NCBI GenBank assembly: GCA_017408485.1
Contig: JAFQUM010000014.1
Span: 62,001-126,000 of the forward strand
DNA: 64,000 nucleotides
Direction of reading: 5' to 3'
Origin: Clostridia bacterium
Lineage (GTDB): Bacteria; Bacillota; Clostridia; Oscillospirales; Butyricicoccaceae
In this document: positions 1 through 64,000 of the stretch, piece by piece
Position numbering within the stretch: the stretch's first letter is position 1
How the letters are laid out: each line of letters starts with the position of its first letter
Translations under genes and position numbers: made by a program
The notes under the pieces: generated by a model
What the model was told of the DNA's origin: nothing
What the model saw: only the letters and a program-made list of their open reading frames with translations
Databases searched by the model: none

Positions 1-789
1 TTCAACGTGATAAAGACCTACCGCACCGTTAGAAGCGGTGGCGGCACCCATATCCTTAAGATAGGTGCAAGCCGCATCGGTCAGCTCTGTGCCTATCCAC
101 TTATCCAAGCCGCGAATAAAGGGAACTTCCTCCATGACCCGCATTCCGATAGCCGAGCCGAGTAACTGAGCCTCCGGCTTTTTGGTGGTCTGAATGTCGA
201 TTATCCAGGTTGCCCGTCTGCCCTCATCGGTCAGCAGGCCAAACTTGGGAACAAAGCCAACCACCGAGCCCATCAGGTCGATGATTCCGCTGTTGCGGTT
301 GCATCTTGCGCCAAGCACCGAGTTGGCATAGACAACTGCAGAGGATTCTGCCCAAGAGAGCACCTCGCCCTTTTGGGGCTTATTGCCCACCTGATCCATA
401 TAGCAGGTGCAGGTGAAGGCATCCTTGTCCATCAGACCCAGTTTATCAAGCTGACCCTCGTAGAAATCCTGCTTGGAGTACATAAAATTATTAAAAATAA
501 AATCCAAAAGGAAATTGCTGGGCACATTCTTGTCCAAGGGACGGGGGTCGACCGAGAAGGTCTGCTTTGAAACAGCGCCCGTCTCGATAAGCTGATCCAT
601 AAGGCTGTAAACGGGGCCTAAAGCCTTAAGGCCGAAGGATGTGACCAAATGATTGTGCTTTGATGTTACGGGAACCATCTCGGTAGCACCGAAAAGCTCA
701 CCGTAGCGCACCAAGGTCTGCATAACCTTGGCAAGCACCTCACCCTTTTCGCCGTCAAGTATGGCTTGTTGTTCTTTGGTAAGATTCAT
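1..789 (-). CDS. Aconitase X (AcnX, DUF521) catalytic domain protein, 3' end outside the window
   Basis: The reverse strand from the ATG at 787-789 is open to the window edge (263 codons). It begins MNLTKEQQAILDGEKGEV and contains YANSVLGARCNR, the hallmark of the aconitase X catalytic domain. Known members dehydrate cis-3-hydroxy-L-proline in bacteria or mevalonate 5-phosphate in archaea; family membership is clear but the substrate is not. A GAGGTG ribosome site lies 6 bases upstream. It starts 15 bases after the stop of the flavin oxidoreductase at 805-2871, so the two are probably one transcript. The small swivelling domain, fused or encoded separately in this family, would lie beyond base 1 and cannot be checked here. 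Confidence 0.85.
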   Translation of the reverse strand, partial: MNLTKEQQAILDGEKGEVLAKVMQTLVRYGELFGATEMVPVTSKHNHLVTSFGLKALGPVYSLMDQLIETGAVSKQTFSVDPRPLDKNVPSNFLLDFIFNNFMYSKQDFYEGQLDKLGLMDKDAFTCTCYMDQVGNKPQKGEVLSWAESSAVVYANSVLGARCNRNSGIIDLMGSVVGFVPKFGLLTDEGRRATWIIDIQTTKKPEAQLLGSAIGMRVMEEVPFIRGLDKWIGTELTDAACTYLKDMGAATASNGAVGLYHVE

Positions 790-804
790 ATTTTGCACCT
801 CGAC

Positions 805-2871
805 TTATATCTTCATTGCAACGTCCCAAGCCTGCCAAATGACAGTGCGCAGGTTGCCCACCTTGCAAGCATCACCGATAACGTGGATATTCTTGCCCTT
901 TTCGCAAAGGGGAGCGCTGCGGTAACCTGTGGACATAATGACATTGTCTGCATCTATCTTGAAGGATTTGCCATCCTTATCGGTGACCGTTACGCCGTCA
1001 GCGTAAACCTCGGCAAGTTTGGTCTCAAGATGTACGGGAACCTTTTTGGCATCGAAGAAATCACGCAAGAAGCTTGCGTTTGCAAGGCATACTCCCTTGA
1101 CATCGATGATGTCGGGCTTCATTTCTACAATGGTAGGCTTCTTGCCCTGCAGATAAAGCTCATATGCTATCTCACAACCGGTAAGTCCTCCGCCGACGAT
1201 GACAACGTTCTCGCCGACCTCTTTTTTGCCCAGCAGGAAGTCAATAGCCTCAATGCCGTACTCGGCAACACCCTTAACGGGCAGACGAATGGCATTTGCG
1301 CCGGTGGCAATGATATATTCATCAGCCTTGATGGAGGTCAGGTCGTTGATGCCTGTGTTAAGCTTGACCTCTATGGAGGGGAACTTGGTCAGCTCGCGGT
1401 TATACCAGGTGATGAGGTCGCGATCCTTCTCCTTAAAGGAGGGCGCAGCCGCCGCAATAAATGCGCCGCCCAGCTTATCACTCTTTTCATAAAGGGTGAC
1501 CTTGTGACCCCTCTTTGCACAGACGAGAGCGGCTTCCATACCGCCGATACCGCCGCCGATGACCGCTACGGTCTTCTTGTTTTCAGCGGGCTTTATGTAA
1601 TACTTCTTGCTTTGCATAGTTTCGGGATTCAGCGCGCAACGGGCAAGGCCGCGTGTGTCTCCGAAATCCTGATTGTTTGCGTGTCCCTTTGAATGTGAGA
1701 AGTTAAAGCAGCCGTTGTGGCAGCAGATGCAGGGACGGATATCTTCAATTCTGTCCTCGATCAGCTTGGTGATCCACTCGGGGTCAGAAAGGAACTGACG
1801 GGCAACACCCACGCCGTCGATAAGTCCGTCGGCAACAGCCTGAGCGCCTACATCGGGCTCCATTCTGCCTGCACAGACAACGGGAATGGTGACAAACTTC
1901 TTTATATGTGCAACATCCTCAAGGTTGCAGTTTTGGGGCATATACATAGGGGGATGTGACCAGTACCAGGAGTCGTATGTGCCGTTATCGGCATTGAGCA
2001 TATCATAGCCTGCATCCTGCAGGTAACGGGCCGCTTTTTCGCTCTCCTCCATCCCTCTGCCAACCTCGGTGTATTCCTCGCCGGGTACAGCGCCGGAGCG
2101 GAAGCCCTTCATCTTGGATTCAACGGAATAACGGAGCGAAACGGGGAAATCCTCACCGCATTTGCTCTTTATCTCCTTGACGATGTCGGTGGCAAAGCGG
2201 AAGCGGTTTTCAAAGCTTCCGCCATACTCGTCGGTGCGCTTGTTGGTGTATTCCATAGAGAACTGGTCAAGCAGATATCCCTCGTGAACAGCGTGAACTT
2301 CAACACCGTCAACTCCCGCTTCCTTACACAGAGCGGCGGTCTTTCCGAATGCTTCAATGATCTCGCGGATCTGCTTTAAGGTCATAGCGGGACAGGTGAT
2401 GCCGTCTGCCCAACGGGAAGGCAGCTCACTGGGACTTGCCAGCTGATAGCTTGTGTCTATGATGGGCTTGAGTATGGTGCGGGTAACGGCATTTTTGTGC
2501 AGAGGAGCAATATGGTCGGTGATCGCCCAGCTTCTGCCCATACCTGCGGTCAGCTGAATAAACAGCTTTGCGCCGGTCTTATGTATTTCGTCCATGAACT
2601 CCTTAAGGTCACGGAACATCTTCTTATTTTTATAGAGCCAAGTACCCAAGATGGTATCTCTGATGGGTGCAATGCCGGGAATGATAAGACCTACATTGTT
2701 TTTTGCGCGCTCGAGGAAAAAGTTTGCTGCCTCCTTGTCAAACTTACAGCCGGTAAACTCCATCCAGCCGAAGAGTGAGGTTCCGCCCATAGGGCAGAGA
2801 ACGATTCTGTTTTTGATCTCAACATTGCCTATTTTCCAAGGCGTAAACAGCGCTTCGTATTTTGCGTCCAT
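805..2871 (-). CDS. Old yellow enzyme family NADH:flavin oxidoreductase / 2,4-dienoyl-CoA reductase-like
   Basis: About 688 residues in the three-part layout of dienoyl-CoA reductase, BaiCD/BaiH and trimethylamine dehydrogenase. An N-terminal FMN TIM barrel carries HAVHEGYLLDQF and TNKRTDEYGGSFENR. A 4Fe-4S ligand set follows (RPCICCHNGC with a later Cys in LARCALNPE). The C-terminal FAD/NAD part has GGGIGGMEAAL and a second GGGLTGCE dinucleotide motif. It probably moves electrons from NAD(P)H through FAD and Fe-S to FMN to reduce an activated C=C bond; the substrate is unknown. The open frame extends upstream to 3093, but ATG 2871 is chosen because AAGGGAG precedes it by a normal distance and a promoter lies at 2915-2943. 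Co-transcribed with the AcnX gene. Confidence 0.88.
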   Translation of the reverse strand: MDAKYEALFTPWKIGNVEIKNRIVLCPMGGTSLFGWMEFTGCKFDKEAANFFLERAKNNVGLIIPGIAPIRDTILGTWLYKNKKMFRDLKEFMDEIHKTGAKLFIQLTAGMGRSWAITDHIAPLHKNAVTRTILKPIIDTSYQLASPSELPSRWADGITCPAMTLKQIREIIEAFGKTAALCKEAGVDGVEVHAVHEGYLLDQFSMEYTNKRTDEYGGSFENRFRFATDIVKEIKSKCGEDFPVSLRYSVESKMKGFRSGAVPGEEYTEVGRGMEESEKAARYLQDAGYDMLNADNGTYDSWYWSHPPMYMPQNCNLEDVAHIKKFVTIPVVCAGRMEPDVGAQAVADGLIDGVGVARQFLSDPEWITKLIEDRIEDIRPCICCHNGCFNFSHSKGHANNQDFGDTRGLARCALNPETMQSKKYYIKPAENKKTVAVIGGGIGGMEAALVCAKRGHKVTLYEKSDKLGGAFIAAAAPSFKEKDRDLITWYNRELTKFPSIEVKLNTGINDLTSIKADEYIIATGANAIRLPVKGVAEYGIEAIDFLLGKKEVGENVVIVGGGLTGCEIAYELYLQGKKPTIVEMKPDIIDVKGVCLANASFLRDFFDAKKVPVHLETKLAEVYADGVTVTDKDGKSFKIDADNVIMSTGYRSAPLCEKGKNIHVIGDACKVGNLRTVIWQAWDVAMKI

Positions 2872-2914
2872 TTTTTGCACTCCCTTTTTATACAATATTA
2901 TACACAATATATCT

Positions 2915-2943
2915 ATTTTACTCCTTTTTGCCCGATTGGTCAA
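2915..2943 (-). promoter_or_regulatory. Sigma-A type promoter of the flavin oxidoreductase/AcnX operon
   Basis: On the reverse strand TTGACC (2938-2943) is followed after 17 bases by TAAAAT (2915-2920). A second TATAAT-like element lies nearer the gene inside an A/T-rich imperfect palindrome of TTGTGTATAA and TTGTATAA type, a possible operator. This is a motif match only. Confidence 0.6.
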
Positions 2944-2952
2944 GTAAAGGGG

Positions 2953-2986
2953 AAAGGGCTTGCATCCATTGAGATACAAGCCCTTT
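2953..2986 (-). terminator. Hairpin terminator after the beta-helix protein gene
   Basis: A 10-bp perfect stem (AAAGGGCTTG at 2953-2962 with CAAGCCCTTT at 2977-2986) lies just past the stop of the gene ending at 3017. The reverse-strand tail CCCCTTTACTT is a weak U-tract, so termination may be partial. Confidence 0.55.
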
Positions 2987-3016
2987 GAAAAAAGAAGAGA
3001 AAAGAGAAAGAAAACG

Positions 3017-5161
3017 CTATTTTTTCTTGATGATAAGGGTAATGGCAACACCCGCACCGATACCGAGGATAAATGTAATTGCCGCGGCGGCAATTACTAC
3101 GGGCAGAGAATAGCTAAGCACCTTTTCTGCCGTTGTCAGCTTGTCGGAGCTGTCGTTGGGAGTCAGCGCTCCATCGGGGGAGAGAACCTCGTTTGTGCCC
3201 TCTTCGTCGCTGAAGGTCTTGCCGCAGACCGAGCAGATGTAATGCTCGCCGCTCTTGGCAAGTATATGGTCTCCACTGTCGGAAACACCTGAGAAGGCAT
3301 TGACCTTTTCGGTCATTTCAAAGCTTGTGGGCGATAGGCAAGAAGCAAAGGCATTTTGACCGCCCTGCTGATTGGGACGGGTATTGCCATTCATATCGGG
3401 AATGGTTGTGCCGTCGGGCATCTGGGGACGCTGATTGGGATCAAAGGTGCCGTCGGGCATCTGGGGAAGAGTTGTCCCGTCGGGCATGGTGCCTTGCTGA
3501 TTTCTGTCACCGCGGTTTCCGCCACCGAAGAAATCACCGAATCCGCCGCCGCCAAAGCCGCCGCCCATTCCGCCTACAGCATTTCCGCTATAGCACTGCT
3601 GTGCCGAGTCGGAAAACGCGCTAACCGTGGCTATATCATAAACGCCATTGCGTTCTGTGCCCGTAACATTGCCGCCAACATAGACATTATAGCTGCCGCC
3701 TATCTGCAAGGCGGGACAGGAGATGACTGCACCCTGATAACTGCGTATTTTTGTTCCCGCTACCTCGTCCTTGTCGGGGTCATAGGCGAAGACCATATTT
3801 CCGTCTTTGTCGGTGATTATGACCGCCTCATCCGCACTTTGCGAGGAGGAGAAGCGGAGATTCATAGTCGCTTGAGCTGAGTCGGAGTCATCGTCAGCCT
3901 TTGCCCAATCCATAGTCGAGCCAAAGGAAGCCACAGTGCCGCCGTTTATATATGAGCCAAAATCGGAATCCATTCCCGAGTCGGCGCGGGGGTTTGCCAT
4001 AGAAATGACCGTGCCGCCGTTGATGACAAGATAGCCGTTAGAGTCGATTCCGTCACCCTCAGCGCCGAGACCTGCAAGTATATGCACCTCGCCGCCGTTT
4101 ATCTGTGCAACAGAAACTCCGTCCTCGTTGACATTGATTCCGTCATTGTCGGAAAATATGTTGATATTACCGCCGTTTATGCCAAGATGCAGCTCGGTGT
4201 CAAGACCCTCATAGCCTGAGGTGATGTTCAGCACACCCGTACCCTTGCTTTCACCGTTGATGGTCATAGACATATAGGAATAAAACGCGCCATCGGTCTT
4301 GCGTTGCTTTTTCTGTACGGGAATGGCAGAAGTGTCGTTTTCATCCTTCAGCTTGGTGCGAAGCATACGATAAACATTTTCGCCGCTGAAATTATTTGTG
4401 GTGCCGTCGGCAATGATGACCCTTGCGCCCGCATCGGTCAGGTCGACGGATTTTGAATAAGCCTCTCTGTCCTCCCAGGTATTGTCACATTCATAAACAC
4501 TGTAGAAGACCAAAGCGGGAGCAACTGTGCAGGTCACATCTACGCCATTTAAAACAAGTGTGACCTTTTTGCTCTCATCTGCAAAAACATCGTCGCTGTC
4601 ACCCAAGTCTATCCAGATCTGTCCGTGCCAGGTGCCTTCAAGAATATATATTCCCGCTTTTGTAATGTGAAGCACCGCGTTATTATATGCCTCCTCGGGG
4701 GTATGCATCATATCCTCGGGCACCGAATTGCCCTCTACGGGCAGGGTGGCAAAGATATATTTTGCATACTCGGCGCAGGTGTAGTAATAGCACCATTCCT
4801 GCTCACCGTCGTAGCTTTGACGCTTAAAGCCGCTTGTATCAAGCTTGGGGAAGTAATAAATATCGTGAGCAATATACACATCACCCTCAGGCTTTGTTCC
4901 TGTGTAATACTCGGCGGGGGCATTTTTGACCTCATCGTGAGCAATGCCGGGGTCAGCGTGCCAGGTGTAGTCGAACTCCTTGATCGCACTGCCGTCGATC
5001 ATTGCCGAGTGGGTATAGCTGCCGTCGGTGTTTTGGGTACTGCTCAGCTTGATGGTGTGGGCATCGGTGTAGCTGCCTTCTGCCGCAAATGCAGCGGGGG
5101 CAATAGCCAAAAGCATACAAGCACAGATGCACATTGCAAGAAAACGAATCATTCTTTTCAT
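3017..5161 (-). CDS. Secreted carbohydrate-binding beta-helix protein (Cthe_2159-like), membrane-anchored
   Basis: 714 residues from ATG 5161, which has GGAAAGGAAG 9 bases upstream; the longer frame to 5206 has no better site. Residues 1-24 form a signal peptide ending AAFAAEG. The middle carries right-handed beta-helix turns (LHLGINGGNINIFSDNDG, INGGEVHILAGLGAEGDG, LVINGGTVIS) as in the Cthe_2159 carbohydrate-binding family (PF14262). A Gly/Pro-rich stretch with PDGTT repeats follows, then a CSVCGKTF pair of cysteines. A final hydrophobic helix plus IIKKK suggests a C-terminal membrane anchor. The likely role is binding plant polysaccharide at the cell surface. It stands alone, divergent from the ECF sigma gene. 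Confidence 0.8.
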   Translation of the reverse strand: MKRMIRFLAMCICACMLLAIAPAAFAAEGSYTDAHTIKLSSTQNTDGSYTHSAMIDGSAIKEFDYTWHADPGIAHDEVKNAPAEYYTGTKPEGDVYIAHDIYYFPKLDTSGFKRQSYDGEQEWCYYYTCAEYAKYIFATLPVEGNSVPEDMMHTPEEAYNNAVLHITKAGIYILEGTWHGQIWIDLGDSDDVFADESKKVTLVLNGVDVTCTVAPALVFYSVYECDNTWEDREAYSKSVDLTDAGARVIIADGTTNNFSGENVYRMLRTKLKDENDTSAIPVQKKQRKTDGAFYSYMSMTINGESKGTGVLNITSGYEGLDTELHLGINGGNINIFSDNDGINVNEDGVSVAQINGGEVHILAGLGAEGDGIDSNGYLVINGGTVISMANPRADSGMDSDFGSYINGGTVASFGSTMDWAKADDDSDSAQATMNLRFSSSQSADEAVIITDKDGNMVFAYDPDKDEVAGTKIRSYQGAVISCPALQIGGSYNVYVGGNVTGTERNGVYDIATVSAFSDSAQQCYSGNAVGGMGGGFGGGGFGDFFGGGNRGDRNQQGTMPDGTTLPQMPDGTFDPNQRPQMPDGTTIPDMNGNTRPNQQGGQNAFASCLSPTSFEMTEKVNAFSGVSDSGDHILAKSGEHYICSVCGKTFSDEEGTNEVLSPDGALTPNDSSDKLTTAEKVLSYSLPVVIAAAAITFILGIGAGVAITLIIKKK

Positions 5162-5377
5162 TAGGAAAAACTTCCTTTCCATAATCTTGCCATTATTATG
5201 CACCATAATTTTTACGAAAATTAATAGATTTATTAAACAGTTTGTGAATAACTGTCGCTTTTGCAGGGTGACGGCAGGGATATTTTATGATAAAATAAAA
5301 ATAGTTATCAAGATTTATCCCGCTTTTGCGACTATATAGGTAAGAGCTCTTAACACTTGAGTGAGAGGGGGAAAAGT

Positions 5378-5935
5378 ATGGACGATAAGCAAATAATTGA
5401 GCTGTATTTCAGCCGAGATGAAGCCGCTATCGATGAAACCGACAAAAAATACGGCAAGCTTTGCTATGGTGTAGCCTATAATCTTTTAAGAGATCTGCAA
5501 GACTCCGAGGAGTGTCTCAACGACACCTATCTTGCGGCGTGGAACAAGATGCCGCCCGAAAACCCCAATGCCCTCAGCGCCTTTTTGGTGCGTATAGTAC
5601 GCAATATATCCATAAGTATTTTCCGTGCTAAGCGGGCGAAGAAGCGCTATAGCGGCTTTGAGACTTTGCTTTCAGAGCTTGACGAGTGCATTCCGTCACC
5701 AAGCAATACCGAAAACGAGGTCGAGGGTAGGGAGCTTTCCCGTATCGTGGACGATTGGCTGCAAGGTCAGTTTGACAGCGATTGTGCAATATTCGTCCGC
5801 AGATATTTCTACGGCGAAACGGTCACAAAAATTGCCGATGATTTTGGCTTGACCCCCGATAAAATGTCACAACGCTTGTTTGCGCTTCGCAAAAAGCTTA
5901 AAGCCTATTTGCAAAAGGAGGGCATAAATCTATGA
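5378..5935 (+). CDS. ECF-type RNA polymerase sigma factor
   Basis: 185 residues from ATG 5378, behind GAGAGGGGG at 6 bases. Region 2 (YGVAYNLLRDLQDSEECLND...AFLVRIVRNISI) binds core enzyme and the -10 element. Region 4 (VTKIADDFGLTPDKMSQRL) is the -35-binding helix-turn-helix. Residues between carry the usual acidic linker. The stop overlaps the start of the serpin gene as ATGA, so the two are translationally coupled. In this family the partner encoded directly downstream is normally the anti-sigma factor, which makes the serpin the candidate regulator. Confidence 0.9.
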   Translation: MDDKQIIELYFSRDEAAIDETDKKYGKLCYGVAYNLLRDLQDSEECLNDTYLAAWNKMPPENPNALSAFLVRIVRNISISIFRAKRAKKRYSGFETLLSELDECIPSPSNTENEVEGRELSRIVDDWLQGQFDSDCAIFVRRYFYGETVTKIADDFGLTPDKMSQRLFALRKKLKAYLQKEGINL

Positions 5936-7344
5936 AAAGTGAAAAACTGTATGATGCAATAACCAATATAAGTGAAGAAAACATCACCCGTTGCGACAAC
6001 GCGGTGAAAAAGATGAAAAAGCCGTCAAAAAAGCTGTGGATATCCTGGGTTGCCGCAATGCTGGTGGTAGCTATCGTGGTCGGTGTGGTGCTTTGGCCCG
6101 GCAAGGATTCCATAGTCATCTCTGCAAATGCCATTTTTGAGGCGGAGTATCCCGATAGAAGCGATCTTTCATACCGTCCGGTCAATAATGAACTTAAAGA
6201 GTGCCTTTCCCCCTTCTTTAATGATTTTATAGCAAGATCGCTAACGGGGGCGGGAGATGAAAATGTTCTTGTATCGCCTCTCTCTGTTTATATGGCAATG
6301 TGTATATTGGCAGAATCCACAAGCGGTGAAAGCAGAGAGCAGATACTTGATGTGCTGGGATATGCAGATAAAGAGATATTGGGTCTTTCCCAAATGGAGC
6401 TTTTGAGAACAAGCGCCAAGACCATTTTTAACTCTGTGCATAACACCCATAAAAGTGCGACCCGTCTGCTTGCCAACTCGGTGTGGCTTGATAAATCCGT
6501 AGAGTTTAACTCTTCTACAATGAAAACCATTGCCGATAACTTTTATACATCTTCATTCAGCGGCAATTTAGGCAGCGATGAGATGAATAAAGTGGCGCAA
6601 TCGTGGCTCAACGAAAATACCAAGAATATTTTAAGTGAGCAGATCAAAGATATCGAGCTTGCCCCCGAAACCCTTTATGCCATAATGTCCACCGTGTATT
6701 TTAAAGGAAGTTGAGACAATGAGTTTAATAAAAGCATGAATACCCAAGGCATATTCCACGGTGCAAAGGGAGATGTACCTGTGGCGTTTATGAATAAAAA
6801 GACTATCCATAACTATTACTGGGGCGAGGGATTTGCGGCAATAAGCTATCGTATGCAGGGCGGAGACAGTATGTGGTTTATTTTGCCCGACGAGGGAGTA
6901 GAGGCAGAGACCCTTTTTAATAGTCAGCAGGTGTTGGAGTTTATGACCCCCGTAAAGAAGACCGCAGAGTCAAAATCCCTTATTGTCAATATGTCAATTC
7001 CCAAGTTTGATGTTGAGTATAATACCGACCTGTCAGACGTGCTGAAACAGATGGGGATCACCGACGTGTTTGATCCTTTAAAGTCGGATATGTCACCGGT
7101 GCTGAAGGGTGGGGCTTTGCCAAGCGGATACTCACTCTATGCCACCGAAGTGAAGCACGGAGTTCGTGTAAGAATTGACGAAAAGGGTTGCGAAGGCGCG
7201 GCATATACAATTATACCCGCAGCGCCCGGTGCATCCGAGCCGCCCGACGATGAGGTAGACTTTATCGTTGACCGCCCCTTCATCTTTGCGGTAACCGACA
7301 GCAATGGCCTTCCAATATTTGCCGGAATCGTAAATATGCCATAA
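5932..7344 (+). pseudogene. Membrane-anchored serpin in the anti-sigma position, interrupted by one in-frame TGA
   Basis: One frame of 470 codons is split by TGA at 6712-6714 (codon 261). Both halves are plainly one serpin: the first ends TVYFKGS and the second resumes DNEFNKS, so the stop replaces the Trp of the invariant YFKG-x-W motif. Residues 1-35 are basic and cytoplasmic, about 36-53 form a membrane helix, and the serpin fold lies outside the cell. The C-terminal part has the hinge DEKGCEGAAYT and the closing VDRPFIFAV...IFAGIVNMP. Counting from the hinge puts the cleaved bond near small residues (PAAPGAS), suggesting an elastase-like target; this is inference. The gene overlaps the sigma factor by ATGA. 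A re-initiating ATG exists at 6736, but half-serpins should not fold as inhibitors. It may be a recent mutation, a read-through product or an assembly error. Confidence 0.85.
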
Positions 7345-7370
7345 GAACAAAATAGCACAAAATAGATCAA

Positions 7371-7406
7371 AAAACGCATTGTCCAAAAAAGGACAATGCG
7401 TTTTTT
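7371..7406. terminator. Bidirectional intrinsic terminator after the serpin
   Basis: A 14-bp perfect stem with an A6 loop (7371-7384 with 7391-7404) is followed by a T-run on the forward strand and preceded by an A-run. It separates the sigma/serpin unit from the citrate operon. Confidence 0.9.
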
Positions 7407-7460
7407 GTTGTGCAAAAAGCGAAGCAGAGCAAGAGCTGAAAAATATTTATAAAACTGTCA

Positions 7461-7489
7461 TTGACAAGGATTGTACAATTGTATATAAT
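7461..7489 (+). promoter_or_regulatory. Consensus sigma-A promoter of the citrate operon
   Basis: TTGACA (7461-7466), exactly 17 bases, TATAAT (7484-7489): a perfect match to the housekeeping consensus. Transcription would start near 7496, leaving a short leader before the ribosome site at about 7507-7514. A promoter this strong usually needs repression; see the palindromes at 7470-7497. Confidence 0.9.
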
Positions 7490-7497
7490 TGTACAAT
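7470..7497 (+). promoter_or_regulatory. Twin ATTGTACAAT palindromes, probable GntR operator
   Basis: Two identical, perfectly self-complementary 10-mers lie at 7470-7479 and 7488-7497, centres 18 bp apart. One is inside the promoter spacer and one covers the -10/start region. The arrangement suits a dimeric repressor blocking polymerase. The FCD-type GntR protein encoded as the last gene of the same operon is the natural candidate. The pattern is seen; the pairing with the regulator is inferred. Confidence 0.7.
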
Positions 7498-7521
7498 CAA
7501 ACAAAAAGGAGGGGACAGGCA

Positions 7522-8922
7522 ATGCCCGACCACTATAATGAGTTAATGATGAATACAAACACCAACCTGCTTGAAAAAACTGAGTTCAAATATGTATTGC
7601 AGGATGTTGCAGAGCCTAATCTTTACAGATTTTTGTTCAATTATGATGAGATCCCCAAAATTGCCTTTAACAGAAGGCTTGTTCCTATGAATATGCCTAA
7701 GGATATATGGATCACCGATACTACCTTCAGAGACGGACAGCAGTCAAGAGAGCCATACACCACCGAGCAAATAGTTACGCTCTATGATATGCTCCATCGT
7801 TTGGGAGGGCCAAAGGGTATCATTCGGCAGAGTGAGTTTTTTCTTTACAGCAAAAAGGATCGTGATGCCGCCTACAAATGTATGGAAAAGGGATACAAGT
7901 TTCCCGAGGTAACAAGCTGGATACGTGCTTCTAAAAAAGACTTTGAAATGGTAAAAGAGATAGGTATGAGTGAAACGGGAATCCTCGTCAGCTGCTCGGA
8001 CTATCACATTTTTTATAAAATGGGGATGAGCCGCCGTCAGGCGATCGATCACTATATCTCTGTAGTTCGTGACTGTATAGAAACGGGTGTAAAGCCCCGT
8101 TGTCATTTAGAGGATATAACAAGAGCGGATTTCTATGGATTCGTTGTTCCTTTTGTATTGGAGCTGTCCAATCTGATGAAGGAATCGGGGGTTCCCATTA
8201 AAATACGTGCTTGCGATACGCTGGGTTACGGGGTCACCTTGCCGGGTGCAGCCCTTCCCCGAAGCGTTCCCGGAATCATATACGGACTCAATCATCATTC
8301 CCGCATTCCGTCGGAGCTTATCGAGTGGCACGGACACAATGATTTTTACGGAGCGGTAAATACGGCAACCACTGCGTGGCTTTACGGTGCATCCGCGGTC
8401 AATTGCTCATTGCTGGGCATTGGAGAAAGAACGGGAAATTGTCCTTTGGAAGCAATGGTAATAAACTACGCACAGCTAAAGGGCACTCTCGACGGAATGG
8501 ATCCTTTGGTCATAACCGAGATAGCAGAGTATTACGAAAAGAAGATAGGCTATCACATTCCTCAAAGAACGCCCTTTGTAGGTGAGGATTTCAATGTCAC
8601 AAGAGCAGGTGTGCATGCTGATGGGCTGAACAAAAATGAGGAGATATACAATATCTTTAACACCGAAAAGCTGCTGGGAAAACAGCCAAAGGTTATGATA
8701 AACAATACCTCGGGTGTTGCGGGAATCGTGCACTGGATACACTCCCATTATGATGAGAATGGTAAAATATCCAAGCAAAGTCCCGCTGTGGCGGATATTC
8801 ACGATTGGATAGTCACTCAGTACAATGATGGGCGGGTAACCGCTATTTCTGACGGCGAGCTTTACAGCCTTACCGATAAAATGAATATGAAGTACAATTT
8901 AGGTATGAAGAGAAAGGGCTGA
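7522..8922 (+). CDS. Re-citrate synthase (isopropylmalate/homocitrate synthase family)
   Basis: 466 residues of the HMGL-like TIM-barrel family: DTTFRDGQQSR at the N-terminus holds the catalytic Arg and metal-binding Asp, and EWHGHNDFYGAVN supplies the His-x-His metal ligands. The chosen ATG 7522 follows AGGAGGGG by 7 bases; the longer frame to 7489 would begin inside the -10 element. In Clostridium kluyveri and other anaerobes this branch makes citrate from acetyl-CoA and oxaloacetate with Re stereochemistry, replacing the usual citrate synthase. The next genes being aconitase and isocitrate dehydrogenase fits that reaction. Homocitrate synthase of a lysine pathway is the alternative, but no other alpha-aminoadipate gene is present. 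Confidence 0.82.
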   Translation: MPDHYNELMMNTNTNLLEKTEFKYVLQDVAEPNLYRFLFNYDEIPKIAFNRRLVPMNMPKDIWITDTTFRDGQQSREPYTTEQIVTLYDMLHRLGGPKGIIRQSEFFLYSKKDRDAAYKCMEKGYKFPEVTSWIRASKKDFEMVKEIGMSETGILVSCSDYHIFYKMGMSRRQAIDHYISVVRDCIETGVKPRCHLEDITRADFYGFVVPFVLELSNLMKESGVPIKIRACDTLGYGVTLPGAALPRSVPGIIYGLNHHSRIPSELIEWHGHNDFYGAVNTATTAWLYGASAVNCSLLGIGERTGNCPLEAMVINYAQLKGTLDGMDPLVITEIAEYYEKKIGYHIPQRTPFVGEDFNVTRAGVHADGLNKNEEIYNIFNTEKLLGKQPKVMINNTSGVAGIVHWIHSHYDENGKISKQSPAVADIHDWIVTQYNDGRVTAISDGELYSLTDKMNMKYNLGMKRKG

Positions 8923-8927
8923 TATAT

Positions 8928-10850
8928 ATGGGTATGAATGTTACACAAAAAATAATAAGCAAGCATCTTTCTGAGGGAAAAATGCTTGCAGGAACCAAGA
9001 TAGGGATCCGCATAGATCAAACTCTTACTCAAGATTCAACGGGAACAATGGCATACTTACAGCTTGAGGCAATGGGGATAGACAGGGTCAAGACCTTGCG
9101 CTCGGTGGCATATATTGACCATAATATGCTGCAGCAGGGCTTTGAAAATGCGGATGACCACAAATACATACAAACTGTGGCAAACAAATACGGCATATAC
9201 TTTTCAAGGGCGGGCAACGGCATTTGCCATCAGGTGCATTTGGAGCGCTTTGCCGTTCCGGGTCAAACTCTTTTAGGCTCCGACAGCCACACCCCAACCT
9301 GCGGAGGAATGGGAATGCTTGCCATCGGTGCGGGCGGCTTGGATGTGGCAGTAGCGATGGGCGGCGGTACTTACTATCTTAATATGCCCAAGGTGGTAGA
9401 AGTGGAGCTTCGGGGAAAGCTTGCCCCCTTTGTAAGCGCCAAGGATATAATTTTGGAGGTACTGCGCCGTATCTCGGTCAAGGGCGGTGTCGGCAGAGTT
9501 ATGGAATATACCGGTGACGGTGTGGCGAGCCTTAGCGTTCCTGAACGAGCAACCATTGCCAATATGGGCGCCGAGTTGGGCGCGACCACATCGGTATTTC
9601 CCTCCGATGAGGTCACCGAATCCTTTATGAAAGCGCAGGGCAGAGGTGAAGATTTCGTGCAGATACTTGCCGACAAAGATGCCGTATATGACGAAAAACT
9701 TGTTATTGAGCTTGATAAATTAGAGCCTATGATAGCATTACCCCACAGCCCCGATAATGTTAAAAAGGTCAGCGAGGTGGAAGGTACCTCGGTGGATCAG
9801 ATAGTGATAGGGTCTTGCACCAATAGCTCCTATACCGATATGATGAAGGTGGCGGCAATACTAAAGGGAAGAATGGTCCCTCCCAATACAAGCCTTGTCA
9901 TTGCTCCCGGTTCAAGACAGGTCCTTTCTATGCTTGCACAAAACGGAGCGCTTTATGATATGATCTCTGCGGGTGCACGCATTTTGGAAACGGGATGCGG
10001 ACCTTGTATCGGAATGGGACAGGCTCCCGCTACAAACGGCATTTCGCTGAGAACTACAAACCGTAATTTTAAAGGCCGTTGCGGCACGGCAAGCGCCGAT
10101 GTTTATCTTGTAAGTCCCGAAACCGCCGCCGTCAGCGCGGTGATGGGAAAGCTTACCGATCCGCGGGTTCTTGATGGTCAGGTGGATATAAGTGTGAAAA
10201 TGCCTTCTTCTTATGCGGTAAACGATAATATGATAGTTGTGCCCACCGATGATCCGAAAAATGCAACGGTCATAAAGGGACCCAATATCAAGCCCTTCCC
10301 AAAGAACAGCCCGTTGGGAAATACAGTAGAGGGAAAGGTGCTTATCTGCTTAGAGGATAATATAACCACCGATCATATTATGCCTTCGGGAGCATCCTTG
10401 CTGCCGTTCAGGTCCAATATTCCCTACCTTTCCGATTTTTGCCTGACCCCTTGCGATGAGCATTTTCCGGAACGGGCAAAGCAAAACGGAGGAGGCTTTA
10501 TCGTGGCGGGAGAAAACTACGGACAGGGCTCTTCACGCGAGCACGCCGCTTTAGTTCCCCTCTATCTTGGAATAAAAGGTGTCATAGCCAAAAGCTTTGC
10601 CCGTATCCACAAGTCCAATCTGATAAACTCAGGTATTTTGCCTTTAGTATTTGAAAATTCAGAAGATTATGATAAAATAAGAGTGGGTGATGAAATAAAG
10701 ATCGAAAATGCCCCTATGCAGATTGAAAACGGAGTAGTAGCTTTAACTGTCAACGGAATCGTCATCAACACAAGAATTGAGCTTACCGATATGGAATCGT
10801 CTGTTATTCTCAGTGGCGGAAAGATCAATTCCATAAAGAACAGAGGGTGA
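8928..10850 (+). CDS. Aconitate hydratase (short clostridial form)
   Basis: 640 residues, typical of the short bacterial aconitase-type hydratases and shorter than AcnA. The three Fe-S cysteines are visible in GSCTNSSYTDM and ETGCGPCIGMG. Substrate-site signatures LLGSDSHTPTCGGMGMLA and the swivel-domain GENYGQGSSREHAAL are intact. It interconverts citrate and isocitrate through cis-aconitate in the cytoplasm. The start lies 5 bases after the Re-citrate synthase stop; a second in-frame ATG at 8934 is possible. A homoaconitase role cannot be excluded from sequence alone, but neighbours favour citrate. Confidence 0.88.
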   Translation: MGMNVTQKIISKHLSEGKMLAGTKIGIRIDQTLTQDSTGTMAYLQLEAMGIDRVKTLRSVAYIDHNMLQQGFENADDHKYIQTVANKYGIYFSRAGNGICHQVHLERFAVPGQTLLGSDSHTPTCGGMGMLAIGAGGLDVAVAMGGGTYYLNMPKVVEVELRGKLAPFVSAKDIILEVLRRISVKGGVGRVMEYTGDGVASLSVPERATIANMGAELGATTSVFPSDEVTESFMKAQGRGEDFVQILADKDAVYDEKLVIELDKLEPMIALPHSPDNVKKVSEVEGTSVDQIVIGSCTNSSYTDMMKVAAILKGRMVPPNTSLVIAPGSRQVLSMLAQNGALYDMISAGARILETGCGPCIGMGQAPATNGISLRTTNRNFKGRCGTASADVYLVSPETAAVSAVMGKLTDPRVLDGQVDISVKMPSSYAVNDNMIVVPTDDPKNATVIKGPNIKPFPKNSPLGNTVEGKVLICLEDNITTDHIMPSGASLLPFRSNIPYLSDFCLTPCDEHFPERAKQNGGGFIVAGENYGQGSSREHAALVPLYLGIKGVIAKSFARIHKSNLINSGILPLVFENSEDYDKIRVGDEIKIENAPMQIENGVVALTVNGIVINTRIELTDMESSVILSGGKINSIKNRG

Positions 10851-10854
10851 CGCT

Positions 10855-12006
10855 ATGTACGAAGAAGCCATTATGCAGTTTGAAGCTATTTTGAAAAGTC
10901 AGTCTCAGCGCATAGAGAGAATGAAAAATGCGCCGCCGCCAAAGAATCATTCCGCTCTTTCAAAAATAATCATTGGTGTTATTGATGGAGACGGAATCGG
11001 ACCCATAATTATGAAAGAGGCGCGCAGAGTTTTAGAATGCCTTATTAAAGATAAACTGCAAAGCGGTAAGATCGAGCTCAGAGAAATTGAGGGGCTCACC
11101 TTGGAGAACCGCATAGCCCAAGGCAAGACGGTGCCCGATGATGTACTTTTGAAGATCAAAGAGTGCGATGTGCTTTTAAAAGGGCCTACAACGACGCCAC
11201 AAAAGGGAAGCGCCGTACCCAATATGGAAAGCGCTAATGTTCTGTTGCGCAAGGAGCTTGATCTGTTCGCAAATGTCAGACCGGTAAGAGTGGATGAAGA
11301 GGGCATAGACTGGACCTTTTTCCGCGAGAATACCGAGGGCGAATATGCATTGGGAAGCTGCGGTATAGACATAGACGGTGAATACTCGATAGATTTCAAG
11401 GTCACCACCGATGAGGGAACTTGGCGCATAGCCAAGGCGGCATTTGAATTTGCACGAGCAAACAAAAAGACCAATGTTGCCATCGTAACAAAGGCAAATA
11501 TTATGAAAAAGACCGATGGCCGTTTTTCTGAAATATGTCATAGGGTAGCTGCAGACTATCCCGAAATAACTACAGAAGAGTGGTATGTGGATATTATGTC
11601 CGCAAACCTGCTGAACAAGGCGCTACGCAGACAATTTCAAGTTTTTTTGCTTCCTAACCTTTATGGTGATATAATTACCGATGAGGCGGCACAGATACAG
11701 GGCGGTGTCGGAACGGCGGGAAGCTCCAATATAGGCAGCCAATACGCAATGTTTGAGGCAATTCACGGCTCAGCACCCCGTATGATCGAGCAGGGGATAG
11801 GCGAATATGCCGATCCGGCAAGTATTCTCAAAGCCACCGAAATGCTTCTGCGCCATATCGGTTGCATTGCCGAAGCCGACACTTTGTATAATGCTATGAA
11901 AAAATGTGAAGAAGAAGGCAAGGCAGTAGTCACAGGAGATAAAAAAGGAGCAACCGCCCGTGCTTATACCGATCAATTGATAAAAGCTATAGAATCCTTT
12001 ATATAA
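10855..12006 (+). CDS. Isocitrate dehydrogenase, NAD-type isocitrate/isopropylmalate dehydrogenase family
   Basis: 383 residues of the beta-decarboxylating dehydrogenase family: IGVIDGDGIGPIIMKEA at the front, FRENTEGEYALGS for the substrate arm, NLYGDIITDEAAQIQGGVG for the metal Asp residues, and AIHGSAPRM for the cofactor loop. The first 35 residues are a family-atypical extension that begins MYEEAIMQFEAILK. It turns isocitrate into 2-oxoglutarate and CO2, completing the three-step route from oxaloacetate. The start is 4 bases after aconitase with GAGGGTG upstream. Cofactor choice (NAD versus NADP) is not settled here. Confidence 0.87.
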   Translation: MYEEAIMQFEAILKSQSQRIERMKNAPPPKNHSALSKIIIGVIDGDGIGPIIMKEARRVLECLIKDKLQSGKIELREIEGLTLENRIAQGKTVPDDVLLKIKECDVLLKGPTTTPQKGSAVPNMESANVLLRKELDLFANVRPVRVDEEGIDWTFFRENTEGEYALGSCGIDIDGEYSIDFKVTTDEGTWRIAKAAFEFARANKKTNVAIVTKANIMKKTDGRFSEICHRVAADYPEITTEEWYVDIMSANLLNKALRRQFQVFLLPNLYGDIITDEAAQIQGGVGTAGSSNIGSQYAMFEAIHGSAPRMIEQGIGEYADPASILKATEMLLRHIGCIAEADTLYNAMKKCEEEGKAVVTGDKKGATARAYTDQLIKAIESFI

Positions 12007-12025
12007 AAGATAGGAGCGTTCAGTT

Positions 12026-12676
12026 ATGACAGAGCATTCAAGTCTTACGCAAAAAATATATGATACCCTTCGTGAAGAGATATTGGACGGCAAATATCCC
12101 ACCGGTTCTGCCTTCACTGAGGAGGAGATGGCTCAACGCTTTGAGGCAAGCAGGTCTCCCGTGCGTACCGCATTCAGATATCTTAAGGATGACGGACTCT
12201 TGCAGCTTATACCCAATAAGGGCGCAGTTGTAGAGGGTATCACCTATAAGGATATGGACGATGTGTATGAAATACGTATGAGGATAGAAGGACTTGCCTC
12301 TGCATATGCTGCACAGAATGCCACCGAAAAAGACATTGAAGCTCTGACCGAAATAGTTGATCTTTCCAGCTTTTATCTGGAGCACGGAAAGCTGGACAAG
12401 CTGAAAAATCTTGACGGTCGTTTCCACGAGACAATATTTCAGCTTGCTGACCGAAAGATACTTCACGGGGTTCTGTCGGGCTTGCTTGTAGATGTCAGCA
12501 GATTCAGAGCGGCATCCTGGCAATGCAGTGACAGAATGAGAGATGCTTTGCTTGAGCACAGAGAGATACTCAAGGCAATTGAAGAGCACGACAGCCAAAA
12601 GGCAGAGGAGCTTACAAGATTTCATATTCAAAAAGCCTATGAAAATATAAAAAAGATATTTTCTCCCCAAAAATAA
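12026..12676 (+). CDS. GntR family transcriptional regulator, FCD subfamily
   Basis: 216 residues. Residues 5-70 form the GntR winged helix (LREEILDGKYPTGSAFTEEEMAQRF...VRTAFRYLKDDGLLQLIPNKGAVV). The rest is the helical FCD ligand domain with metal-ligand-type residues (DGRFHETIFQLADR, LLEHREILKAIEEHD, ARFHI-like EELTRFHIQKA). It ends the citrate operon, 19 bases after icd, with TAGGAG upstream. It probably represses its own operon at the palindromes at 7470-7497 and responds to an organic acid such as citrate or a related metabolite; the effector is inferred from the FCD family. Confidence 0.88.
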   Translation: MTEHSSLTQKIYDTLREEILDGKYPTGSAFTEEEMAQRFEASRSPVRTAFRYLKDDGLLQLIPNKGAVVEGITYKDMDDVYEIRMRIEGLASAYAAQNATEKDIEALTEIVDLSSFYLEHGKLDKLKNLDGRFHETIFQLADRKILHGVLSGLLVDVSRFRAASWQCSDRMRDALLEHREILKAIEEHDSQKAEELTRFHIQKAYENIKKIFSPQK

Positions 12677-12691
12677 TCAGGTATAAAGAAA

Positions 12692-12723
12692 AAACTCTGA
12701 TGCAGTATGCATCAGAGTTTTTT
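12692..12723. terminator. Intrinsic terminator of the citrate operon
   Basis: A 12-bp perfect stem (12692-12703 with 12709-12720), 5-base loop and T-run. The A-run on the other side lets it also serve the convergent MATE gene. Confidence 0.9.
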
Positions 12724-12738
12724 GATAGATCGCAAAAA

Positions 12739-14169
12739 TTATCTTATAGCCTTTGTTTTCCACTTGCCGCGGCAGTAGAAGATAAATGTCAACACAGCGC
12801 CAAGCACCCAAGTGCAGAGCAGAGATATCTGAATACACTCTTTAATTCCGTGGGGAAGCTCGGGTGTGCGGGTGAGGAAGGATATTCCGTATGCAATGGG
12901 AATACGGGCAAATACGCTGGTGATAAGGGATATCCACATAGGGGTTGTGGTGTCGCCCGCGCCGCGCATAATTCCCGAAAGGCTCTGTGTTACCGCCATT
13001 GCAATATATCCTACCGCGAGAATACACATAAGCTTATAGCTCATATTTACCAATTCTGCAGTATCGGTGAATATTCCCATAAGCCACTTGCCGAAAATAA
13101 GTATGGCAAGGGTTATGGTTGTGGAAAATGCCACCGCCAGCCAAGTTCCCTGCTTTGCACCCTTGGTAACTCTGTCATAAAGTCCCGCGCCGACATTCTG
13201 TCCCGCATATGTGGTCAGTGATGTGCCGAATGAGAAGTTGGGCATCATAGCAAATCCGTCAACTCGCATGACCACAACGTTTGCCGCAATAAACAGTTCT
13301 CCGAACTGATTGGTCAGCGACTGAACGATGATCATAGCCGATGAGAATATTGCCTGAGTAAGTCCCGAAGGCAGACCCAATCTGACTATCATTTTTACAT
13401 AGTGCTTGACAGGCTTAAAATACTGCTTTTTAAAGTCAAAGTTCTGCTTCATCCTTGACAGTTTGAGTAGACACAATATGGAGGAAACCACCTGAGCGAT
13501 GACGGTTGCCAATGCGACGCCTGCGACCTCCATACGAAGCTCTTTTACAAAATAAATATCAAGGAAGATGTTTATAACGGTTGCAACAAGCAGATAGAGC
13601 AGGGCGGATATAGAATCACCCATTCCGCGGATAATACCGCTGAGAATGTTGTAATATGCCATTCCTGCCATACCTACCAATGAGATCATCAGGTAGTCAT
13701 AGCACCAACCCTTGATGGATGCGGGGGTGTTGAGCATTTCAAGAACGGGATTGATAAGGGGCGCGGCAATGGCAATAAGTCCCACGCAGGCGATTGCGGT
13801 GACCGTTATAGCATTACCTACAGAATAAGAAAGGCTCTCTCTGTCCTTTGCGCCAAAGTATTGCGAAACCATAATGCTGGCGCCTGAAGAAATACCGATA
13901 AATAGAACAAGCAGCATATTAAGTATTGGCGTAGCACTGCCAACTGCGGCAAGAGCATTGTCGCCAACATACTGACCGACAACGATACTGTCAACTGTGG
14001 AATAAAGCTGCTGAGCGATATTTCCCACTATCATGGGGACAGTAAAGATAAGTATAGTCTTCCAAGGCTTGCCCTGAGTCATATCGGTAGGCCCAAAGAA
14101 TTTTTTGATGGATGCGATCATTTGCCGAAGCTTGATAAGTATTTTATTATTTGGCTTGATTTTCTGCAT
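12739..14169 (-). CDS. MATE family efflux transporter
   Basis: 476 residues with twelve hydrophobic helices in two halves. The N-terminal half has the MATE signature VPMIVGNIAQQLYSTVDSIVVGQYVG and the second half repeats the fold (RLGLPSGLTQAIFSSAMIIVQSLTNQFG). These carriers swap Na+ or H+ for cationic drugs or metabolites at the inner membrane; substrate unknown. ATG 14169 is chosen over the longer frame to 14304 because AGGAG stands 7 bases upstream and the extra N-terminal residues do not resemble the family. Monocistronic and convergent with the citrate operon. Confidence 0.9.
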   Translation of the reverse strand: MQKIKPNNKILIKLRQMIASIKKFFGPTDMTQGKPWKTILIFTVPMIVGNIAQQLYSTVDSIVVGQYVGDNALAAVGSATPILNMLLVLFIGISSGASIMVSQYFGAKDRESLSYSVGNAITVTAIACVGLIAIAAPLINPVLEMLNTPASIKGWCYDYLMISLVGMAGMAYYNILSGIIRGMGDSISALLYLLVATVINIFLDIYFVKELRMEVAGVALATVIAQVVSSILCLLKLSRMKQNFDFKKQYFKPVKHYVKMIVRLGLPSGLTQAIFSSAMIIVQSLTNQFGELFIAANVVVMRVDGFAMMPNFSFGTSLTTYAGQNVGAGLYDRVTKGAKQGTWLAVAFSTTITLAILIFGKWLMGIFTDTAELVNMSYKLMCILAVGYIAMAVTQSLSGIMRGAGDTTTPMWISLITSVFARIPIAYGISFLTRTPELPHGIKECIQISLLCTWVLGAVLTFIFYCRGKWKTKAIR

Positions 14170-14258
14170 ATAATAACTCCTGAATACAAATAAAAACAAG
14201 AATCCACAACAATTTAGTAATATAGCACAATTTGTAAAATATTTCAACAAAAATATAC

Positions 14259-14288
14259 TTGACGGGAATAGCGGTTTCTTGTTATAAT
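14259..14288 (+). promoter_or_regulatory. Sigma-A promoter of the AbgT transporter gene
   Basis: TTGACG (14259-14264), 18 bases, TATAAT (14283-14288), some 48 bases before the start codon. Confidence 0.7.
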
Positions 14289-14335
14289 AGCGGTCGAGTG
14301 TCAACTATGAAAATACAAACAAAGGAGATGACCCA

Positions 14336-15898
14336 ATGTCCAAGAAAAATAAAGACAGACCGGGGATATATACCCGTTGCCTCAATGGTATTGAGCGTGT
14401 AGGTAACGCTTTGCCACATCCGATAACACTTTTTGCTATTTTTGCTCTTGCTATAGTGCTTATTTCGGCACTTTGTGATCTGCTGGGAGTATCGGTCACA
14501 GGCGAGCTTGTTTCAAACGGCGAGCTTAAAGAGACTACAGTGAGTGTTGTTAGTCTACTGACAAAGGACGGACTTAAGTATATGTTCACCAGCGCGGTGA
14601 ATAATTTTACAACATACGCACCTTTGGGAATGGTTTTAGTGGCTATGCTCGGTGTTGGTGTAGCTGAGCAGTCGGGACTTATCGACACCTTGCTCAAGGG
14701 AGCAATTAAAAAGACCCCTAAGTTTTTGCTCACCCCTATGGTAGTATTTTTGGGCGTTATGTCCAATATCGCATCCGATGCGGGCTATGTAATACTTATC
14801 CCCTTGGGCGCAATGATCTTCCGCGCTTGCGGAAGACACCCCATCGCAGGTCTTGCCGCCGCCTTTGCGGGCGTGTCGGGCGGATTTTCCGCAAACCTGC
14901 TTATAGGTACACTTGATCCTTTGCTTGCTGGTATCACCCAGACCGCAACCTCCATTATCGACGATAGCTATAAGGTTCAGGTGATGGGCAATTATATATT
15001 CCTTGTTGTATCTACATTCCTTATCACCATTTTGGGTACCATCATCACTGATAAGGTGGTAGAGCCCCGCTTGGGCAAGTATAATGATGAGGGCATTGAG
15101 GGTGAAGATATCTCTCTCACTACCATCACCCCCGAACAGAAAAAGGGTATGCGTAATGCGGGAATTGCCGCCTTGGCTTTTGTGATCCTCATAGTGGCTT
15201 GCTGCATTCCTCAAAACTCCTTCTTCCGCAATGATGCGGGCGAGCTTTTGGGCGCAACTCCTCTTATTGACAGCATTGTTGTGCTTATCGCATTGCTCTT
15301 CTTTATTCCCGGTGTAGCTTACGGACTGACCGTTAAGACCTTTAAGGATAATAAGGATGTGGGTAACGCACTCAGCAAGGCAATGGCGGGAATGGGATCT
15401 TTTTTGGCCCTTGCCTTTGTGTCCGCTCAGTTTATCAAGTATTTTGAATATACCAAGCTCGGTACGATCATCGCTCTTGCGGGTGCAGAGTTCTTCAAGT
15501 CAATGAATATTGGTCTTATTCCGCTTATCATCATATTCATTCTTTTTGCCGCATTTATGAATTTGTTTATGGGCTCTGCATCGGCAAAGTGGAATATCTT
15601 AGCTCCCGTTTTCGTGCCTATGTTTATGCTTCTTGGCTATAGCCCCGAGCTTTGTCAGCTTGCATACCGCATCGGTGACTCCTGCACCAATATCATCACT
15701 CCCATGATGACCTATTATGCGGTCATAATCATCTTTGCCCAGCGCTATGACAAAAAGGCAGGCATCGGAACTCTCACCGCAACAATGATCCCCTATAGCG
15801 TAGCATTCCTTGTATGCTGGAGCATATTGTTTGTGATCTGGCTGCTTTTGGGCTTGCCCATCGGTATCGGCACAAGCATTTACTACCCCGCAGTGTAA
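14336..15898 (+). CDS. AbgT family transporter (p-aminobenzoyl-glutamate type)
   Basis: 520 residues, mostly hydrophobic helices. The family pattern is clear: an N-terminal cytoplasmic start CLNGIERVGNALPHPITLF, re-entrant loop signatures GVMSNIASDAGYVILIPLGAMIF and GGFSANLLIGTLDPLLAG, and a late motif GDSCTNIITPMMTYY. Members take up p-aminobenzoyl-glutamate or export sulfonamide-like compounds at the cytoplasmic membrane; which applies here is open. No abgA/abgB peptidase genes sit beside it. AAAGGAG lies 8 bases before ATG 14336. Confidence 0.88.
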   Translation: MSKKNKDRPGIYTRCLNGIERVGNALPHPITLFAIFALAIVLISALCDLLGVSVTGELVSNGELKETTVSVVSLLTKDGLKYMFTSAVNNFTTYAPLGMVLVAMLGVGVAEQSGLIDTLLKGAIKKTPKFLLTPMVVFLGVMSNIASDAGYVILIPLGAMIFRACGRHPIAGLAAAFAGVSGGFSANLLIGTLDPLLAGITQTATSIIDDSYKVQVMGNYIFLVVSTFLITILGTIITDKVVEPRLGKYNDEGIEGEDISLTTITPEQKKGMRNAGIAALAFVILIVACCIPQNSFFRNDAGELLGATPLIDSIVVLIALLFFIPGVAYGLTVKTFKDNKDVGNALSKAMAGMGSFLALAFVSAQFIKYFEYTKLGTIIALAGAEFFKSMNIGLIPLIIIFILFAAFMNLFMGSASAKWNILAPVFVPMFMLLGYSPELCQLAYRIGDSCTNIITPMMTYYAVIIIFAQRYDKKAGIGTLTATMIPYSVAFLVCWSILFVIWLLLGLPIGIGTSIYYPAV

Positions 15899-15904
15899 TA
15901 AAAG

Positions 15905-15934
15905 AAAAACTCCTTCATTTGAAGGAGTTTTTTT
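15905..15934 (+). terminator. Intrinsic terminator after abgT-like gene (CTCCTTC/GAAGGAG type)
   Basis: Stem 15905-15916 with 15921-15932, 4-base loop, T-run. The same hairpin recurs at 16085-16115 and, with one loop change, at 28303-28332. Confidence 0.9.
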
Positions 15935-16084
15935 GAGACTGTCAGAACCGCTTTGCTGCGCAAAGCTGGGTTCTTTTCGACATTTTGGTTCCGCACTGCG
16001 GTGCGGTTTCGCCGTTTTTTCTGCGGAAAAACGGCGGATCGAGGTGTTTTTGTCCGGCGCATGTCCGTACAAAAACTAATTGTT
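15935..16084. repeat. Multi-hairpin intergenic element
   Basis: Between the two copies of the same terminator lie four successive inverted repeats: GAACC around a GCTTTGCTGCGCAAAGC core, CCGCACTGCGGTGCGG, GCCGTTTTTTCTGCGG with its complement, and TTTTTGT with ACAAAAA. No plausible gene is seen. It may be a repeat element inserted into one terminator with duplication of its flanks. Confidence 0.45.
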
Positions 16085-16115
16085 AAAAAAACTCCTTCAT
16101 TTGAAGGAGTTTTTT
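16085..16115 (-). terminator. Second copy of the CTCCTTC/GAAGGAG terminator
   Basis: Stem 16085-16097 with 16103-16114, flanked by A- and T-runs on both sides. It serves the reverse-strand gene that ends at 16120. Confidence 0.85.
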
Positions 16116-16119
16116 ATGT

Positions 16120-17013
16120 TTATTGTGCTATCTTCTTTTTGCCTACTGTCTTTTTAAGAACTATACCGACAGCAATCAAAGCAATAGCGATGACGGTATA
16201 TATAATGACAGCTGTGTTAAGGTCTTTATCAAGAATCTTTAATATGGGAACGATCAAAGAACTGACCGATGTTGAGATCTCTGCTTCTGCCATCATCAAT
16301 TCTGCGGCAAAGTCAAGGGCAGACCGTATGCCAAAAACCATTAAAGAGACAAAAATAAAGTCAACACCTAACCATATAAAACCGCCAAATCTACGGTATC
16401 TGCAAGCATAGATAAGAAGAGCTAAAACGATAGTTGTCACCGTAAGCATAATGGTTGCCGTTGAACCAAAGATTATTCGCAAGATTGAGAGAAGACCATC
16501 GTCGATCTCTTCGACTATCATAACCGAAGAGGCAAGAGTTTCGTTGATATCTTCTTTGTTTTCATCCAAGGCATTCATAATGCCGCTTTCAAGCTTTTCG
16601 CGGCTGATGTCTTGTTCATAATGCGAGTCTACGATCTCATAGATCTCATCCATATGCTTGCTGGTTAGAGCCTTAAGATCATCGGTGGTCAAAATGCCGC
16701 TATGGTCTTCGCCTAAAAGCTCAGCAGTAAAGTCCTCAGAAAGCTCATAGACAACCTCTTCAAAGAGTTCGCTTTCTAAAATATCGTTAACAAGTTCGTC
16801 GGAAACATTTTTTTCTTCTGCAGTTTCTTGAAAAACTTCGTGGCTGACAACAGCAGTGTGAGTTGCATTATGCAATAATTCTGCTACATGGTCGGCTTTA
16901 AGAAGATCAGCTCCGGTATAGAAAAGAGCATCGGTAACTGCAACCATTATCAAGATAAGGCTTAGTATCACAGCCACAAAACCAAGTAAAAAGTTAACAA
17001 AAGGATTTTTCAT
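16120..17013 (-). CDS. Hypothetical membrane protein with large extracytoplasmic helical domain
   Basis: 297 residues from ATG 17013, which has AGGAGG 8 bases upstream. One membrane helix near residues 7-28 is followed by about 145 acidic, charged, helix-forming residues, then three more membrane helices in the last 130 residues and a basic tail KKTVGKKKIAQ. The layout (helix, long exposed loop, three helices) suggests an envelope protein whose acidic domain faces outside. I do not recognise the family. It stands alone between terminators at 16085 and 17084. Confidence 0.75.
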   Translation of the reverse strand: MKNPFVNFLLGFVAVILSLILIMVAVTDALFYTGADLLKADHVAELLHNATHTAVVSHEVFQETAEEKNVSDELVNDILESELFEEVVYELSEDFTAELLGEDHSGILTTDDLKALTSKHMDEIYEIVDSHYEQDISREKLESGIMNALDENKEDINETLASSVMIVEEIDDGLLSILRIIFGSTATIMLTVTTIVLALLIYACRYRRFGGFIWLGVDFIFVSLMVFGIRSALDFAAELMMAEAEISTSVSSLIVPILKILDKDLNTAVIIYTVIAIALIAVGIVLKKTVGKKKIAQ

Positions 17014-17083
17014 GTCAAGCACCTCCTGTGAACTATCATAAACGAGAACATCCTTTTTTACAAGAAAAACTTAAAAGGAAAGT

Positions 17084-17113
17084 CCCCGACAGTACATAAA
17101 GTATCTGTCGGGG
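17084..17113 (-). terminator. Terminator of the phospholipid operon
   Basis: Stem CCCCGACAG (17084-17092) with CTGTCGGGG (17105-17113). The reverse strand continues ACTTTCCTTTT as a moderate U-tract after the gene ending at 17153. Confidence 0.75.
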
Positions 17114-17152
17114 AGTATAGGGGACATGGTATGAAAAAGACTATCCGTAAAA

Positions 17153-17848
17153 TTAGTTTTCCGAGTGCTGCGAATGCTTGCGCTTGTGGATAATAAATGC
17201 TATTGCTGAGCCAATAGTAATAGCTGCAATAAGTATAACTGAAGCTACAAACATAGGCGAGGACGGTTCGCTCAGACTTGTTCCCATAAAGGTGAACGCA
17301 ATGGCGGTGGGAAGCATACCCAGTAAGGAACCTAATGTGTATTTTAGAAAAGATGCGCCGACCGCACCAAACAAGGCGCTTATGGGATCGTTTGGGAAAA
17401 ATCCCACAAGGCGAGTGACAAGGGAGGATAGGAATACATTTTTGTTTCCTAAGGCGTTGATAAATGTCAGCCGCGGATAGCGGGTCGTGACCTTTTCCAC
17501 CATAGGAGCTCCTGCCGCCCTGCCCACCCAATAGGGAATGCTTGTCATAATAAATGTGCCGATAGTATTTATAAGTAATGCCTCGGGCAAAGGGAAAATA
17601 ACGGCAGTGGCGGTATATATCAACCCGCAATAGATAAAGACGCTTACACTTTTTACGGCAAAAAGCAAAAGCAAAACAAGGGCTGAGGTAAGGCTTGCAG
17701 TAGGAATAAACTTTAGTATGACCTCGGTGGATATGTAGTCTCTGTAATAAAAGCAGAGAAATATAAAGGCTATCCACAATATCCAACCTATGTATCTTAA
17801 AACAGTATGGAGCGTTTTTTCTTTGCTTATATGCTTTTGGGTGTTCAA
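17153..17848 (-). CDS. VTT-domain (TVP38/TMEM64, DedA-like) membrane protein
   Basis: 231 residues with about six membrane helices. The VTT core is visible: PYWVGRAAGAP, then TRLVGFFPNDPISALFGAVG and YTLGSLLGMLPTAIAFTFMG, the re-entrant region shared by DedA and TVP38 scramblases/transporters. DedA-like proteins help recycle undecaprenyl phosphate or other lipids across the membrane. The start is TTG at 17846-17848, since an in-frame TGA lies just upstream and no ATG follows early; only a weak GTGAGTG site precedes it. It follows the small membrane protein by 10 bases, as the last gene of a lipid operon. Confidence 0.82.
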   Translation of the reverse strand: MNTQKHISKEKTLHTVLRYIGWILWIAFIFLCFYYRDYISTEVILKFIPTASLTSALVLLLLFAVKSVSVFIYCGLIYTATAVIFPLPEALLINTIGTFIMTSIPYWVGRAAGAPMVEKVTTRYPRLTFINALGNKNVFLSSLVTRLVGFFPNDPISALFGAVGASFLKYTLGSLLGMLPTAIAFTFMGTSLSEPSSPMFVASVILIAAITIGSAIAFIIHKRKHSQHSEN

Positions 17849-17858
17849 GGGCGTTCAC

Positions 17859-18083
17859 TCACTTTTTATTGGTTTTATCAAACAGATGGGATATGCTTAC
17901 GGCAAGCGATACAAAAAGCGGCACAGACAGTATCAGTGCGGCGCAGAGCATACATATAGATGTTACAAAAAGCTGAGTTGCGGGCAATATGCCGCCGCTC
18001 TGTATTAAGATTATTCCACTGACTAACAGAAAAACCGAACATAGTGTGGATAGAATAACCGCAGCGTATATCAGTGCTTTCAT
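17859..18083 (-). CDS. Small two-helix membrane protein of the phospholipid operon
   Basis: 74 residues, two membrane helices (about 4-27 and 36-63) separated by a short Gln/Gly loop, with the basic C-terminus HLFDKTNKK. The ATG lies 3 bases after the stop of the lipid-kinase frame, so it is translationally coupled. No family recognised. Position between a lipid kinase and a VTT protein suggests a membrane-lipid role, which is inference only. Confidence 0.65.
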   Translation of the reverse strand: MKALIYAAVILSTLCSVFLLVSGIILIQSGGILPATQLFVTSICMLCAALILSVPLFVSLAVSISHLFDKTNKK

Positions 18084-18086
18084 AGG

Positions 18087-18995
18087 CTATATCACCATAC
18101 AGTTGGGCACAGTGTATGATCTGCTCTTGCAAGCAGCCCGCACCGTATATGTAGATACATCGGGTATGGTCTCGCCGTCTATCTGCAGGGGTGAGGGTCT
18201 GTCGAATGTAACAGTTATCTCCTTGCCGCTGAATACCGAAACATATTTGGTATGCTTTATATGCTTGCCCTTGAATATAGAGGGGAAGATCGAAAGAGTC
18301 TTCAGCTTTCCCGCGCCGTGCATAACCATAAGGCTGACCTTTCCGCTGGTGGAGATGCGTGATTGATCGGGCGCGGGGATCATTCCGCCGCCGTAGTATC
18401 TGCCGTTCATAGTGGGAGCAAGCCATACTTTTTCAAAATAGTATTCCTTGCCGTCTACATTGACCGTTGCATTGGTGGGTGTGTAGTGAAAAAGCAGACC
18501 CTTTATGGCGATCATAGTGTAGTTTATAGGCTTGTTATTTTTGACCGACTGCCGCTTAAGACGCATATTGTCACCCTCTTCACAGCAGTAGCCGTCAATG
18601 CCGTAGCCTACGCCGTTGATGAAAAGATACTCCTTGCCATTTACATATATCGACGGCAGATCGGTGATAAACTCGTTTATCTCAAAATCGGGAGCAGAGC
18701 CCTTTTCCTTGCCAAGATCACGGGCGAAATCGTTGCCGCTGCCTATGGGGTAGTAATATACCTTGCAGGGGAGGCTCATACCCCGCACACTGTTTACAAA
18801 GCGGTTAAGGGTTCAGTCGCCGCCGCAGATGATAAGGCGGTCGTCTTGGCTTATATCGGACAGTAGTGTGCGGTAGTTGGTGATCCTACGCATATTTATA
18901 TGGGTGGTGTTTTGATAAAGGACATCTAAGAGCGAAACATCCTCCCTGCAGTTTCCGTTGCCCGCAATGGGATTGTAGAGGATAAATGTTTTCAT
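18087..18995 (-). pseudogene. Diacylglycerol kinase-like lipid kinase, interrupted by in-frame TGA in the GGDGT motif
   Basis: Read through, this is a 302-residue DagK/YegS/BmrU-type lipid kinase. The first part starts MKTFILYNPIAGNG and ends LIICGGD; TGA at 18813-18815 (codon 61) follows, then TLNRFVN resumes in the same frame. The family motif is GGDGT, so the stop stands where the invariant second Gly (GGA to TGA, one base) should be. The downstream part keeps YYPIGSGNDFARDLG and the C-terminal lipid-kinase domain. The start overlaps the preceding phosphatidyltransferase as ATGA, with GGAGG upstream. The nucleotide-binding site would be lost without read-through. It is a recent pseudogene, a strain variant or a base-call error. 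Confidence 0.85.
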
Positions 18996-19570
18996 ATATT
19001 TGCCTCCTTGCCTGAGCTGATGGCAGAAAGATTCCTGATGGCATACAGCACTGCGGAAAGCAGCATCATTGCGGTACAAATGATTATGAGAGAGGTAGAT
19101 ATCGCGGCGGGTATGTTAAACCATATAAGGTGCAATATCATAGTTCCGTACAAAAGAGCGGTGCTTACCTTTCCATGCCAATCCGCTCCCTCTACCTCGC
19201 CCGAGCGATGAATTGCCATAAGACTCATTATACCTGCCGAGATCTCTTTAACAAATAACACCGCGGCGGGAATTGCCATAAGACGAAAACGGAATGTAAG
19301 GCAGAGCAGCATAGCAAACTGGGTCAGCTTGTCGGCAATGGGGTCAAATGCCTTTCCGAAATCGCTTATCATTCCATAGTGCCGCGCAATAATGCCGTCT
19401 GCAATATCGGTTATTGCCGACAAGATCAAAACAAGGGTGGTCAAAAGATAGTCCTTTTTGACGCAGTACAGCCACACTATGACGGGAATAAGGCATATCC
19501 TGAAAAAGGAAAGTATATTGGGCAGGGTGATTATCTTTTTGCGATACTTTTCAGTGTCGGGCATTGCCAT
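18992..19570 (-). CDS. CDP-alcohol phosphatidyltransferase (PgsA-like)
   Basis: 192 residues with about six membrane helices. The full active-site motif is present: D-IA-DG-II-AR, eight residues, G-KAF-D-PIA-D, which binds the CDP-alcohol and two metal ions. Likely role: transfer of a phosphatidyl group from CDP-diacylglycerol to glycerol-3-phosphate or another alcohol in the membrane. AAAGGAG lies 9 bases before ATG 19570; a second ATG follows two codons later. It leads a four-gene unit with the lipid kinase, a small membrane protein and the VTT protein. Whether it is the housekeeping PgsA or a specialised paralogue cannot be told. Confidence 0.87.
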   Translation of the reverse strand: MAMPDTEKYRKKIITLPNILSFFRICLIPVIVWLYCVKKDYLLTTLVLILSAITDIADGIIARHYGMISDFGKAFDPIADKLTQFAMLLCLTFRFRLMAIPAAVLFVKEISAGIMSLMAIHRSGEVEGADWHGKVSTALLYGTMILHLIWFNIPAAISTSLIIICTAMMLLSAVLYAIRNLSAISSGKEANI

Positions 19571-19665
19571 GCGCTTCAGCTCCTTTTAGATTTTTGATGA
19601 CTATATTTTAAAGGGCGAATAGCAACTGAACTTCAATTCAATGTCAACTTTTGTTGAAAAAAGAA

Positions 19666-19694
19666 AAAGCATTGCTCAAATTAAGCAATGCTTT
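19666..19694 (-). terminator. Terminator of the two-component system
   Basis: Stem AAAGCATTGCT (19666-19676) with AGCAATGCTTT (19684-19694); the reverse strand continues TTTTTCTTTTTT after the histidine kinase. Confidence 0.9.
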
Positions 19695-19706
19695 CTTGAA
19701 AAATGA

Positions 19707-20768
19707 TCAATTGTAAAGAATGACCGAAAATCTGCAGCCGCCCTCGGGCAGATTTTCAGCATATATCTCCCCGCCGGTTATCATAAGTATTCGTTTGACA
19801 AGTGCAAGACCTAAGCCGTTACCCTCCTGCTTGTGAGAGGAGTCACCTTGATAAAACTTGTCAAAGATGTGCTTTTTGGAGTCCTCCGATATTCCTTCGC
19901 CCTGATCATCTATGGTAAAGATGATCTTTTCGTCTGCCGCCTTCAGCGAGACCGATACAGTGCCGCCTTGCGGGCTGAACTTTACGGCATTGCTGATAAG
20001 GTTGTCCCATACATGCCGCATCAGACCCTCGTTGCCGGAATACTCTATACTGTCCATCTCAGCCTCGAACTCAATATCCTTGACCGACCAAGCGGGCTCT
20101 GCCGCCACGATGGACTGCCGTATCTGCTCGTCAAGGCTGAACTTGGTCTGTCCCGTTTCGATGGATTGATTCTCTATCTTTGAAAGAAGCAAAATATTCC
20201 CCACAAGGGATGACAGCCGCTCGGTGTTTAAAAGTATCTTTTCAATGTATTCCTGCTCGGTTGCATCGGCGCCCGTGTATTCCTGAAGCAGAGTGGCATA
20301 GCCTTCAATGGCATTGATGGGGGTCTTAAACTCGTGAGAAACATTTGATACAAAGTCGCTTTGAAGCATTTCGGTAGCTGATAGCTCGTGAGCCATAAGG
20401 TTGAAGCCTGAATATATCTCTTGTATTTCTTTAGATGAAACGGCGGAGGACTTGGTTTCAAGTCGTACCGAAAAATCTCCGTCAGCAATTTTTTCCATAG
20501 CCTTGCCTAACTTTTTTATAGGATCGAAAAACAGCTTGGACATAAAGCTTGTTACCAAGATCGCTACTATCAGGCTTAGCGCGGTAAGGCTGACGAGGGG
20601 ATGTATTATGATATGATCAGGCAAAACAGACTCTATAAAAAGTGAAAACCAATAGGAGAGAAGCACAGCCACCACTAATTCCGCAGAAACAAGGATGACC
20701 AGCCTTGCCCGCAGATTAAATCGGTTTCTTCGATTCCTTGCGTGCTCAAACAATTCACGGCTTTTCAT
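19707..20768 (-). CDS. Sensor histidine kinase with HAMP domain
   Basis: 353 residues. Membrane helices at about 23-43 and 57-80 leave only a short extracellular loop, so this is an intramembrane-sensing type. A HAMP linker runs to about 130. The H-box FVSNVSHEFKTPINAI puts the phosphorylated His at 145. The ATPase part shows the N-box (HVWDNLISNAVKFSP), G1 (DQGEGIS), F-box (FDKFYQGD) and G2 (GNGLGLALV). It overlaps the response regulator stop as ATGA. Small-loop kinases of this kind often sense cell-wall antibiotics or envelope stress; nothing here names the signal. Confidence 0.92.
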   Translation of the reverse strand: MKSRELFEHARNRRNRFNLRARLVILVSAELVVAVLLSYWFSLFIESVLPDHIIIHPLVSLTALSLIVAILVTSFMSKLFFDPIKKLGKAMEKIADGDFSVRLETKSSAVSSKEIQEIYSGFNLMAHELSATEMLQSDFVSNVSHEFKTPINAIEGYATLLQEYTGADATEQEYIEKILLNTERLSSLVGNILLLSKIENQSIETGQTKFSLDEQIRQSIVAAEPAWSVKDIEFEAEMDSIEYSGNEGLMRHVWDNLISNAVKFSPQGGTVSVSLKAADEKIIFTIDDQGEGISEDSKKHIFDKFYQGDSSHKQEGNGLGLALVKRILMITGGEIYAENLPEGGCRFSVILYN

Positions 20769-21436
20769 AGCTTTACCACCTTATAGCCTACACCGCGGAT
20801 GGTGACAATTTTAAAATCCTGATTATCGCGGAAACGGTCACGAAGCCTGCCTATATGTACATCGACTGTATGGGTGTCGCTGTCGGAATCATATCCCCAT
20901 ATCTCATCCATAAGCTGCTGACGGGTAAATATCTTGCCGGGGAAGGATGCCATTTTATAAAGCAGCATAAACTCTTTTTGAGGAAGAATAAAGTTCTCCT
21001 CATCGGTGGTCACGGTCAGTGAATCGCATTCAAGTACCGTTGAGCCGATGGTCTGCCGTCTGTCGTTTATCATTTGCGCACGGCGAAGCAAAGCACCCAC
21101 GCGAAGCACCATTTCGTTGACATTGATGGGCTTGACCATATAATCGTCGGTGCCCGAAACAAAACCCCGCTGCATATCGTCAAAGGCATCCTTGGCGGTT
21201 ATCATAAGCACTGGAATGGTAATGCCTGCTTCTCTGAGCTGACGGACGAGCTCATAGCCGTCCACAACGGGCATCATAATATCGGAGATGATAAGATCAA
21301 AATAATCGCAGTCAAGGGCATCAAGCGCCTCCTGCCCGTTGGAAACACCCTTGACTGTGTAGCCGTTTCTTATAAGCACGTGAGAGAAAAGCTGCCGCAG
21401 CTCGCGGTCATCCTCGGCAATGAGTATCTTAAGCAA
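20765..21436 (-). CDS. OmpR/PhoB family response regulator
   Basis: 223 residues. Receiver domain with acidic pocket EDD (8-10), phospho-acceptor Asp52 in LIISDIMMPVVDG and the conserved Lys in MITAKDAF. The C-terminal winged helix (FTRQQLMDEIWGYDSDSDTHTVDVHIGRLR...VTIRGVGYKV) is the OmpR type. The start is TTG at 21434-21436, because GGGGAGG stands 8 bases upstream and translation from it begins with the usual LLKILIAEDD; the longer frame to 21493 has no ribosome site. It leads the operon, with a TATAAT at 21473-21478 but no convincing -35. Confidence 0.92.
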   Translation of the reverse strand: MLKILIAEDDRELRQLFSHVLIRNGYTVKGVSNGQEALDALDCDYFDLIISDIMMPVVDGYELVRQLREAGITIPVLMITAKDAFDDMQRGFVSGTDDYMVKPINVNEMVLRVGALLRRAQMINDRRQTIGSTVLECDSLTVTTDEENFILPQKEFMLLYKMASFPGKIFTRQQLMDEIWGYDSDSDTHTVDVHIGRLRDRFRDNQDFKIVTIRGVGYKVVKL

Positions 21437-21550
21437 TGTGCATACCTCCCCAAAATAATTCTCTGCGATTAGATTATACAACCCTATCTTCAATTAATTA
21501 TCAACTAAAAGTAAATTATAGTTGAAAAAGGTAGTTGCTTAGAAAAATAA

Positions 21551-21579
21551 ATCCTACCCGAATTTCTATCGGGCAGGAT
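21551..21579 (-). terminator. Terminator after the EamA permease
   Basis: Stem 21551-21561 with 21569-21579 (ATCCTACCCGA / TCGGGCAGGAT, one G-T pair) and reverse-strand TTATTTTT tail. Confidence 0.8.
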
Positions 21580-21596
21580 CTTTATACTGAATAAAA

Positions 21597-22538
21597 TTAT
21601 TGAGCGATGGTTGAAGTCTCTTCTTCTTTTTCGTTTTTTGCCTTTGCTGCATCGAATATTGCGATCAGCACGCTGGCAAGAATAACAAGGAATGAGCCCA
21701 CCCAACCGAGCGGAGTAATGGTCTCATTGAGGAACAACACACCTACAAACACACTGGTTATAGGCTCGATGGTGGACAAAATGGTGGCTCGCTGACCGCC
21801 TATATAGAATGTTCCTCGTTGGAACAGCACTACCGCGCCAACATTGACCACGACAGCGAGAAGGAAGCACATTCCCCAACCGGAGATAGACTTGGGTAAG
21901 GTCAAGGCGAAGTCGGAAATATTCAGCGCGCCGCTGACGAGACATATGGCTAAAAGCACCAGCGAGGATGTCAGCGAAATATAAAAGCTGAACAAAAAGC
22001 CGGATATCTCTTTATACTTGAATACCGATAGCAATAAAACATAGGCAGCATAGGCAACACCCGAGAGCAGAGCAATGGCGCTTCCCGTCAGGTTCAGGGT
22101 CGCTTTGGGGTCATAAAACATACAAATACCCGTAAAGCAGATGATTACGCTGATTATAGTGCCAACACTTACCTTTTGCTTAAAGAACAATAATCCGCCC
22201 ACGACCACCAACGCTGGATAGACGAAGTGAAAGATGGTAGCGGCACTTGATGCCATATAATTATATGATGAGAAAAGCAAAAAGGGAGTCAAACAGCAGC
22301 CCGTCATTGCAACGGCGGTGATGGAGGGGATCGCTTTTGGTGTCACCTTCAGCGACTTGCATTGGATAAGCGCAAGCAGTCCCAACACGGGCAGGGACAG
22401 AGCATTACGCAAAAACACAACGCTCAGCGAGTTTACGCCCTCGGTGTAGATATACTTGGTCATCAGCGGCATCAAGCCGAAAAGGGCGCCGCTGACTATA
22501 ACGAATATGTAGCCTTGTAAAAACTTAGACTTCTTCAT
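21597..22538 (-). CDS. EamA/DMT superfamily permease
   Basis: 313 residues with ten hydrophobic helices arranged as two five-helix EamA repeats. The second repeat ends with the characteristic LSTIEPITSVFVGVLFLNETITPLGWVGSFLVI. The C-terminus is charged and cytoplasmic (AKAKNEKEEETS). ATG 22538 is used because AGAAGG lies 8 bases upstream; the longer frame to 22616 adds a non-conserved stretch. Family members export amino acids, nucleotides or metabolites, and the substrate is unknown. Monocistronic. Confidence 0.85.
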   Translation of the reverse strand: MKKSKFLQGYIFVIVSGALFGLMPLMTKYIYTEGVNSLSVVFLRNALSLPVLGLLALIQCKSLKVTPKAIPSITAVAMTGCCLTPFLLFSSYNYMASSAATIFHFVYPALVVVGGLLFFKQKVSVGTIISVIICFTGICMFYDPKATLNLTGSAIALLSGVAYAAYVLLLSVFKYKEISGFLFSFYISLTSSLVLLAICLVSGALNISDFALTLPKSISGWGMCFLLAVVVNVGAVVLFQRGTFYIGGQRATILSTIEPITSVFVGVLFLNETITPLGWVGSFLVILASVLIAIFDAAKAKNEKEEETSTIAQ

Positions 22539-22715
22539 TTGAAAAACCTTCTGCGTAAATGATTTGGGCAATATTTTAACCAACGATATTTTATACCATT
22601 TACTTGTAGAAATCAAGAAGGAAATATTGATTCGAAAGGAGTGAAAAGAAAAGAGCTTTGCTTATATGCGGGTGATGCGTTTTTTGAATGTAATATCTGT
22701 GATATACTTGCGCTG

Positions 22716-23783
22716 TTAAATGCCGAAGCCTGCAAGGTAATCTGTGGGTATATATCTTTGGATGTCTTCGCTTACATTTTCAAGCAATGGAATATCAATA
22801 TATGCACCATTGATTTTTGCAACGATTCCATCATATAGGTCAAATGATGCGGTGCCGAAAAGAGACATATCGTAGGTGTTTGGCTTTATGCGGGCAAACA
22901 AAACTATTGTATCGCCGCTGTTTAGGTCATATAGAATTGAGTGTTGCTGGGAGAGAAGCTTTACATTGCCGGTTGCTCTGCCTTCCAAAAACATTTCATT
23001 TTCACGTTCGTATTTATCACAGTATACAGAGATTGTGCCATTAGAGGAAACCTTCTCAACAGTACCGGAAAGCATTATATAACGCCCGTATATTTCATTT
23101 CCGTAGTTTGTTTTCTGATAATCTGTGAGTTTAGAGAAGTTATAAGAGAACTCTGAGAATGAATCGTGTAGCAATTCTACTGTTTGACCTTTTCCAATGT
23201 ACGCAAAACTTTTTGAGTCATCGTGTATTGGTGTAAAATTATACTCGGTATGCTCTCTTAATGATTCCTCTGATACTCTTGGGCTGTTTCGTTCGAACAC
23301 TATCATATCCGCTTCAATCATGACAACATTGTAATTGTCGTCTGCCCATAGGTTTTCGGATAAACGCTCAAACCCTTTTCCGCTTAGAATAACATCAGCT
23401 TCTGAATTGGAAACTCCGGACTTTAATCCTACCAAAGAATATTCGGCATCTCCACTTGATACTATTTTGATAGCCTCAATATTACCTGAAGAATCGGTGT
23501 ACACGGTTAAAATTTCGTTGCGGTTCTCGCTTGTGTACAGATATACACCTTCGGATATAGTTGTGACATCCAATCCGATTTTTTGGGCAAGGGTTTCGAT
23601 ACTCGAATCAAAATAATTTGTGAGCTCGTTGGGGGAGTCATCACCAAAGTCCAGATCGGAGACAGACTTCGAAGAGCTGTTTTCGATATCGGCGTTTCTA
23701 GGTATTACGCGATTACAACCGAAAAAGGATGTAATGCATAATGCAAATACCAATGCAATGATTTTTCCTTTTTTGATGTTCAT
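22716..23783 (-). CDS. Lipoprotein with OB-fold-like C-terminal domain
   Basis: 355 residues from ATG 23783. The signal sequence MNIKKGKIIALVFALCITSFFGC ends in a lipobox (SFFGC), so it should be a lipid-anchored surface protein. Residues about 60-230 have no family I recognise. The stretch YGRYIMLSGTVEKVSSNGTISVYC...NSGDTIVLFARI resembles the tRNA_anti-like OB-fold domain of many clostridial lipoproteins. The reading frame stays open to a GTG at 23933, adding a hydrophobic peptide, but a strong terminator hairpin lies inside that extension at 23819-23842. AAAGGA stands about 12 bases before the chosen ATG, rather far. Confidence 0.65.
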   Translation of the reverse strand: MNIKKGKIIALVFALCITSFFGCNRVIPRNADIENSSSKSVSDLDFGDDSPNELTNYFDSSIETLAQKIGLDVTTISEGVYLYTSENRNEILTVYTDSSGNIEAIKIVSSGDAEYSLVGLKSGVSNSEADVILSGKGFERLSENLWADDNYNVVMIEADMIVFERNSPRVSEESLREHTEYNFTPIHDDSKSFAYIGKGQTVELLHDSFSEFSYNFSKLTDYQKTNYGNEIYGRYIMLSGTVEKVSSNGTISVYCDKYERENEMFLEGRATGNVKLLSQQHSILYDLNSGDTIVLFARIKPNTYDMSLFGTASFDLYDGIVAKINGAYIDIPLLENVSEDIQRYIPTDYLAGFGI

Positions 23784-23818
23784 TTTCCGTACACATCCTT
23801 TGAATCGTAAAAATAAAA

Positions 23819-23842
23819 ATGCGGCTACCGAAGTAACCGCAT
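23819..23842 (-). terminator. UUCG-tetraloop terminator hairpin in the lipoprotein leader
   Basis: On the reverse strand ATGCGGTTAC, loop TTCG, GTAGCCGCAT, then TTTTTATTTTT. It lies upstream of the lipoprotein start and downstream of the inverted repeat at 23866-24001. It may end an upstream transcript or act as an attenuator for the lipoprotein gene. Confidence 0.6.
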
Positions 23843-23865
23843 AAAAAACGCAAACTCCGATAGTC

Positions 23866-24001
23866 GCCAAACTAATTATGCAAAATGGTATTAACCAGAT
23901 CCATAACAGAATTCGCGTTTTTATCAAATTCACAGGATCTTACAAATGGCATAGTACCACCATTTATAAAAATACCATTTTGAATATTTAATTAGTTTGG
24001 C
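23866..24001. repeat. 136-bp inverted-repeat element (MITE-like)
   Basis: The outer arms GCCAAACTAATTA (23866-23878) and TAATTAGTTTGGC (23989-24001) are perfect 13-bp inverses. Inner arms CAAAATGGTATT (23881-23892) and AATACCATTTTG (23971-23982) are a second perfect 12-bp pair. The centre encodes nothing recognisable. The size and terminal inverses look like a miniature mobile element or a cruciform-forming site. Confidence 0.5.
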
Positions 24002-24390
24002 ATAATAACTTTATCATAGTTTTTAATGAAAAACAACAGGAAATTGAAAACCTTACATCCCACGGCTTGCCACCGTCTCGCAAGCGGACGGCTGCTCTGC
24101 GCCGGGGATGCGAACCTGATTCCGCTTCGTGTTACTCGCGGAGCAGGTTCTCTCTGCGAAAATACCAAAATAAAAAGCAAGTCTTTCGACTTGCCTTTTG
24201 TATAATTCCACCACTATAGATTCCGCCTTTTGGCGGCGGCTTTTCAATCATCCGCGTAGCGGATACCGCACTGAAACTATTCACTATTACTTATTACTTT
24301 CCAAAAATCGACTATGGTTTTTAGTGAAGAGTGAAGAGGTAATAGTGAATAAGTAAAATCGACAAGCCTCTTTCAAAGCTTGTCGATTTT
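24002..24390. other. Non-coding, hairpin-rich spacer between lipoprotein and tRNA
   Basis: No gene is supported. It holds a reverse-strand terminator-like hairpin at 24172-24199 (AAAAAGCAAGTC, loop TTTC, GACTTGCCTTTT), a short ATCCGC-GTA-GCGGAT hairpin at 24250-24264, and a perfect 12-bp inverted pair ATTCACTATTAC (24279-24290) / GTAATAGTGAAT (24339-24350). Short open frames here are low-complexity and have no ribosome sites. Confidence 0.5.
24355..24390 (-). terminator. Terminator of the tRNA-Arg transcript
   Basis: Stem AAAATCGACAAGC (24355-24367) with its inverse at 24378-24390, directly after the tRNA 3' end on the reverse strand. Confidence 0.8.
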
Positions 24391-24465
24391 TGGCACCCCC
24401 AACAGGAATCGAACCTGTAACTAACCCTTAGGAGGGGTTTGTTATATCCATTTAACTATGGAGGC
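24391..24465 (-). tRNA. tRNA-Arg (anticodon CCU), CCA encoded
   Basis: The reverse strand folds as a cloverleaf: acceptor GCCTCCA with TGGGGGT (two wobble pairs), D-arm GTTA...TAAC, anticodon stem AACCC/GGGTT around loop CTCCTAA with anticodon CCT, 5-base variable loop, T-arm ACAGG-TTCGATT-CCTGT. Discriminator G and an encoded CCA end the gene at 24391. It reads AGG codons. A terminator follows immediately. Confidence 0.93.
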
Positions 24466-24490
24466 GTATTTGATTGATATGCGTGTGCCC

Positions 24491-24519
24491 TTGCAAAGAA
24501 TCATTTTATCTGCTAAAAT
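24491..24519 (+). promoter_or_regulatory. Promoter of ymdB
   Basis: TTGCAA (24491-24496), 17 bases, TAAAAT (24514-24519), 31 bases before the start codon. Confidence 0.65.
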
Positions 24520-24550
24520 TAAAATTGTCAATAAGAAAGGGAGGCGCTTT

Positions 24551-25312
24551 ATGAAAATCTTAGCTATAGGCGATGTTTGCGGAAGACCCGGTGTGGATAT
24601 TTTGCGTTCAAAACTGCATCATCTCAAAAAGACAACGGGCGCTGACCTCGTTATAGTCAACGGAGAAAATGCCTGCGGCAGGGGAATATCTCCTGAGCTT
24701 GCCGATGATATTTTTCAGGCGGATGCCGATGTTATAACCTTGGGCAATCATTCCTTTGCAAATCGTCAGATATGCGATTATCTCGATGAGCGGAAGGATA
24801 TTATCCGTCCCTCCAATCTGCATCCATCCTTGCCGGGGCGCGGCTATACCATAGTGGATGCAGGTGCATATCGGGTATGCGTTGTCAATCTTATAGGCAG
24901 GCTCAATATGGATTTTAACGCTTCCTGTCCCTTTGCCGAGGCGGATAGGATAATGAAAGAGGCAGAAGCCGATCTGTTCGTCTTTGATTTCCATGCCGAA
25001 GCCACCAGCGAAAAGCGGGCATTCGGTTTTTATCTTGACGGAAGAGCCGCGGCGGTATACGGCACGCATACACATATTCCCACCGCCGATGCCTGCGTGC
25101 TTCCAAAAGGTACAGCATATATTACCGATGTGGGAATGACAGGCTCTATCGAGTCGGTCATCGGCATCAAGGCGGAGCAATCCATACAGTATTTCAGAGG
25201 CTATCTTGCACCGAGGTTTGAAGCGTCGGATAAGGATTGCCGCATTCAAGGATTTTTGTTTGAAACCGACGGAAGACTTGCCGTTTCCGCCGAGCGAGTA
25301 GAGATAAGGTGA
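24551..25312 (+). CDS. ymdB: YmdB family metallophosphoesterase (TIGR00282)
   Basis: 253 residues from ATG 24551, with GGGAGG 6 bases upstream. Metallophosphatase motifs in order: MKILAIGDVCGRPG, IVNGENACGRG, TLGNHSFAN, DFHAEATSEK, VYGTHTHIPTAD. YmdB of Bacillus is a 2',3'-cyclic-nucleotide phosphodiesterase affecting biofilm and sporulation choices. The usual GNHTWDN-like loop here reads GNHSFANRQI, so a commonly conserved Asp after the GNH is missing; the metal ligands Asp, Glu, Asn and His remain. The frame is open to 24458, but that region overlaps the tRNA. Followed 6 bases later by the pgeF-like gene. Confidence 0.88.
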   Translation: MKILAIGDVCGRPGVDILRSKLHHLKKTTGADLVIVNGENACGRGISPELADDIFQADADVITLGNHSFANRQICDYLDERKDIIRPSNLHPSLPGRGYTIVDAGAYRVCVVNLIGRLNMDFNASCPFAEADRIMKEAEADLFVFDFHAEATSEKRAFGFYLDGRAAAVYGTHTHIPTADACVLPKGTAYITDVGMTGSIESVIGIKAEQSIQYFRGYLAPRFEASDKDCRIQGFLFETDGRLAVSAERVEIR

Positions 25313-25318
25313 TTTTAA

Positions 25319-26125
25319 GTGGCAGAGCTTTTAAGAAGAGAAAAAGATAATTTTATTTATTACACCGCACCCCAGCTTGATGCATACAGACAGTTGAGTC
25401 ATGCATTTTTTACAAGAGCGGGCGGAGTGTCGGAGGGTGTGTATGACTCACTGAACTTCAGATTTGCGGGTGAGGATAAATACGAAAATGTAATCCAAAA
25501 CCATTTGCTTGCAGGTCAGCTTTTAGGTGCAGAGCCTCAGAATATTGTCTGCACCAATCAAAAGCATACCGATAATATCCGTGTATTTAAGGATACCGTT
25601 CACGAGTTTGATGCCAACGAGCCGGTGGATGCACTGGTTACCAACATAAAAGGCCTGTGCCTGACGGCATATTTCGCCGACTGTCAGCCTATAATGTTTT
25701 ATGACCATAAAAAGCAGGTCTGCGCCATCGTTCACGCGGGCTGGAGAGGGGTCGCCAATGCCATTGCCATCAAGACCCTTGACAAAATGCACGAGATATG
25801 GGGCTGCGAGGGCTCTGACATTATTGCTGTTGTGGGGCCGTCTATCTGCAGAGTATGCTTTGAGACCGATGAAGATGTGCCCGCTATGCTTATGGAGACC
25901 TATGACGGCTATGTTTCGGAATATATTTTTAAAAAGGGCGATAAATGGCACGTTGACTTGAAAAACATCACCTACAGAGCGCTTGTGCAGTGGGGACTTT
26001 CGCCCATAAATGTAAGTGTATCAAGCCTTTGCCCTGCCTGTACCCATCAGCCTGAGTTGTGGTGGTCTCAACGCAGGAACGGGGATGAACGGGGCGTTCA
26101 GGGCGCTATGATAATGATGAAATAA
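25319..26125 (+). CDS. pgeF: Laccase-domain/YfiH family protein (peptidoglycan editing factor PgeF-like)
   Basis: 268 residues. The three conserved metal-site elements are present: NQKHTDNI, FADCQPIMF and VHAGWRGVANAI, with the late CTHQPELWWSQRRNGDERG. Members were called polyphenol oxidases; characterised ones act on purine nucleosides or remove misincorporated residues from peptidoglycan precursors. Start is GTG 25319 with AAGGTG 7 bases upstream. It lies 6 bases after ymdB, so the two are one transcript. Confidence 0.85.
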   Translation: MAELLRREKDNFIYYTAPQLDAYRQLSHAFFTRAGGVSEGVYDSLNFRFAGEDKYENVIQNHLLAGQLLGAEPQNIVCTNQKHTDNIRVFKDTVHEFDANEPVDALVTNIKGLCLTAYFADCQPIMFYDHKKQVCAIVHAGWRGVANAIAIKTLDKMHEIWGCEGSDIIAVVGPSICRVCFETDEDVPAMLMETYDGYVSEYIFKKGDKWHVDLKNITYRALVQWGLSPINVSVSSLCPACTHQPELWWSQRRNGDERGVQGAMIMMK

Positions 26126-26135
26126 GCACCAAATG

Positions 26136-26147
26136 TTGAGCGCTCAA
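26136..26147. promoter_or_regulatory. Perfect 12-bp palindrome TTGAGCGCTCAA
   Basis: A loop-less palindrome between pgeF and the promoter at 26176-26184. It cannot form a normal hairpin, so protein binding is more likely than termination. The binding factor is unknown. Confidence 0.35.
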
Positions 26148-26175
26148 AAAAATAGTAGCATTTTTGTTATATATG

Positions 26176-26184
26176 TGTTATAAT
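26176..26184 (+). promoter_or_regulatory. Extended -10 promoter of the asp23/fakA unit
   Basis: TGTTATAAT (TG at 26176-26177, TATAAT at 26179-26184) with no good -35 box, about 50 bases before the start codon. Confidence 0.5.
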
Positions 26185-26233
26185 GATTTGAAGTGAGACA
26201 AATAACTTGCCTAAAAATGAAAGGAGGCAGTTT

Positions 26234-26581
26234 ATGCAATTTTCCACTGACCTTGGTATTATAGGTATTTCAAATGATGTTATCGCCACGGTAGCAAGTG
26301 ATACTGCTTCCGGTTGCTTTGGAGTGAAAGGGCTTGCTGACGCCAGCACAATTGACGGCATTGTCCGCATTCTCAAAGGAGAGACCCGCAAAAAGGGAGT
26401 AAAGGTGCGTTGCCTTGACGACGGAAGCGTCGCATTGCAGATAAGAATAATCGTGCTTAACGGAGTTAATATTCAAGCGGCTTGCCGTTCTATCATTAAG
26501 GAAGTTAAGTATACTGTTTCCCAGCGCACGGGAATAACCGTTGGATCGGTTGAGGTACTCGTTGACGCGGTAAAGGCATAA
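26234..26581 (+). CDS. Asp23/Gls24 family envelope stress protein
   Basis: 115 residues from ATG 26234 (AAAGGAGG 8 bases upstream). The domain matches Asp23/YloU: GIIGISNDVIATVASDTASGCFGVKGL, then VKVRCLDDGSVALQIRIIVLNGVNI and the last helix VKYTVSQRTGITVGSVEVLVDAVK. YloU-type proteins bind near the membrane and are almost always encoded just before the YloV/FakA kinase, as here (17-base gap). Confidence 0.9.
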   Translation: MQFSTDLGIIGISNDVIATVASDTASGCFGVKGLADASTIDGIVRILKGETRKKGVKVRCLDDGSVALQIRIIVLNGVNIQAACRSIIKEVKYTVSQRTGITVGSVEVLVDAVKA

Positions 26582-26598
26582 TTAGGGAGGGTTCCGAC

Positions 26599-28287
26599 TT
26601 GGCGACTAAGAGCAATTCTCAGTCTCCCGTTTACACTGTAAACGGCGAGATATTCAGAGATATGATACTTGAAGCGGCAGCCGAAATTGAAAACGAAAAA
26701 GAACTGATAAATGCATTAAATGTATTCCCTGTACCCGATGGTGATACAGGAACGAATATGTCGCTTACACTTAATAACGCCGCAGGTGAGCTGGCAAAGA
26801 CAACTGCCCCCACACTTAAGCGCGTTTGTGAGATCACTTCTGATGCCTTGCTTAGAGGCGCAAGAGGTAATTCAGGCGTTATTACATCCCTTCTTTTTAA
26901 GGGTATGTCAAAAGTGCTGAAAACAAAGGAAGAGGTTGACGGAGCGGTCTTTGCCGATGCATTGGCAGAGGGCTCTGCAACTGCATACAAGGCAGTTATG
27001 AAGCCTGCAGAGGGAACTATTCTCACAGTTTCCCGCTTGGCGGCTGATGCTGCGGTTAAGTTTGCAAGAAAAAACCGTGACACCGAAGCGGTCCTGCGCC
27101 ACGCTATCGACGCAGCACAAAAGGCTTTGGACAACACCGTTAATCAAAACCCCGTTCTCAAAAAAGCGGGCGTTGTCGATGCGGGCGGTTACGGTTATGT
27201 TATTATCCTTAAGGCTATGCTGGTAAGCCTTACAGGCGAGCCCGGTATGTATGATAAAAACGCTCAGCCTAAGCTGCCCGACGGCACTGCATTTACTGTT
27301 GATACCGCCGATTTCAGTCAGTTTGATGAGGGTGAGATCACCTTTACATACTGCACCGAGTTCCTTCTCAAGCGTGAGGATCATCGCCGCAGCCCCAACC
27401 GACTGCGTGCGTTCCTCGATTCCATTGGTGACTGCGTTGTGGTGGTTGATGATGAAGAGGTCATCAAGGTCCACGTTCATACAGATACTCCAGATCGCGC
27501 TTTGGGTGAAGGACTTAAGTTTGGCTCGCTTTTGACAGTCAAGATCGAAAATATGCGTGAGCAGCACGCAAAGAAGGCTCAGGAGGATGCTGAAAACAAG
27601 GCGCCTGAGCGTGTAATTGCCGCTCCCGACAACCGTTACGGCTTTGTAAGCGTGGCGGCAGGCGAGGGTGTTTGCGGAATTTTCCGCGATCTTGGCGTTG
27701 ACAGTGTTGTTGAAGGCGGTCAAACAATGAATCCCTCTACCGAGGATATTCTTCGTGCCGTTGATGCAACTCCCGCAAAGACAGTTTTTGTTCTGCCCAA
27801 TAATAAGAACATCATTATGGCGGCTCAGCAGGCAGTGCCCCTTTCTGATAAGGAAGTCATAGTTATCGAAAGCAAGACTATTCCTCAGGGTGTTTCCGCA
27901 ATGCTGGCATTTGATCCCGATGCAAACAGCATCGACAACAAGGCAAATATGTGCGACGCTATGGGAATGGTAACCTCAGGTCAGATCACCTTTGCCGCAC
28001 GCGACAGTGATTTTGACGGCAAGGAGATCAAGGAAGGCGACTTTATGTGCCTTTGCGAAGGAAAGCTTATCCACAACAGCCGTGTATTCGAGACAGTAAT
28101 TGCCGAGCTTGCACAGACTATGTGCAACGAGTTCTCCGGATTTATCACCGTATTTTCAGGTGAAGGTGCAGATGAGACTACCGATGAGCAGGTGCAGAAG
28201 GCATTTGCAGCCTGCGCCCCCAATGCTGAGATCAATATCGTCCCCGGCGGTCAGCCTGTTTACTCCTACATCGTTTCTGTTGAATAA
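26599..28287 (+). CDS. fakA: DAK2-domain fatty acid kinase FakA (YloV)
   Basis: 562 residues from TTG 26599, with GGGAGG 8 bases upstream. The N-terminal Dha-kinase-like domain has NVFPVPDGDTGTNMSLTL (metal/ATP Asp residues) and GARGNSGVITS. The middle and C-terminal EDD-like domains end PGGQPVYSYIVSVE as in YloV. FakA phosphorylates fatty acids carried by FakB so that they can enter phospholipid synthesis. No fakB lies nearby. The unit ends at the terminator at 28303. Confidence 0.9.
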   Translation: MATKSNSQSPVYTVNGEIFRDMILEAAAEIENEKELINALNVFPVPDGDTGTNMSLTLNNAAGELAKTTAPTLKRVCEITSDALLRGARGNSGVITSLLFKGMSKVLKTKEEVDGAVFADALAEGSATAYKAVMKPAEGTILTVSRLAADAAVKFARKNRDTEAVLRHAIDAAQKALDNTVNQNPVLKKAGVVDAGGYGYVIILKAMLVSLTGEPGMYDKNAQPKLPDGTAFTVDTADFSQFDEGEITFTYCTEFLLKREDHRRSPNRLRAFLDSIGDCVVVVDDEEVIKVHVHTDTPDRALGEGLKFGSLLTVKIENMREQHAKKAQEDAENKAPERVIAAPDNRYGFVSVAAGEGVCGIFRDLGVDSVVEGGQTMNPSTEDILRAVDATPAKTVFVLPNNKNIIMAAQQAVPLSDKEVIVIESKTIPQGVSAMLAFDPDANSIDNKANMCDAMGMVTSGQITFAARDSDFDGKEIKEGDFMCLCEGKLIHNSRVFETVIAELAQTMCNEFSGFITVFSGEGADETTDEQVQKAFAACAPNAEINIVPGGQPVYSYIVSVE

Positions 28288-28302
28288 TCGAAATATGTTC
28301 TT

Positions 28303-28332
28303 AAAAAACTCCTTCTTTTGAAGGAGTTTTTT
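28303..28332 (+). terminator. Terminator after fakA, same family as 15905 and 16085
   Basis: AAAAAACTCCTTC, loop TTTT, GAAGGAGTTTTTT: 13-bp stem with A- and T-runs. Confidence 0.9.
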
Positions 28333-28363
28333 ACCGTAAAAGTATTGATATCGGGAGCAGCTT

Positions 28364-29167
28364 ATGGAAGTTTCGGCCACAACATTTTTAATAGTCATTC
28401 CCCTTGTATTTCTCGGTGGACTTGTGGACTCCATCGCAGGCGGAGGAGGACTTATATCCTTGCCCGCATATTACCTTGCAGGGTTTTCACCCATTTATGC
28501 TTTGGGTACGAACAAGTTTTCAGCCGTTTTCGGCACTGCAGTATCGGCATATAAATATGCAAAAACGGGCAATCTCATCTGGCGGGTGGCAATTTTTTCG
28601 GCAATAGGATGTCTTCTCGGTGCGGCGGGCGGAACAAGTCTTGCCACCGTTCTCAATGAAAATATCCTTAAAATAATAGTGCTTATTGCCTTGCCCTGCG
28701 TGGCTGTATTCCTTGCACTCAGCAAGGGTCTTGGCAAGGATGACAGTGAGATGAAGGACATATCCAAAACCAAGACCGTCCTTATATCTCTTGCCATAGG
28801 AACTGCCATCGGATTTTATGACGGACTCATCGGTCCGGGAACGGGAACATTCTTGATATTACTGTTCTGCGGCATGTTCGGTATGGATATGCTCAAGGCG
28901 GGCGGCTGTGCAAAGGTGGCAAATCTCGCATCAAATGCGGCATCGGTCATTGTGGTGCTTTTTGGAGGACAAATAGTCTTTTCTGTGGGCATACCCGCAA
29001 TTTTTGCCGCAATGGCGGGCAATTGGGTGGGTTCTCGCCTTGCTATAAGAGGCGGCGCAAAGCGGATCCGTGTTGTAATATATATCGTACTTGTGCTTCT
29101 GTTCTTCAAAATAATGGGTGATCTGCTTGGCTTTTCGGTCAGCGATCTTGGAAAAATATTAAAATAG
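28364..29167 (+). CDS. TauE/SafE family permease
   Basis: 267 residues, eight or so membrane helices in two repeats. The family signature GGLVDSIAGGGGLISLPAYYLAG opens the protein; the second repeat begins GFYDGLIGPGTGTFLILLF. Members export sulfite/sulfoacetate or import related anions; substrate not evident and no sulfur gene lies nearby. GGGAG stands 6 bases before ATG 28364. Confidence 0.88.
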   Translation: MEVSATTFLIVIPLVFLGGLVDSIAGGGGLISLPAYYLAGFSPIYALGTNKFSAVFGTAVSAYKYAKTGNLIWRVAIFSAIGCLLGAAGGTSLATVLNENILKIIVLIALPCVAVFLALSKGLGKDDSEMKDISKTKTVLISLAIGTAIGFYDGLIGPGTGTFLILLFCGMFGMDMLKAGGCAKVANLASNAASVIVVLFGGQIVFSVGIPAIFAAMAGNWVGSRLAIRGGAKRIRVVIYIVLVLLFFKIMGDLLGFSVSDLGKILK

Positions 29168-29171
29168 GTCA

Positions 29172-29205
29172 AAAAATCGGCAGGAATATTTTTCTGCCGA
29201 TTTTT
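29172..29205 (+). terminator. Terminator after the TauE/SafE gene
   Basis: AAAAATCGGCAG and CTGCCGATTTTT around a 10-base loop. Confidence 0.9.
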
Positions 29206-29289
29206 ACATTATTTATAATGATTGACGGAATAGGTGAACAATGATATCATTGTGTAAAATACCTAAGTGAGTAAATGAGGATGAGTAGT

Positions 29290-32200
29290 ATGAAAAAAAC
29301 AGCATTATTTTTAGCATTTTTGCTATTGCTTTCTCTATGTATGACCGCTTGTGGAGAGGAGTCTTCCGCACCCAAAGCGGAGAACCCCGTCATAGAGCCT
29401 GATGAGCCCACCGAGCCCGAGCAGCCTATAGAGCCCGAGCAGCCTATAGAGCCCGAGCAGCCTGTCGAGCCTGAGCAGCCTGTCGAGCCCGAGCAGCCTA
29501 TAGAGCCCGAGCAGCCTGTCGAGCCCGAGCAGCCAACAGAGCCCGAGCAACCCACAGAGCCCGAGCAGCCTACAGAGCCCGAGCAGCCTACAGAGCCTGA
29601 GCAGCCTACAGAGCCCGAGGAGCCAACCGAGCCTGAAAAGCCTCATACGCACAGCTTTGAGGTTGGCAAGGTCACTAAAGAGGCGACCTGCAAGGAAGCA
29701 GGGGTCAAGACTTATACCTGCTCCTGCGGTGAGATAAAGACCGAAGAGATCGCCAAGCTGACCGAGCATAAATATGACAGCGGTGTAGTGTCGCTCAGCA
29801 CTAAGACTTACACCTGCACCGTTTGCGGAGATATTAAAACAGAAGATGTGGCAATTGAGCCGTATAAGCCTGATGATCTTTCTTACTATTATAATCCCAC
29901 CAAACCGGGAGGAAGCATAACAGATCAGGATGAGATCACCCATGTGGCGATCTTCGGAGGCTCCTTTGTCTGCGGTTACAATATGGCAGACTTGGTCATA
30001 GATTTTGCCGAGAATGACGGCAGAAAGCTGAAGATATCCTCCATCGCCTATAACACTCAGGGTGTTACGGGCAGTCTTTCACTCAGAGAACTCTTTAAGA
30101 TAAATAATAACTCCTTTGTAGATGCCGCAGGTAAACGCACCACCGATCATAGCAAGCTGGTCATAAACGATGGTTTAAGCTTCAGTGCCACTTATAAATA
30201 TTGGCTTTCCAATACAAGCGAGCCTATTGATAAGCTGTATGTTTTTATAAACAGAGAGATACTTTATACAAGCACCGGTGCAAATGCAAAATTAGAACCC
30301 ATCGCGGCAAAAGCCTTTGTAGCGCGACTTTTGGAAGTGTATCCTGATATGGAGGTGGTTTTTGTTGCCACTCCCGCATACAATTCCAATGATATAAGGA
30401 TCGGCGCTTCCGGTTGGTATAAGACATCTTCTGCAATGGTGACCGCTATGAATAACGCGGCAAAAAGCCTTGCGAATGCCGTAAAGCAAGAATGCCCCAC
30501 GGCAAGCGTAACCACAATGAATATGGCAAGTCTGTTTTCAAAAGCTAAAACGGGTGAATTGGAGCTGATTACTTCTGAAATAAGCTCCAAGGACAATAGC
30601 ACAAAGTTAGGTCGCCATCCCACTATGGCGGGGGCATATTTGGCGGCGGCACTTCTTTATAATAACATCACAGACAGATGTGTTAAGGATATAAATGTCT
30701 ACGGCAGATTGACCGAAGAGGAAGCAAAGCTTTTGCAAGAGCAAGCACATATTTTGACGGACTGCCCCAAGGAGACCCACACTCACTATGCTTTGCCCTT
30801 CACACAGGTGAGCGGAAGTAAATACACCTTTGCAAGCGATAGCAAGCTTCCCGCCCTTGACAAATGGAATGCACTTCGCGCATCGATCTTGGATTATGAC
30901 CTCCGCGGAGAGTGGCTGCAGTATGATCAAAGAAGAATAAATCGACTTTTTGGCAATACAGACTATGAGTTCCGTCACGAGCTTACAGGCAGTCTCAGTT
31001 CTCCCGAGGATGCGACACCGCAGCATACACTTTATACCGATTGCTCAAATTGGATAACCTGGGCATTCTATGATACATTTGGCTGGTCGGAGTTTCAGGT
31101 TAAAGATGGTTGTGCCAAAATGTATAACAGCCGAAACAGCATAAGAAATATGTCCAATGTATTTACCTGGACCGATGAGGATATAAACGACGGAAGACCC
31201 TTGTCAAGCGCCGATACCGATGGCAATTTTGTTGCCTATGTGAACGGAAGCGGATCCCCTGCGGTCAGTATCAAGACCAAAGAAGATGCAAAGGCGTATT
31301 TTATAAGTAAGCTTCAGCCGGGTGATATTATCGTATATATCCACTATCCCAGCACCAAGTCGGGTGCTCCTGATGATACCTTTGCATATCAGGGCGGACA
31401 TGTGGTGCTCTATATGGGCAACGGAACGTTTATGCATTGCTCAGGTGATCAGGCAGGCGGAGGCGGAAGTGATTACCGCATAGAGAGCAAGAATGATCTT
31501 TATGAGCTTTTTGGCGGCATACAGATAGACAGTATGGATATTCTTCTTGATGAGAATGCGCCCCGCAATGTATTTGACGAAGCGGCGGTGTGTATCCTCA
31601 GACCGGATTATAACAGCCTCACAGTAACCGAAAATGCCAAGGCTCGCGCTGAAAACCTTGTGGGCATCGTATCTTACAAGGAAACCACCGCCCCCGAGGG
31701 AATTACCGTCACGGCGGGGGATAGTGTTACATTCACCTTTGTGGTGAAGAATATGACTGCATTTTCAAGAGAGATAAGCATAACCGATATAATTCCCTCG
31801 GCACTTACCTATGCAAGCGGAGACGGTACGCTCAGCGGCAACAAGGTAAGCTTCAGCTTCAGCTTAGCACCCTTTGAGACCAAAGAGGTCGGCTACACAG
31901 TCAATGTCAGCAAGTCGGCAAAAGGAACTGTTGCAATGGACAACGCTTATATCAACGGCGTGCGGATGAACAAGACCGATGTGCTTGTGGCAAAGACATT
32001 GACCGAAGCACAGCAAAAAGAGCTTGCAAGCTTTATCGGCGGCAATAGCGGAAGCTATAAGGATGCCTACTCCTTAGCTTGCGGTGCATATGATAAGCTG
32101 GGAATCAGCCTTTCTGAGACCTATTCTACTGCGGAAAAAGCACTCGACGCTTTCTTTGATGCCGACAACAGTGCTGATACAAAATACACATATTACAGCG

Positions 32201-32523
32201 GCGCGGCAAAGAATATGCTTGTGGGTAATTTGTACGGTGGGCAAAACCTGAAAAAAGCATCTGGATACAGAGCAAAGGACATCAGATCCTGCAACTTGAC
32301 GGCGGGCGACCTGCTTCTGTTCGTTGCAAAGCAGGATGCCAAGGCGGAAAATACAGGCTTTAGTAAGGCTCAGTGCTACATCTATCTTGGAAACGGCATT
32401 GTAGCAGGCTATGATCCATCGGGAAAATACTTTGAAGTATCAGGCTCTGAAGCAATCGACCTGATAGACAGTCTGCTGGGCGAGGGCGTATTCTGCGTGG
32501 CCCGCCCGTCTATAACTTTTTAA
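29290..32523 (+). CDS. Large lipoprotein: Glu/Pro repeat stalk, SGNH hydrolase, NlpC/P60-like and DUF11-like domains
   Basis: 1077 residues from ATG 29290. A lipobox (LSLCMTAC) anchors it; a stalk of about thirteen EPEQP-type hexapeptides follows (29395-29643). Then come two CxxC-type pairs (YTCSCGE, YTCTVCGD). An SGNH-hydrolase-like domain has Ser225 in IFGGSFVCGYN and His443 in LGRHPTMAGAYLAAALLY. An NlpC/P60-like peptidase has Cys585 in YTDCSNWITWAF and His704 in YQGGHVVLYMGNG. A DUF11-like beta domain (VTAGDSVTFTFVVKN) comes next, then a second cysteine-peptidase-like copy (SLACGAYDKLG...AQCYIYLGNG) where the usual His is Gln, so probably inactive. It likely trims acyl groups and peptides of peptidoglycan at the cell surface. 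An in-frame ATG at 29275 is an alternative start. Confidence 0.8.
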   Translation: MKKTALFLAFLLLLSLCMTACGEESSAPKAENPVIEPDEPTEPEQPIEPEQPIEPEQPVEPEQPVEPEQPIEPEQPVEPEQPTEPEQPTEPEQPTEPEQPTEPEQPTEPEEPTEPEKPHTHSFEVGKVTKEATCKEAGVKTYTCSCGEIKTEEIAKLTEHKYDSGVVSLSTKTYTCTVCGDIKTEDVAIEPYKPDDLSYYYNPTKPGGSITDQDEITHVAIFGGSFVCGYNMADLVIDFAENDGRKLKISSIAYNTQGVTGSLSLRELFKINNNSFVDAAGKRTTDHSKLVINDGLSFSATYKYWLSNTSEPIDKLYVFINREILYTSTGANAKLEPIAAKAFVARLLEVYPDMEVVFVATPAYNSNDIRIGASGWYKTSSAMVTAMNNAAKSLANAVKQECPTASVTTMNMASLFSKAKTGELELITSEISSKDNSTKLGRHPTMAGAYLAAALLYNNITDRCVKDINVYGRLTEEEAKLLQEQAHILTDCPKETHTHYALPFTQVSGSKYTFASDSKLPALDKWNALRASILDYDLRGEWLQYDQRRINRLFGNTDYEFRHELTGSLSSPEDATPQHTLYTDCSNWITWAFYDTFGWSEFQVKDGCAKMYNSRNSIRNMSNVFTWTDEDINDGRPLSSADTDGNFVAYVNGSGSPAVSIKTKEDAKAYFISKLQPGDIIVYIHYPSTKSGAPDDTFAYQGGHVVLYMGNGTFMHCSGDQAGGGGSDYRIESKNDLYELFGGIQIDSMDILLDENAPRNVFDEAAVCILRPDYNSLTVTENAKARAENLVGIVSYKETTAPEGITVTAGDSVTFTFVVKNMTAFSREISITDIIPSALTYASGDGTLSGNKVSFSFSLAPFETKEVGYTVNVSKSAKGTVAMDNAYINGVRMNKTDVLVAKTLTEAQQKELASFIGGNSGSYKDAYSLACGAYDKLGISLSETYSTAEKALDAFFDADNSADTKYTYYSGAAKNMLVGNLYGGQNLKKASGYRAKDIRSCNLTAGDLLLFVAKQDAKAENTGFSKAQCYIYLGNGIVAGYDPSGKYFEVSGSEAIDLIDSLLGEGVFCVARPSITF
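29395..29643 (+). repeat. 18-bp tandem repeat encoding (T/I/V)EPEQP units
   Basis: Thirteen or so 18-base units inside the lipoprotein gene, differing mainly at the first codon (ACA, ATA or GTC) and at silent positions. The last two units drift to EPEEP and EPEKP. Such arrays change length by slippage, here setting stalk length. Confidence 0.9.
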
Positions 32524-32544
32524 ACTCTTATAAGGCAAAATAAA

Positions 32545-32575
32545 AAGGACAGAGAGCATAGAGCTCTCTGTCCTT
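32545..32575. terminator. Bidirectional terminator between convergent genes
   Basis: AAGGACAGAGAG (32545-32556) with CTCTCTGTCCTT (32564-32575), A-run before and T-rich tail after. Confidence 0.85.
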
Positions 32576-32587
32576 GATTTTTAACTT

Positions 32588-33751
32588 TTACTGTCTGTAA
32601 GTCCACTCGAAGGATTTGACATTGTTGGACTTATCAAAGGCGATTGCGATATAATCGCGCTCTGTGTCGTAGGCAATGATGCGGTAAGAACCTAAACTTG
32701 TGCGGTACTCAAGCATACAATAAGTCTTGCCTTCCACATAACTGCTTGCACCGTAAAGACGCTGTTCCTTCCACTTTTGCAGCTTGGTGTTTGCGGTGGG
32801 AAACTTGGTGAATACATTTTCTATAGCATCACCGATCTTGATTCCGCGGGGGAACTCATCGGTACAGGTCTCATCGGCAATTACCTGAGTGAGATAGTAT
32901 TTGCCGTCGTGGGGCAGACCCCAATCGGTAGCGGAGGTGCTTGTGGAATCAACCAGACTAAAGGTGAAGGTATATCCGTTCTTAACGGCGGTGCGGGTAC
33001 GGGCAACGCTTGTGTCAACCGAATCAAAGGCACCCATCTTGGCTTCTACCTGCTCATAGGTCATAGCCAGCTTGACGCCATTGCTCAATGTCATTTCAGC
33101 GGTAGCAATGGGGGTAGATGCATCATATTCGCCCCATACAAAGGAGGGGATCTCCTCGGGAGGCAGAGCCTCATATACCGACTGCGCATAAAGGGTGTAG
33201 GTGTTGCCCTTTTTAACGATATATCTTCCACCCAAGGAGGACTCGCCGTTAGCATCGGTGGTCAGCTTGCCTTCGCAGACTACTTTAGAGGTAGCATTGA
33301 CGAACCAAGTGTTGGCATTAAGGGTCGCTGTATAGATTCCGGGGTTAGTTGAGTTTTGATCAAAGATAACGGGACGGACAGACTGGATGCTGGTGACCTT
33401 GTAGGATGTGCTGTCAAGATCGGATGCCGCCATAATGAACTGACGGAGCAGAGCGTCTGCGACCACCTCAATGGTCATTCCGCCCTCTTCGTCGGTGATG
33501 CTGGTCTCATCGGTGATCTCGTGGAAGGTGGAAATGCTTCCGCTTGCAGGGGGATTGGGCTTGTCGGGGTCGGCAGGCTTGCTGGGGTCATCGGTGGATG
33601 CCGAAGGCTGCTTGACCTCGTTTATATCGGGGGTCTTGACCAGCGCAAATATTGTAACGCCCAAAGCGAACAGAAACAAAACAATGGCAATTATGCTGAG
33701 TATATTCTGGCGAAGGCGAGCATTAAAAACCTCGCCGAAACGGTTTCTCAT
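32588..33751 (-). CDS. Membrane-anchored extracellular protein of unknown function
   Basis: 387 residues from ATG 33751, with GGAGGG 5 bases upstream. A short basic N-terminus and one membrane helix (about 17-38) are followed by a Pro/Asp/Lys linker (DDPSKPADPDKPNPPAS), then about 300 residues rich in Ser/Thr and beta-strand patterns that should lie outside the cell. A segment LSNGVKLAMTYEQVEAKMG...GIKIGDAIENVFTKFP looks like two copies of a small 'how far below' scaffold seen in many clostridial envelope proteins, but I cannot name it. Isolated gene. Confidence 0.72.
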   Translation of the reverse strand: MRNRFGEVFNARLRQNILSIIAIVLFLFALGVTIFALVKTPDINEVKQPSASTDDPSKPADPDKPNPPASGSISTFHEITDETSITDEEGGMTIEVVADALLRQFIMAASDLDSTSYKVTSIQSVRPVIFDQNSTNPGIYTATLNANTWFVNATSKVVCEGKLTTDANGESSLGGRYIVKKGNTYTLYAQSVYEALPPEEIPSFVWGEYDASTPIATAEMTLSNGVKLAMTYEQVEAKMGAFDSVDTSVARTRTAVKNGYTFTFSLVDSTSTSATDWGLPHDGKYYLTQVIADETCTDEFPRGIKIGDAIENVFTKFPTANTKLQKWKEQRLYGASSYVEGKTYCMLEYRTSLGSYRIIAYDTERDYIAIAFDKSNNVKSFEWTYRQ

Positions 33752-33881
33752 ATCTATCCCTCCATATAAGGCTAATTATATTTATATATATTATATGGTA
33801 AAGGAGCGGTAAACATTTGTCAAGTCAAAAAAGAGTAAATATTGTATTAAAAATGGTGCAAAAACCAATATATGGTATAAA

Positions 33882-33913
33882 AAACTGCGAACGGAAGTTC
33901 CCGTTCGCAGTTT
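33882..33913 (-). terminator. Terminator after the CofE-like gene
   Basis: A perfect stem of about 13 bp, AAACTGCGAACGG at 33882-33894 with its inverse at 33901-33913. The reverse-strand tail is T-rich. Confidence 0.85.
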
Positions 33914-33929
33914 GAATATATAACTTAAA

Positions 33930-35111
33930 TCAGTTAGCGTAGTTGTTGAAATAGTTCTGTACAACAACGATAGGAGTTCCCTTGTCACCGCTGCCGCTGG
34001 TCAGGTCGCACAAAGAGCCGATCAGATCGGTAAGACGGCGGGGAGTAGTGCCCTCGGAGGTCATATCTCCCTTGAGGTTAGCGTTTTTCTGACGGATACG
34101 CTCGCGAATAGCATCTGCAAGAGCGTCGCCCAAAAGGTTTGCAAAATCGTTGTCAGCCAAGAACTTCAGCTTAAGTTCGTTGGGAAGACCTACCAGACCG
34201 GAGGTGTAGCCGACACCGACAACGGGGTCAGCCAGCTCCCAGATCTTGCCCACGGGATCACGGAATGCGCCGTCGCCGTAGACCATAGCCTCAATGCGCT
34301 TGCCGCTGTATTCGCTCAATGCCTTGCTGATATTTTCGGCAACCTCCTGAGCGTTTTTGGGGAAGAGCTTGACGGTCTCTTCGGTAGCCTTGTTAGAGCC
34401 CAAAAGTCCGTACTGGGGATTATAGCCGCTTCCGTCAACAGAAGTGTTGAGAATATCGCAAAGTGTAAATACCTTTTCACCGCCTGCCTTCTTTACACGG
34501 CGTGCAGTGCGTTCACGGGTGTGGATATCACAGCAAAGAACATTCTTGGTATAATTCAAGATAACATCTGCATGGTTTGCAAAGATGATCTCAGCCTCAG
34601 CGCCCTCACCCTCAATAATGTCGGTGTAGTACTGAACATAGTCAACACCGGTGAAGGTGTGCTTGGGTGCGCCGAATGCGGCACGGAACTGCTCAACTGT
34701 GAGAACATCGCTGTAGGGATTGATGTCGGAATCCTCCAGCACATCGGCATCTATAAGATGATTGCCAACCTCGTCGGAGGGATAGCTGAGTAGAACAACA
34801 ACCTTCTTAGCACCCCTTGCAATGCCCTTAAGGCATATAGCAAAGCGGTTACGGCTGAGTATGGGGAAAACAACACCCACAGTCTCGCCACCTAACTTGG
34901 CTTTGATGTCGGTTGCTATCTGATCTATGGTTGCATAGTTGCCGTCTGCACGGGCAACAACAGCTTCGGTAACAGAAATAACGTCGCCGTCGTTCAGTGT
35001 GAAGCCGTCCTCTTTCATCGCGGCAATAACAGAATCTGCGACCACCTTAACGATATCGTCACCTTGACGGATAATGGGAGCCTTGATTCCTCTGGAAATT
35101 GTTGATGCCAT
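33930..35111 (-). CDS. Coenzyme F420-0:L-glutamate ligase (CofE)-like protein
   Basis: 393 residues. It opens ISRGIKAPIIRQGDDIVKVVADSV and contains LNDGDVISVTEAVVARADG, matching the N-terminal half of the F420-0:gamma-glutamyl ligase family. SRNRFAICLKGIARG and DPVGKIWELADPVVGVGYTSG carry further family-type charged residues. Clostridia normally do not make F420, and no other cof gene is present, so this family branch probably adds glutamate to another acceptor. The start ATG 35111 is 66 bases downstream of the DnaD gene on the same strand. Confidence 0.75.
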   Translation of the reverse strand: MASTISRGIKAPIIRQGDDIVKVVADSVIAAMKEDGFTLNDGDVISVTEAVVARADGNYATIDQIATDIKAKLGGETVGVVFPILSRNRFAICLKGIARGAKKVVVLLSYPSDEVGNHLIDADVLEDSDINPYSDVLTVEQFRAAFGAPKHTFTGVDYVQYYTDIIEGEGAEAEIIFANHADVILNYTKNVLCCDIHTRERTARRVKKAGGEKVFTLCDILNTSVDGSGYNPQYGLLGSNKATEETVKLFPKNAQEVAENISKALSEYSGKRIEAMVYGDGAFRDPVGKIWELADPVVGVGYTSGLVGLPNELKLKFLADNDFANLLGDALADAIRERIRQKNANLKGDMTSEGTTPRRLTDLIGSLCDLTSGSGDKGTPIVVVQNYFNNYAN

Positions 35112-35177
35112 TTATCTCACCTTCCGGATTAGATTACTTTTCAAAAAACAACAAACTGTAGTATAGCACTTTTTATA

Positions 35178-36371
35178 TCACTGTTCAAGTGATTTTTGTG
35201 AATTTTTTATGTCTTCAACGGCTTTTTTCAGGCACTCGCACTTCTCTGTGCCGATAAAACCGCGGTCGCGGCATTTGGGGCAATCGGGGGTGTTATCCAG
35301 CCAATCGGCAGGCAGGTCGAAACTTTTGAGAACCCGTGCCCGCTCCTCTGTAAGTACTGCCCTCTGTGCAAGCAGGCTTTCCCTCTTTTCGCCTGTTGAG
35401 CGGGCGGCCTGAGAAGCAAGTAATCTTATCTGCCTTTCCAATTGCTCAAAGTCGGGACTCTTTTTGATGAGCGCCTCAAGCCTTCTGTGCTGACGGATCT
35501 CCCGGTCGGAGCGCTTCTTTTCAAATTGTGCAATGACCTGTGCTTCTATAGCGGAATTATCAAGGGCGGGTTGCTGTACCTTGCGGGTCTTGTCAGCCTC
35601 AGCGCGCTTTGCCGTGGTTATGCCCTCCTTATGCCAACGCTCTAAAATGGCGTTGAGATAGGCAAAAGACACCTCGTGGGTACGCGCCATCATACGCTCA
35701 TAGGCAAGCTTTATCATTTCGTCGTCAAAGCCCATAGAGATCCATTTTTCAATGAATGCACGCTCACTGTCGGAGGGACGGCGGCCATAAAATCCCAAAA
35801 TAGTCATAATAACGCTTACCCGACTTTGTTTTTCCTTGAGGGCGGTCAGATGCTCCACTGCCCGATCGTATGTATTGATACCATTATCGTTCCAATCATA
35901 GGATAGCCGTTCAATCTCACGAATATTCAATCTGCGCCGTGAGCGGCAATAGTTTATCATAAGCATCAGCACATCGCAGGGCAGACCAAGATCATAATGA
36001 ACGGTACAAAGCGCCTCTAAATCGTTTCTGCGAAGTATTCTGCCCAAAGCGCCCTCAAGATAGCCGCAGAGATTTCTAAAATCCGCATCGCCTTCCCGCA
36101 GTGCGGCAAGCTCGGCGGGATCGGTAGGCTTGGTATCTCGGGGAGGCATTGTGCCCTCCTCGGAAATTATGCCGTACATAAGCAGAGTGTTTGCTGCCTT
36201 CTGCGCCTGTTTTTCGGTAAACTTGAGCTCGGCTGCAGCCTGAGAAAGCAAGCAACTCTCGCCGTGGACGGTCATATACAGATAGAGGAGCGCGGCATCG
36301 CCTTCGCCTGCGCGGGTAAGCATAGCCGCGGCGGCATTTGGCTGAGCTCTTAAGATCAGCTTTTTTTCCAT
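35178..36371 (-). CDS. DnaD-domain replication protein with C-terminal zinc-finger-like motif
   Basis: 397 residues. An N-terminal winged-helix-like part (LTRAGEGDAALLYLYMTVHG...KAANTLLMYGIIS) is followed by a DnaD/DnaB-II domain (VSVIMTILGFYGRRPSDSE...FAYLNAILERWHKEG). A charged coiled stretch leads to CPKCRDRGFIGTEKCECLKK near the C-terminus. That Cys pattern is normally at the front of DnaI/DnaC-type helicase loaders, which in related genomes follow the DnaD gene. Here no loader follows; the next gene is CofE-like. Role: initiation or restart of replication. Confidence 0.82.
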   Translation of the reverse strand: MEKKLILRAQPNAAAAMLTRAGEGDAALLYLYMTVHGESCLLSQAAAELKFTEKQAQKAANTLLMYGIISEEGTMPPRDTKPTDPAELAALREGDADFRNLCGYLEGALGRILRRNDLEALCTVHYDLGLPCDVLMLMINYCRSRRRLNIREIERLSYDWNDNGINTYDRAVEHLTALKEKQSRVSVIMTILGFYGRRPSDSERAFIEKWISMGFDDEMIKLAYERMMARTHEVSFAYLNAILERWHKEGITTAKRAEADKTRKVQQPALDNSAIEAQVIAQFEKKRSDREIRQHRRLEALIKKSPDFEQLERQIRLLASQAARSTGEKRESLLAQRAVLTEERARVLKSFDLPADWLDNTPDCPKCRDRGFIGTEKCECLKKAVEDIKNSQKSLEQ

Positions 36372-36473
36372 TTTGCCCCTCCTTTTGTCAAAAATAATCG
36401 ATACATGGATATTATAACAAAAAAATATCTTAAGTTAAATATAAATAATATATACTTTGACAAATTTTTTGGG

Positions 36474-36502
36474 TAGACTTTTTATAGAATTATGTGTATA
36501 AT
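36474..36502 (+). promoter_or_regulatory. Promoter of the glmU-prs-pth-mfd run
   Basis: TAGACT (36474-36479), 17 bases, TATAAT (36497-36502). A better -35 sequence TTGACA lies at 36457-36462 but its spacing to TATAAT is too long, so it could drive a second start using TATAGA at 36483-36488 (20-base spacing, poor). Confidence 0.45.
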
Positions 36503-36556
36503 TATATTAACAATAGTTTAAAAGGGAAAAGTGCACAGGAAAGGGGAAAGAATCAA

Positions 36557-37663
36557 ATGACAGCAGTCGTCTTTATGAGCATATCCCGCCGCAGCGCCGC
36601 TGTGGAGATTTTGTCATACCCCGTGCTTTCCTATATGATAGATGCCTGTAGCTGTATCAGCGATAAGATCTATTGCGATGCGGCTTTAGACGGAATAGAT
36701 GAACGTGCAAGCACCTTTGAAGATTTTTCTGCTCTTTGTGAGGAGATTAAAGGCTCGGATAGGGTGCTTGCTGTTTTTGCACCCGCACCCAATCTCAGCG
36801 CAGAGACCATAAAGGCTTTCGTTGAAGGAGATGCTCCCGCTTGCCTTGGCAGAGGAAAGATGCGTGCGGCAGCATTGGTCGAGCCTAAAGACCTCACCCA
36901 AAGCATTATGGAAAACGATTTTCCCATAGTCAGCATTCCCGACGGCGAGTGGCTTTTTGCCGAAACTCCCGAAACGGTCTATGCCGCTCAGGAGCAGCTT
37001 CGCCGCAAGATAAATATGCAGCATATGAAAAACGGCGTTTATATGGTCGACCCCAACAGTACCCATATTAGCCCCTTTGCAGAGATCGAGTCGGGAACTA
37101 CCATTTTGCCCGGTTGCCTTATTTACGGCAAGAGTAGGATAGGTAAGGATTGCACCATCGGCCCCAATTGTATGCTGAAAAATGCCATCATCGGCGATAA
37201 TACAAGCGTCAATGCTTCTCAGATCACCGATAGCTCGGTGGGAAGAAATACCACAGTTGGACCTTTTGCGTATATCCGTCCCAAGTGCAAGGTGGGGGAT
37301 AATGCACGAATCGGTGATTTTGTCGAGCTGAAAAACTCAAATATCGGAAACGGCACAAAGGTCTCACATTTGACCTATATCGGCGACAGCGATTTCGGCG
37401 AAAAGATAAATGTAGGCTGCGGCGTTGTAACCGTCAACTATGACGGCAAGAATAAATACCGCACCACAGTGGGTGACAACAGCTTCGTGGGCTGTAATGT
37501 CAATCTTGTTTCACCCGTCAAGGTGGGGGACGGCGCATATATTGCCGCAGGCTCCACCATTACAGAGGATATTCCCGAAAACTGCCTTGCCATTGCAAGA
37601 GAGAGACAGACCATCAAGGAAGGCTGGGCAGAAAAACGCCGCCAAGACGGAAAGCTTAAGTAA
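36557..37663 (+). CDS. GlmU-type protein with degenerate uridyltransferase half and intact acetyltransferase half
   Basis: 368 residues against the usual 450-460. From about residue 145 the left-handed beta-helix matches GlmU: INMQHMKNGVYMVDPNSTHI, VGPFAYIRPKCKVG, GDFVELKNSNIG, the catalytic His in VSHLTYIGDSDFG, and VTVNYDGKNKYRTTVGD. This half acetylates glucosamine-1-phosphate. The first 145 residues lack the LAAGxGTRM nucleotide-binding loop. They keep only echoes of the pyrophosphorylase fold (PVLSYMIDA, VLAVFAPAPNLSAETIKAF), so UTP transfer should be lost. ATG 36557 has AGGAAAGGGG upstream. Position before prs and pth is the conserved Firmicute place of glmU. Confidence 0.85.
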   Translation: MTAVVFMSISRRSAAVEILSYPVLSYMIDACSCISDKIYCDAALDGIDERASTFEDFSALCEEIKGSDRVLAVFAPAPNLSAETIKAFVEGDAPACLGRGKMRAAALVEPKDLTQSIMENDFPIVSIPDGEWLFAETPETVYAAQEQLRRKINMQHMKNGVYMVDPNSTHISPFAEIESGTTILPGCLIYGKSRIGKDCTIGPNCMLKNAIIGDNTSVNASQITDSSVGRNTTVGPFAYIRPKCKVGDNARIGDFVELKNSNIGNGTKVSHLTYIGDSDFGEKINVGCGVVTVNYDGKNKYRTTVGDNSFVGCNVNLVSPVKVGDGAYIAAGSTITEDIPENCLAIARERQTIKEGWAEKRRQDGKLK

Positions 37664-37697
37664 TTTATTATTAATACATATATGGGGGTAAATCAAA

Positions 37698-38657
37698 ATG
37701 ATTTCTCACGGCACAAAGATCAAGATTTTCACAGGTAACGCACATCCGCGCCTTGCTAAAGAGATCGCCGAGCAGCTCGGTCTTCCTGTCAGCAAGTCCA
37801 CTGTCAGCAAGTTTTCTGACGGTGAAATAGCTATTTCCATCGGTGAAACAGTCCGTGGTTGTGACGTATTCGTTGTTCAGCCTACTTGCTATCCTGTCAA
37901 CGATAACCTTATGGAGCTTCTCATTATGATCGATGCGTTCAAGAGAGCATCCGCAGGCCGTATTACAGCGGTTATTCCTTATTTCGGTTATGCCCGTCAG
38001 GACAGAAAGGCAAAGGCAAGAGATCCCATCTCTGCGCGTTTAGTTGCTGACCTTATCGAAGCCGCAGGTGCAGACCGCGTTTTGACTATGGACCTGCACG
38101 CTTCACAGATTCAGGGATTCTTCAACATTCCCGTTGACAATCTGCTTGGAACATCCATTCTTTCTCCCTTCTTTGCTGAGAAGGTTGGCGCAAGCGTTGA
38201 TGAGTTTGTGGTCGTTTCTCCTGACCTTGGCTCTGTCAGCCGTGCCCGTAAGTTCACCGAAAAGCTTGATCTCCCCCTTGCTATAATCGACAAGCGCCGC
38301 CAAAAGGCAAATGTCTCCGAGGTTATGAACATCATCGGTGATGTTAAGGATAAGAAGGTTATGCTGGTTGACGATATGATCGACACAGCAGGCACTCTGT
38401 GCAATGCTGCCCGCGCTCTTAAGGAGATCGGCGGCGCAAAGGATATCTTTGCTTGTGCAACCCATGGCGTTCTGTCCGGACCCGCGATCGAAAGAATTGA
38501 AAACAGCCCCATCAGCAAGTGCTATCTGCTTGACACCGTTCCCGTAACCGGTGAAAAGCTTATCGATAAGATCGAGATACTGCCCGTTTCTCATATGTTT
38601 ACCGAGGCTATCAAGCGCATCTACGAAGAGGCTTCTGTTTCCGATCTCTTCTCATAA
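37698..38657 (+). CDS. prs: Ribose-phosphate pyrophosphokinase (PRPP synthetase)
   Basis: 319 residues, the normal length. Motifs: FSDGEIAISIGETVRGCDVFVVQ (ribose/ATP site), PYFGYARQDRKAKARDPIS, TMDLHASQIQGFF and the PRPP loop VMLVDDMIDTAGTLCNAA. It makes PRPP from ribose-5-phosphate and ATP for nucleotide, His and Trp synthesis. TATGGGGGT precedes ATG 37698. Second gene of the glmU run. Confidence 0.96.
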   Translation: MISHGTKIKIFTGNAHPRLAKEIAEQLGLPVSKSTVSKFSDGEIAISIGETVRGCDVFVVQPTCYPVNDNLMELLIMIDAFKRASAGRITAVIPYFGYARQDRKAKARDPISARLVADLIEAAGADRVLTMDLHASQIQGFFNIPVDNLLGTSILSPFFAEKVGASVDEFVVVSPDLGSVSRARKFTEKLDLPLAIIDKRRQKANVSEVMNIIGDVKDKKVMLVDDMIDTAGTLCNAARALKEIGGAKDIFACATHGVLSGPAIERIENSPISKCYLLDTVPVTGEKLIDKIEILPVSHMFTEAIKRIYEEASVSDLFS

Positions 38658-38671
38658 TTACATAAAACCGA

Positions 38672-38702
38672 TTAAGCCGAGGGGCGCAAACCCTCGGCTT
38701 AA
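38672..38702 (+). other. Strong hairpin without U-tract between prs and pth
   Basis: TTAAGCCGAGGG (38672-38683), loop GCGCAAA, inverse CCCTCGGCTTAA (to 38702). It is followed by AAATAAACGG rather than T's, and the pth ribosome site comes 7 bases later. It looks like an mRNA-stabilising or processing hairpin protecting the prs 3' end, not a terminator. Confidence 0.6.
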
Positions 38703-38718
38703 ATAAACGGAGTGATAG

Positions 38719-39318
38719 ATTATTTTCAGACGAAAAAAAGATACTGCCCCTGCAAATATAGATTACATCGTTGCAGGACTTGGCAATCCCGGCAGCAAGT
38801 ATCAGCGCACCCGTCACAATGCGGGCTTTGAAGCGGCAGACCTGCTTTGCCAAAAGCTTGGCGGCGACCGAATGAAAAAGGTCAAGTGCAAGGCGCTGTT
38901 TGAAATATGCAAGCTGGGAAGCAAGAATATTCTTATAATGAAGCCACAGACCTATATGAATCTGTCTGGCGAGGCGGTTCGTGATATGGCAGAGGCATAT
39001 TCTGTACCTCCCGAGCGTATCATTGTAGTGTTCGATGATATCTCCCTTCCTGCGGGAAGGATCAGAGTCAAGCGCTCGGGCAGCGACGGCGGTCATAACG
39101 GAATAAAGAATATTCTTTATCATCTGCAAAGCGACAAGTTCCCTCGTGTAAAAATAGGAATGGGCGCACCCGAAGGCGAAAGCCTGGTGGATTATGTCCT
39201 CGATGTAATGGACGGCGACGCGCTCAAGGGTGTGAAAATGGCCCCCGATGCGGTTTGCACCCTTATTGAACAGGGTGTGGATCAGGCAATGCAGGATTTT
39301 AATTCGAAAAAAGCATAA
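38719..39318 (+). CDS. pth: Peptidyl-tRNA hydrolase, apparent ATT start
   Basis: 199 residues if begun at ATT 38719 (or ATT 38722). GGAG at 38709-38712 lies 6 (or 9) bases upstream and TAG stands directly before. There is no ATG, GTG or TTG in frame until 38872, and a start there would delete the active site. Visible family features: IVAGLGNPGSKYQRTRHNAGF with catalytic His33, MKPQTYMNLSG, FDDISLPAGRIRV with the conserved Asp, and GSDGGHNGIKNI. It frees tRNA from peptidyl-tRNA dropped by ribosomes. The non-AUG start may limit its level, or an upstream base may be wrong. Confidence 0.85.
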   Translation: MIFRRKKDTAPANIDYIVAGLGNPGSKYQRTRHNAGFEAADLLCQKLGGDRMKKVKCKALFEICKLGSKNILIMKPQTYMNLSGEAVRDMAEAYSVPPERIIVVFDDISLPAGRIRVKRSGSDGGHNGIKNILYHLQSDKFPRVKIGMGAPEGESLVDYVLDVMDGDALKGVKMAPDAVCTLIEQGVDQAMQDFNSKKA

Positions 39319-39326
39319 TTGCGACA

Positions 39327-39476
39327 CCCCACCAAATACTTTGGTGGGGCAAAGCCTTATACTTAAAATCACCTTTCTCCGCAATACCACGCCGCGTTGG
39401 CTCGTCTTGCGAGGCGATATGATTTTTTGAATAAAAAGCCTTCTCCTTGAGGAGAAGGTGTCAGCTTATAGCTGAC
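39327..39476. repeat. REP-like hairpins between pth and mfd
   Basis: CCCCACCAAA-TAC-TTTGGTGGGG (39327-39349), then CCTTCTCC-TTGA-GGAGAAGG (39439-39458) followed by GTCAGC-TTATA-GCTGAC (39460-39476). The last two form the same pair of adjacent hairpins seen at 51459-51493. Confidence 0.6.
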
Positions 39477-39503
39477 GGATGAGGTGTCCAAGAAAGGAAA
39501 AAT

Positions 39504-42500
39504 ATGCAAACATTATTGAGCAGTGTTAAAAAACTGCAGGAATACGGCAGTCTGCTTGCCGATATCACTGCGGGTAAAAAGGTGTCGCTTTACGGAGCGG
39601 CGCCTGTTCATCGTGCTCATTTTGTTTCGGCGATATTGTCAGATTGCAAAAATCCCCTTTGTGTTATTACCTCCGATGATGCGGCATCCCGTCATTTTGC
39701 CGCCGATGTGGAGGCTTTTTGCGGGGAGCAACCCGCTGTTTTAGCCGCCCGAGATCTTATATTCCACGATGCCGAAGGCGTTTCACGCGATATTGAGCAG
39801 CAGAGAATGGGTGCGCTATATTCCTTTGGTACGGGAATGAGCAGAATAATGATCGCTTCTGCCGAAGCCTTGATGCTTCGCACCATTCCAAAAGAAACAC
39901 TTCCCAAATGCGCCGTAATACTAAAAGAGGGCGAAAGCTACGATCTGTCCGCGCTTTGCGAGATTTTTGTTGCTTGCGGCTATACCCGTTGCGAGCAGAT
40001 AGAGGGCGCGGGACAGTTTGCTCTCCGCGGCGGCATTCTTGATATTTTTCCCGCAGGCGCCGCCGCTCCCGTTCGTGCTGAATTCTTCGGTGACGATATA
40101 GACCTGCTTTCTGAGTTTGACATCAACTCACAGCGCCGCACCGAAAAGGTTGACAAGGTCAACATTTTGCCCGCAAAAGAGGTGCTTCCTCGACTTGCCG
40201 AAGGCGGTCAGGAGGGCTTTTGCAAGGCACTTTTGGACTATTCCAATAAAAAGAACATAAACGACGCACTCCGCACCCGCCTTATTTCCGACAGTGAAAA
40301 GGCATCTCAAGGCGCATTGTTCTCCGCTGACAGATGGATGGATTTTGTCTATCCCTTTGCCACCGGTTTTGACCATCTACCCGACGGCACCTTGCTTGTT
40401 TTCAGTGATACCGCCGCCGTCCGCGCCGCTGCCGAAAGTCTGGATAAGCGTATGCAGGAGGAGGTCAAGGACCTTCTCGAGCGTGGTGCGCTTGCACCCT
40501 CAAAACGGGGATTTAACCTGACCGAGGGCGAGTTTTGGTCAGCGGTGCAAAACTACGGCGTTGCCTTTATGGACAGCTTTCTTTCAAGCAGCAAGGTTAC
40601 TCTTGACAGTATTTTATCCATAACTGCAAAGCAATTGCCCGCCTGCGGAAATGTGGAAACAATGGTATCCGACCTTGAAAACTACACTGGGCATAACTAC
40701 ACCCTCTATGCCCTTGCGGGCGGAGAAACGCGAGCAAAATCAATTACGACTATTCTTGATGAGCACGGCTTTTCCTGCGTCAGTAGCGGGAGTCAGGCGG
40801 GCAAAGGCAGGGTCTGTGTTCTGCCTACCGCCCTTTCAAGCGGTTTTGAATATCCCTCCATCGGACTTGCGGTCATCTCACAGACCGAGGGCAGAAAAAA
40901 GCCTACCCGCCGCAAGGCAAAAAGCAGCTCTAAAAACCACATACAATCCTTCAGTGATCTTGTGCCCGGCGACCTCGTTGTTCACGAGAACCACGGAATC
41001 GGCAGATTTGTGTCCCTCGAGCGCATTCAGGTGGAGGGCGCGTGGCGCGATTATCTGAAGATTGCCTTTGATGGAAGCGATGTAGTGTTTGTCCCTGCAA
41101 CCGCTTTGCATCTTGTAAGCAAGTATATCGGCGCGGGAGAAAATACTACCGTCAAGCTTTCCAAGCTGGGCGGAATGAGCTGGGAAAAGGCAAAAGCAAG
41201 AGCCAAGAAATCCGCTCAGGATCTTGCGGAGGGACTTATCAAGCTTTATGCCGCAAGGCAGAAGATAGACGGCTTCCCCTTTGACCCCGATAACGATTGG
41301 CAACGTGGCTTTGAAGAAGCCTTTGAATATGAAGAGACAGAGGATCAGCTGCTCTGCACTCAGGAGATAAAGAGCGATATGCAAAAGCCCTATCCTATGG
41401 ACAGATTGCTCTGCGGTGATGTTGGCTTCGGCAAGACAGAGGTGGCATTCCGCGCCATTATGAAATGCGTGCTGTCAGGCAAGCAGGCGGCGATCCTTGC
41501 ACCTACTACAGTGCTGGCAAGGCAGCATTTTGTGTCGGCTTGTCAGCGTTTTGGCAGCTATCCCATAAAAATAGAAATGATGAGCCGCTTCCGCACGAGC
41601 GCCCAGCTAAAAGCCACCGCAAAAAGGGTCACTTCGGGGGAATGCGATCTGCTTATCGGTACACACCGCATATTGCAAAAGGACGTAATTTTCAAGGACC
41701 TTGGTCTGCTTGTGGTTGACGAGGAGCAACGCTTCGGCGTTACCCACAAGGAAAAGATAAAACAAATGACTCAGGCGGTGGATGTGCTGACCCTTACTGC
41801 AACACCCATTCCCCGAACGCTGAATATGGCACTTTCGGGAATTAAAGATATGTCGGTGCTTGAGGAAGCACCCTTTGGCAGACAGCCGGTGCAGACCTAT
41901 GTGCTGGAGCACGATGATAATGTTATATATGACGCCATCCGCCGTGAGCTTGCCCGCGGAGGGCAGGTGTACTATCTGCATAATAGGGTGGAGAGCATTG
42001 AGCGTGTTGCATCAAGGCTTAGAATGGTATTCCCCGATGAGAATATTGCCACCGCCCACGGAAAAATGGATGAAAAGACCATCAGCGAGGTTATGAACGG
42101 AATGTATTCCGGAGAAATAGCAATAATGGTCTGCACTACCATTATTGAAACGGGTGTTGACATACCCAATGTAAATACCCTTATAATAGAAGATGCGGAC
42201 AAGATGGGACTTGCTCAGCTTCATCAGATAAGGGGAAGAGTAGGTCGTTCACCCCGCAGAGCCTATGCCTACCTGACCTATAAGAGAGGCAAGGTACTGA
42301 CCGAAATATCCCAAAAGAGGCTTTCGGCTATACGAGAGTTTGCCGAGTTTGGCTCAGGCTTTAAGATAGCAATGCGCGATTTGGAGATACGCGGCGCGGG
42401 AAATCTTCTTGGTGCAGAGCAAAGCGGACATATGATGAGTGTTGGCTATGATATGTACCTGCAGTTGCTTGAAGAAGCCACAGTGGAGATAAAGGGCGAG

Positions 42501-42962
42501 AAGCCTGTCCGACGCACCGATTGCACCGCCGATATACTTGTTTCTGCGGGATTGCCACAGACATATATTTCCGATCCCGGCACAAGGGTGGATGTGTATC
42601 GCCGCATTGCGAATATTACCGATATTGATGATTTCAGAGATATGCAGGACGAGCTTATCGACCGCTTCGGAGATATCCCCGCTTCAGCACAGACACTGTT
42701 GGATATTGCACTGCTTCGTGCTGATGCTTCCCGCGCGGATATAAAAGAGATCACTCAGCGGGACGGAAAGCTTTATTTCTACCTCCGCGACATTCAGCCT
42801 GAAAGGGTATTGGGTTTGTGCGCCTTGCCCGATTTCAAGGTGCGCCTTACCATAAATGCAGGGAATAAGCCTTGCTTTGTCCTCAAACTCAAACCGGGAG
42901 AAAACTCACTTGTTGCGGCAAAGAAGCTTGTTGCGTTCTATTCGGAAGGAGGAAAACAATGA
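39504..42962 (+). CDS. mfd: Transcription-repair coupling factor Mfd
   Basis: 1152 residues, full length. The UvrB-like N-terminal module ends with GGILDIFPAG; the polymerase-interacting domain has LVPGDLVVHENHGIGRFVSLERI. The RecG-like translocase carries Walker A GDVGFGKTEVAF, Walker B LLVVDEEQRFG, TATPIPRTL and the late IIETGVDIPNVNTLIIEDADKMGLAQLHQIRGRVGR. A TRCF C-terminal domain follows. It removes stalled RNA polymerase and recruits UvrA. The stop overlaps the next gene (ATGA). Confidence 0.95.
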   Translation: MQTLLSSVKKLQEYGSLLADITAGKKVSLYGAAPVHRAHFVSAILSDCKNPLCVITSDDAASRHFAADVEAFCGEQPAVLAARDLIFHDAEGVSRDIEQQRMGALYSFGTGMSRIMIASAEALMLRTIPKETLPKCAVILKEGESYDLSALCEIFVACGYTRCEQIEGAGQFALRGGILDIFPAGAAAPVRAEFFGDDIDLLSEFDINSQRRTEKVDKVNILPAKEVLPRLAEGGQEGFCKALLDYSNKKNINDALRTRLISDSEKASQGALFSADRWMDFVYPFATGFDHLPDGTLLVFSDTAAVRAAAESLDKRMQEEVKDLLERGALAPSKRGFNLTEGEFWSAVQNYGVAFMDSFLSSSKVTLDSILSITAKQLPACGNVETMVSDLENYTGHNYTLYALAGGETRAKSITTILDEHGFSCVSSGSQAGKGRVCVLPTALSSGFEYPSIGLAVISQTEGRKKPTRRKAKSSSKNHIQSFSDLVPGDLVVHENHGIGRFVSLERIQVEGAWRDYLKIAFDGSDVVFVPATALHLVSKYIGAGENTTVKLSKLGGMSWEKAKARAKKSAQDLAEGLIKLYAARQKIDGFPFDPDNDWQRGFEEAFEYEETEDQLLCTQEIKSDMQKPYPMDRLLCGDVGFGKTEVAFRAIMKCVLSGKQAAILAPTTVLARQHFVSACQRFGSYPIKIEMMSRFRTSAQLKATAKRVTSGECDLLIGTHRILQKDVIFKDLGLLVVDEEQRFGVTHKEKIKQMTQAVDVLTLTATPIPRTLNMALSGIKDMSVLEEAPFGRQPVQTYVLEHDDNVIYDAIRRELARGGQVYYLHNRVESIERVASRLRMVFPDENIATAHGKMDEKTISEVMNGMYSGEIAIMVCTTIIETGVDIPNVNTLIIEDADKMGLAQLHQIRGRVGRSPRRAYAYLTYKRGKVLTEISQKRLSAIREFAEFGSGFKIAMRDLEIRGAGNLLGAEQSGHMMSVGYDMYLQLLEEATVEIKGEKPVRRTDCTADILVSAGLPQTYISDPGTRVDVYRRIANITDIDDFRDMQDELIDRFGDIPASAQTLLDIALLRADASRADIKEITQRDGKLYFYLRDIQPERVLGLCALPDFKVRLTINAGNKPCFVLKLKPGENSLVAAKKLVAFYSEGGKQ

Positions 42963-43939
42963 AAAAAACAGTAGCATTTTTACTGACACTGCTATTGTGC
43001 CTTTGCACCTTGACCGCCTGCAAGGGTACGGGCAAGGCACTGACTGTCAACGGCGAAAAGGTGGACCAAGCGGAATATGCATTTTTCCTCAACTACAACC
43101 GAATAAGCTTTTTAGCCGATAAGAGCAGCTATACCAAGGATGAGCTTAAGCAGGCTCGGGAAAGAGCGATAGAGCAGATAGTTCTCAATGAGACAGTTCG
43201 CCAAAAGTGCGAAAAATACGGCATAAAGCTTTCAAAAGAACAGAAAAAGCAGCTTGAAAGTGATAAAAAAGCCTTCGTCAAGGCGCTGGGCGGAAACGCA
43301 AAGTACCTTGAGTATCTCAAGGCGGCGTGCCTGACCGATCGCGGCTATGACAAGCTGGCTGAAAATGAGATGTATTACAATATGCTTCAGGAATATGTCC
43401 AAAAGCAGAGCGACGAGGAGTATACCGATCAGCAGCTCAGGCAGTTTTTCGGTGAAAACTATATCTGCGTCAAATATGTCCGTCTTTCCATCACCGCCGA
43501 AAACGGCGAGCCTATGACCGAACACGGACTTGCTCAGGTCAGGACGCAGGCAGAGTCCATACTTGCTCAGTCCAAAAACACCGAGACCGCCTTTGAAGAG
43601 CTTATCCTGCGTTACAGTGATGATGTAGCGGAGGAAGGGGGCACAGAGGGAATCATCGTCAGCATCCTTGATGCCGAGGGGCAGCCTTATATCGAAACGG
43701 CATTTGGACTTGAAACTTGGGAGACCGCCCTTTGCCTGCAAAGCGACGGCTACTATATAGTGCAAAAGCAAGAAGTCCCCGCTACATACTTTGAAGAAAA
43801 CCGCAGTTATGTTCATCAGACCGCCCTTGACTACAGCTTTATGAAGCAGCTTGACGAGTGGTGCGTAGGTGCAAAGGTCAAGATAAAGGACGCGGTGTAT
43901 AAGATCAACTTTAAAAATATAGAGGAGTATATAAAATGA
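42959..43939 (+). CDS. Foldase-type lipoprotein (SurA/PrsA-like, degenerate parvulin domain)
   Basis: 326 residues from ATG 42959, overlapping mfd by ATGA with GGAAGGAGG upstream. Signal LLLCLCTLTAC is a lipobox. Residues 30-180 match the SurA-N-like chaperone arm (VNGEKVDQAEYAFFLNYNRI...LNETVRQKCEKYGIKLS). The PpiC-like part (ICVKYVRLSITAENGE...FEELILRYSDDVAEEGGTEG) lacks several rotamase residues, so a chaperone role without isomerase activity is likely. Such genes commonly follow mfd in clostridia. Confidence 0.8.
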   Translation: MKKTVAFLLTLLLCLCTLTACKGTGKALTVNGEKVDQAEYAFFLNYNRISFLADKSSYTKDELKQARERAIEQIVLNETVRQKCEKYGIKLSKEQKKQLESDKKAFVKALGGNAKYLEYLKAACLTDRGYDKLAENEMYYNMLQEYVQKQSDEEYTDQQLRQFFGENYICVKYVRLSITAENGEPMTEHGLAQVRTQAESILAQSKNTETAFEELILRYSDDVAEEGGTEGIIVSILDAEGQPYIETAFGLETWETALCLQSDGYYIVQKQEVPATYFEENRSYVHQTALDYSFMKQLDEWCVGAKVKIKDAVYKINFKNIEEYIK

Positions 43940-44337
43940 AAAAGCTGTTATTTGTTCTTTTGGCTATTTGTATGATCCTTGCGGGATGCTCATTTACCAA
44001 AGCCGAAGCGCCCGATATGGTGAGCTTTAAGATCGAAGAAGCCGCGGTTATGGAGATAACCTGCAAAAACGGCACCGATTTTACACAGATAACCGACAAA
44101 GAGGTAATTAGCAAGGTCTCGGATAGCATAAGCACGCTGACCTTCAAAAAGGGAAAATCTCAATCCCCCGAGGGCGATGCCTATGTCATAAAGTGGTATG
44201 ACAGCAAAGCACAGCATATTGAAACTATCACAGTATTTTCCGATATTATGATACTTTACGGCAAGGACAATATTAACTACGAGGCTCAAAACGGCAAGAT
44301 ATGTTATGATTACATTGCATCCCTGACCGAAAAATAA
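43936..44337 (+). CDS. Small lipoprotein of unknown function
   Basis: 133 residues. The lipobox is ICMILAGC. The mature part is a single small beta-rich domain with a paired Cys (ITCKNGTDF, GKICYDYIASL) and repeats the layout of DUF-type lipoproteins that carry a DTQ-like 'constant term plus threshold' fold; I cannot name it. ATGA overlap with the foldase gene couples translation. The transcript ends at the terminator at 44347. Confidence 0.7.
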   Translation: MKKLLFVLLAICMILAGCSFTKAEAPDMVSFKIEEAAVMEITCKNGTDFTQITDKEVISKVSDSISTLTFKKGKSQSPEGDAYVIKWYDSKAQHIETITVFSDIMILYGKDNINYEAQNGKICYDYIASLTEK

Positions 44338-44346
44338 ATTGCAAAG

Positions 44347-44383
44347 AAAAATGACGAAGAGCTTTAAACTCTTCGTCATTTTT
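44347..44383. terminator. Bidirectional terminator
   Basis: AAAAATGACGAAGAG (44347-44361) with its exact inverse at 44369-44383; serves both the mfd run and the convergent ABC importer operon. Confidence 0.95.
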
Positions 44384-44391
44384 ATCTTATT

Positions 44392-45177
44392 TTATTCTTC
44401 GTCTTTGTCAAAATCAAAGCCGGTAAGGAAAGCTTTTGTCAGCTCGCTTTGAGGATTCTCAAATACCTGCTGGGCTGTGCCTTCCTCTTCAATTACGCCG
44501 TTTGCCATAAAGATGACCTTGTCGGCAACCTTGCGGGCAAAGTCCATTTCGTGGGTGACCACTATCATGGTGCGGTCAGCAGACTTAAGACTGCGTATAA
44601 CTCGCAAGACCTCACCCGTTAAATTTGGGTCAAGAGCGGATGTAGGCTCGTCAAAGCAAAGTATCTCGGGGGAGAGGGCAAGGGCGCGGGCAATAGCCAC
44701 ACGCTGCTGCTGACCGCCCGAAAGTTGACAAGGATAAGCCTGCGCCTTGTCGGCAAGTCCTACGCGGGCAAGCAGATCATCGGCGGTTTTGTTTATCTCA
44801 TCCAAAATGGCTTTCTTGTTGGTCTTCCAATCCTCACGCTCCTGAGAAAGAAGCTCCAACGCAAGGGTCACATTCTTGTGTACGGTGTATTGGGGAAACA
44901 GATTAAAGGACTGAAAAACAAGACCGAAATGCAATCTCTTTTTGCGAATCTCGTCATCGTTATCGTGTCCGTCAAGCAGGGGCTTGTCAGATACAGTTAT
45001 CTGTCCGCCGTCGGGGGTCTCAAGGAAGTTAAGGCAACGCAAAAGCGTTGTCTTTCCGCTTCCCGATGAGCCGATAATTGCAAGGACCTCACCTTTTTCA
45101 AGGGTAAAGCTGACACCCTTCAGTACCTTGAGAGAGCCAAAGCTCTTTGTTAAGTTTTCTACTATCAAATGTGCCAT
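44392..45177 (-). CDS. Polar amino acid ABC transporter ATP-binding protein
   Basis: 261 residues with Walker A GSSGSGKTT, Q-loop FQSFNLFPQ, signature LSGGQQQRVAIARAL, Walker B EILCFDEPTSALD and the switch His in VVTHEMDF. Sequence fits the GlnQ/HisP group. Last gene of a three-gene importer; 3 bases separate it from the permease. Confidence 0.94.
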   Translation of the reverse strand: MAHLIVENLTKSFGSLKVLKGVSFTLEKGEVLAIIGSSGSGKTTLLRCLNFLETPDGGQITVSDKPLLDGHDNDDEIRKKRLHFGLVFQSFNLFPQYTVHKNVTLALELLSQEREDWKTNKKAILDEINKTADDLLARVGLADKAQAYPCQLSGGQQQRVAIARALALSPEILCFDEPTSALDPNLTGEVLRVIRSLKSADRTMIVVTHEMDFARKVADKVIFMANGVIEEEGTAQQVFENPQSELTKAFLTGFDFDKDEE

Positions 45178-45180
45178 AGC

Positions 45181-45876
45181 TTAACCTCTGAAATAGTCAA
45201 GTTTCTTTTCAAGCTTGCCCAACAAAATGGTGAGCAGACCAACAAATACAAGGTAGAACACACCGGTAAAGAACAGAGGCCATACCAAAGCCTCATTAGC
45301 GGCAAGCTCCTTTGCGTTCTTGATTATCTCGCAAACCATAATACAGTTTGCAAGGGCGGTATCCTTGATAAGAGTGATGATCTCGTTGGACATTGGGGGA
45401 ACGATGCGCTTGATTACCTGAACAAGAATTATCTTGCGGAATATCTGCGATTTGGTCATACCGAGAACATAGCCCGCCTCATACTGACCGTATGAAATGC
45501 TTTCAATTCCGCCACGATATATTTCGGAAAAATAGCAAGCATAGTTGAGTGTAAAAGCGATCAAGACCGCAACGATCCTTCCCGCATCCACAATGTCGTA
45601 ATTGACCAGCATATAGATATCTATCTTACTGAACAGAGGAAACTCAAACAGCAGACCGGGTACATAGTAGATAATGAATATCTGCAGCATAAGAGGAATG
45701 CCGCGAACTATCCAAACTATGATCTTTGAAAGCGCCCTGAGAGGCTTAAACTTGCTCATTGAACAGAAGGCTATAGGCAAACCAAGCGGTGCACCGCAAA
45801 GCAGTGTCACCGCAAAGATAAGCAAAGATATTTTAAAGCCTTCCCAAAGAAATAATGTTACTTCTAAAAAGGACAT
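45181..45876 (-). CDS. Polar amino acid ABC transporter permease
   Basis: 231 residues, five membrane helices. Family signatures: IVWIVRGIPLMLQIFIIYY near the front and the EAA loop SYGQYEAGYVLGMTKSQIFRKIILVQVIKRIVPPMSNE that docks on the ATPase. It probably works as a homodimer. Middle gene of the importer operon. Confidence 0.93.
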   Translation of the reverse strand: MSFLEVTLFLWEGFKISLLIFAVTLLCGAPLGLPIAFCSMSKFKPLRALSKIIVWIVRGIPLMLQIFIIYYVPGLLFEFPLFSKIDIYMLVNYDIVDAGRIVAVLIAFTLNYACYFSEIYRGGIESISYGQYEAGYVLGMTKSQIFRKIILVQVIKRIVPPMSNEIITLIKDTALANCIMVCEIIKNAKELAANEALVWPLFFTGVFYLVFVGLLTILLGKLEKKLDYFRG

Positions 45877-45901
45877 AATTATCTTTTGATATTAAGGTTA
45901 A

Positions 45902-46693
45902 TTACTTCTGATCAGAAAAATCGGTGATTGCAGTGTTTGCAACGCCGTACTTTTCAGCAAGCTTAGCAATTGTGCCGTCAGCTGCTAGCTTTTCAAGCTG
46001 CTCGTTGACCTTTGCGGTCAGCTCGCTGCCCTTTTCAAAGCCGATTGCATAGTACTCAACATCACTGGACAGGTCGTCAACGATCTGAAGATCAGCATAG
46101 TCGCCCTTGCCGCAGTAGCTCTTTGCAAGCTGTGCATCAAGTACGCAGAATGCAGCGGTGCCGGATTTGACCTCAAACAGGCAGTCGGTCTGCTTTAAGA
46201 AGCCCTTGATGGTAGCGCCTTCAAAGCTCTTGCCGTAGGTTTCGCCTGCGGAGCCGCTTTCAGCAGCGCCCTGTTTGCCGCTTAAATCGGCAGCCTTGGT
46301 GATGCCGGAATTCTTCTTAACAACTACGACCTGACGGTTTTCCATATAGTTGTAAGAGAAGTCGACCTTTTCAGCGCTCTGGATGCCGTCATCGTCATCA
46401 GCAACATTGCAGGTAAAGCCGTTCCAGATGCAGTTAATGTTCTTAGAAGCCAGATCGGTGTACTTTGCACTCCACTCGATCTCCTTGAAGAGAACATTGT
46501 AGCCAAGTCCTTCGAAAACTGCTTTAGCCAGTTCGGTATCAAAGCCGACAAGCTTGCCATTATCATCCAGATAATTCATGGGCTCATAAATGGTGTAGCC
46601 AACAACGATGGTTTCTTTTTCTTCCTTTGCGCAGCCTGCGAAGCAGGAAATCAGCATCATAGCTGCAAATGCGATAGCTAAAATCTTTTTCAT
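45902..46693 (-). CDS. Amino acid ABC transporter substrate-binding lipoprotein
   Basis: 263 residues. The lipobox is SCFAGC. The periplasmic-binding-protein class 3 fold is clear: VVGYTIYEPMNYLDDNGKLVGFDTELAKAV, YTDLASKNINCIWNGFT, DFSYNYMENRQVVVV, and the closing LEKLAADGTIAKLAEKYG. The usual ligand Arg in the 'MENRQ' to 'AAESGS' region fits an amino acid, but which one is open. First gene of the operon; AAAAGGAGAAC lies before ATG 46693. Confidence 0.92.
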   Translation of the reverse strand: MKKILAIAFAAMMLISCFAGCAKEEKETIVVGYTIYEPMNYLDDNGKLVGFDTELAKAVFEGLGYNVLFKEIEWSAKYTDLASKNINCIWNGFTCNVADDDDGIQSAEKVDFSYNYMENRQVVVVKKNSGITKAADLSGKQGAAESGSAGETYGKSFEGATIKGFLKQTDCLFEVKSGTAAFCVLDAQLAKSYCGKGDYADLQIVDDLSSDVEYYAIGFEKGSELTAKVNEQLEKLAADGTIAKLAEKYGVANTAITDFSDQK

Positions 46694-46737
46694 AATTTTG
46701 TTCTCCTTTTATGTAAGGTATTTTTTATCGTGATGCC

Positions 46738-46766
46738 ATTTTAACACTTTAATGCGATAAAGTCAA
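46738..46766 (-). promoter_or_regulatory. Promoter of the amino-acid importer operon
   Basis: On the reverse strand TTGACT (46761-46766), 17 bases, TAAAAT (46738-46743), about 45 bases before the first start codon. Confidence 0.75.
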
Positions 46767-46793
46767 GAGGTATTTCAAAGTTTTTTAAAAGAA

Positions 46794-46822
46794 AATATCC
46801 CCAACTCAAAGTCGGGGATATT
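46794..46822 (-). terminator. Terminator after the nitroreductase
   Basis: AATATCCCC (46794-46802) with GGGGATATT (46814-46822); reverse-strand tail TTCTTTT. Confidence 0.75.
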
Positions 46823-46836
46823 ATAGCGTTTACATA

Positions 46837-47349
46837 TTATAGTACAGTTGTGAACTCTTCGATTGCCTTGTTTTCAAAATGCATGGGTATGGGTGCAGCA
46901 TCATCTGCGGCATAGCCCAAGGGCAATAAATTATATGGTGTCAGGTTTTCGGGCAGATCAAAAGCCTCGTGAAGCTTTACGGGATCAAAATAATGTACCC
47001 AACAAGAGCCAAGTCCCATATCCCAAGCCTTAAGCATCATATAGGTCGTGACGATGGCGGCATCGGTCTCGCTTGATACTGCACCGCTGAAGCGGTTATG
47101 CCACACCTCGTCGGTGTTAGCGCATATCATCAAAACAAGGGGCGCATTAAAAGCGCATTTTGTGCAGGCTCGTATTTTTTCAATAGACTCCCCGCTCTTG
47201 AGAACGAATATTCTCTGAGGCTGATTGTTGTGAGCGGTGGGGGCAAGCTGTGCCGCCTTTAAAAGCTCTTGTATCTTTTCCTCCTCAACGGGAGCATCCT
47301 TAAAGCTGCGAACCGAAAAGCGTTCCTCAAATATTTTGTTAAGCTCCAT
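46837..47349 (-). CDS. Nitroreductase family protein
   Basis: 170 residues, a compact FMN-dependent nitroreductase. FMN-binding residues appear in ERFSVRSFKDAPVEEEKI (the RxSxR-like motif), APTAHNNQPQRIFV and GLGSCWVHYF; LLPLGYAADDAAPIP is the late family motif. It reduces nitro compounds, quinones or similar with NAD(P)H. The start is 2 bases after the prfB stop, so it is co-transcribed with prfB. Confidence 0.88.
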   Translation of the reverse strand: MELNKIFEERFSVRSFKDAPVEEEKIQELLKAAQLAPTAHNNQPQRIFVLKSGESIEKIRACTKCAFNAPLVLMICANTDEVWHNRFSGAVSSETDAAIVTTYMMLKAWDMGLGSCWVHYFDPVKLHEAFDLPENLTPYNLLPLGYAADDAAPIPMHFENKAIEEFTTVL

Positions 47350-47351
47350 AA

Positions 47352-48470
47352 TTACTTAGCCCATTCTCCCGTTGCATTGCACTTGAGCCACGCATTGATG
47401 AATCCGTCAAGGTCGCCGTCCATAACCGCGTTGATATTGCCGTTTTCAAAGCCGGTACGATGGTCCTTTGCAAGGGTGTAGGGCATAAATACGTAAGAAC
47501 GGATCTGGCTGCCCCACTCGATCTTCTTCTGCTCGCCCTTGATATCTTCTATCTTGTCGAGATGCTCGCGCTCCTTGATCTCCATCAGCTTACTCTTGAG
47601 CATACGCATTGCAACTTCTCTGTTCTGATGCTGTGAACGCTCGTTCTGGCAAGCAACAACGATACCGGTGGGAATATGTGTAATACGAATAGCACTTTCT
47701 GTCTTGTTAACGTGCTGACCGCCCGCACCGCCGGAGCGGTAGGTGTCTACCTTCAGGTCATCGGGGCTGATGTCTATCTGAATATCGTCGGTCATTTCGG
47801 GCATGACCTCAACTGCAGAAAAGCTGGTGTGGCGTCTGCCTGAAGCATCAAAGGGGGAAACGCGGACCAAGCGGTGAACACCGCCCTCACTCTTTAGGTA
47901 ACCGAAGGCATTTTCACCCTCGATAAGAAGGTCAGCGCTCTTGAGCCCCGCTTCATCACCATCGATGTAGTCAAGCACCTTATACTTAAAGCCCTTACTG
48001 TCTGCCCAATGGGTGTACATACGAAACAGCATCTGTGCCCAATCCTGAGCCTCGGTGCCGCCTGCACCTGCGTGGAAGGACATAATGGCATTGTTTTTGT
48101 CATACTCACCGGTGAGCAGTGTGGTAAGAGTCTGTCTGTCAAGCTCTGCGGTAAAAGCATTAAAGCCTGCCTCGACCTCGGGGAAGAGGCTTTCGTCTTC
48201 CATCTCTTCAGCCATCTCAATAAGTGTTACAACATCCTCATACTGAGTCTGCAGAGCGGCAAAGCGTGCAGCCTTATCCTTAAGCTGCTTTGCCTGCTGA
48301 AGCACCTGCTGTGAGCGGGCGGGATCGTTCCAAAAATCAGGCTCGGCAGAAATAGCTTCAAGCCTTTCGATCTCCTTTGCACCCTTTTCAAGATCTAAAG
48401 CCGCCTTAAGGCTCTGTATAGCGGGAGCTAAATTATTAAGTTTGTAGCGTATATCGTCATAAATAAGCAT
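47352..48470 (-). CDS. prfB: Peptide chain release factor 2, without programmed frameshift
   Basis: 372 residues in a single frame. The GGQ loop RSGGAGGQHVNKTESAIR contacts the peptidyl-transferase centre and SPFDASGRRHTSF contains the SPF stop-codon reader for UAA/UGA. Most bacterial prfB genes need a +1 shift at an in-frame UGA near codon 25; here that region reads SLKAALDLEKGAKE with no stop, so RF2 autoregulation by UGA is absent. GGAGGAG stands 5 bases before ATG 48470. Confidence 0.95.
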   Translation of the reverse strand: MLIYDDIRYKLNNLAPAIQSLKAALDLEKGAKEIERLEAISAEPDFWNDPARSQQVLQQAKQLKDKAARFAALQTQYEDVVTLIEMAEEMEDESLFPEVEAGFNAFTAELDRQTLTTLLTGEYDKNNAIMSFHAGAGGTEAQDWAQMLFRMYTHWADSKGFKYKVLDYIDGDEAGLKSADLLIEGENAFGYLKSEGGVHRLVRVSPFDASGRRHTSFSAVEVMPEMTDDIQIDISPDDLKVDTYRSGGAGGQHVNKTESAIRITHIPTGIVVACQNERSQHQNREVAMRMLKSKLMEIKEREHLDKIEDIKGEQKKIEWGSQIRSYVFMPYTLAKDHRTGFENGNINAVMDGDLDGFINAWLKCNATGEWAK

Positions 48471-48558
48471 AGTATCTCCTCCATCTTAAGTATTATATCC
48501 AAAAAATGCCTATAAGTAAAGAGAAAAATATCGTGGTAAAATAATCTGCGGAAAAATG

Positions 48559-48570
48559 AAACAAATGTTT
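48559..48570. promoter_or_regulatory. Candidate LexA box
   Basis: AAACAAATGTTT overlaps the -35 box of lexA. Its arms AAAC-N4-GTTT resemble the Gram-positive SOS box GAAC-N4-GTTC, with the outer bases relaxed. Placement fits autoregulation, but the match is imperfect. Confidence 0.35.
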
Positions 48571-48597
48571 GATTTTTTGAAAAGTATGTGCTATTAT
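48569..48597 (+). promoter_or_regulatory. Promoter of lexA-recG
   Basis: TTGATT (48569-48574), 17 bases, TATTAT (48592-48597). The leader to 48708 holds GGAAGG...CCTTCC and GAGGCA...TGCCTC hairpins (48622-48642 and 48658-48676). Confidence 0.6.
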
Positions 48598-48707
48598 ATA
48601 TCGTAGAAGATTGTATGTGTAGGGAAGGGGCTTGCTCCTTCCGCATATGAAAGTATTAGAGGCAGCCATATGCCTCCCGAGAAAATCATATATTGGGAGT
48701 TGGCAAA

Positions 48708-49295
48708 ATGAAGATCTTAACACCCATACGAGAAAAAATACTTGACTTTGTCACCGAGTTTTCCGACAGTAACGGCTTTCCGCCCACAGTGCGGGAGATC
48801 TGTGATGCCGTCGGTCTGCGCTCTCCGTCTACTGTTTATTTTCACTTGAAGGTATTGCAGGACGAAGGCTTTTTGGATAAAGACGACGGCAAGACCCGTT
48901 CGGTCACCGTCAAGGATAAGCCTAACTTTAAGGCGGTGCCCATCGTGGGTACTGTCACTGCGGGTCAGCCCATCCTTGCCCGTGAAGAGATATGCGGCTA
49001 TGTTCCTTATGAAAATGCCGAGGGTGTAAAAATGTTCGGCCTGCAGGTCCGCGGCGACAGTATGATCAACGCGGGTATTTTAGACGGAGATATCGTCATC
49101 GTCCGTCAGCAGAGTACCGCCCATCACGGACAGATAGTTGTAGCTCTTATCGAGGATGAAGCCACCGTCAAGCGCCTTTCCACAAAGAACGGCATATGGC
49201 TTATGCCTGAAAATGAGGCGTATGCCCCCATCGACGGCAGCCACTGCTCCATACTCGGTCTCGTGGTAGGACTCTACCGCACCAACGTTATATGA
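48708..49295 (+). CDS. lexA: LexA repressor
   Basis: 195 residues from ATG 48708 (GGGAG 8 bases upstream). The winged HTH has PPTVREICDAVGLRSPSTVYFHLKVL. The self-cleavage bond is Ala85-Gly86 in VGTVTAGQP, with Ser118 in RGDSMINAGILDGD and Lys155 in EATVKRL. RecA-stimulated self-cleavage lifts SOS repression. The stop overlaps recG as ATGA. Confidence 0.95.
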   Translation: MKILTPIREKILDFVTEFSDSNGFPPTVREICDAVGLRSPSTVYFHLKVLQDEGFLDKDDGKTRSVTVKDKPNFKAVPIVGTVTAGQPILAREEICGYVPYENAEGVKMFGLQVRGDSMINAGILDGDIVIVRQQSTAHHGQIVVALIEDEATVKRLSTKNGIWLMPENEAYAPIDGSHCSILGLVVGLYRTNVI

Positions 49296-51334
49296 GAGCG
49301 CTGAGCACTGCGGTAATATCCCTCCCCGGTGTGGGTGAGAAAACGGCAAAGCGTTTGCAGAGTATGGGACTTTGCAAGCTGGGTGATTTTCTCACCTTTT
49401 TTCCCCGTGCCTATGAAGACCGCAGCAAAACAGTTAATATATTTGAATCAACACTTGCCGAGGGCAAGGTGTGTGTCCGCGCTATGGTGCGCAGCACTCC
49501 CGTTGCCACTCGCATAAGTGGCGGAAAGACCATTGTCAAGGTGCCCGTCTGCGATAGTACGGGTAACATGGAAATGGTCTTTTTTAATCAGCCTTATGTA
49601 AAAAACAATCTTGAGGTTGGGGCAGAATATGTCTTTTTCGGTAAGGTTGAAACCTTTGGAAAAAGAAAAAGTATGACCAATCCCATCTTTGAGCCTGCCG
49701 AGCTTAATGCCAAAACGGGCAAGCTGACCGCAATTTACCCCGGCACAGCGGGACTCAAGCCGAGAGTGGTCAATAGTTGCGTTGAGCTTGCTCTCTTGTC
49801 TGCAGAATGGATAAGGGAAGACCCCTTGCCCAGACATCTGCGTGAAAAATACAAGCTTTGCGGCATCGAGCAGGCATATCAAATGATACACCGCCCCAAT
49901 GATTGGGAGGACGTCAAGCAGGCGCGCCGCAGACTCATATTTGAAGAGCTTTTTATGTTCTGCCTGACCACAGGCTATATGAGTCACGTGCAACGCAAAA
50001 AAGGCATCAAGCTTACTCCTGTCAAGCTTGACGAACTTTACAACACCTTGCCCTTTACCCCCACCGATGCACAGATAAATGCCGCCGAGCAGATACTGCG
50101 GGATATGTGCTCGGGCGAAAAGATGAATCGTCTGCTTCAGGGCGATGTTGGCTCGGGTAAGACACTTGTTGCCGCGGCGGCAAGCTATGCGGCAGTTAAA
50201 AACGGCGGTCAGGCGGTCATTATGGCACCTACCGAAATATTGGCAAATCAGCATTATGAGACCTTTACAAGATTCTTTGCACCCTTTGGAGTGGAGTGCG
50301 CTCTGCTCACTTCGGGTATGACCGCCGCCGAGAAAAAAGCGGCAAAGGCTCGCATTAAGAATGGTGAGGCAAAGATAGTCTGCGGTACCCACGCACTCAT
50401 TCAGGATAGTGTGGAATACTGCAACCCCTATCTGTTTGTGGTAGACGAGCAGCACCGCTTCGGTGTAAGACAGCGTGCCGCCTTGCACGAAAAGGCGGGG
50501 GATGCTCACTTTATGGTTATGTCAGCAACCCCGATCCCCCGTACACTTACATTGATACTTTACGGCGATCTCTCTGTGTCGGTCCTTGACCAAAAGCCCG
50601 CAGGCAGAAAATCGGTGCTGACCTATACCGTTCCCGAACATAAGCGTGACGGAATGTACAAAATGATCTGGGAAAAGGCGCAAGCGGGGGAGCAGACTTA
50701 TATTATCTGCCCCCTTATTGAGCAGGGTGAGGATAGCGAGGAAAACGAGAAAAAAGCGGCAGCCGAATATGCCAAGACCTTGCAGAAAAAGCTTCCCAAT
50801 GCCCGCATAGGCCTTATGCACGGCAAGCTGAGATCTGCCGAAAAGGACGCGGTTATGGAAAGCTTTTCCAAGGGCGAGCTTGATATCCTCGTTTCCACCA
50901 CCGTCGTTGAGGTCGGTGTTGATGCTCCCGGCGCACAGATAATAGTCATCGAAAATGCCGAAATGTTCGGCCTTTCTCAGCTCCATCAGCTCCGCGGCCG
51001 CGTAGGAAGAGGGGATAAGCAGGCATATTGCTTCCTTATGAGCAAGGTCGACAGCGCAAAGGATAGGCTTAAAATAATGTGTCAAACCAACGACGGCTTT
51101 AAAATAGCCGAAGAGGATCTGCGTCTGCGCGGACCCGGTGATTTCTTGGGTGACCGTCAACACGGCTCGCCCGAGTTTGCGGTAGCAGACCTTGCCACCG
51201 ATATGACCATACTCAGCTGTGCCAAGGAGGAGGCGGAAAAAATAATCACCGCCGACCCACGGCTCAAGCAAAACGGCGCGTTACTCAGCAAAGTTTTAGA
51301 GATAATGGAAACCAAATCTGCAACGATGAATTAA
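49292..51334 (+). CDS. recG: ATP-dependent DNA helicase RecG
   Basis: 680 residues. The wedge OB-fold opens GVGEKTAKRLQSMGLCKLGDFLTFFPRAYEDRS. Helicase motifs: Walker A LLQGDVGSGKTLVA, motif II FVVDEQHRFGVRQ, motif III MSATPIPRTL, and IVIENAEMFGLSQLHQLRGRVGR. RecG regresses stalled forks and unwinds branched DNA. Coupling to lexA by ATGA puts it under SOS-type control here. Confidence 0.95.
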   Translation: MRALSTAVISLPGVGEKTAKRLQSMGLCKLGDFLTFFPRAYEDRSKTVNIFESTLAEGKVCVRAMVRSTPVATRISGGKTIVKVPVCDSTGNMEMVFFNQPYVKNNLEVGAEYVFFGKVETFGKRKSMTNPIFEPAELNAKTGKLTAIYPGTAGLKPRVVNSCVELALLSAEWIREDPLPRHLREKYKLCGIEQAYQMIHRPNDWEDVKQARRRLIFEELFMFCLTTGYMSHVQRKKGIKLTPVKLDELYNTLPFTPTDAQINAAEQILRDMCSGEKMNRLLQGDVGSGKTLVAAAASYAAVKNGGQAVIMAPTEILANQHYETFTRFFAPFGVECALLTSGMTAAEKKAAKARIKNGEAKIVCGTHALIQDSVEYCNPYLFVVDEQHRFGVRQRAALHEKAGDAHFMVMSATPIPRTLTLILYGDLSVSVLDQKPAGRKSVLTYTVPEHKRDGMYKMIWEKAQAGEQTYIICPLIEQGEDSEENEKKAAAEYAKTLQKKLPNARIGLMHGKLRSAEKDAVMESFSKGELDILVSTTVVEVGVDAPGAQIIVIENAEMFGLSQLHQLRGRVGRGDKQAYCFLMSKVDSAKDRLKIMCQTNDGFKIAEEDLRLRGPGDFLGDRQHGSPEFAVADLATDMTILSCAKEEAEKIITADPRLKQNGALLSKVLEIMETKSATMN

Positions 51335-51705
51335 AAAGGTTGAACTCGCGCCTTTCGCGCCGAATACCGCACAACATTCGCTTGCCTAAGACGAGATACA
51401 GCAAAACTCACCTCACCTGAAAGGGGAGGTGGCACGGCACCGCCGTGACGGATGATAGGCTCCCTCTTTGAGGGAGCTGTCAGCGAAGCTGACTGAGGGA
51501 GTAATGCTCCCGTTGGTCGCAGGTAAGAAGCACGGTGCCGCTTTGTGACACCTTGTAGGGCAGGGGCTTGCTCCTGCCGTTCATCGTTGCTTTTCAAGTG
51601 AATCAAAATTATAGGCTCAACGCTTCGCCCTCGCCTCACCTGAAAGGGGAGGTGGCACGGCACCGCCGTGACGGAGGGGTTAAAATGCATTATAAAACCG
51701 AACAA
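51335..51705. repeat. Repeat-rich non-coding stretch after recG
   Basis: No gene is supported. A 42-bp sequence occurs twice exactly (51411-51452 and 51634-51675), beginning CCTCACCTGAAAGGGGAGG and ending CACCGCCGTGACGGA. Between the copies are the paired hairpins at 51459-51477 and 51479-51493 (same architecture as 39439-39476). There is also a TGTAGGG-type hairpin at 51554-51579, which recurs with two changes upstream of lexA at 48618-48643. Confidence 0.75.
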
Positions 51706-51738
51706 AAAACGGATCTTTCCAACCGAAAGATCCGTTTT
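51706..51738. terminator. Terminator at the end of the XRE regulator gene
   Basis: AAAACGGATCTTT (51706-51718) with AAAGATCCGTTTT (51726-51738). The right arm overlaps the regulator's stop codon. A- and T-runs make it usable in both directions. Confidence 0.8.
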
Positions 51739-51943
51739 ATTTATTCTCAATTCCTAAAATATAATCTGCGCTGACCTTGTAGTACTTGCAAAGGGTTATC
51801 AAATGGCGTATGGGCATTTCATTTGCACCCCGCTCATAGCGTGCATACATAGTCTGTGATGTACCCAGCACATCGGCAATCTGCTGTTGTGTCAGATCGT
51901 GATCCTCCCTCAAGTCCCGAAGCCTTTTTACATATATTTCCAT
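51737..51943 (-). CDS. XRE family helix-turn-helix regulator
   Basis: 68 residues from ATG 51943 (AAGGAG 8 bases upstream). The HTH is LTQQQIADVLGTSQTMYARYERG, followed by a Cro/CI-type third region IRHLITLCKYYKVSADYILG. No other domain is present. It is divergent from the membrane protein gene at 52045 and may control that accessory segment. Confidence 0.88.
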   Translation of the reverse strand: MEIYVKRLRDLREDHDLTQQQIADVLGTSQTMYARYERGANEMPIRHLITLCKYYKVSADYILGIENK

Positions 51944-52044
51944 AGCACACACTCCTTACTGTTATTATTGTAACAAGTAAAGAAATTTACTATTGATTTT
52001 AGTAAACATTTGTACTAAAATATGAAAAAGGGAGGGAGAGAAAG

Positions 52045-52467
52045 ATGGCTTTTTTAGAAATACTGTTGACGATTATCGCAACAGTTGTAATCGGAGGTAT
52101 AGTCACTTTTAAATATAATTATAACAGTCTTTTTGCTGAAAATGTGTCCAAGCACAGAATGGATTGGATAAATAATTTCAGAGAAGAAATGTCGGTTATT
52201 ATTTCGGCGATTCAAGGCGGTTGCCGATACAACGATACCTCTTCCATGAAAAATGCATATAAGGCTCGGGCAAAGTTAAGAACACGGCTTAATCAAGATA
52301 TATCCCGCTTTGGAAATGAATATAATCAGATTTTAGATGAAATGTTGCGTGATTTGACATTTTGCCAAAAAGACAATGAAAAGGTTGAAACATTAATTTA
52401 TTTATCTCGAAAGATATTAGAACCGGAGTGGCAAAAAGTCAAAAGAGAAGCGAGGGGAAAGAAATGA
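52045..52467 (+). CDS. Hypothetical membrane-anchored protein
   Basis: 140 residues with one N-terminal membrane helix (about 3-23) and a charged helical cytoplasmic or surface domain (HRMDWINNFREEMSVIISAIQGG...NQILDEMLRDLTF). GGGAGGGAG lies before the ATG. Codon use is AT-richer than the flanking housekeeping genes. Its stop overlaps the next start (ATGA). No family recognised. Confidence 0.65.
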   Translation: MAFLEILLTIIATVVIGGIVTFKYNYNSLFAENVSKHRMDWINNFREEMSVIISAIQGGCRYNDTSSMKNAYKARAKLRTRLNQDISRFGNEYNQILDEMLRDLTFCQKDNEKVETLIYLSRKILEPEWQKVKREARGKK

Positions 52468-52769
52468 ATTGTGTCAGTGATAAATGTATGAATATATTTG
52501 AGGTAGGAAATAGATTATATGCCATTGCGTGTTCAGGTATAATATTACTATTTTTTCTTATCGTATTATTCTTGATATATAAAATTGTCAAGTGTAAATG
52601 TGAAATGAGAATGCTAGATAGACAGTATTTTATTAATCGGTTAGATAGTATTTGTCTAAGAAAGGAAGTTGATGACCAAGGAAAAGTCAAAAAAGCTGTA
52701 CTTAAATGTAAAAAGGGGAAAAAGGAAATATACACTTTTGAAATTGAAAGAGAGTATAAGCAGGATTAG
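52464..52769 (+). CDS. Hypothetical small membrane protein
   Basis: 101 residues from ATG 52464 (GAGGGGAAAG upstream). A Cys-containing N-terminus (MNCVSDKCMN), one strong membrane helix about 24-44, then a basic tail with KCKCEMRMLDRQYF and a beta-rich end (KAVLKCKKGKKEIYTFEIE). Translationally coupled to the preceding gene; both probably act together. No family recognised. Confidence 0.6.
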   Translation: MNCVSDKCMNIFEVGNRLYAIACSGIILLFFLIVLFLIYKIVKCKCEMRMLDRQYFINRLDSICLRKEVDDQGKVKKAVLKCKKGKKEIYTFEIEREYKQD

Positions 52770-52811
52770 TGTATATTTCATATAGGATGAGATGACTAAG
52801 GAGATTAAATG

Positions 52812-55800
52812 ATGAAAAGGTTTAATATTATAATTATCGCGTTTCTTGTAACAGTGATGGTAACATATATCAATGCAGATGCCGCATACGAGTTTTACGA
52901 GGGTCCCTATGAATGCAGCTTAGAGAACGGAGAAGTAACGATCACTGGTTGTAGTACTGATGAATCGGGAGATATAATAATTCCGTCAATTATAAGAGGA
53001 TATCCTGTTACTATCATCGGTAGTGGTGTGTTCTCTAATTGCACAAAATTGACTAGTGTAACAATTCCAAGCGGCGTTACAAGCATTGGAGCGAATGCTT
53101 TTAATTCATGTGATGGATTGATCAGCATAAGTATTCCTGACAGTGTGACCTATATAGGAGTTAGAGCATTTGCTGGTTGCTCCAGTTTGCGTGATGTGTA
53201 TATAACAGATTTATCAAGATGGTGCAGTATTAATTTTGGCTTTCAGGGACAGTTAACGAATCGATCAAGTGGAAACCCATTGGAATATGCAGACAATCTG
53301 TATCTGAACAATCAGCTGGTTACCACACTTATTATCCCTGACGATGTGACATATATTGGAGATTTTGCGTTTTCAGGTTGTGAAAGCATAACTTATGTGG
53401 TTATCCCTGACAGCGTAACAAGCATCGGGGATTATGCATTCTTTTTATGCAGCAATATGGCAAACATAGTCATCCCTAACAGCGTGACAAGCATAGGAAC
53501 TTGTGCTTTCAGCTATTGCAGGTCTTTGACAAGAGTGACCATCCCAGACAGCGTGACAAGCATTCCGGAATATACGTTCTACTATTGCGATAGTCTGAAA
53601 GGCGTATATATATCCGATATAGCAAAATGGTGCAATATCAGATTTGAGGGTTTTAATGCAAATCCATTACATTATGCAAAGAATCTGTATGTTAATAATC
53701 AGCTTGTTACAGATCTTGTAATCCCCGACAGTGTGACGAGCATCGGCGATTATGCGTTCGAATATTGCAGCAGCTTGACTAGCATAACTATCCCTGACAG
53801 TGTGACAAGCATCGGCAATTATGCGTTCGAATATTGTAGCGGATTGACTAAGGTAAATATAACCGATATAGAGGCATGGTGCGGCATTAGTTTTATGGGT
53901 TATTATGCAAATCCATTGCATATTGCAGCAAATCTCTATGTGAATAACGTTCTTATGACTGAATTAGTTATTCCTAATGGCGTGACAAGCATCGGTGCTT
54001 ATGCATTCTATAATTGCGACAGTTTAACCAACATAAACATCCCCGACAGCGTGATTAGCATAGGTGACTTTGCATTTTATAATTGCGACAGGGTAACCAA
54101 CATAGCCATCCCTAACGGCGTAACCAAAATTGCTGGATATACATTTCGGGGTTGTACAGCTTTGACCAGCATCATTATCCCCGACAGCGTGACCAGTGTC
54201 GATAGTGGTGCGTTTAGTGGATGTTCATCTCTTGAGAGTATGGTGTTGCCTTTTGTTGGCGGTTCTATTAAGAGAGAGAGCGATACAAACTCATATAAAT
54301 ACCCTTTGGGCTATATTTTTGGCACATCAAGCTATACGGGCGGAGTTGAAACAGTACAGTATTATTATTATGGTGTGGACACAAGTTCAAGATATAAATC
54401 GAAATACTATATCCCTTCAAGTTTAAAATCTGTAACCATAACAGGAGGGGAAATTCTTTACGGCGCATTCCAAAATTGCACCAGTCTGACAAGCGTAACC
54501 ATTCCTGACAGTGTGAGAAGCATCGGAGATCATGCATTCTCATATTGCAATGGTTTGACAAGTATAACCATCCCCAATAGCGTGACCAGCATTGGCAGTT
54601 ATGCATTTCTTCGCTGCAGTAGCCTGACCATCTGCGCCGAGGCAACATCAACGCCTACGGGATGGAACTCAAATTGGAACTACTCCAACTGTCCTGTTGT
54701 ATGGGGATATGGTAAGGCCACCGGTGTAAGTCTTGATAAGACAAACGCAACTTTAAAACCAGTGGGCGAGACCTTGCAGCTTAACGCAACTGTAATCCCC
54801 GATCACGCATATGATAAATCTGTAATATGGACATCCTCCAATACCTCTGTTGCAACAGTTGATGCAAACGGCTTGGTTACCGCAGTTGCAAGCGGCACAA
54901 CAATTATTACCTCAACTACAGTTGACGGCGGCTTTACCGCAACCTGTGAGGTAATGGTCGTCAAGACTATCGGAGAAACTGTCACCGGATACACCCTGAC
55001 ATTGCAGGGCGGCAATGGTGGAGATATCGGCATCAATCTCAAGATGACACTTTCCGATGAGCTACTTGCAGACGAAGGTGCGTATGTCAAGGTAGTGATA
55101 AACGGCAGCGAGAGCAATATTTCCTTCAGTGCGCTTACTTATGACAGTGAAAGCGGAAAGTATTCTCTTAAGTCGGTCGTAGCGGCAAAGAATATGAACG
55201 ATATTATTTCCGCGACGGTATATAACGGTGAAGGCGAGTGCGGACCGAGCTATAAATACTCCATCAAGGGCTATTGTGATCAGATAATAAGCGAATATGC
55301 CGATGTATATCCTGAGCTTGTGCCCATGGCAAAATCAATGCTTAACTACGGAGCAATGGCACAGAAATACTTCGGCTATAGCACCGATTCTCTTGCAAAT
55401 GCAGGACTCAGCGATGCTGATGGCCAGGGAGCAGTAGATGCGGTTACCGCCATTGATGTAGAGGATGCAACCTTCAACGGAACACCCGAGAGTGTTGGAA
55501 TTGCAAAGCATTCTGCATCCATAGTGCTTGGTAGTGAGACAACTATAAAGCATTATATTACTCTCAGTGATGGCGACAGCATTGACAACTACTTCATTCA
55601 GGCTAATAATGCGGTAGTTACTCCTGTGCTTGATGGAAACAGATATGTGGTTACCATAGCCAATATTCCTGCGGCATCCTTGGATTCGGGTTATACATTA
55701 AATGTAATTCGCAAGAGTGATTTTACTTCCTACACCGCATCCTACAGCGCAATGAACTATGTTGAGGCAATGTTCAACGCTTGCAAGGATAAGGCAGAAT

Positions 55801-55874
55801 ATACCGACCTTTGCAATCTGCTGAAGGCGATATATCTCTACAACGATGCGGCAAATACATATTTCGGTAAGTGA
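52812..55874 (+). CDS. BspA-like leucine-rich repeat surface protein with Big_2 domain
   Basis: 1020 residues from ATG 52812 (ATG 52809 is an equal alternative; AAGGAG upstream). Signal peptide to about residue 25. Then some eighteen LRR_5 repeats of the form IPDSVTSIGDYAF-x-C-x-SLTS. Three or four of these are broken by the insert W-C-x-I-x-F...NPL-x-YA-x-NLY-x-NNQLVT. A Big_2 domain follows (VSLDKTNATLKPVGETLQLNATV...WTSSNTSVATVDANGLVTA). The last 300 residues are a domain common in ruminococcal surface proteins (GYTLTLQGGNGGDIGINLKM...MLNYGAMAQKYFGY). No sortase motif or membrane anchor is seen, so attachment is unclear. Likely adhesion to host or food matrix. Confidence 0.85.
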   Translation: MKRFNIIIIAFLVTVMVTYINADAAYEFYEGPYECSLENGEVTITGCSTDESGDIIIPSIIRGYPVTIIGSGVFSNCTKLTSVTIPSGVTSIGANAFNSCDGLISISIPDSVTYIGVRAFAGCSSLRDVYITDLSRWCSINFGFQGQLTNRSSGNPLEYADNLYLNNQLVTTLIIPDDVTYIGDFAFSGCESITYVVIPDSVTSIGDYAFFLCSNMANIVIPNSVTSIGTCAFSYCRSLTRVTIPDSVTSIPEYTFYYCDSLKGVYISDIAKWCNIRFEGFNANPLHYAKNLYVNNQLVTDLVIPDSVTSIGDYAFEYCSSLTSITIPDSVTSIGNYAFEYCSGLTKVNITDIEAWCGISFMGYYANPLHIAANLYVNNVLMTELVIPNGVTSIGAYAFYNCDSLTNINIPDSVISIGDFAFYNCDRVTNIAIPNGVTKIAGYTFRGCTALTSIIIPDSVTSVDSGAFSGCSSLESMVLPFVGGSIKRESDTNSYKYPLGYIFGTSSYTGGVETVQYYYYGVDTSSRYKSKYYIPSSLKSVTITGGEILYGAFQNCTSLTSVTIPDSVRSIGDHAFSYCNGLTSITIPNSVTSIGSYAFLRCSSLTICAEATSTPTGWNSNWNYSNCPVVWGYGKATGVSLDKTNATLKPVGETLQLNATVIPDHAYDKSVIWTSSNTSVATVDANGLVTAVASGTTIITSTTVDGGFTATCEVMVVKTIGETVTGYTLTLQGGNGGDIGINLKMTLSDELLADEGAYVKVVINGSESNISFSALTYDSESGKYSLKSVVAAKNMNDIISATVYNGEGECGPSYKYSIKGYCDQIISEYADVYPELVPMAKSMLNYGAMAQKYFGYSTDSLANAGLSDADGQGAVDAVTAIDVEDATFNGTPESVGIAKHSASIVLGSETTIKHYITLSDGDSIDNYFIQANNAVVTPVLDGNRYVVTIANIPAASLDSGYTLNVIRKSDFTSYTASYSAMNYVEAMFNACKDKAEYTDLCNLLKAIYLYNDAANTYFGK

Positions 55875-55884
55875 GGATATTAAA

Positions 55885-56004
55885 ATGAAGAAAGAATATA
55901 CAGCACCCACAGTTGAGCTTTTCAGTATTAAGGTAGAGGATATATTGCTTGAAAGCAACGAGCTTCCTGAAATCGACTTGCACGATTTAGGCGACGAAGA
56001 ATAA
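55885..56004 (+). CDS. 39-residue acidic peptide downstream of the BspA-like gene
   Basis: ATG 55885 with GAGG upstream, 10 bases after the BspA-like stop, then a strong terminator. It reads MKKEYTAPTVELFSIKVEDI and continues LLESNELPEIDLHDLGDEE. The front (KK-Y-x-x-P-x-VE-x-x-x-x-x-x-ED-I-L) resembles short peptides I recall in many gut Firmicutes next to surface-protein or RiPP genes. The C-terminus has no Cys and few Ser/Thr, so lanthionine chemistry is unlikely. Function unknown. Confidence 0.7.
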   Translation: MKKEYTAPTVELFSIKVEDILLESNELPEIDLHDLGDEE

Positions 56005-56009
56005 AATAA

Positions 56010-56042
56010 AAACATCGCTACCCTCGGGTAGCGATGTTTTTT
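56010..56042. terminator. Bidirectional terminator
   Basis: AAACATCGCTACC, loop CTCG-type, GGTAGCGATGTTTTTT. It ends the BspA/peptide unit and the convergent malic enzyme gene. Confidence 0.95.
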
Positions 56043-56059
56043 ATATCAGGTTTATATTT

Positions 56060-57238
56060 TTATATTCTTGCTACACCTGTTTTTCGGGCGGCTTCGGCAA
56101 CTGCGGCGGCAACTGCGGGGCCTACGCGCTTGTCAAATGCGGCGGGGATGATGTACTCTGCATTCAGCTCGTCGTCAGAGATAAGCTCGGCAAGAGCGGT
56201 TGCGGCGGCGACCTTCATTTCTTCGTTGATGTCGGATGCTCTTACATCGAATGTACCGCGGAAGATGCCGGGGAATGCCAGAACATTATTGATCTGGTTG
56301 GGGAAGTCGGATCTGCCGGTTGCAACAACGGCGGCGCCGCCAGCCTTGGCGTCATCGGGGAAGATCTCAGGTGTGGGGTTAGCGCAAGCAAAGATGATAG
56401 AATCCTTCGCCATTGTCTTTACCATCTCGGTGGTCAGTGTGCCGGGAGCGGAAACACCGATGAATACATCAGCACCGCGGATAACATCGGCAAGACTGCC
56501 CTTTTCTTTGTTAAGGTTGGTGACCTGAGCCATTTCTTCCTTGATCCAGTTAAGACCCTCGCGACCTGCATAGATGGCGCCGGTGCGGTCGGTCATAATA
56601 ACATTCTTAAAGCCTGCGCTGAGCAACAGCTTTACAATTGCGATAGCGGCAGCGCCTGCGCCGGAGGTGACGATCTTGACATCTTCCTTCTTCTTGCCGA
56701 CTACCTTAAGAGCGTTGGTCAGACCTGCAAGGGTGATGACTGCAGTTCCGTGCTGATCGTCGTGGAAAATGGGAATATCGCACTTTTCCTTCAGCTTGCG
56801 CTCGATCTCAAAGCAACGGGGAGCGGAAATATCCTCAAGGTTGATTCCGCCAAAGGAGCCGGAAATGAGATAAACAGCATTGACAAACTCGTCAACATCC
56901 TTGCTCTTTACGCAGAGGGGGAATGCGTCAACATCGCCGAAGGATTTAAACAGAGCGCATTTGCCCTCCATAACGGGCATACCTGCCTCGGGACCGATAT
57001 CGCCGAGACCCAAAACAGCGGTGCCGTCGGTGATGACCGCACACAGATTGTGGCGGCGGGTCAGCTCATAGGACTTGTTTACATCCTTCTGTATTTCAAG
57101 ACAGGGAGTAGCAACACCGGGGGTGTATGCAAGGGACAGATCTTCCTTTGTGGAGCAGGGAACGGTAGAGACGACCTCTATCTTTCCGCGCTTTTCGTAG
57201 TGCATTTTAAGGCTTTCAGCAGCAATATCTTTTGCCAT
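56060..57238 (-). CDS. NAD-dependent malic enzyme
   Basis: 392 residues from ATG 57238 (AAAGAGGT 7 bases upstream). The short bacterial type: SLAYTPGVATPCLEI with the catalytic Tyr, AVITDGTAVLGLGDIG, FGGINLEDISAPRCFEIE for metal Glu/Asp, IPIFHDDQHGTAVI, and the NAD site VTSGAGAAAIAIVKLL. It oxidatively decarboxylates malate to pyruvate, and with the citrate operon handles C4 acids. Monocistronic. Confidence 0.93.
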   Translation of the reverse strand: MAKDIAAESLKMHYEKRGKIEVVSTVPCSTKEDLSLAYTPGVATPCLEIQKDVNKSYELTRRHNLCAVITDGTAVLGLGDIGPEAGMPVMEGKCALFKSFGDVDAFPLCVKSKDVDEFVNAVYLISGSFGGINLEDISAPRCFEIERKLKEKCDIPIFHDDQHGTAVITLAGLTNALKVVGKKKEDVKIVTSGAGAAAIAIVKLLLSAGFKNVIMTDRTGAIYAGREGLNWIKEEMAQVTNLNKEKGSLADVIRGADVFIGVSAPGTLTTEMVKTMAKDSIIFACANPTPEIFPDDAKAGGAAVVATGRSDFPNQINNVLAFPGIFRGTFDVRASDINEEMKVAAATALAELISDDELNAEYIIPAAFDKRVGPAVAAAVAEAARKTGVARI

Positions 57239-57396
57239 GACTTTTACCTCTTTCTCTGAAAAGTTTTTTCTTATCAGGGTCATTTTATCACATTAAACAG
57301 ATCGATTCAAGTGTTGACTAATTCAAAAAGCCATTTTATACTATATAAAAACGCATAGGTTCACATATATAAAAACATATAGGCAGGTAAAAAGAT

Positions 57397-58293
57397 ATGC
57401 AATTCAACTCACAATGTATAGCTTGTCTCATAAAAAGACAAATGGCTCAGATAGCCGAGTTTGACGATGAGCAGAAAAAGCTTGATTATATGAAGGATGT
57501 TTGTCGCATCATCGCGGAATCCCCCGAGGGTGTTGCCGCGCCATATTTGGTGTCCCGCTTCGGCAGAGCCTTTGACAAGTATTTTCACATAAAGGATGTC
57601 TATGCCGAGATCAAAAAGGAGTCCAACGACTTTGTGCTTGAGCGTCTTGACAGAGTTCAGCAGGTCATTGATTCGTCCGATGATCCCTTGCTTTGCGCTC
57701 TCAAGTATGCCCGACTTGGTAACTATATCGATTTCGGCGCTCTTCACGGCGGTGTTGATATGTCGGAGCTTGACAAAAAGCTGGACAGTGCCAAGGACGA
57801 GGCGGTTGACCCCGTAGAATACGAAAACCTTAAAGCCGACCTTGCAAAGGCAAAAAAGGTGTTGTATATCACCGACAACGCGGGCGAGATAGTGCTTGAT
57901 AAGATCTTTTTGCAAAAGCTTAAGGAATACTACCCCAATGCCGAGTTTGTAGCCGCCACCCGCGGTGCGCCCGTTATCAACGATGCCACCCGCGAGGACG
58001 CCTACTACATCGGTCTTGATAAGATAGTCAAGGTCATCGACAACGGTACCGATATTTCCGGCACACAGATCAGCGAGGTGGGCGAAGAGATGAAAAAAGC
58101 CCTTGACGATGCTGATGTTATCATCGCCAAGGGACAGGGTAATTTTGAAACAATGCTCGGTTGCGGACTTAATGTTTATTATGTATATCTTTGCAAATGC
58201 GATCTGTTTGTAAAAAGCTTCGGTGTGCCCAGACTTACCGGTGTGCTTTTCAACGAAAAGCGGGTCTCGGTCAAATGGAACGGCCTGAAATAA
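57397..58293 (+). CDS. DUF89 (ARMT1-like) damage-control phosphatase
   Basis: 298 residues. It opens with FNSQCIACLIKRQM, then the metal/phosphate motifs LYITDNAGEIVLDKIF, ATRGAPVINDATREDA and IIAKGQGNFETMLG that define the DUF89 fold. Members dephosphorylate damaged or surplus phospho-metabolites such as sugar phosphates. The weak site AGGTAAAAAG precedes ATG 57397. The last 23 bases overlap the convergent LacI gene. Confidence 0.88.
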   Translation: MQFNSQCIACLIKRQMAQIAEFDDEQKKLDYMKDVCRIIAESPEGVAAPYLVSRFGRAFDKYFHIKDVYAEIKKESNDFVLERLDRVQQVIDSSDDPLLCALKYARLGNYIDFGALHGGVDMSELDKKLDSAKDEAVDPVEYENLKADLAKAKKVLYITDNAGEIVLDKIFLQKLKEYYPNAEFVAATRGAPVINDATREDAYYIGLDKIVKVIDNGTDISGTQISEVGEEMKKALDDADVIIAKGQGNFETMLGCGLNVYYVYLCKCDLFVKSFGVPRLTGVLFNEKRVSVKWNGLK

Positions 58294-59263
58294 TATCAGC
58301 GGAGAAAATGGTCTTTTGAGAGATTATCTCGTTGTTCAGACGAAGCACCAGAGTGTCCACTACAGCTCTTGCCACATGCTCCACCTTGTTGTCGATGGTG
58401 GTCAAAAGGGGAGTAGTGGTCAGCGACAGAATGGTAAAGTCATAACCCGTGACACGCAGATCCTCGGGAACGGAAAAGTCTTTTTCCTGAGCATACTGCA
58501 GTGTGGATGCGGCAAGAAGGTCATTGTCACACATAACTGTGTCAAAGGATAAAAGACCCTCCGCTTTTTTCAGCGTCTTGACACAACCTGATATACCGAC
58601 GGGACAAAGAAATACACGGTCATCACCGAAAGCAATGCCCTTTTCGCGGCAGGCATCGGTGATGGCTTTTATTTTTTGACGGCAGGTGTATGAATCGTGA
58701 CGGTAAAGGAAGATGGGCGACTTTGTACCGCTGTCTAAAAGCTTTTGGGCAAGCAGCTTTGTTATATCATAATCATCGCAGGCAATGCTATATATATTCT
58801 CACCGTGCAGCACCGAATCGACCATAAATATGGGCACAGTTTTTGCCGCTTGGTATATATATTCATTGGCGCTGTCGTCCTGCTCGGTGTAGTGAGAGCC
58901 TAAAAGTATCAAAGCATCAACATTACGGGAGAGAAGAAGCTTTACGCCGTTCTCCTTATCCTGATGATCGTAGCCTGTGCAGCAGAGCAGGGAATTAAAG
59001 CCATAGTCGTGAAGTCCGTGCTCAATATGCGCCATCGCTTCGCTGATATAGAGGTTGGATATATCTGCACAAAGTACCCCGATGGTCTTCATAGTTCCCA
59101 GACCGAGACCGCGGGCAAATGCATTGGGAGAGTATTGGTATTTTTCAACCAGGTCTAAAACCTTTTTCTTGGTTGATTCACTGACCTTATTACTGCCATT
59201 GATGACGCGGGAAACGGTGGCGATGGATACGCCTGCCTCTCTGGCTATGTCATAAATATTCAT
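58271..59263 (-). CDS. LacI family transcriptional regulator
   Basis: 330 residues. The HTH and hinge read MNIYDIAREAGVSIATVSRVINGSNKVS...YSPNAFARGL, and the rest is a periplasmic-binding-like sensor domain (IGVLCADISNLYISEAMAHIEHGL...VTGYDFTILSLTTTPLLTTI). It is divergent from the sugar-acid operon at 59429 with 165 bases between starts, so that operon is its probable target. Confidence 0.92.
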   Translation of the reverse strand: MNIYDIAREAGVSIATVSRVINGSNKVSESTKKKVLDLVEKYQYSPNAFARGLGLGTMKTIGVLCADISNLYISEAMAHIEHGLHDYGFNSLLCCTGYDHQDKENGVKLLLSRNVDALILLGSHYTEQDDSANEYIYQAAKTVPIFMVDSVLHGENIYSIACDDYDITKLLAQKLLDSGTKSPIFLYRHDSYTCRQKIKAITDACREKGIAFGDDRVFLCPVGISGCVKTLKKAEGLLSFDTVMCDNDLLAASTLQYAQEKDFSVPEDLRVTGYDFTILSLTTTPLLTTIDNKVEHVARAVVDTLVLRLNNEIISQKTIFSADIISGRSI

Positions 59264-59291
59264 AGGATACCCCTCTCTGTAAAGTGGTTTA

Positions 59292-59321
59292 ATTATAGCA
59301 CATTTGCAATACTAAATTCAA
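59292..59321 (-). promoter_or_regulatory. Promoter of the LacI gene
   Basis: Reverse strand TTGAAT (59316-59321), 18 bases, TATAAT (59292-59297), 28 bases before the start codon. Confidence 0.6.
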
Positions 59322-59338
59322 CATAAATGCAATATTAA
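59305..59338. promoter_or_regulatory. Direct repeat TGCAATAnTAA, candidate LacI site
   Basis: TGCAATACTAA (59305-59315) and TGCAATATTAA (59328-59338) are 23 bp apart, about two helical turns, between the two divergent promoters. Classical LacI sites are palindromes with a central CG, so this is only a candidate. Confidence 0.3.
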
Positions 59339-59343
59339 TCAGG

Positions 59344-59372
59344 TTGACTGGGAATAAAAAATAATATATTAT
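59344..59372 (+). promoter_or_regulatory. Promoter of the sugar-acid operon
   Basis: TTGACT (59344-59349), 17 bases, TATTAT (59367-59372). TATAAT preceded by TG at 59372-59379 is a second possible -10. Confidence 0.7.
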
Positions 59373-59428
59373 GTATAATGAGGTAATTTGAGTAGAACTC
59401 TAATATGCAAAAATGGAGGGAAAATATA

Positions 59429-60502
59429 ATGAAACTGAAAGAAAATTGTGCCTATAGCCTGGTCGTTCCTACCAGTATGGGTGTTCGTATCACCCCCACC
59501 GACCGTCAGCCTGTTCACGTCAGCCGCAACTATATTATGCAGGCTACCAGCGCTGAAAGTAATGTGCTTAATGTATCTTCTTCTCTCGGCCTTAAGACCA
59601 AGGTCTTGACCACCTTTGTCAAGGGAAGCCCCATTGCAGATTTCATCAAGTCCGAGCTACGTTTCCGCAACATCGACTTTGAAGGTCCCGAAGTAGCTCA
59701 GGGCGGACCTTGGGGTTATCGTCATCAGTTCAACATTGCAGACAGCGGTTTTGGTATGAGAGGTCCCCGCGTTCAGAACGACCGCGCAGGTGAAGTCGGC
59801 AGAACTCTGAATGTTAAGGATTTTGACCTTGATCGTATTTTCAATAAAGAAGGCGTACAGATCCTTCATCTCTCCGGTCTTGTAGGAGCATTGTCTCCCG
59901 AGACCAGCCGTTTCTGCCTCGAGCTTGCACGGGCTGCAAAGAAGAGCGGAACAAAGATCTCCTTCGACCTTAACTACCGCGCTTCCTTCTGGGAAGGCAG
60001 AGAGCAGGAGCTCCGCGAGATATTCTCCGAGATCGCATCTGTTTCCGATATCCTCATCGGCAATGAGGAAGACTTCCAGCTTGCTCTCGGCATCAAGGGT
60101 CCCGAAGCGGGCGGCAAGGATATCGCTGCTAAGATCGACGGCTTCAAGGGTATGATCAAGGAAGTCAAGGCTGCATATCCTAACGCACAGGTATTTGCAA
60201 CAACTCTCCGTCAGGTCATCTCCGCTAATACACATATGTGGGGTGCAATTATGCTGGCCGGCGACGAGTGGTATGTTGAAGAGCCTCGCGAGATCACCGT
60301 TCTTGATCGTATCGGCGGCGGTGACGGTTATGTCGGCGGTATGCTTTACGGCATCCTCCGTGATTGGGAGCCTGAAAAGTGGATCAAGTTCGGTTGGGCA
60401 ACAGGTGCACTTGCAACCACAATGCTTACCGACTACGGCACACCCGCTGATGAGGAGCAGGTCTGGTCCATCTATGCAGGAAATGCCCGCGTAAAGAGAT
60501 AA
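59429..60502 (+). CDS. PfkB family sugar kinase (2-keto-3-deoxygluconate kinase type)
   Basis: 357 residues from ATG 59429 (GGAGGG upstream). Substrate part: STSMGVRI-like opening, GGPWGYRHQFNIADSGFGMRGPRV. The ATP/anion-hole motif is DRIGGGDGYVGGMLYG, with the catalytic Asp in the GGGD, a variant of the usual GAGD found in KDG-kinase-like clostridial proteins. It likely phosphorylates gluconate, ketodeoxygluconate or a related sugar acid. First gene of an operon with gnd and a LarA-like protein. Confidence 0.85.
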   Translation: MKLKENCAYSLVVPTSMGVRITPTDRQPVHVSRNYIMQATSAESNVLNVSSSLGLKTKVLTTFVKGSPIADFIKSELRFRNIDFEGPEVAQGGPWGYRHQFNIADSGFGMRGPRVQNDRAGEVGRTLNVKDFDLDRIFNKEGVQILHLSGLVGALSPETSRFCLELARAAKKSGTKISFDLNYRASFWEGREQELREIFSEIASVSDILIGNEEDFQLALGIKGPEAGGKDIAAKIDGFKGMIKEVKAAYPNAQVFATTLRQVISANTHMWGAIMLAGDEWYVEEPREITVLDRIGGGDGYVGGMLYGILRDWEPEKWIKFGWATGALATTMLTDYGTPADEEQVWSIYAGNARVKR

Positions 60503-60520
60503 AATAAGGAGACAAAGATA

Positions 60521-61972
<1,452 letters not shown>

Positions 61973-61983
61973 AGGTGATATAA

Positions 61984-63252
61984 ATGAAAGCATTTGCGCT
62001 TTATGATAAAGACAATTTAGGAATCAGCGATGAGCAGCTTTATGCCGCCATCGAAGAATCCCTTGAAAGCTGCGGAGAGCTTAAGAAGGTCCTTCTTCTG
62101 CCTCCCGACTTTACACGCTTTTATTCCTGTGCGGGCAAGATAACCAATGCCTACTACAATCTGCTGAAGGATAAATGCGAGATCGACGTTCTTCCTGCTC
62201 TGGGAACACACGTTGCTATGACCGAGGAAGAATGCAAGATCATGTTCCCCGACATTCCTTATGATAAGTTCATTGTTCACAATTGGCGTACCGATGTTGT
62301 CAAGATCGGTGAGGTTCCCGCATCCTTTGTCAAGGAAGTTTCCGAAGGCATTATGGATGAGGCGATCACCGTCGAGGTCAACAAGCTGATAATGGACAAG
62401 AGCTATGATCTTATTCTTTCGGTAGGTCAGGTCGTGCCCCACGAGGTGGTGGGAATGGCTAACTATTCCAAAAACGTATTCGTCGGTTGTGGCGGCAACA
62501 GAATGATCAACGCCTCCCATATTCTCGGTGCTTTCTATGGTATGGAGAGGATGATGGGTAAGGACTATACCCCTGTTCGCAAGGTATTTGACTACGCTCA
62601 GGAAAACTTCCTCAAGGATGTACCTCTGCAGTATGTTCTGACTGTCACTACCGCTCCCGGAAATGTTGCACGCATCCACGGTCTGTTTATGGGTGAGGGA
62701 AGACAGAGCTTTGAAAAGGCTGTTGCTTTGGCTCAGGAGAAGAATCTCATTTTTGTTGACAAGCCCTTTAAGAAGGTAGTTGTCAATATGGACCCCTCCG
62801 AGTTCAAGACCACTTGGCTTGCTAATAAATCGGTCTACCGCACCCGTATGGCGATCGCCGACGGTGGTGAGTTGATAGTCCTTGCTCCCGGTGTTCACAA
62901 GTTCGGTGAGGATGAGGCTATCGACGGACTTATCCGCAAGTACGGATATACCGGCAGAGAGCATATCATCGAATGCTGCAAGACCTGCGAGGACCTTAAG
63001 GGCAATATGTCCGCGGCGGCTCACTTGATCCACGGCTCATCCGACGGAAGATTCAAGATCACCTACTGCACCAAGCTTCTTTCCGAAGAAGAGGTGCGCG
63101 GTGTAGGCTTTGACTATATCCCCTATGATGAAATAGTCAAGACCTATGACCCCGAAAAGCTGACCGATGGATATCACACAATTAATGGCGAGGAGATATT
63201 CTATATCAGTAATCCCGCGCTCGGTCTGTGGGCAGATAAGTCAAAGTTTTAA
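61984..63252 (+). CDS. LarA (lactate racemase/DUF2088) family protein, probable sugar-acid epimerase
   Basis: 422 residues. LarA-family motifs: LLLPPDFTRFYSCAGKIT, ALGTHVAMTEEECKIMF, VGQVVPHEVVGMANYSKNVFVGCGGNRMINASH and AAHLIHGSSDGRF. LarA proper racemises lactate with a nickel-pincer nucleotide, and homologues epimerise other 2-hydroxy acids, including gluconate/mannonate-type acids. In an operon with gnd and a sugar-acid kinase, gluconate or mannonate 2-epimerisation is the likely job. No larB/C/E cofactor genes are in the window. Confidence 0.8.
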   Translation: MKAFALYDKDNLGISDEQLYAAIEESLESCGELKKVLLLPPDFTRFYSCAGKITNAYYNLLKDKCEIDVLPALGTHVAMTEEECKIMFPDIPYDKFIVHNWRTDVVKIGEVPASFVKEVSEGIMDEAITVEVNKLIMDKSYDLILSVGQVVPHEVVGMANYSKNVFVGCGGNRMINASHILGAFYGMERMMGKDYTPVRKVFDYAQENFLKDVPLQYVLTVTTAPGNVARIHGLFMGEGRQSFEKAVALAQEKNLIFVDKPFKKVVVNMDPSEFKTTWLANKSVYRTRMAIADGGELIVLAPGVHKFGEDEAIDGLIRKYGYTGREHIIECCKTCEDLKGNMSAAAHLIHGSSDGRFKITYCTKLLSEEEVRGVGFDYIPYDEIVKTYDPEKLTDGYHTINGEEIFYISNPALGLWADKSKF

Positions 63253-63263
63253 ATAATATGATC

Positions 63264-63298
63264 AGAGCAGACTGCTTTTGGGCGGTCTGCTCTTTTTT
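63264..63298 (+). terminator. Terminator of the sugar-acid operon
   Basis: AGAGCAGACTGC (63264-63275) with GCGGTCTGCTCT (63282-63293, one G-T pair), then TTTTT. Confidence 0.9.
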
Positions 63299-63352
63299 GG
63301 AAAATATTTTAAAATTATTTTCATTTTGCATCTTCCTTTGAGTAAAAATATA

Positions 63353-63361
63353 TGGTACAAT
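63353..63361 (+). promoter_or_regulatory. Extended -10 promoter of the Cys-rich gene
   Basis: TGGTACAAT (TG at 63353-63354, TACAAT at 63356-63361); no clear -35. About 33 bases before the start. Confidence 0.45.
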
Positions 63362-63393
63362 AAAATCAACAAAGATATAAGGAGGAATGATTT

Positions 63394-63621
63394 ATGAACA
63401 AGACATTAAAAACCATTCTTGCCGTTATCGGTGGCATCGTAGCCATTGCAGGCGCTGCAGCTGCTGTTTACTACTTCTTTAACAAGGGTAAGCTCAAATG
63501 CTGCTGCTGCGAAGACGATTGTGATACCTGTGATTGTGATTGCGAGTATGATTGCGGCGAGGAAGATACCTGCGAGTGCTGCTGCGAAGAGTGCGGCGAT
63601 GCAGAAGAGATCGCTGAATAA
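63394..63621 (+). CDS. Membrane-anchored Cys-rich acidic mini-protein
   Basis: 75 residues from ATG 63394 (AAGGAGG 8 bases upstream). Residues 6-29 are one membrane helix (ILAVIGGIVAIAGAAAAVYYF). The remaining part has fourteen Cys among about twenty Asp/Glu (KCCCCEDD, CDTCDCDCEYDC, CECCCEEC). The composition suggests metal binding or redox at the membrane face; no family recognised. The cation diffusion facilitator gene 82 bases downstream suggests a metal link, but that is inference. Confidence 0.75.
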   Translation: MNKTLKTILAVIGGIVAIAGAAAAVYYFFNKGKLKCCCCEDDCDTCDCDCEYDCGEEDTCECCCEECGDAEEIAE

Positions 63622-63703
63622 TAATTTCAACGGGAAAGGTGTGCAGATGTCTGCGCACCTTTTAATTATACACTTATAACAGAAGTAGAAACGGGTGAGA
63701 AAA

Positions 63704-64000
63704 TTGATATCTTTATTGGCAAGGATATTCATAAAAGACAAGGATAATTACAGCTCGGCATCGGTGCGATCGGCATACGGACTGCTGTGCAGTATTGTAG
63801 GAATAGTACTTAACATCATTCTGTTTGGTGCAAAGTATTTTGCGGGAGTTTTAAGCGGCTCGGTGTCAATAACCGCAGACTCGTTCAACAATCTATCTGA
63901 CGCGGCATCGTCTTTCGTTACATTGCTTGGCTTTAAGCTTGCATCCCAAAAGCCCCATTCCGACCATCCATTCGGACACGGAAGATTTGAGTATATTTCG
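63704..64000 (+). CDS. Cation diffusion facilitator family transporter, truncated by window end
   Basis: The first 99 codons of a CDF metal exporter, from TTG 63704 with GGGTGAG upstream. It shows GLLCSIVGIVLNIILFGAKY, then the metal-site helix ITADSFNNLSDAASSFVTLLG and the loop PHSDHPFGHGRFEYIS typical of ZitB/FieF-like proteins. It exports Zn, Fe, Mn or similar by proton antiport. The rest is beyond the window. Confidence 0.9.
   Translation, partial: MISLLARIFIKDKDNYSSASVRSAYGLLCSIVGIVLNIILFGAKYFAGVLSGSVSITADSFNNLSDAASSFVTLLGFKLASQKPHSDHPFGHGRFEYIS

What the first reader, a model, noticed from the sequence alone, without database searches (positions are those of the whole stretch)
5932..7344. 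A serpin sits in the anti-sigma position of an ECF sigma operon
The gene coupled by ATGA to an ECF sigma factor normally encodes its anti-sigma factor. Here the partner has a short basic cytoplasmic tail, one membrane helix and an extracellular serpin. A serpin changes shape irreversibly on protease attack, so it could act as a one-shot sensor of outside proteases: cleavage outside, tail release inside, sigma freed. Serpins are known in gut Clostridia (for example the siropins of Eubacterium siraeum). The protease-sensor idea is inference.
Basis: partly seen in the sequence, partly recalled or inferred. Interest (0 to 1): 0.75.

Follow-up and report, generated by a model that had tools for sequence, protein, structure and literature searches.

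The report
Serpin-tipped membrane anti-sigma factor
Many gut bacteria carry a gene switch (an ECF sigma factor) whose membrane-bound inhibitor bears a protease-trapping serpin outside the cell, so attack by a protease could itself switch on the response; the copy in this window is real in layout, but its serpin half is cut by a stop codon.

Summary
The operon is real: an ECF sigma gene (5378-5935) overlaps by ATGA a gene for a short basic tail, one membrane helix and a serpin. The architecture is widespread: 73-78 sigma-serpin pairs in gut-type Clostridia. The tail is an anti-sigma domain by genetic evidence: a profile trained only on tails of NON-serpin partners of the same sigma family recognises 73 of 73 serpin tails but 3 of 50 serpins not scored as sigma-linked (2 of those do adjoin a sigma gene). 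The tail co-evolves with sigma (r 0.68) more than any equal-length piece of the serpin does (at most 0.48). Serpins are also joined to two further tail/sigma types, and move between these and lipoprotein anchors. Hinge and reactive loop look inhibitory, with Ala/Gly/Ser at P1; an xAA motif in the helix fits regulated intramembrane proteolysis. Best reading: an RsiV/RsgI-like sensor with a serpin as ectodomain, probably a one-shot protease sensor. Direct sensing is inferred, not shown. No such pair was found in the held literature. Novelty: new variant of a known kind.

The parts
5306..5340 (+). Putative autoregulatory ECF-type promoter: -35-like TATCA (5306-5310), -10-like TTGCGACTATATAGG (5326-5340)
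   Evidence: Same motif class lies upstream of sigma-serpin operons: TGCGACT in 22 of 68 vs 0.5 expected, but 4 of 111 for sigmas with other partners. The exact 16-mer TTGCGACTATATAGGT (5326-5341) occurs once in the held genome.
5378..5935 (+). ECF sigma factor, 185 aa
   Evidence: Pfam/NCBIfam; 71 of 149 relatives hold a homologue at E<=1e-20
5932..6036 (+). Cytoplasmic tail (aa 1-35): short anti-sigma domain, motif LYDAITNISEENITRCD + basic stretch
   Evidence: Score 19.9 with a profile trained on non-serpin partners; 99% of shuffled tails score below 9.6; co-evolves with sigma
6037..6093 (+). Single transmembrane helix (aa 36-54), with VAA (aa 40-42) near its inner end
   Evidence: Hydropathy; predicted helix 37-54, low pLDDT; xAA in the inner half of the helix in 65/72 serpin partners vs 14.2 expected
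6124..6153 (+). Juxtamembrane segment (aa 65-74) ANAIFEAEYP, conserved A-x-A....YP
   Evidence: Y73, P74 invariant, A67, A71 >=90%; short strand 67-69 in the model
6250..7341 (+). Serpin domain (aa 107-470), interrupted in this copy at 6712
   Evidence: PF00079 E=1.3e-62 on the read-through translation; AlphaFold2 mean pLDDT 84.4, pTM 0.80; Foldseek hits are serpins
6712..6714 (+). In-frame TGA stop in place of the invariant serpin Trp261
7180..7245 (+). Hinge and reactive centre loop (aa 417-438), EKGCEGAAYTIIPAAPGASEPP
   Evidence: Inhibitory-type hinge conserved across sigma-linked serpins

Best explanation
A transmembrane anti-sigma factor whose sensor domain is a serpin. The first ~35 residues bind and hold the ECF sigma at the membrane (strong genetic evidence; binding not shown). 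The ectodomain is a metastable, inhibition-type serpin with Ala/Gly/Ser at P1. When an elastase-like protease from the host or the community cleaves the reactive loop, the loop inserts into sheet A; this disturbs the juxtamembrane A-x-A....YP segment and exposes it to a site-1 protease (inferred). A site-2 M50 protease then cuts the membrane helix and ClpXP removes the tail through the xAA motif (inferred from RsgI; motif shown). Free sigma transcribes its own operon (promoter motif shown, autoregulation inferred), replacing the consumed sensor-inhibitor. In this window the stop at codon 261, if real, leaves a tethered tail with an unfoldable serpin fragment: sigma either locked off or released constitutively.
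For: 73-78 sigma-serpin pairs, mostly with ATGA overlap. Tail profile trained on non-serpin partners hits 73/73 serpin tails and 3/50 serpins not scored as sigma-linked; two of those 3 adjoin a sigma gene and the third scores only just above threshold. Sigma-tail Mantel r 0.68 (partial 0.57 given serpin), above all 23 equal-length serpin windows (max 0.475); the signal sits in the 20-aa motif (0.70), not the basic part (0.35). Serpin also fused to tails of two other ECF types. Serpin domain exchanged with lipoprotein anchors: 27 changes at least. Hinge P12/P10/P8 = A/A/T, P14 C/V, P1 A/G/S, loop length most often that of alpha1-antitrypsin. xAA in the membrane helix 65/72 vs 14.2 expected; ClpXP recognises XAA in RsgI helices after RseP cleavage (PMC12203970). 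Promoter motif specific to serpin-linked sigmas. M50 proteases in 13/13 relatives. Precedents from papers: RsiV binds lysozyme and becomes a signal-peptidase substrate (PMC6066255); B. breve serpin is protease-induced (PMC8012564); the tengpin N-terminal tail stabilises the native state (PMC8233489).
Against: No binding, cleavage or induction data. Co-inheritance of a tight operon alone produces part of the sigma-tail correlation. A-x-A is not unique to sigma-linked forms (48/69 vs 4/12 lipoproteins), so site 1 is unproven. P14 Cys/Val and P9 Tyr/Phe differ from the textbook Thr-Glu-Ala-Ala-Ala hinge. The held window genome (64% complete) shows no M50 protease. The window's own serpin is interrupted and is the most divergent in alignment A3. 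Lone serpins show almost no copy of the sigma promoter, so no wider anti-protease regulon was seen.
Confidence: 0.62

Rival explanations
1. Anchored effector: the tail is a true anti-sigma, but the serpin is only cargo, a surface protease shield made by its own sigma. The signal is sensed elsewhere (juxtamembrane region, membrane stress or another protein, as PbpP does for RsiP), so serpin cleavage does not release sigma.
For: The same serpin domain also stands alone as a lipoprotein without a sigma, so it is useful as a plain surface inhibitor; B. thuringiensis RsiP is triggered through a separate sensor PbpP (PMC8844934).
Against: In this sigma family the ectodomain differs from one subfamily to the next while the tail is kept, as expected of sensor domains. 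Serpins are joined to at least three tail/sigma types.
Confidence: 0.25
2. Ligand-sensing, non-inhibitory serpin: the ectodomain works as a binding module (like hormone-carrier serpins) and releases sigma on binding a small molecule or peptide.
For: P14 Cys/Val and P9 aromatic residues are atypical.
Against: P12, P10 and P8 are almost always A, A and T, and loop length matches alpha1-antitrypsin in just over half; lipoprotein forms have the same loop.
Confidence: 0.07
3. In the window only: a decaying locus. The stop at Trp261 is fixed and the operon is losing its serpin, keeping at most sigma plus a truncated tethered tail.
For: In-frame TGA; window serpin departs from 21 of 109 near-invariant positions vs median 5 and at most 14 elsewhere; long branch.
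Against: No second lesion: the rest of the frame is open to the normal stop. The excess of departures lies before the stop (15/53) rather than after it (6/56). The sigma branch is also long (0.59 vs median 0.29), and A3 holds no close relative, so part of this is lineage divergence. A single wrong consensus base would explain it.
Confidence: 0.45

Closest known systems
RsiV (sigma-V anti-sigma, Bacillus subtilis / Clostridioides difficile)
   Same: Short N-terminal tail, one membrane helix, ectodomain that meets the offending host enzyme (lysozyme); sigma freed by signal peptidase then site-2 protease (PMC6066255). 8 of 99 non-serpin partners in this sigma family match DUF4179, the RsiV membrane-proximal domain.
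   Different: Ectodomain is a serpin; no DUF4179 hit in the serpin partner; tail motif is of another type; trigger untested.
SigI/RsgI sets of Clostridium thermocellum
   Same: Many paralogous sigma/anti-sigma pairs with a common N-terminal anti-sigma part and different ectodomains; RseP cut in the helix; XAA motifs read by ClpXP (PMC12203970).
   Different: SigI is a different sigma group; RsgI ectodomains sense polysaccharides.
Group T bacterial serpins (siropins, miropin, tengpin, Bifidobacterium serpin)
   Same: Serpin fold and inhibitory-type loop; tengpin and miropin are among the top structural hits; siropins inhibit neutrophil elastase and proteinase 3 (PMC8201313).
   Different: No sigma or anti-sigma link is described in the papers checked. 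Assignment of these serpins to group T was not tested by tree here.
B. breve serpin with protease-inducible two-component system
   Same: Protease exposure switches on a serpin gene (PMC8012564).
   Different: Sensor is a separate two-component system; here the serpin itself is fused to the regulator.

Membership tests
ECF sigma factor | sigma2 and sigma4 regions only, ~190 aa | tested here: met
   PF04542 E=1e-9; sigma4 weak but present (PF08281 E=0.0028, below cut-off); NCBIfam sigma70-ECF E=2.2e-18 over aa 18-178
Transmembrane anti-sigma factor | gene directly after sigma, cytoplasmic N-tail, one membrane helix, ectodomain | tested here: met
Transmembrane anti-sigma factor | tail homologous to the tails of other partners of the same sigma family | tested here: met
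   cross-trained profile 73/73; window score 19.9 vs threshold 9.6
Transmembrane anti-sigma factor | binds and inhibits its sigma | not testable with these tools
   only indirect: co-evolution r 0.68, partial 0.57
RsiV-like (DUF4179) anti-sigma | DUF4179 membrane-proximal domain | tested here: not met
   no PF13786 match in P0001
Serpin | serpin fold, PF00079 | tested here: met
   E=1.3e-62 on read-through translation; model and Foldseek
Serpin | complete open reading frame in this genome | tested here: not met
   TGA at 6712-6714
Inhibitory serpin | hinge compatible with loop insertion (small residues at P14, P12, P10, P8) | tested here: met
   window C, G, A, T by the loop register used; family C/V, A, A, T; P14 atypical
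Inhibitory serpin | covalent protease complex | not testable with these tools
   needs biochemistry

The most novel reading that the evidence does not exclude
Serpin fusions to three different ECF anti-sigma types suggest the trick was invented more than once.
Probability: 0.5. Interest if true: 0.88.

Novelty: new variant of a known kind. Interest (0 to 1): 0.72.

Why it matters
Serpins change shape irreversibly, and no prokaryotic use of a serpin as the receptor part of a signalling protein was found in the papers searched. If the mechanism holds, gut Clostridia sense host or microbial elastase-type activity directly through a sigma/anti-sigma pair, which would link proteolysis in the gut to bacterial gene control and give a ready protease biosensor. 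It also exposes a large, apparently uncharacterised anti-sigma family (tail motif L..AIG.IDD.LI.EA) with swappable ectodomains.

Tried and rejected
(1) Recoding of TGA as Trp: rejected; TGA ends 19/47 long window ORFs including the sigma gene, and the two other same-frame ORF pairs split by TGA in the window were inspected without homology search and looked like unsupported open frames. (2) A-x-A as a proven signal peptidase site: only suggestive, since lipoprotein-anchored serpins keep part of it. (3) A wider regulon: the promoter 16-mer is exact only at this operon in the held genome; one 2-mismatch site lies near a gene I take to be mnmE, and lone serpins almost never have the motif. (4) 'Serpin partner arose once in this sigma family': the sigma tree needs 17 changes (at least 6 forced by well-supported branches) vs 57 when shuffled, so clustered but not single. 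(5) Complex modelling of sigma + tail: the folding tool takes single window or locus chains, so not attempted. (6) Other strains to settle the TGA: the genome-contig scan may leave out near relatives, and the same-genus genomes held are other species. (7) Searches of held papers for sigma-serpin links gave nothing relevant. (8) A weak SecE hit on the tail region (E=0.076) was judged a generic basic-tail/helix match.

Full report
OBSERVATION. The sigma gene runs 5378-5935 (+) and reads as an ECF factor. The next gene begins inside its stop codon (ATGA, 5932). Read with TGA as Trp, the partner is 470 aa: a 35-aa basic tail, one helix, a short linker and a serpin (PF00079 E=1.3e-62, aa 107-470). 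Under the standard code it is not one ORF: an in-frame TGA at 6712-6714 splits it into 260 + 202 aa. The position is Trp261, invariant in 14 and in 46 aligned proteins. TGA is a normal stop here (19 of 47 long window ORFs). The genome is a 64% complete MAG, so one wrong base or a strain variant cannot be excluded. The window serpin also departs from 21 of 109 near-invariant positions (median 5, maximum 14 elsewhere). The alignment holds no close relative, however, and the excess lies before the stop (15/53) rather than after it (6/56), so this is weak evidence of decay.

THE PAIR IS COMMON. Of 149 relatives, 71 have a serpin hit; none of the listed relatives' hits has a stop inside. Sigma homologues lie directly upstream of many of them. 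Adding 80 named loci, nearly all from gut, rumen or faecal MAGs and including the isolates Flavonifractor sp. AGMB03687 and Cuneatibacter sp. NSJ-177, gives 78 serpin frames with a sigma upstream. After removal of duplicates, 73 sigma-serpin pairs stand among 182 sigma-partner pairs; 58 have the -4 overlap.

THE TAIL IS THE ANTI-SIGMA DOMAIN. The 109 other partners of the same sigma family mostly have the same beginning: L..AIG.IDD.LI.EA, a basic stretch and one helix, followed by unrelated ectodomains, of which 8 of 99 scanned match DUF4179 and one DUF4367. A profile trained on these non-serpin tails alone scores 73 of 73 serpin tails above the 99% level of shuffled tails (window 19.9, threshold 9.6). 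Only 3 of 50 serpins not scored as sigma-linked pass; two of these (L040, L177) do have a sigma next to them in the other order, and the third (L155, 10.1) is marginal. A further test asked whether the tail follows sigma or the serpin it is fused to. In 64 non-redundant pairs, sigma-tail distance correlation is 0.68, sigma-serpin 0.48, tail-serpin 0.52; partial sigma-tail given serpin 0.57, serpin-tail given sigma 0.30. No 35-column window of the serpin reaches the tail (maximum 0.475 of 23), and the signal is in the 20-aa motif (0.70) rather than the basic part (0.35). Operon co-inheritance contributes to all these values; the contrast between tail and serpin is the informative part.

MODULARITY AND REPEATED RECRUITMENT. 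Serpin labels on the sigma tree are clustered but change at least 17 times (57 when shuffled). On the serpin tree, anchors (type A sigma tail, other sigma tails, lipoprotein, other) need at least 27 changes. Seven loci (L175, L176, L202, L210, L219, L229, L232) join a serpin to a different tail (RYQKANEGIHAPEELK) and a sigma only 20% identical to the window's (L210). Two more (L153, L156) join a separate serpin clade to a third type. Some loci carry serpin-sigma-serpin (L164, L181).

HOW IT MAY WORK. Shown: hinge residues P12/P10/P8 are A/A/T, P14 is C or V, P1 is A/G/S in 52 of 63, and loop length in just over half equals alpha1-antitrypsin. This is an insertion-competent, elastase-type loop by sequence. 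The model is a serpin (mean pLDDT 84.4, pTM 0.80) matching tengpin and miropin among others; it draws the hinge as a strand, which by itself says nothing about the real state. Shown: xAA lies in the inner half of the membrane helix in 65/72 serpin partners (14.2 expected) and 87/105 others (24.2 expected). In RsgI such XAA motifs are read by ClpXP after RseP cuts the helix (PMC12203970). M50 proteases are present in 13 of 13 relatives, though not in the incomplete window genome. Shown: an ECF-like promoter (TGTCA-N17-CGACT; TTGCGACTATATAGG in the window at 5326-5340) upstream of serpin-linked sigmas (TGCGACT 22/68 vs 0.5 expected) but rarely of the others (4/111). Inferred: the promoter is used by its own sigma; protease cleavage of the loop disturbs the conserved juxtamembrane segment and admits a site-1 protease. 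[quoted passage not shown]

COMPARISON AND VERDICT. It works like RsiV and RsgI, but by the features compared it is a member of neither (no DUF4179; different sigma group and ectodomains). No held paper links serpins to sigma/anti-sigma pairs; subscription papers and genome databases were not covered. I rate the architecture and the anti-sigma role of the tail as very likely (about 0.9), direct protease sensing as more likely than not (about 0.6), and the function of this particular broken copy as open.

Noticed in passing
L164, L181: Serpin-sigma-serpin arrangement: a second serpin lies just upstream of the sigma gene as well as downstream; in L177 the tailed serpin precedes sigma.
   Followed up: partly
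L175, L176, L202, L210, L219, L229, L232; L153, L156: Serpins fused to two other kinds of anti-sigma tail next to other ECF sigma factors (20-22% identical to the window's for the two compared, L210 and L153).
   Followed up: partly
loci, e.g. L052, L058, L062, L067, L113: Large anti-sigma family with one tail motif and many ectodomains, most without any Pfam match; each may sense something different.
   Followed up: no
L195, L199, L205, L206, L214, L217, L220, L222, L233, L237, L240: Same serpin clade with short lipoprotein-like N-termini, not next to a sigma of this family; several keep the AYA....YPEM segment.
   Followed up: partly
window 3017-5206 (-): 729-aa secreted or surface protein divergent from the sigma gene, with a Gly/Asn-rich stretch and a C-terminal membrane helix; possibly a neighbour of interest.
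   Followed up: no
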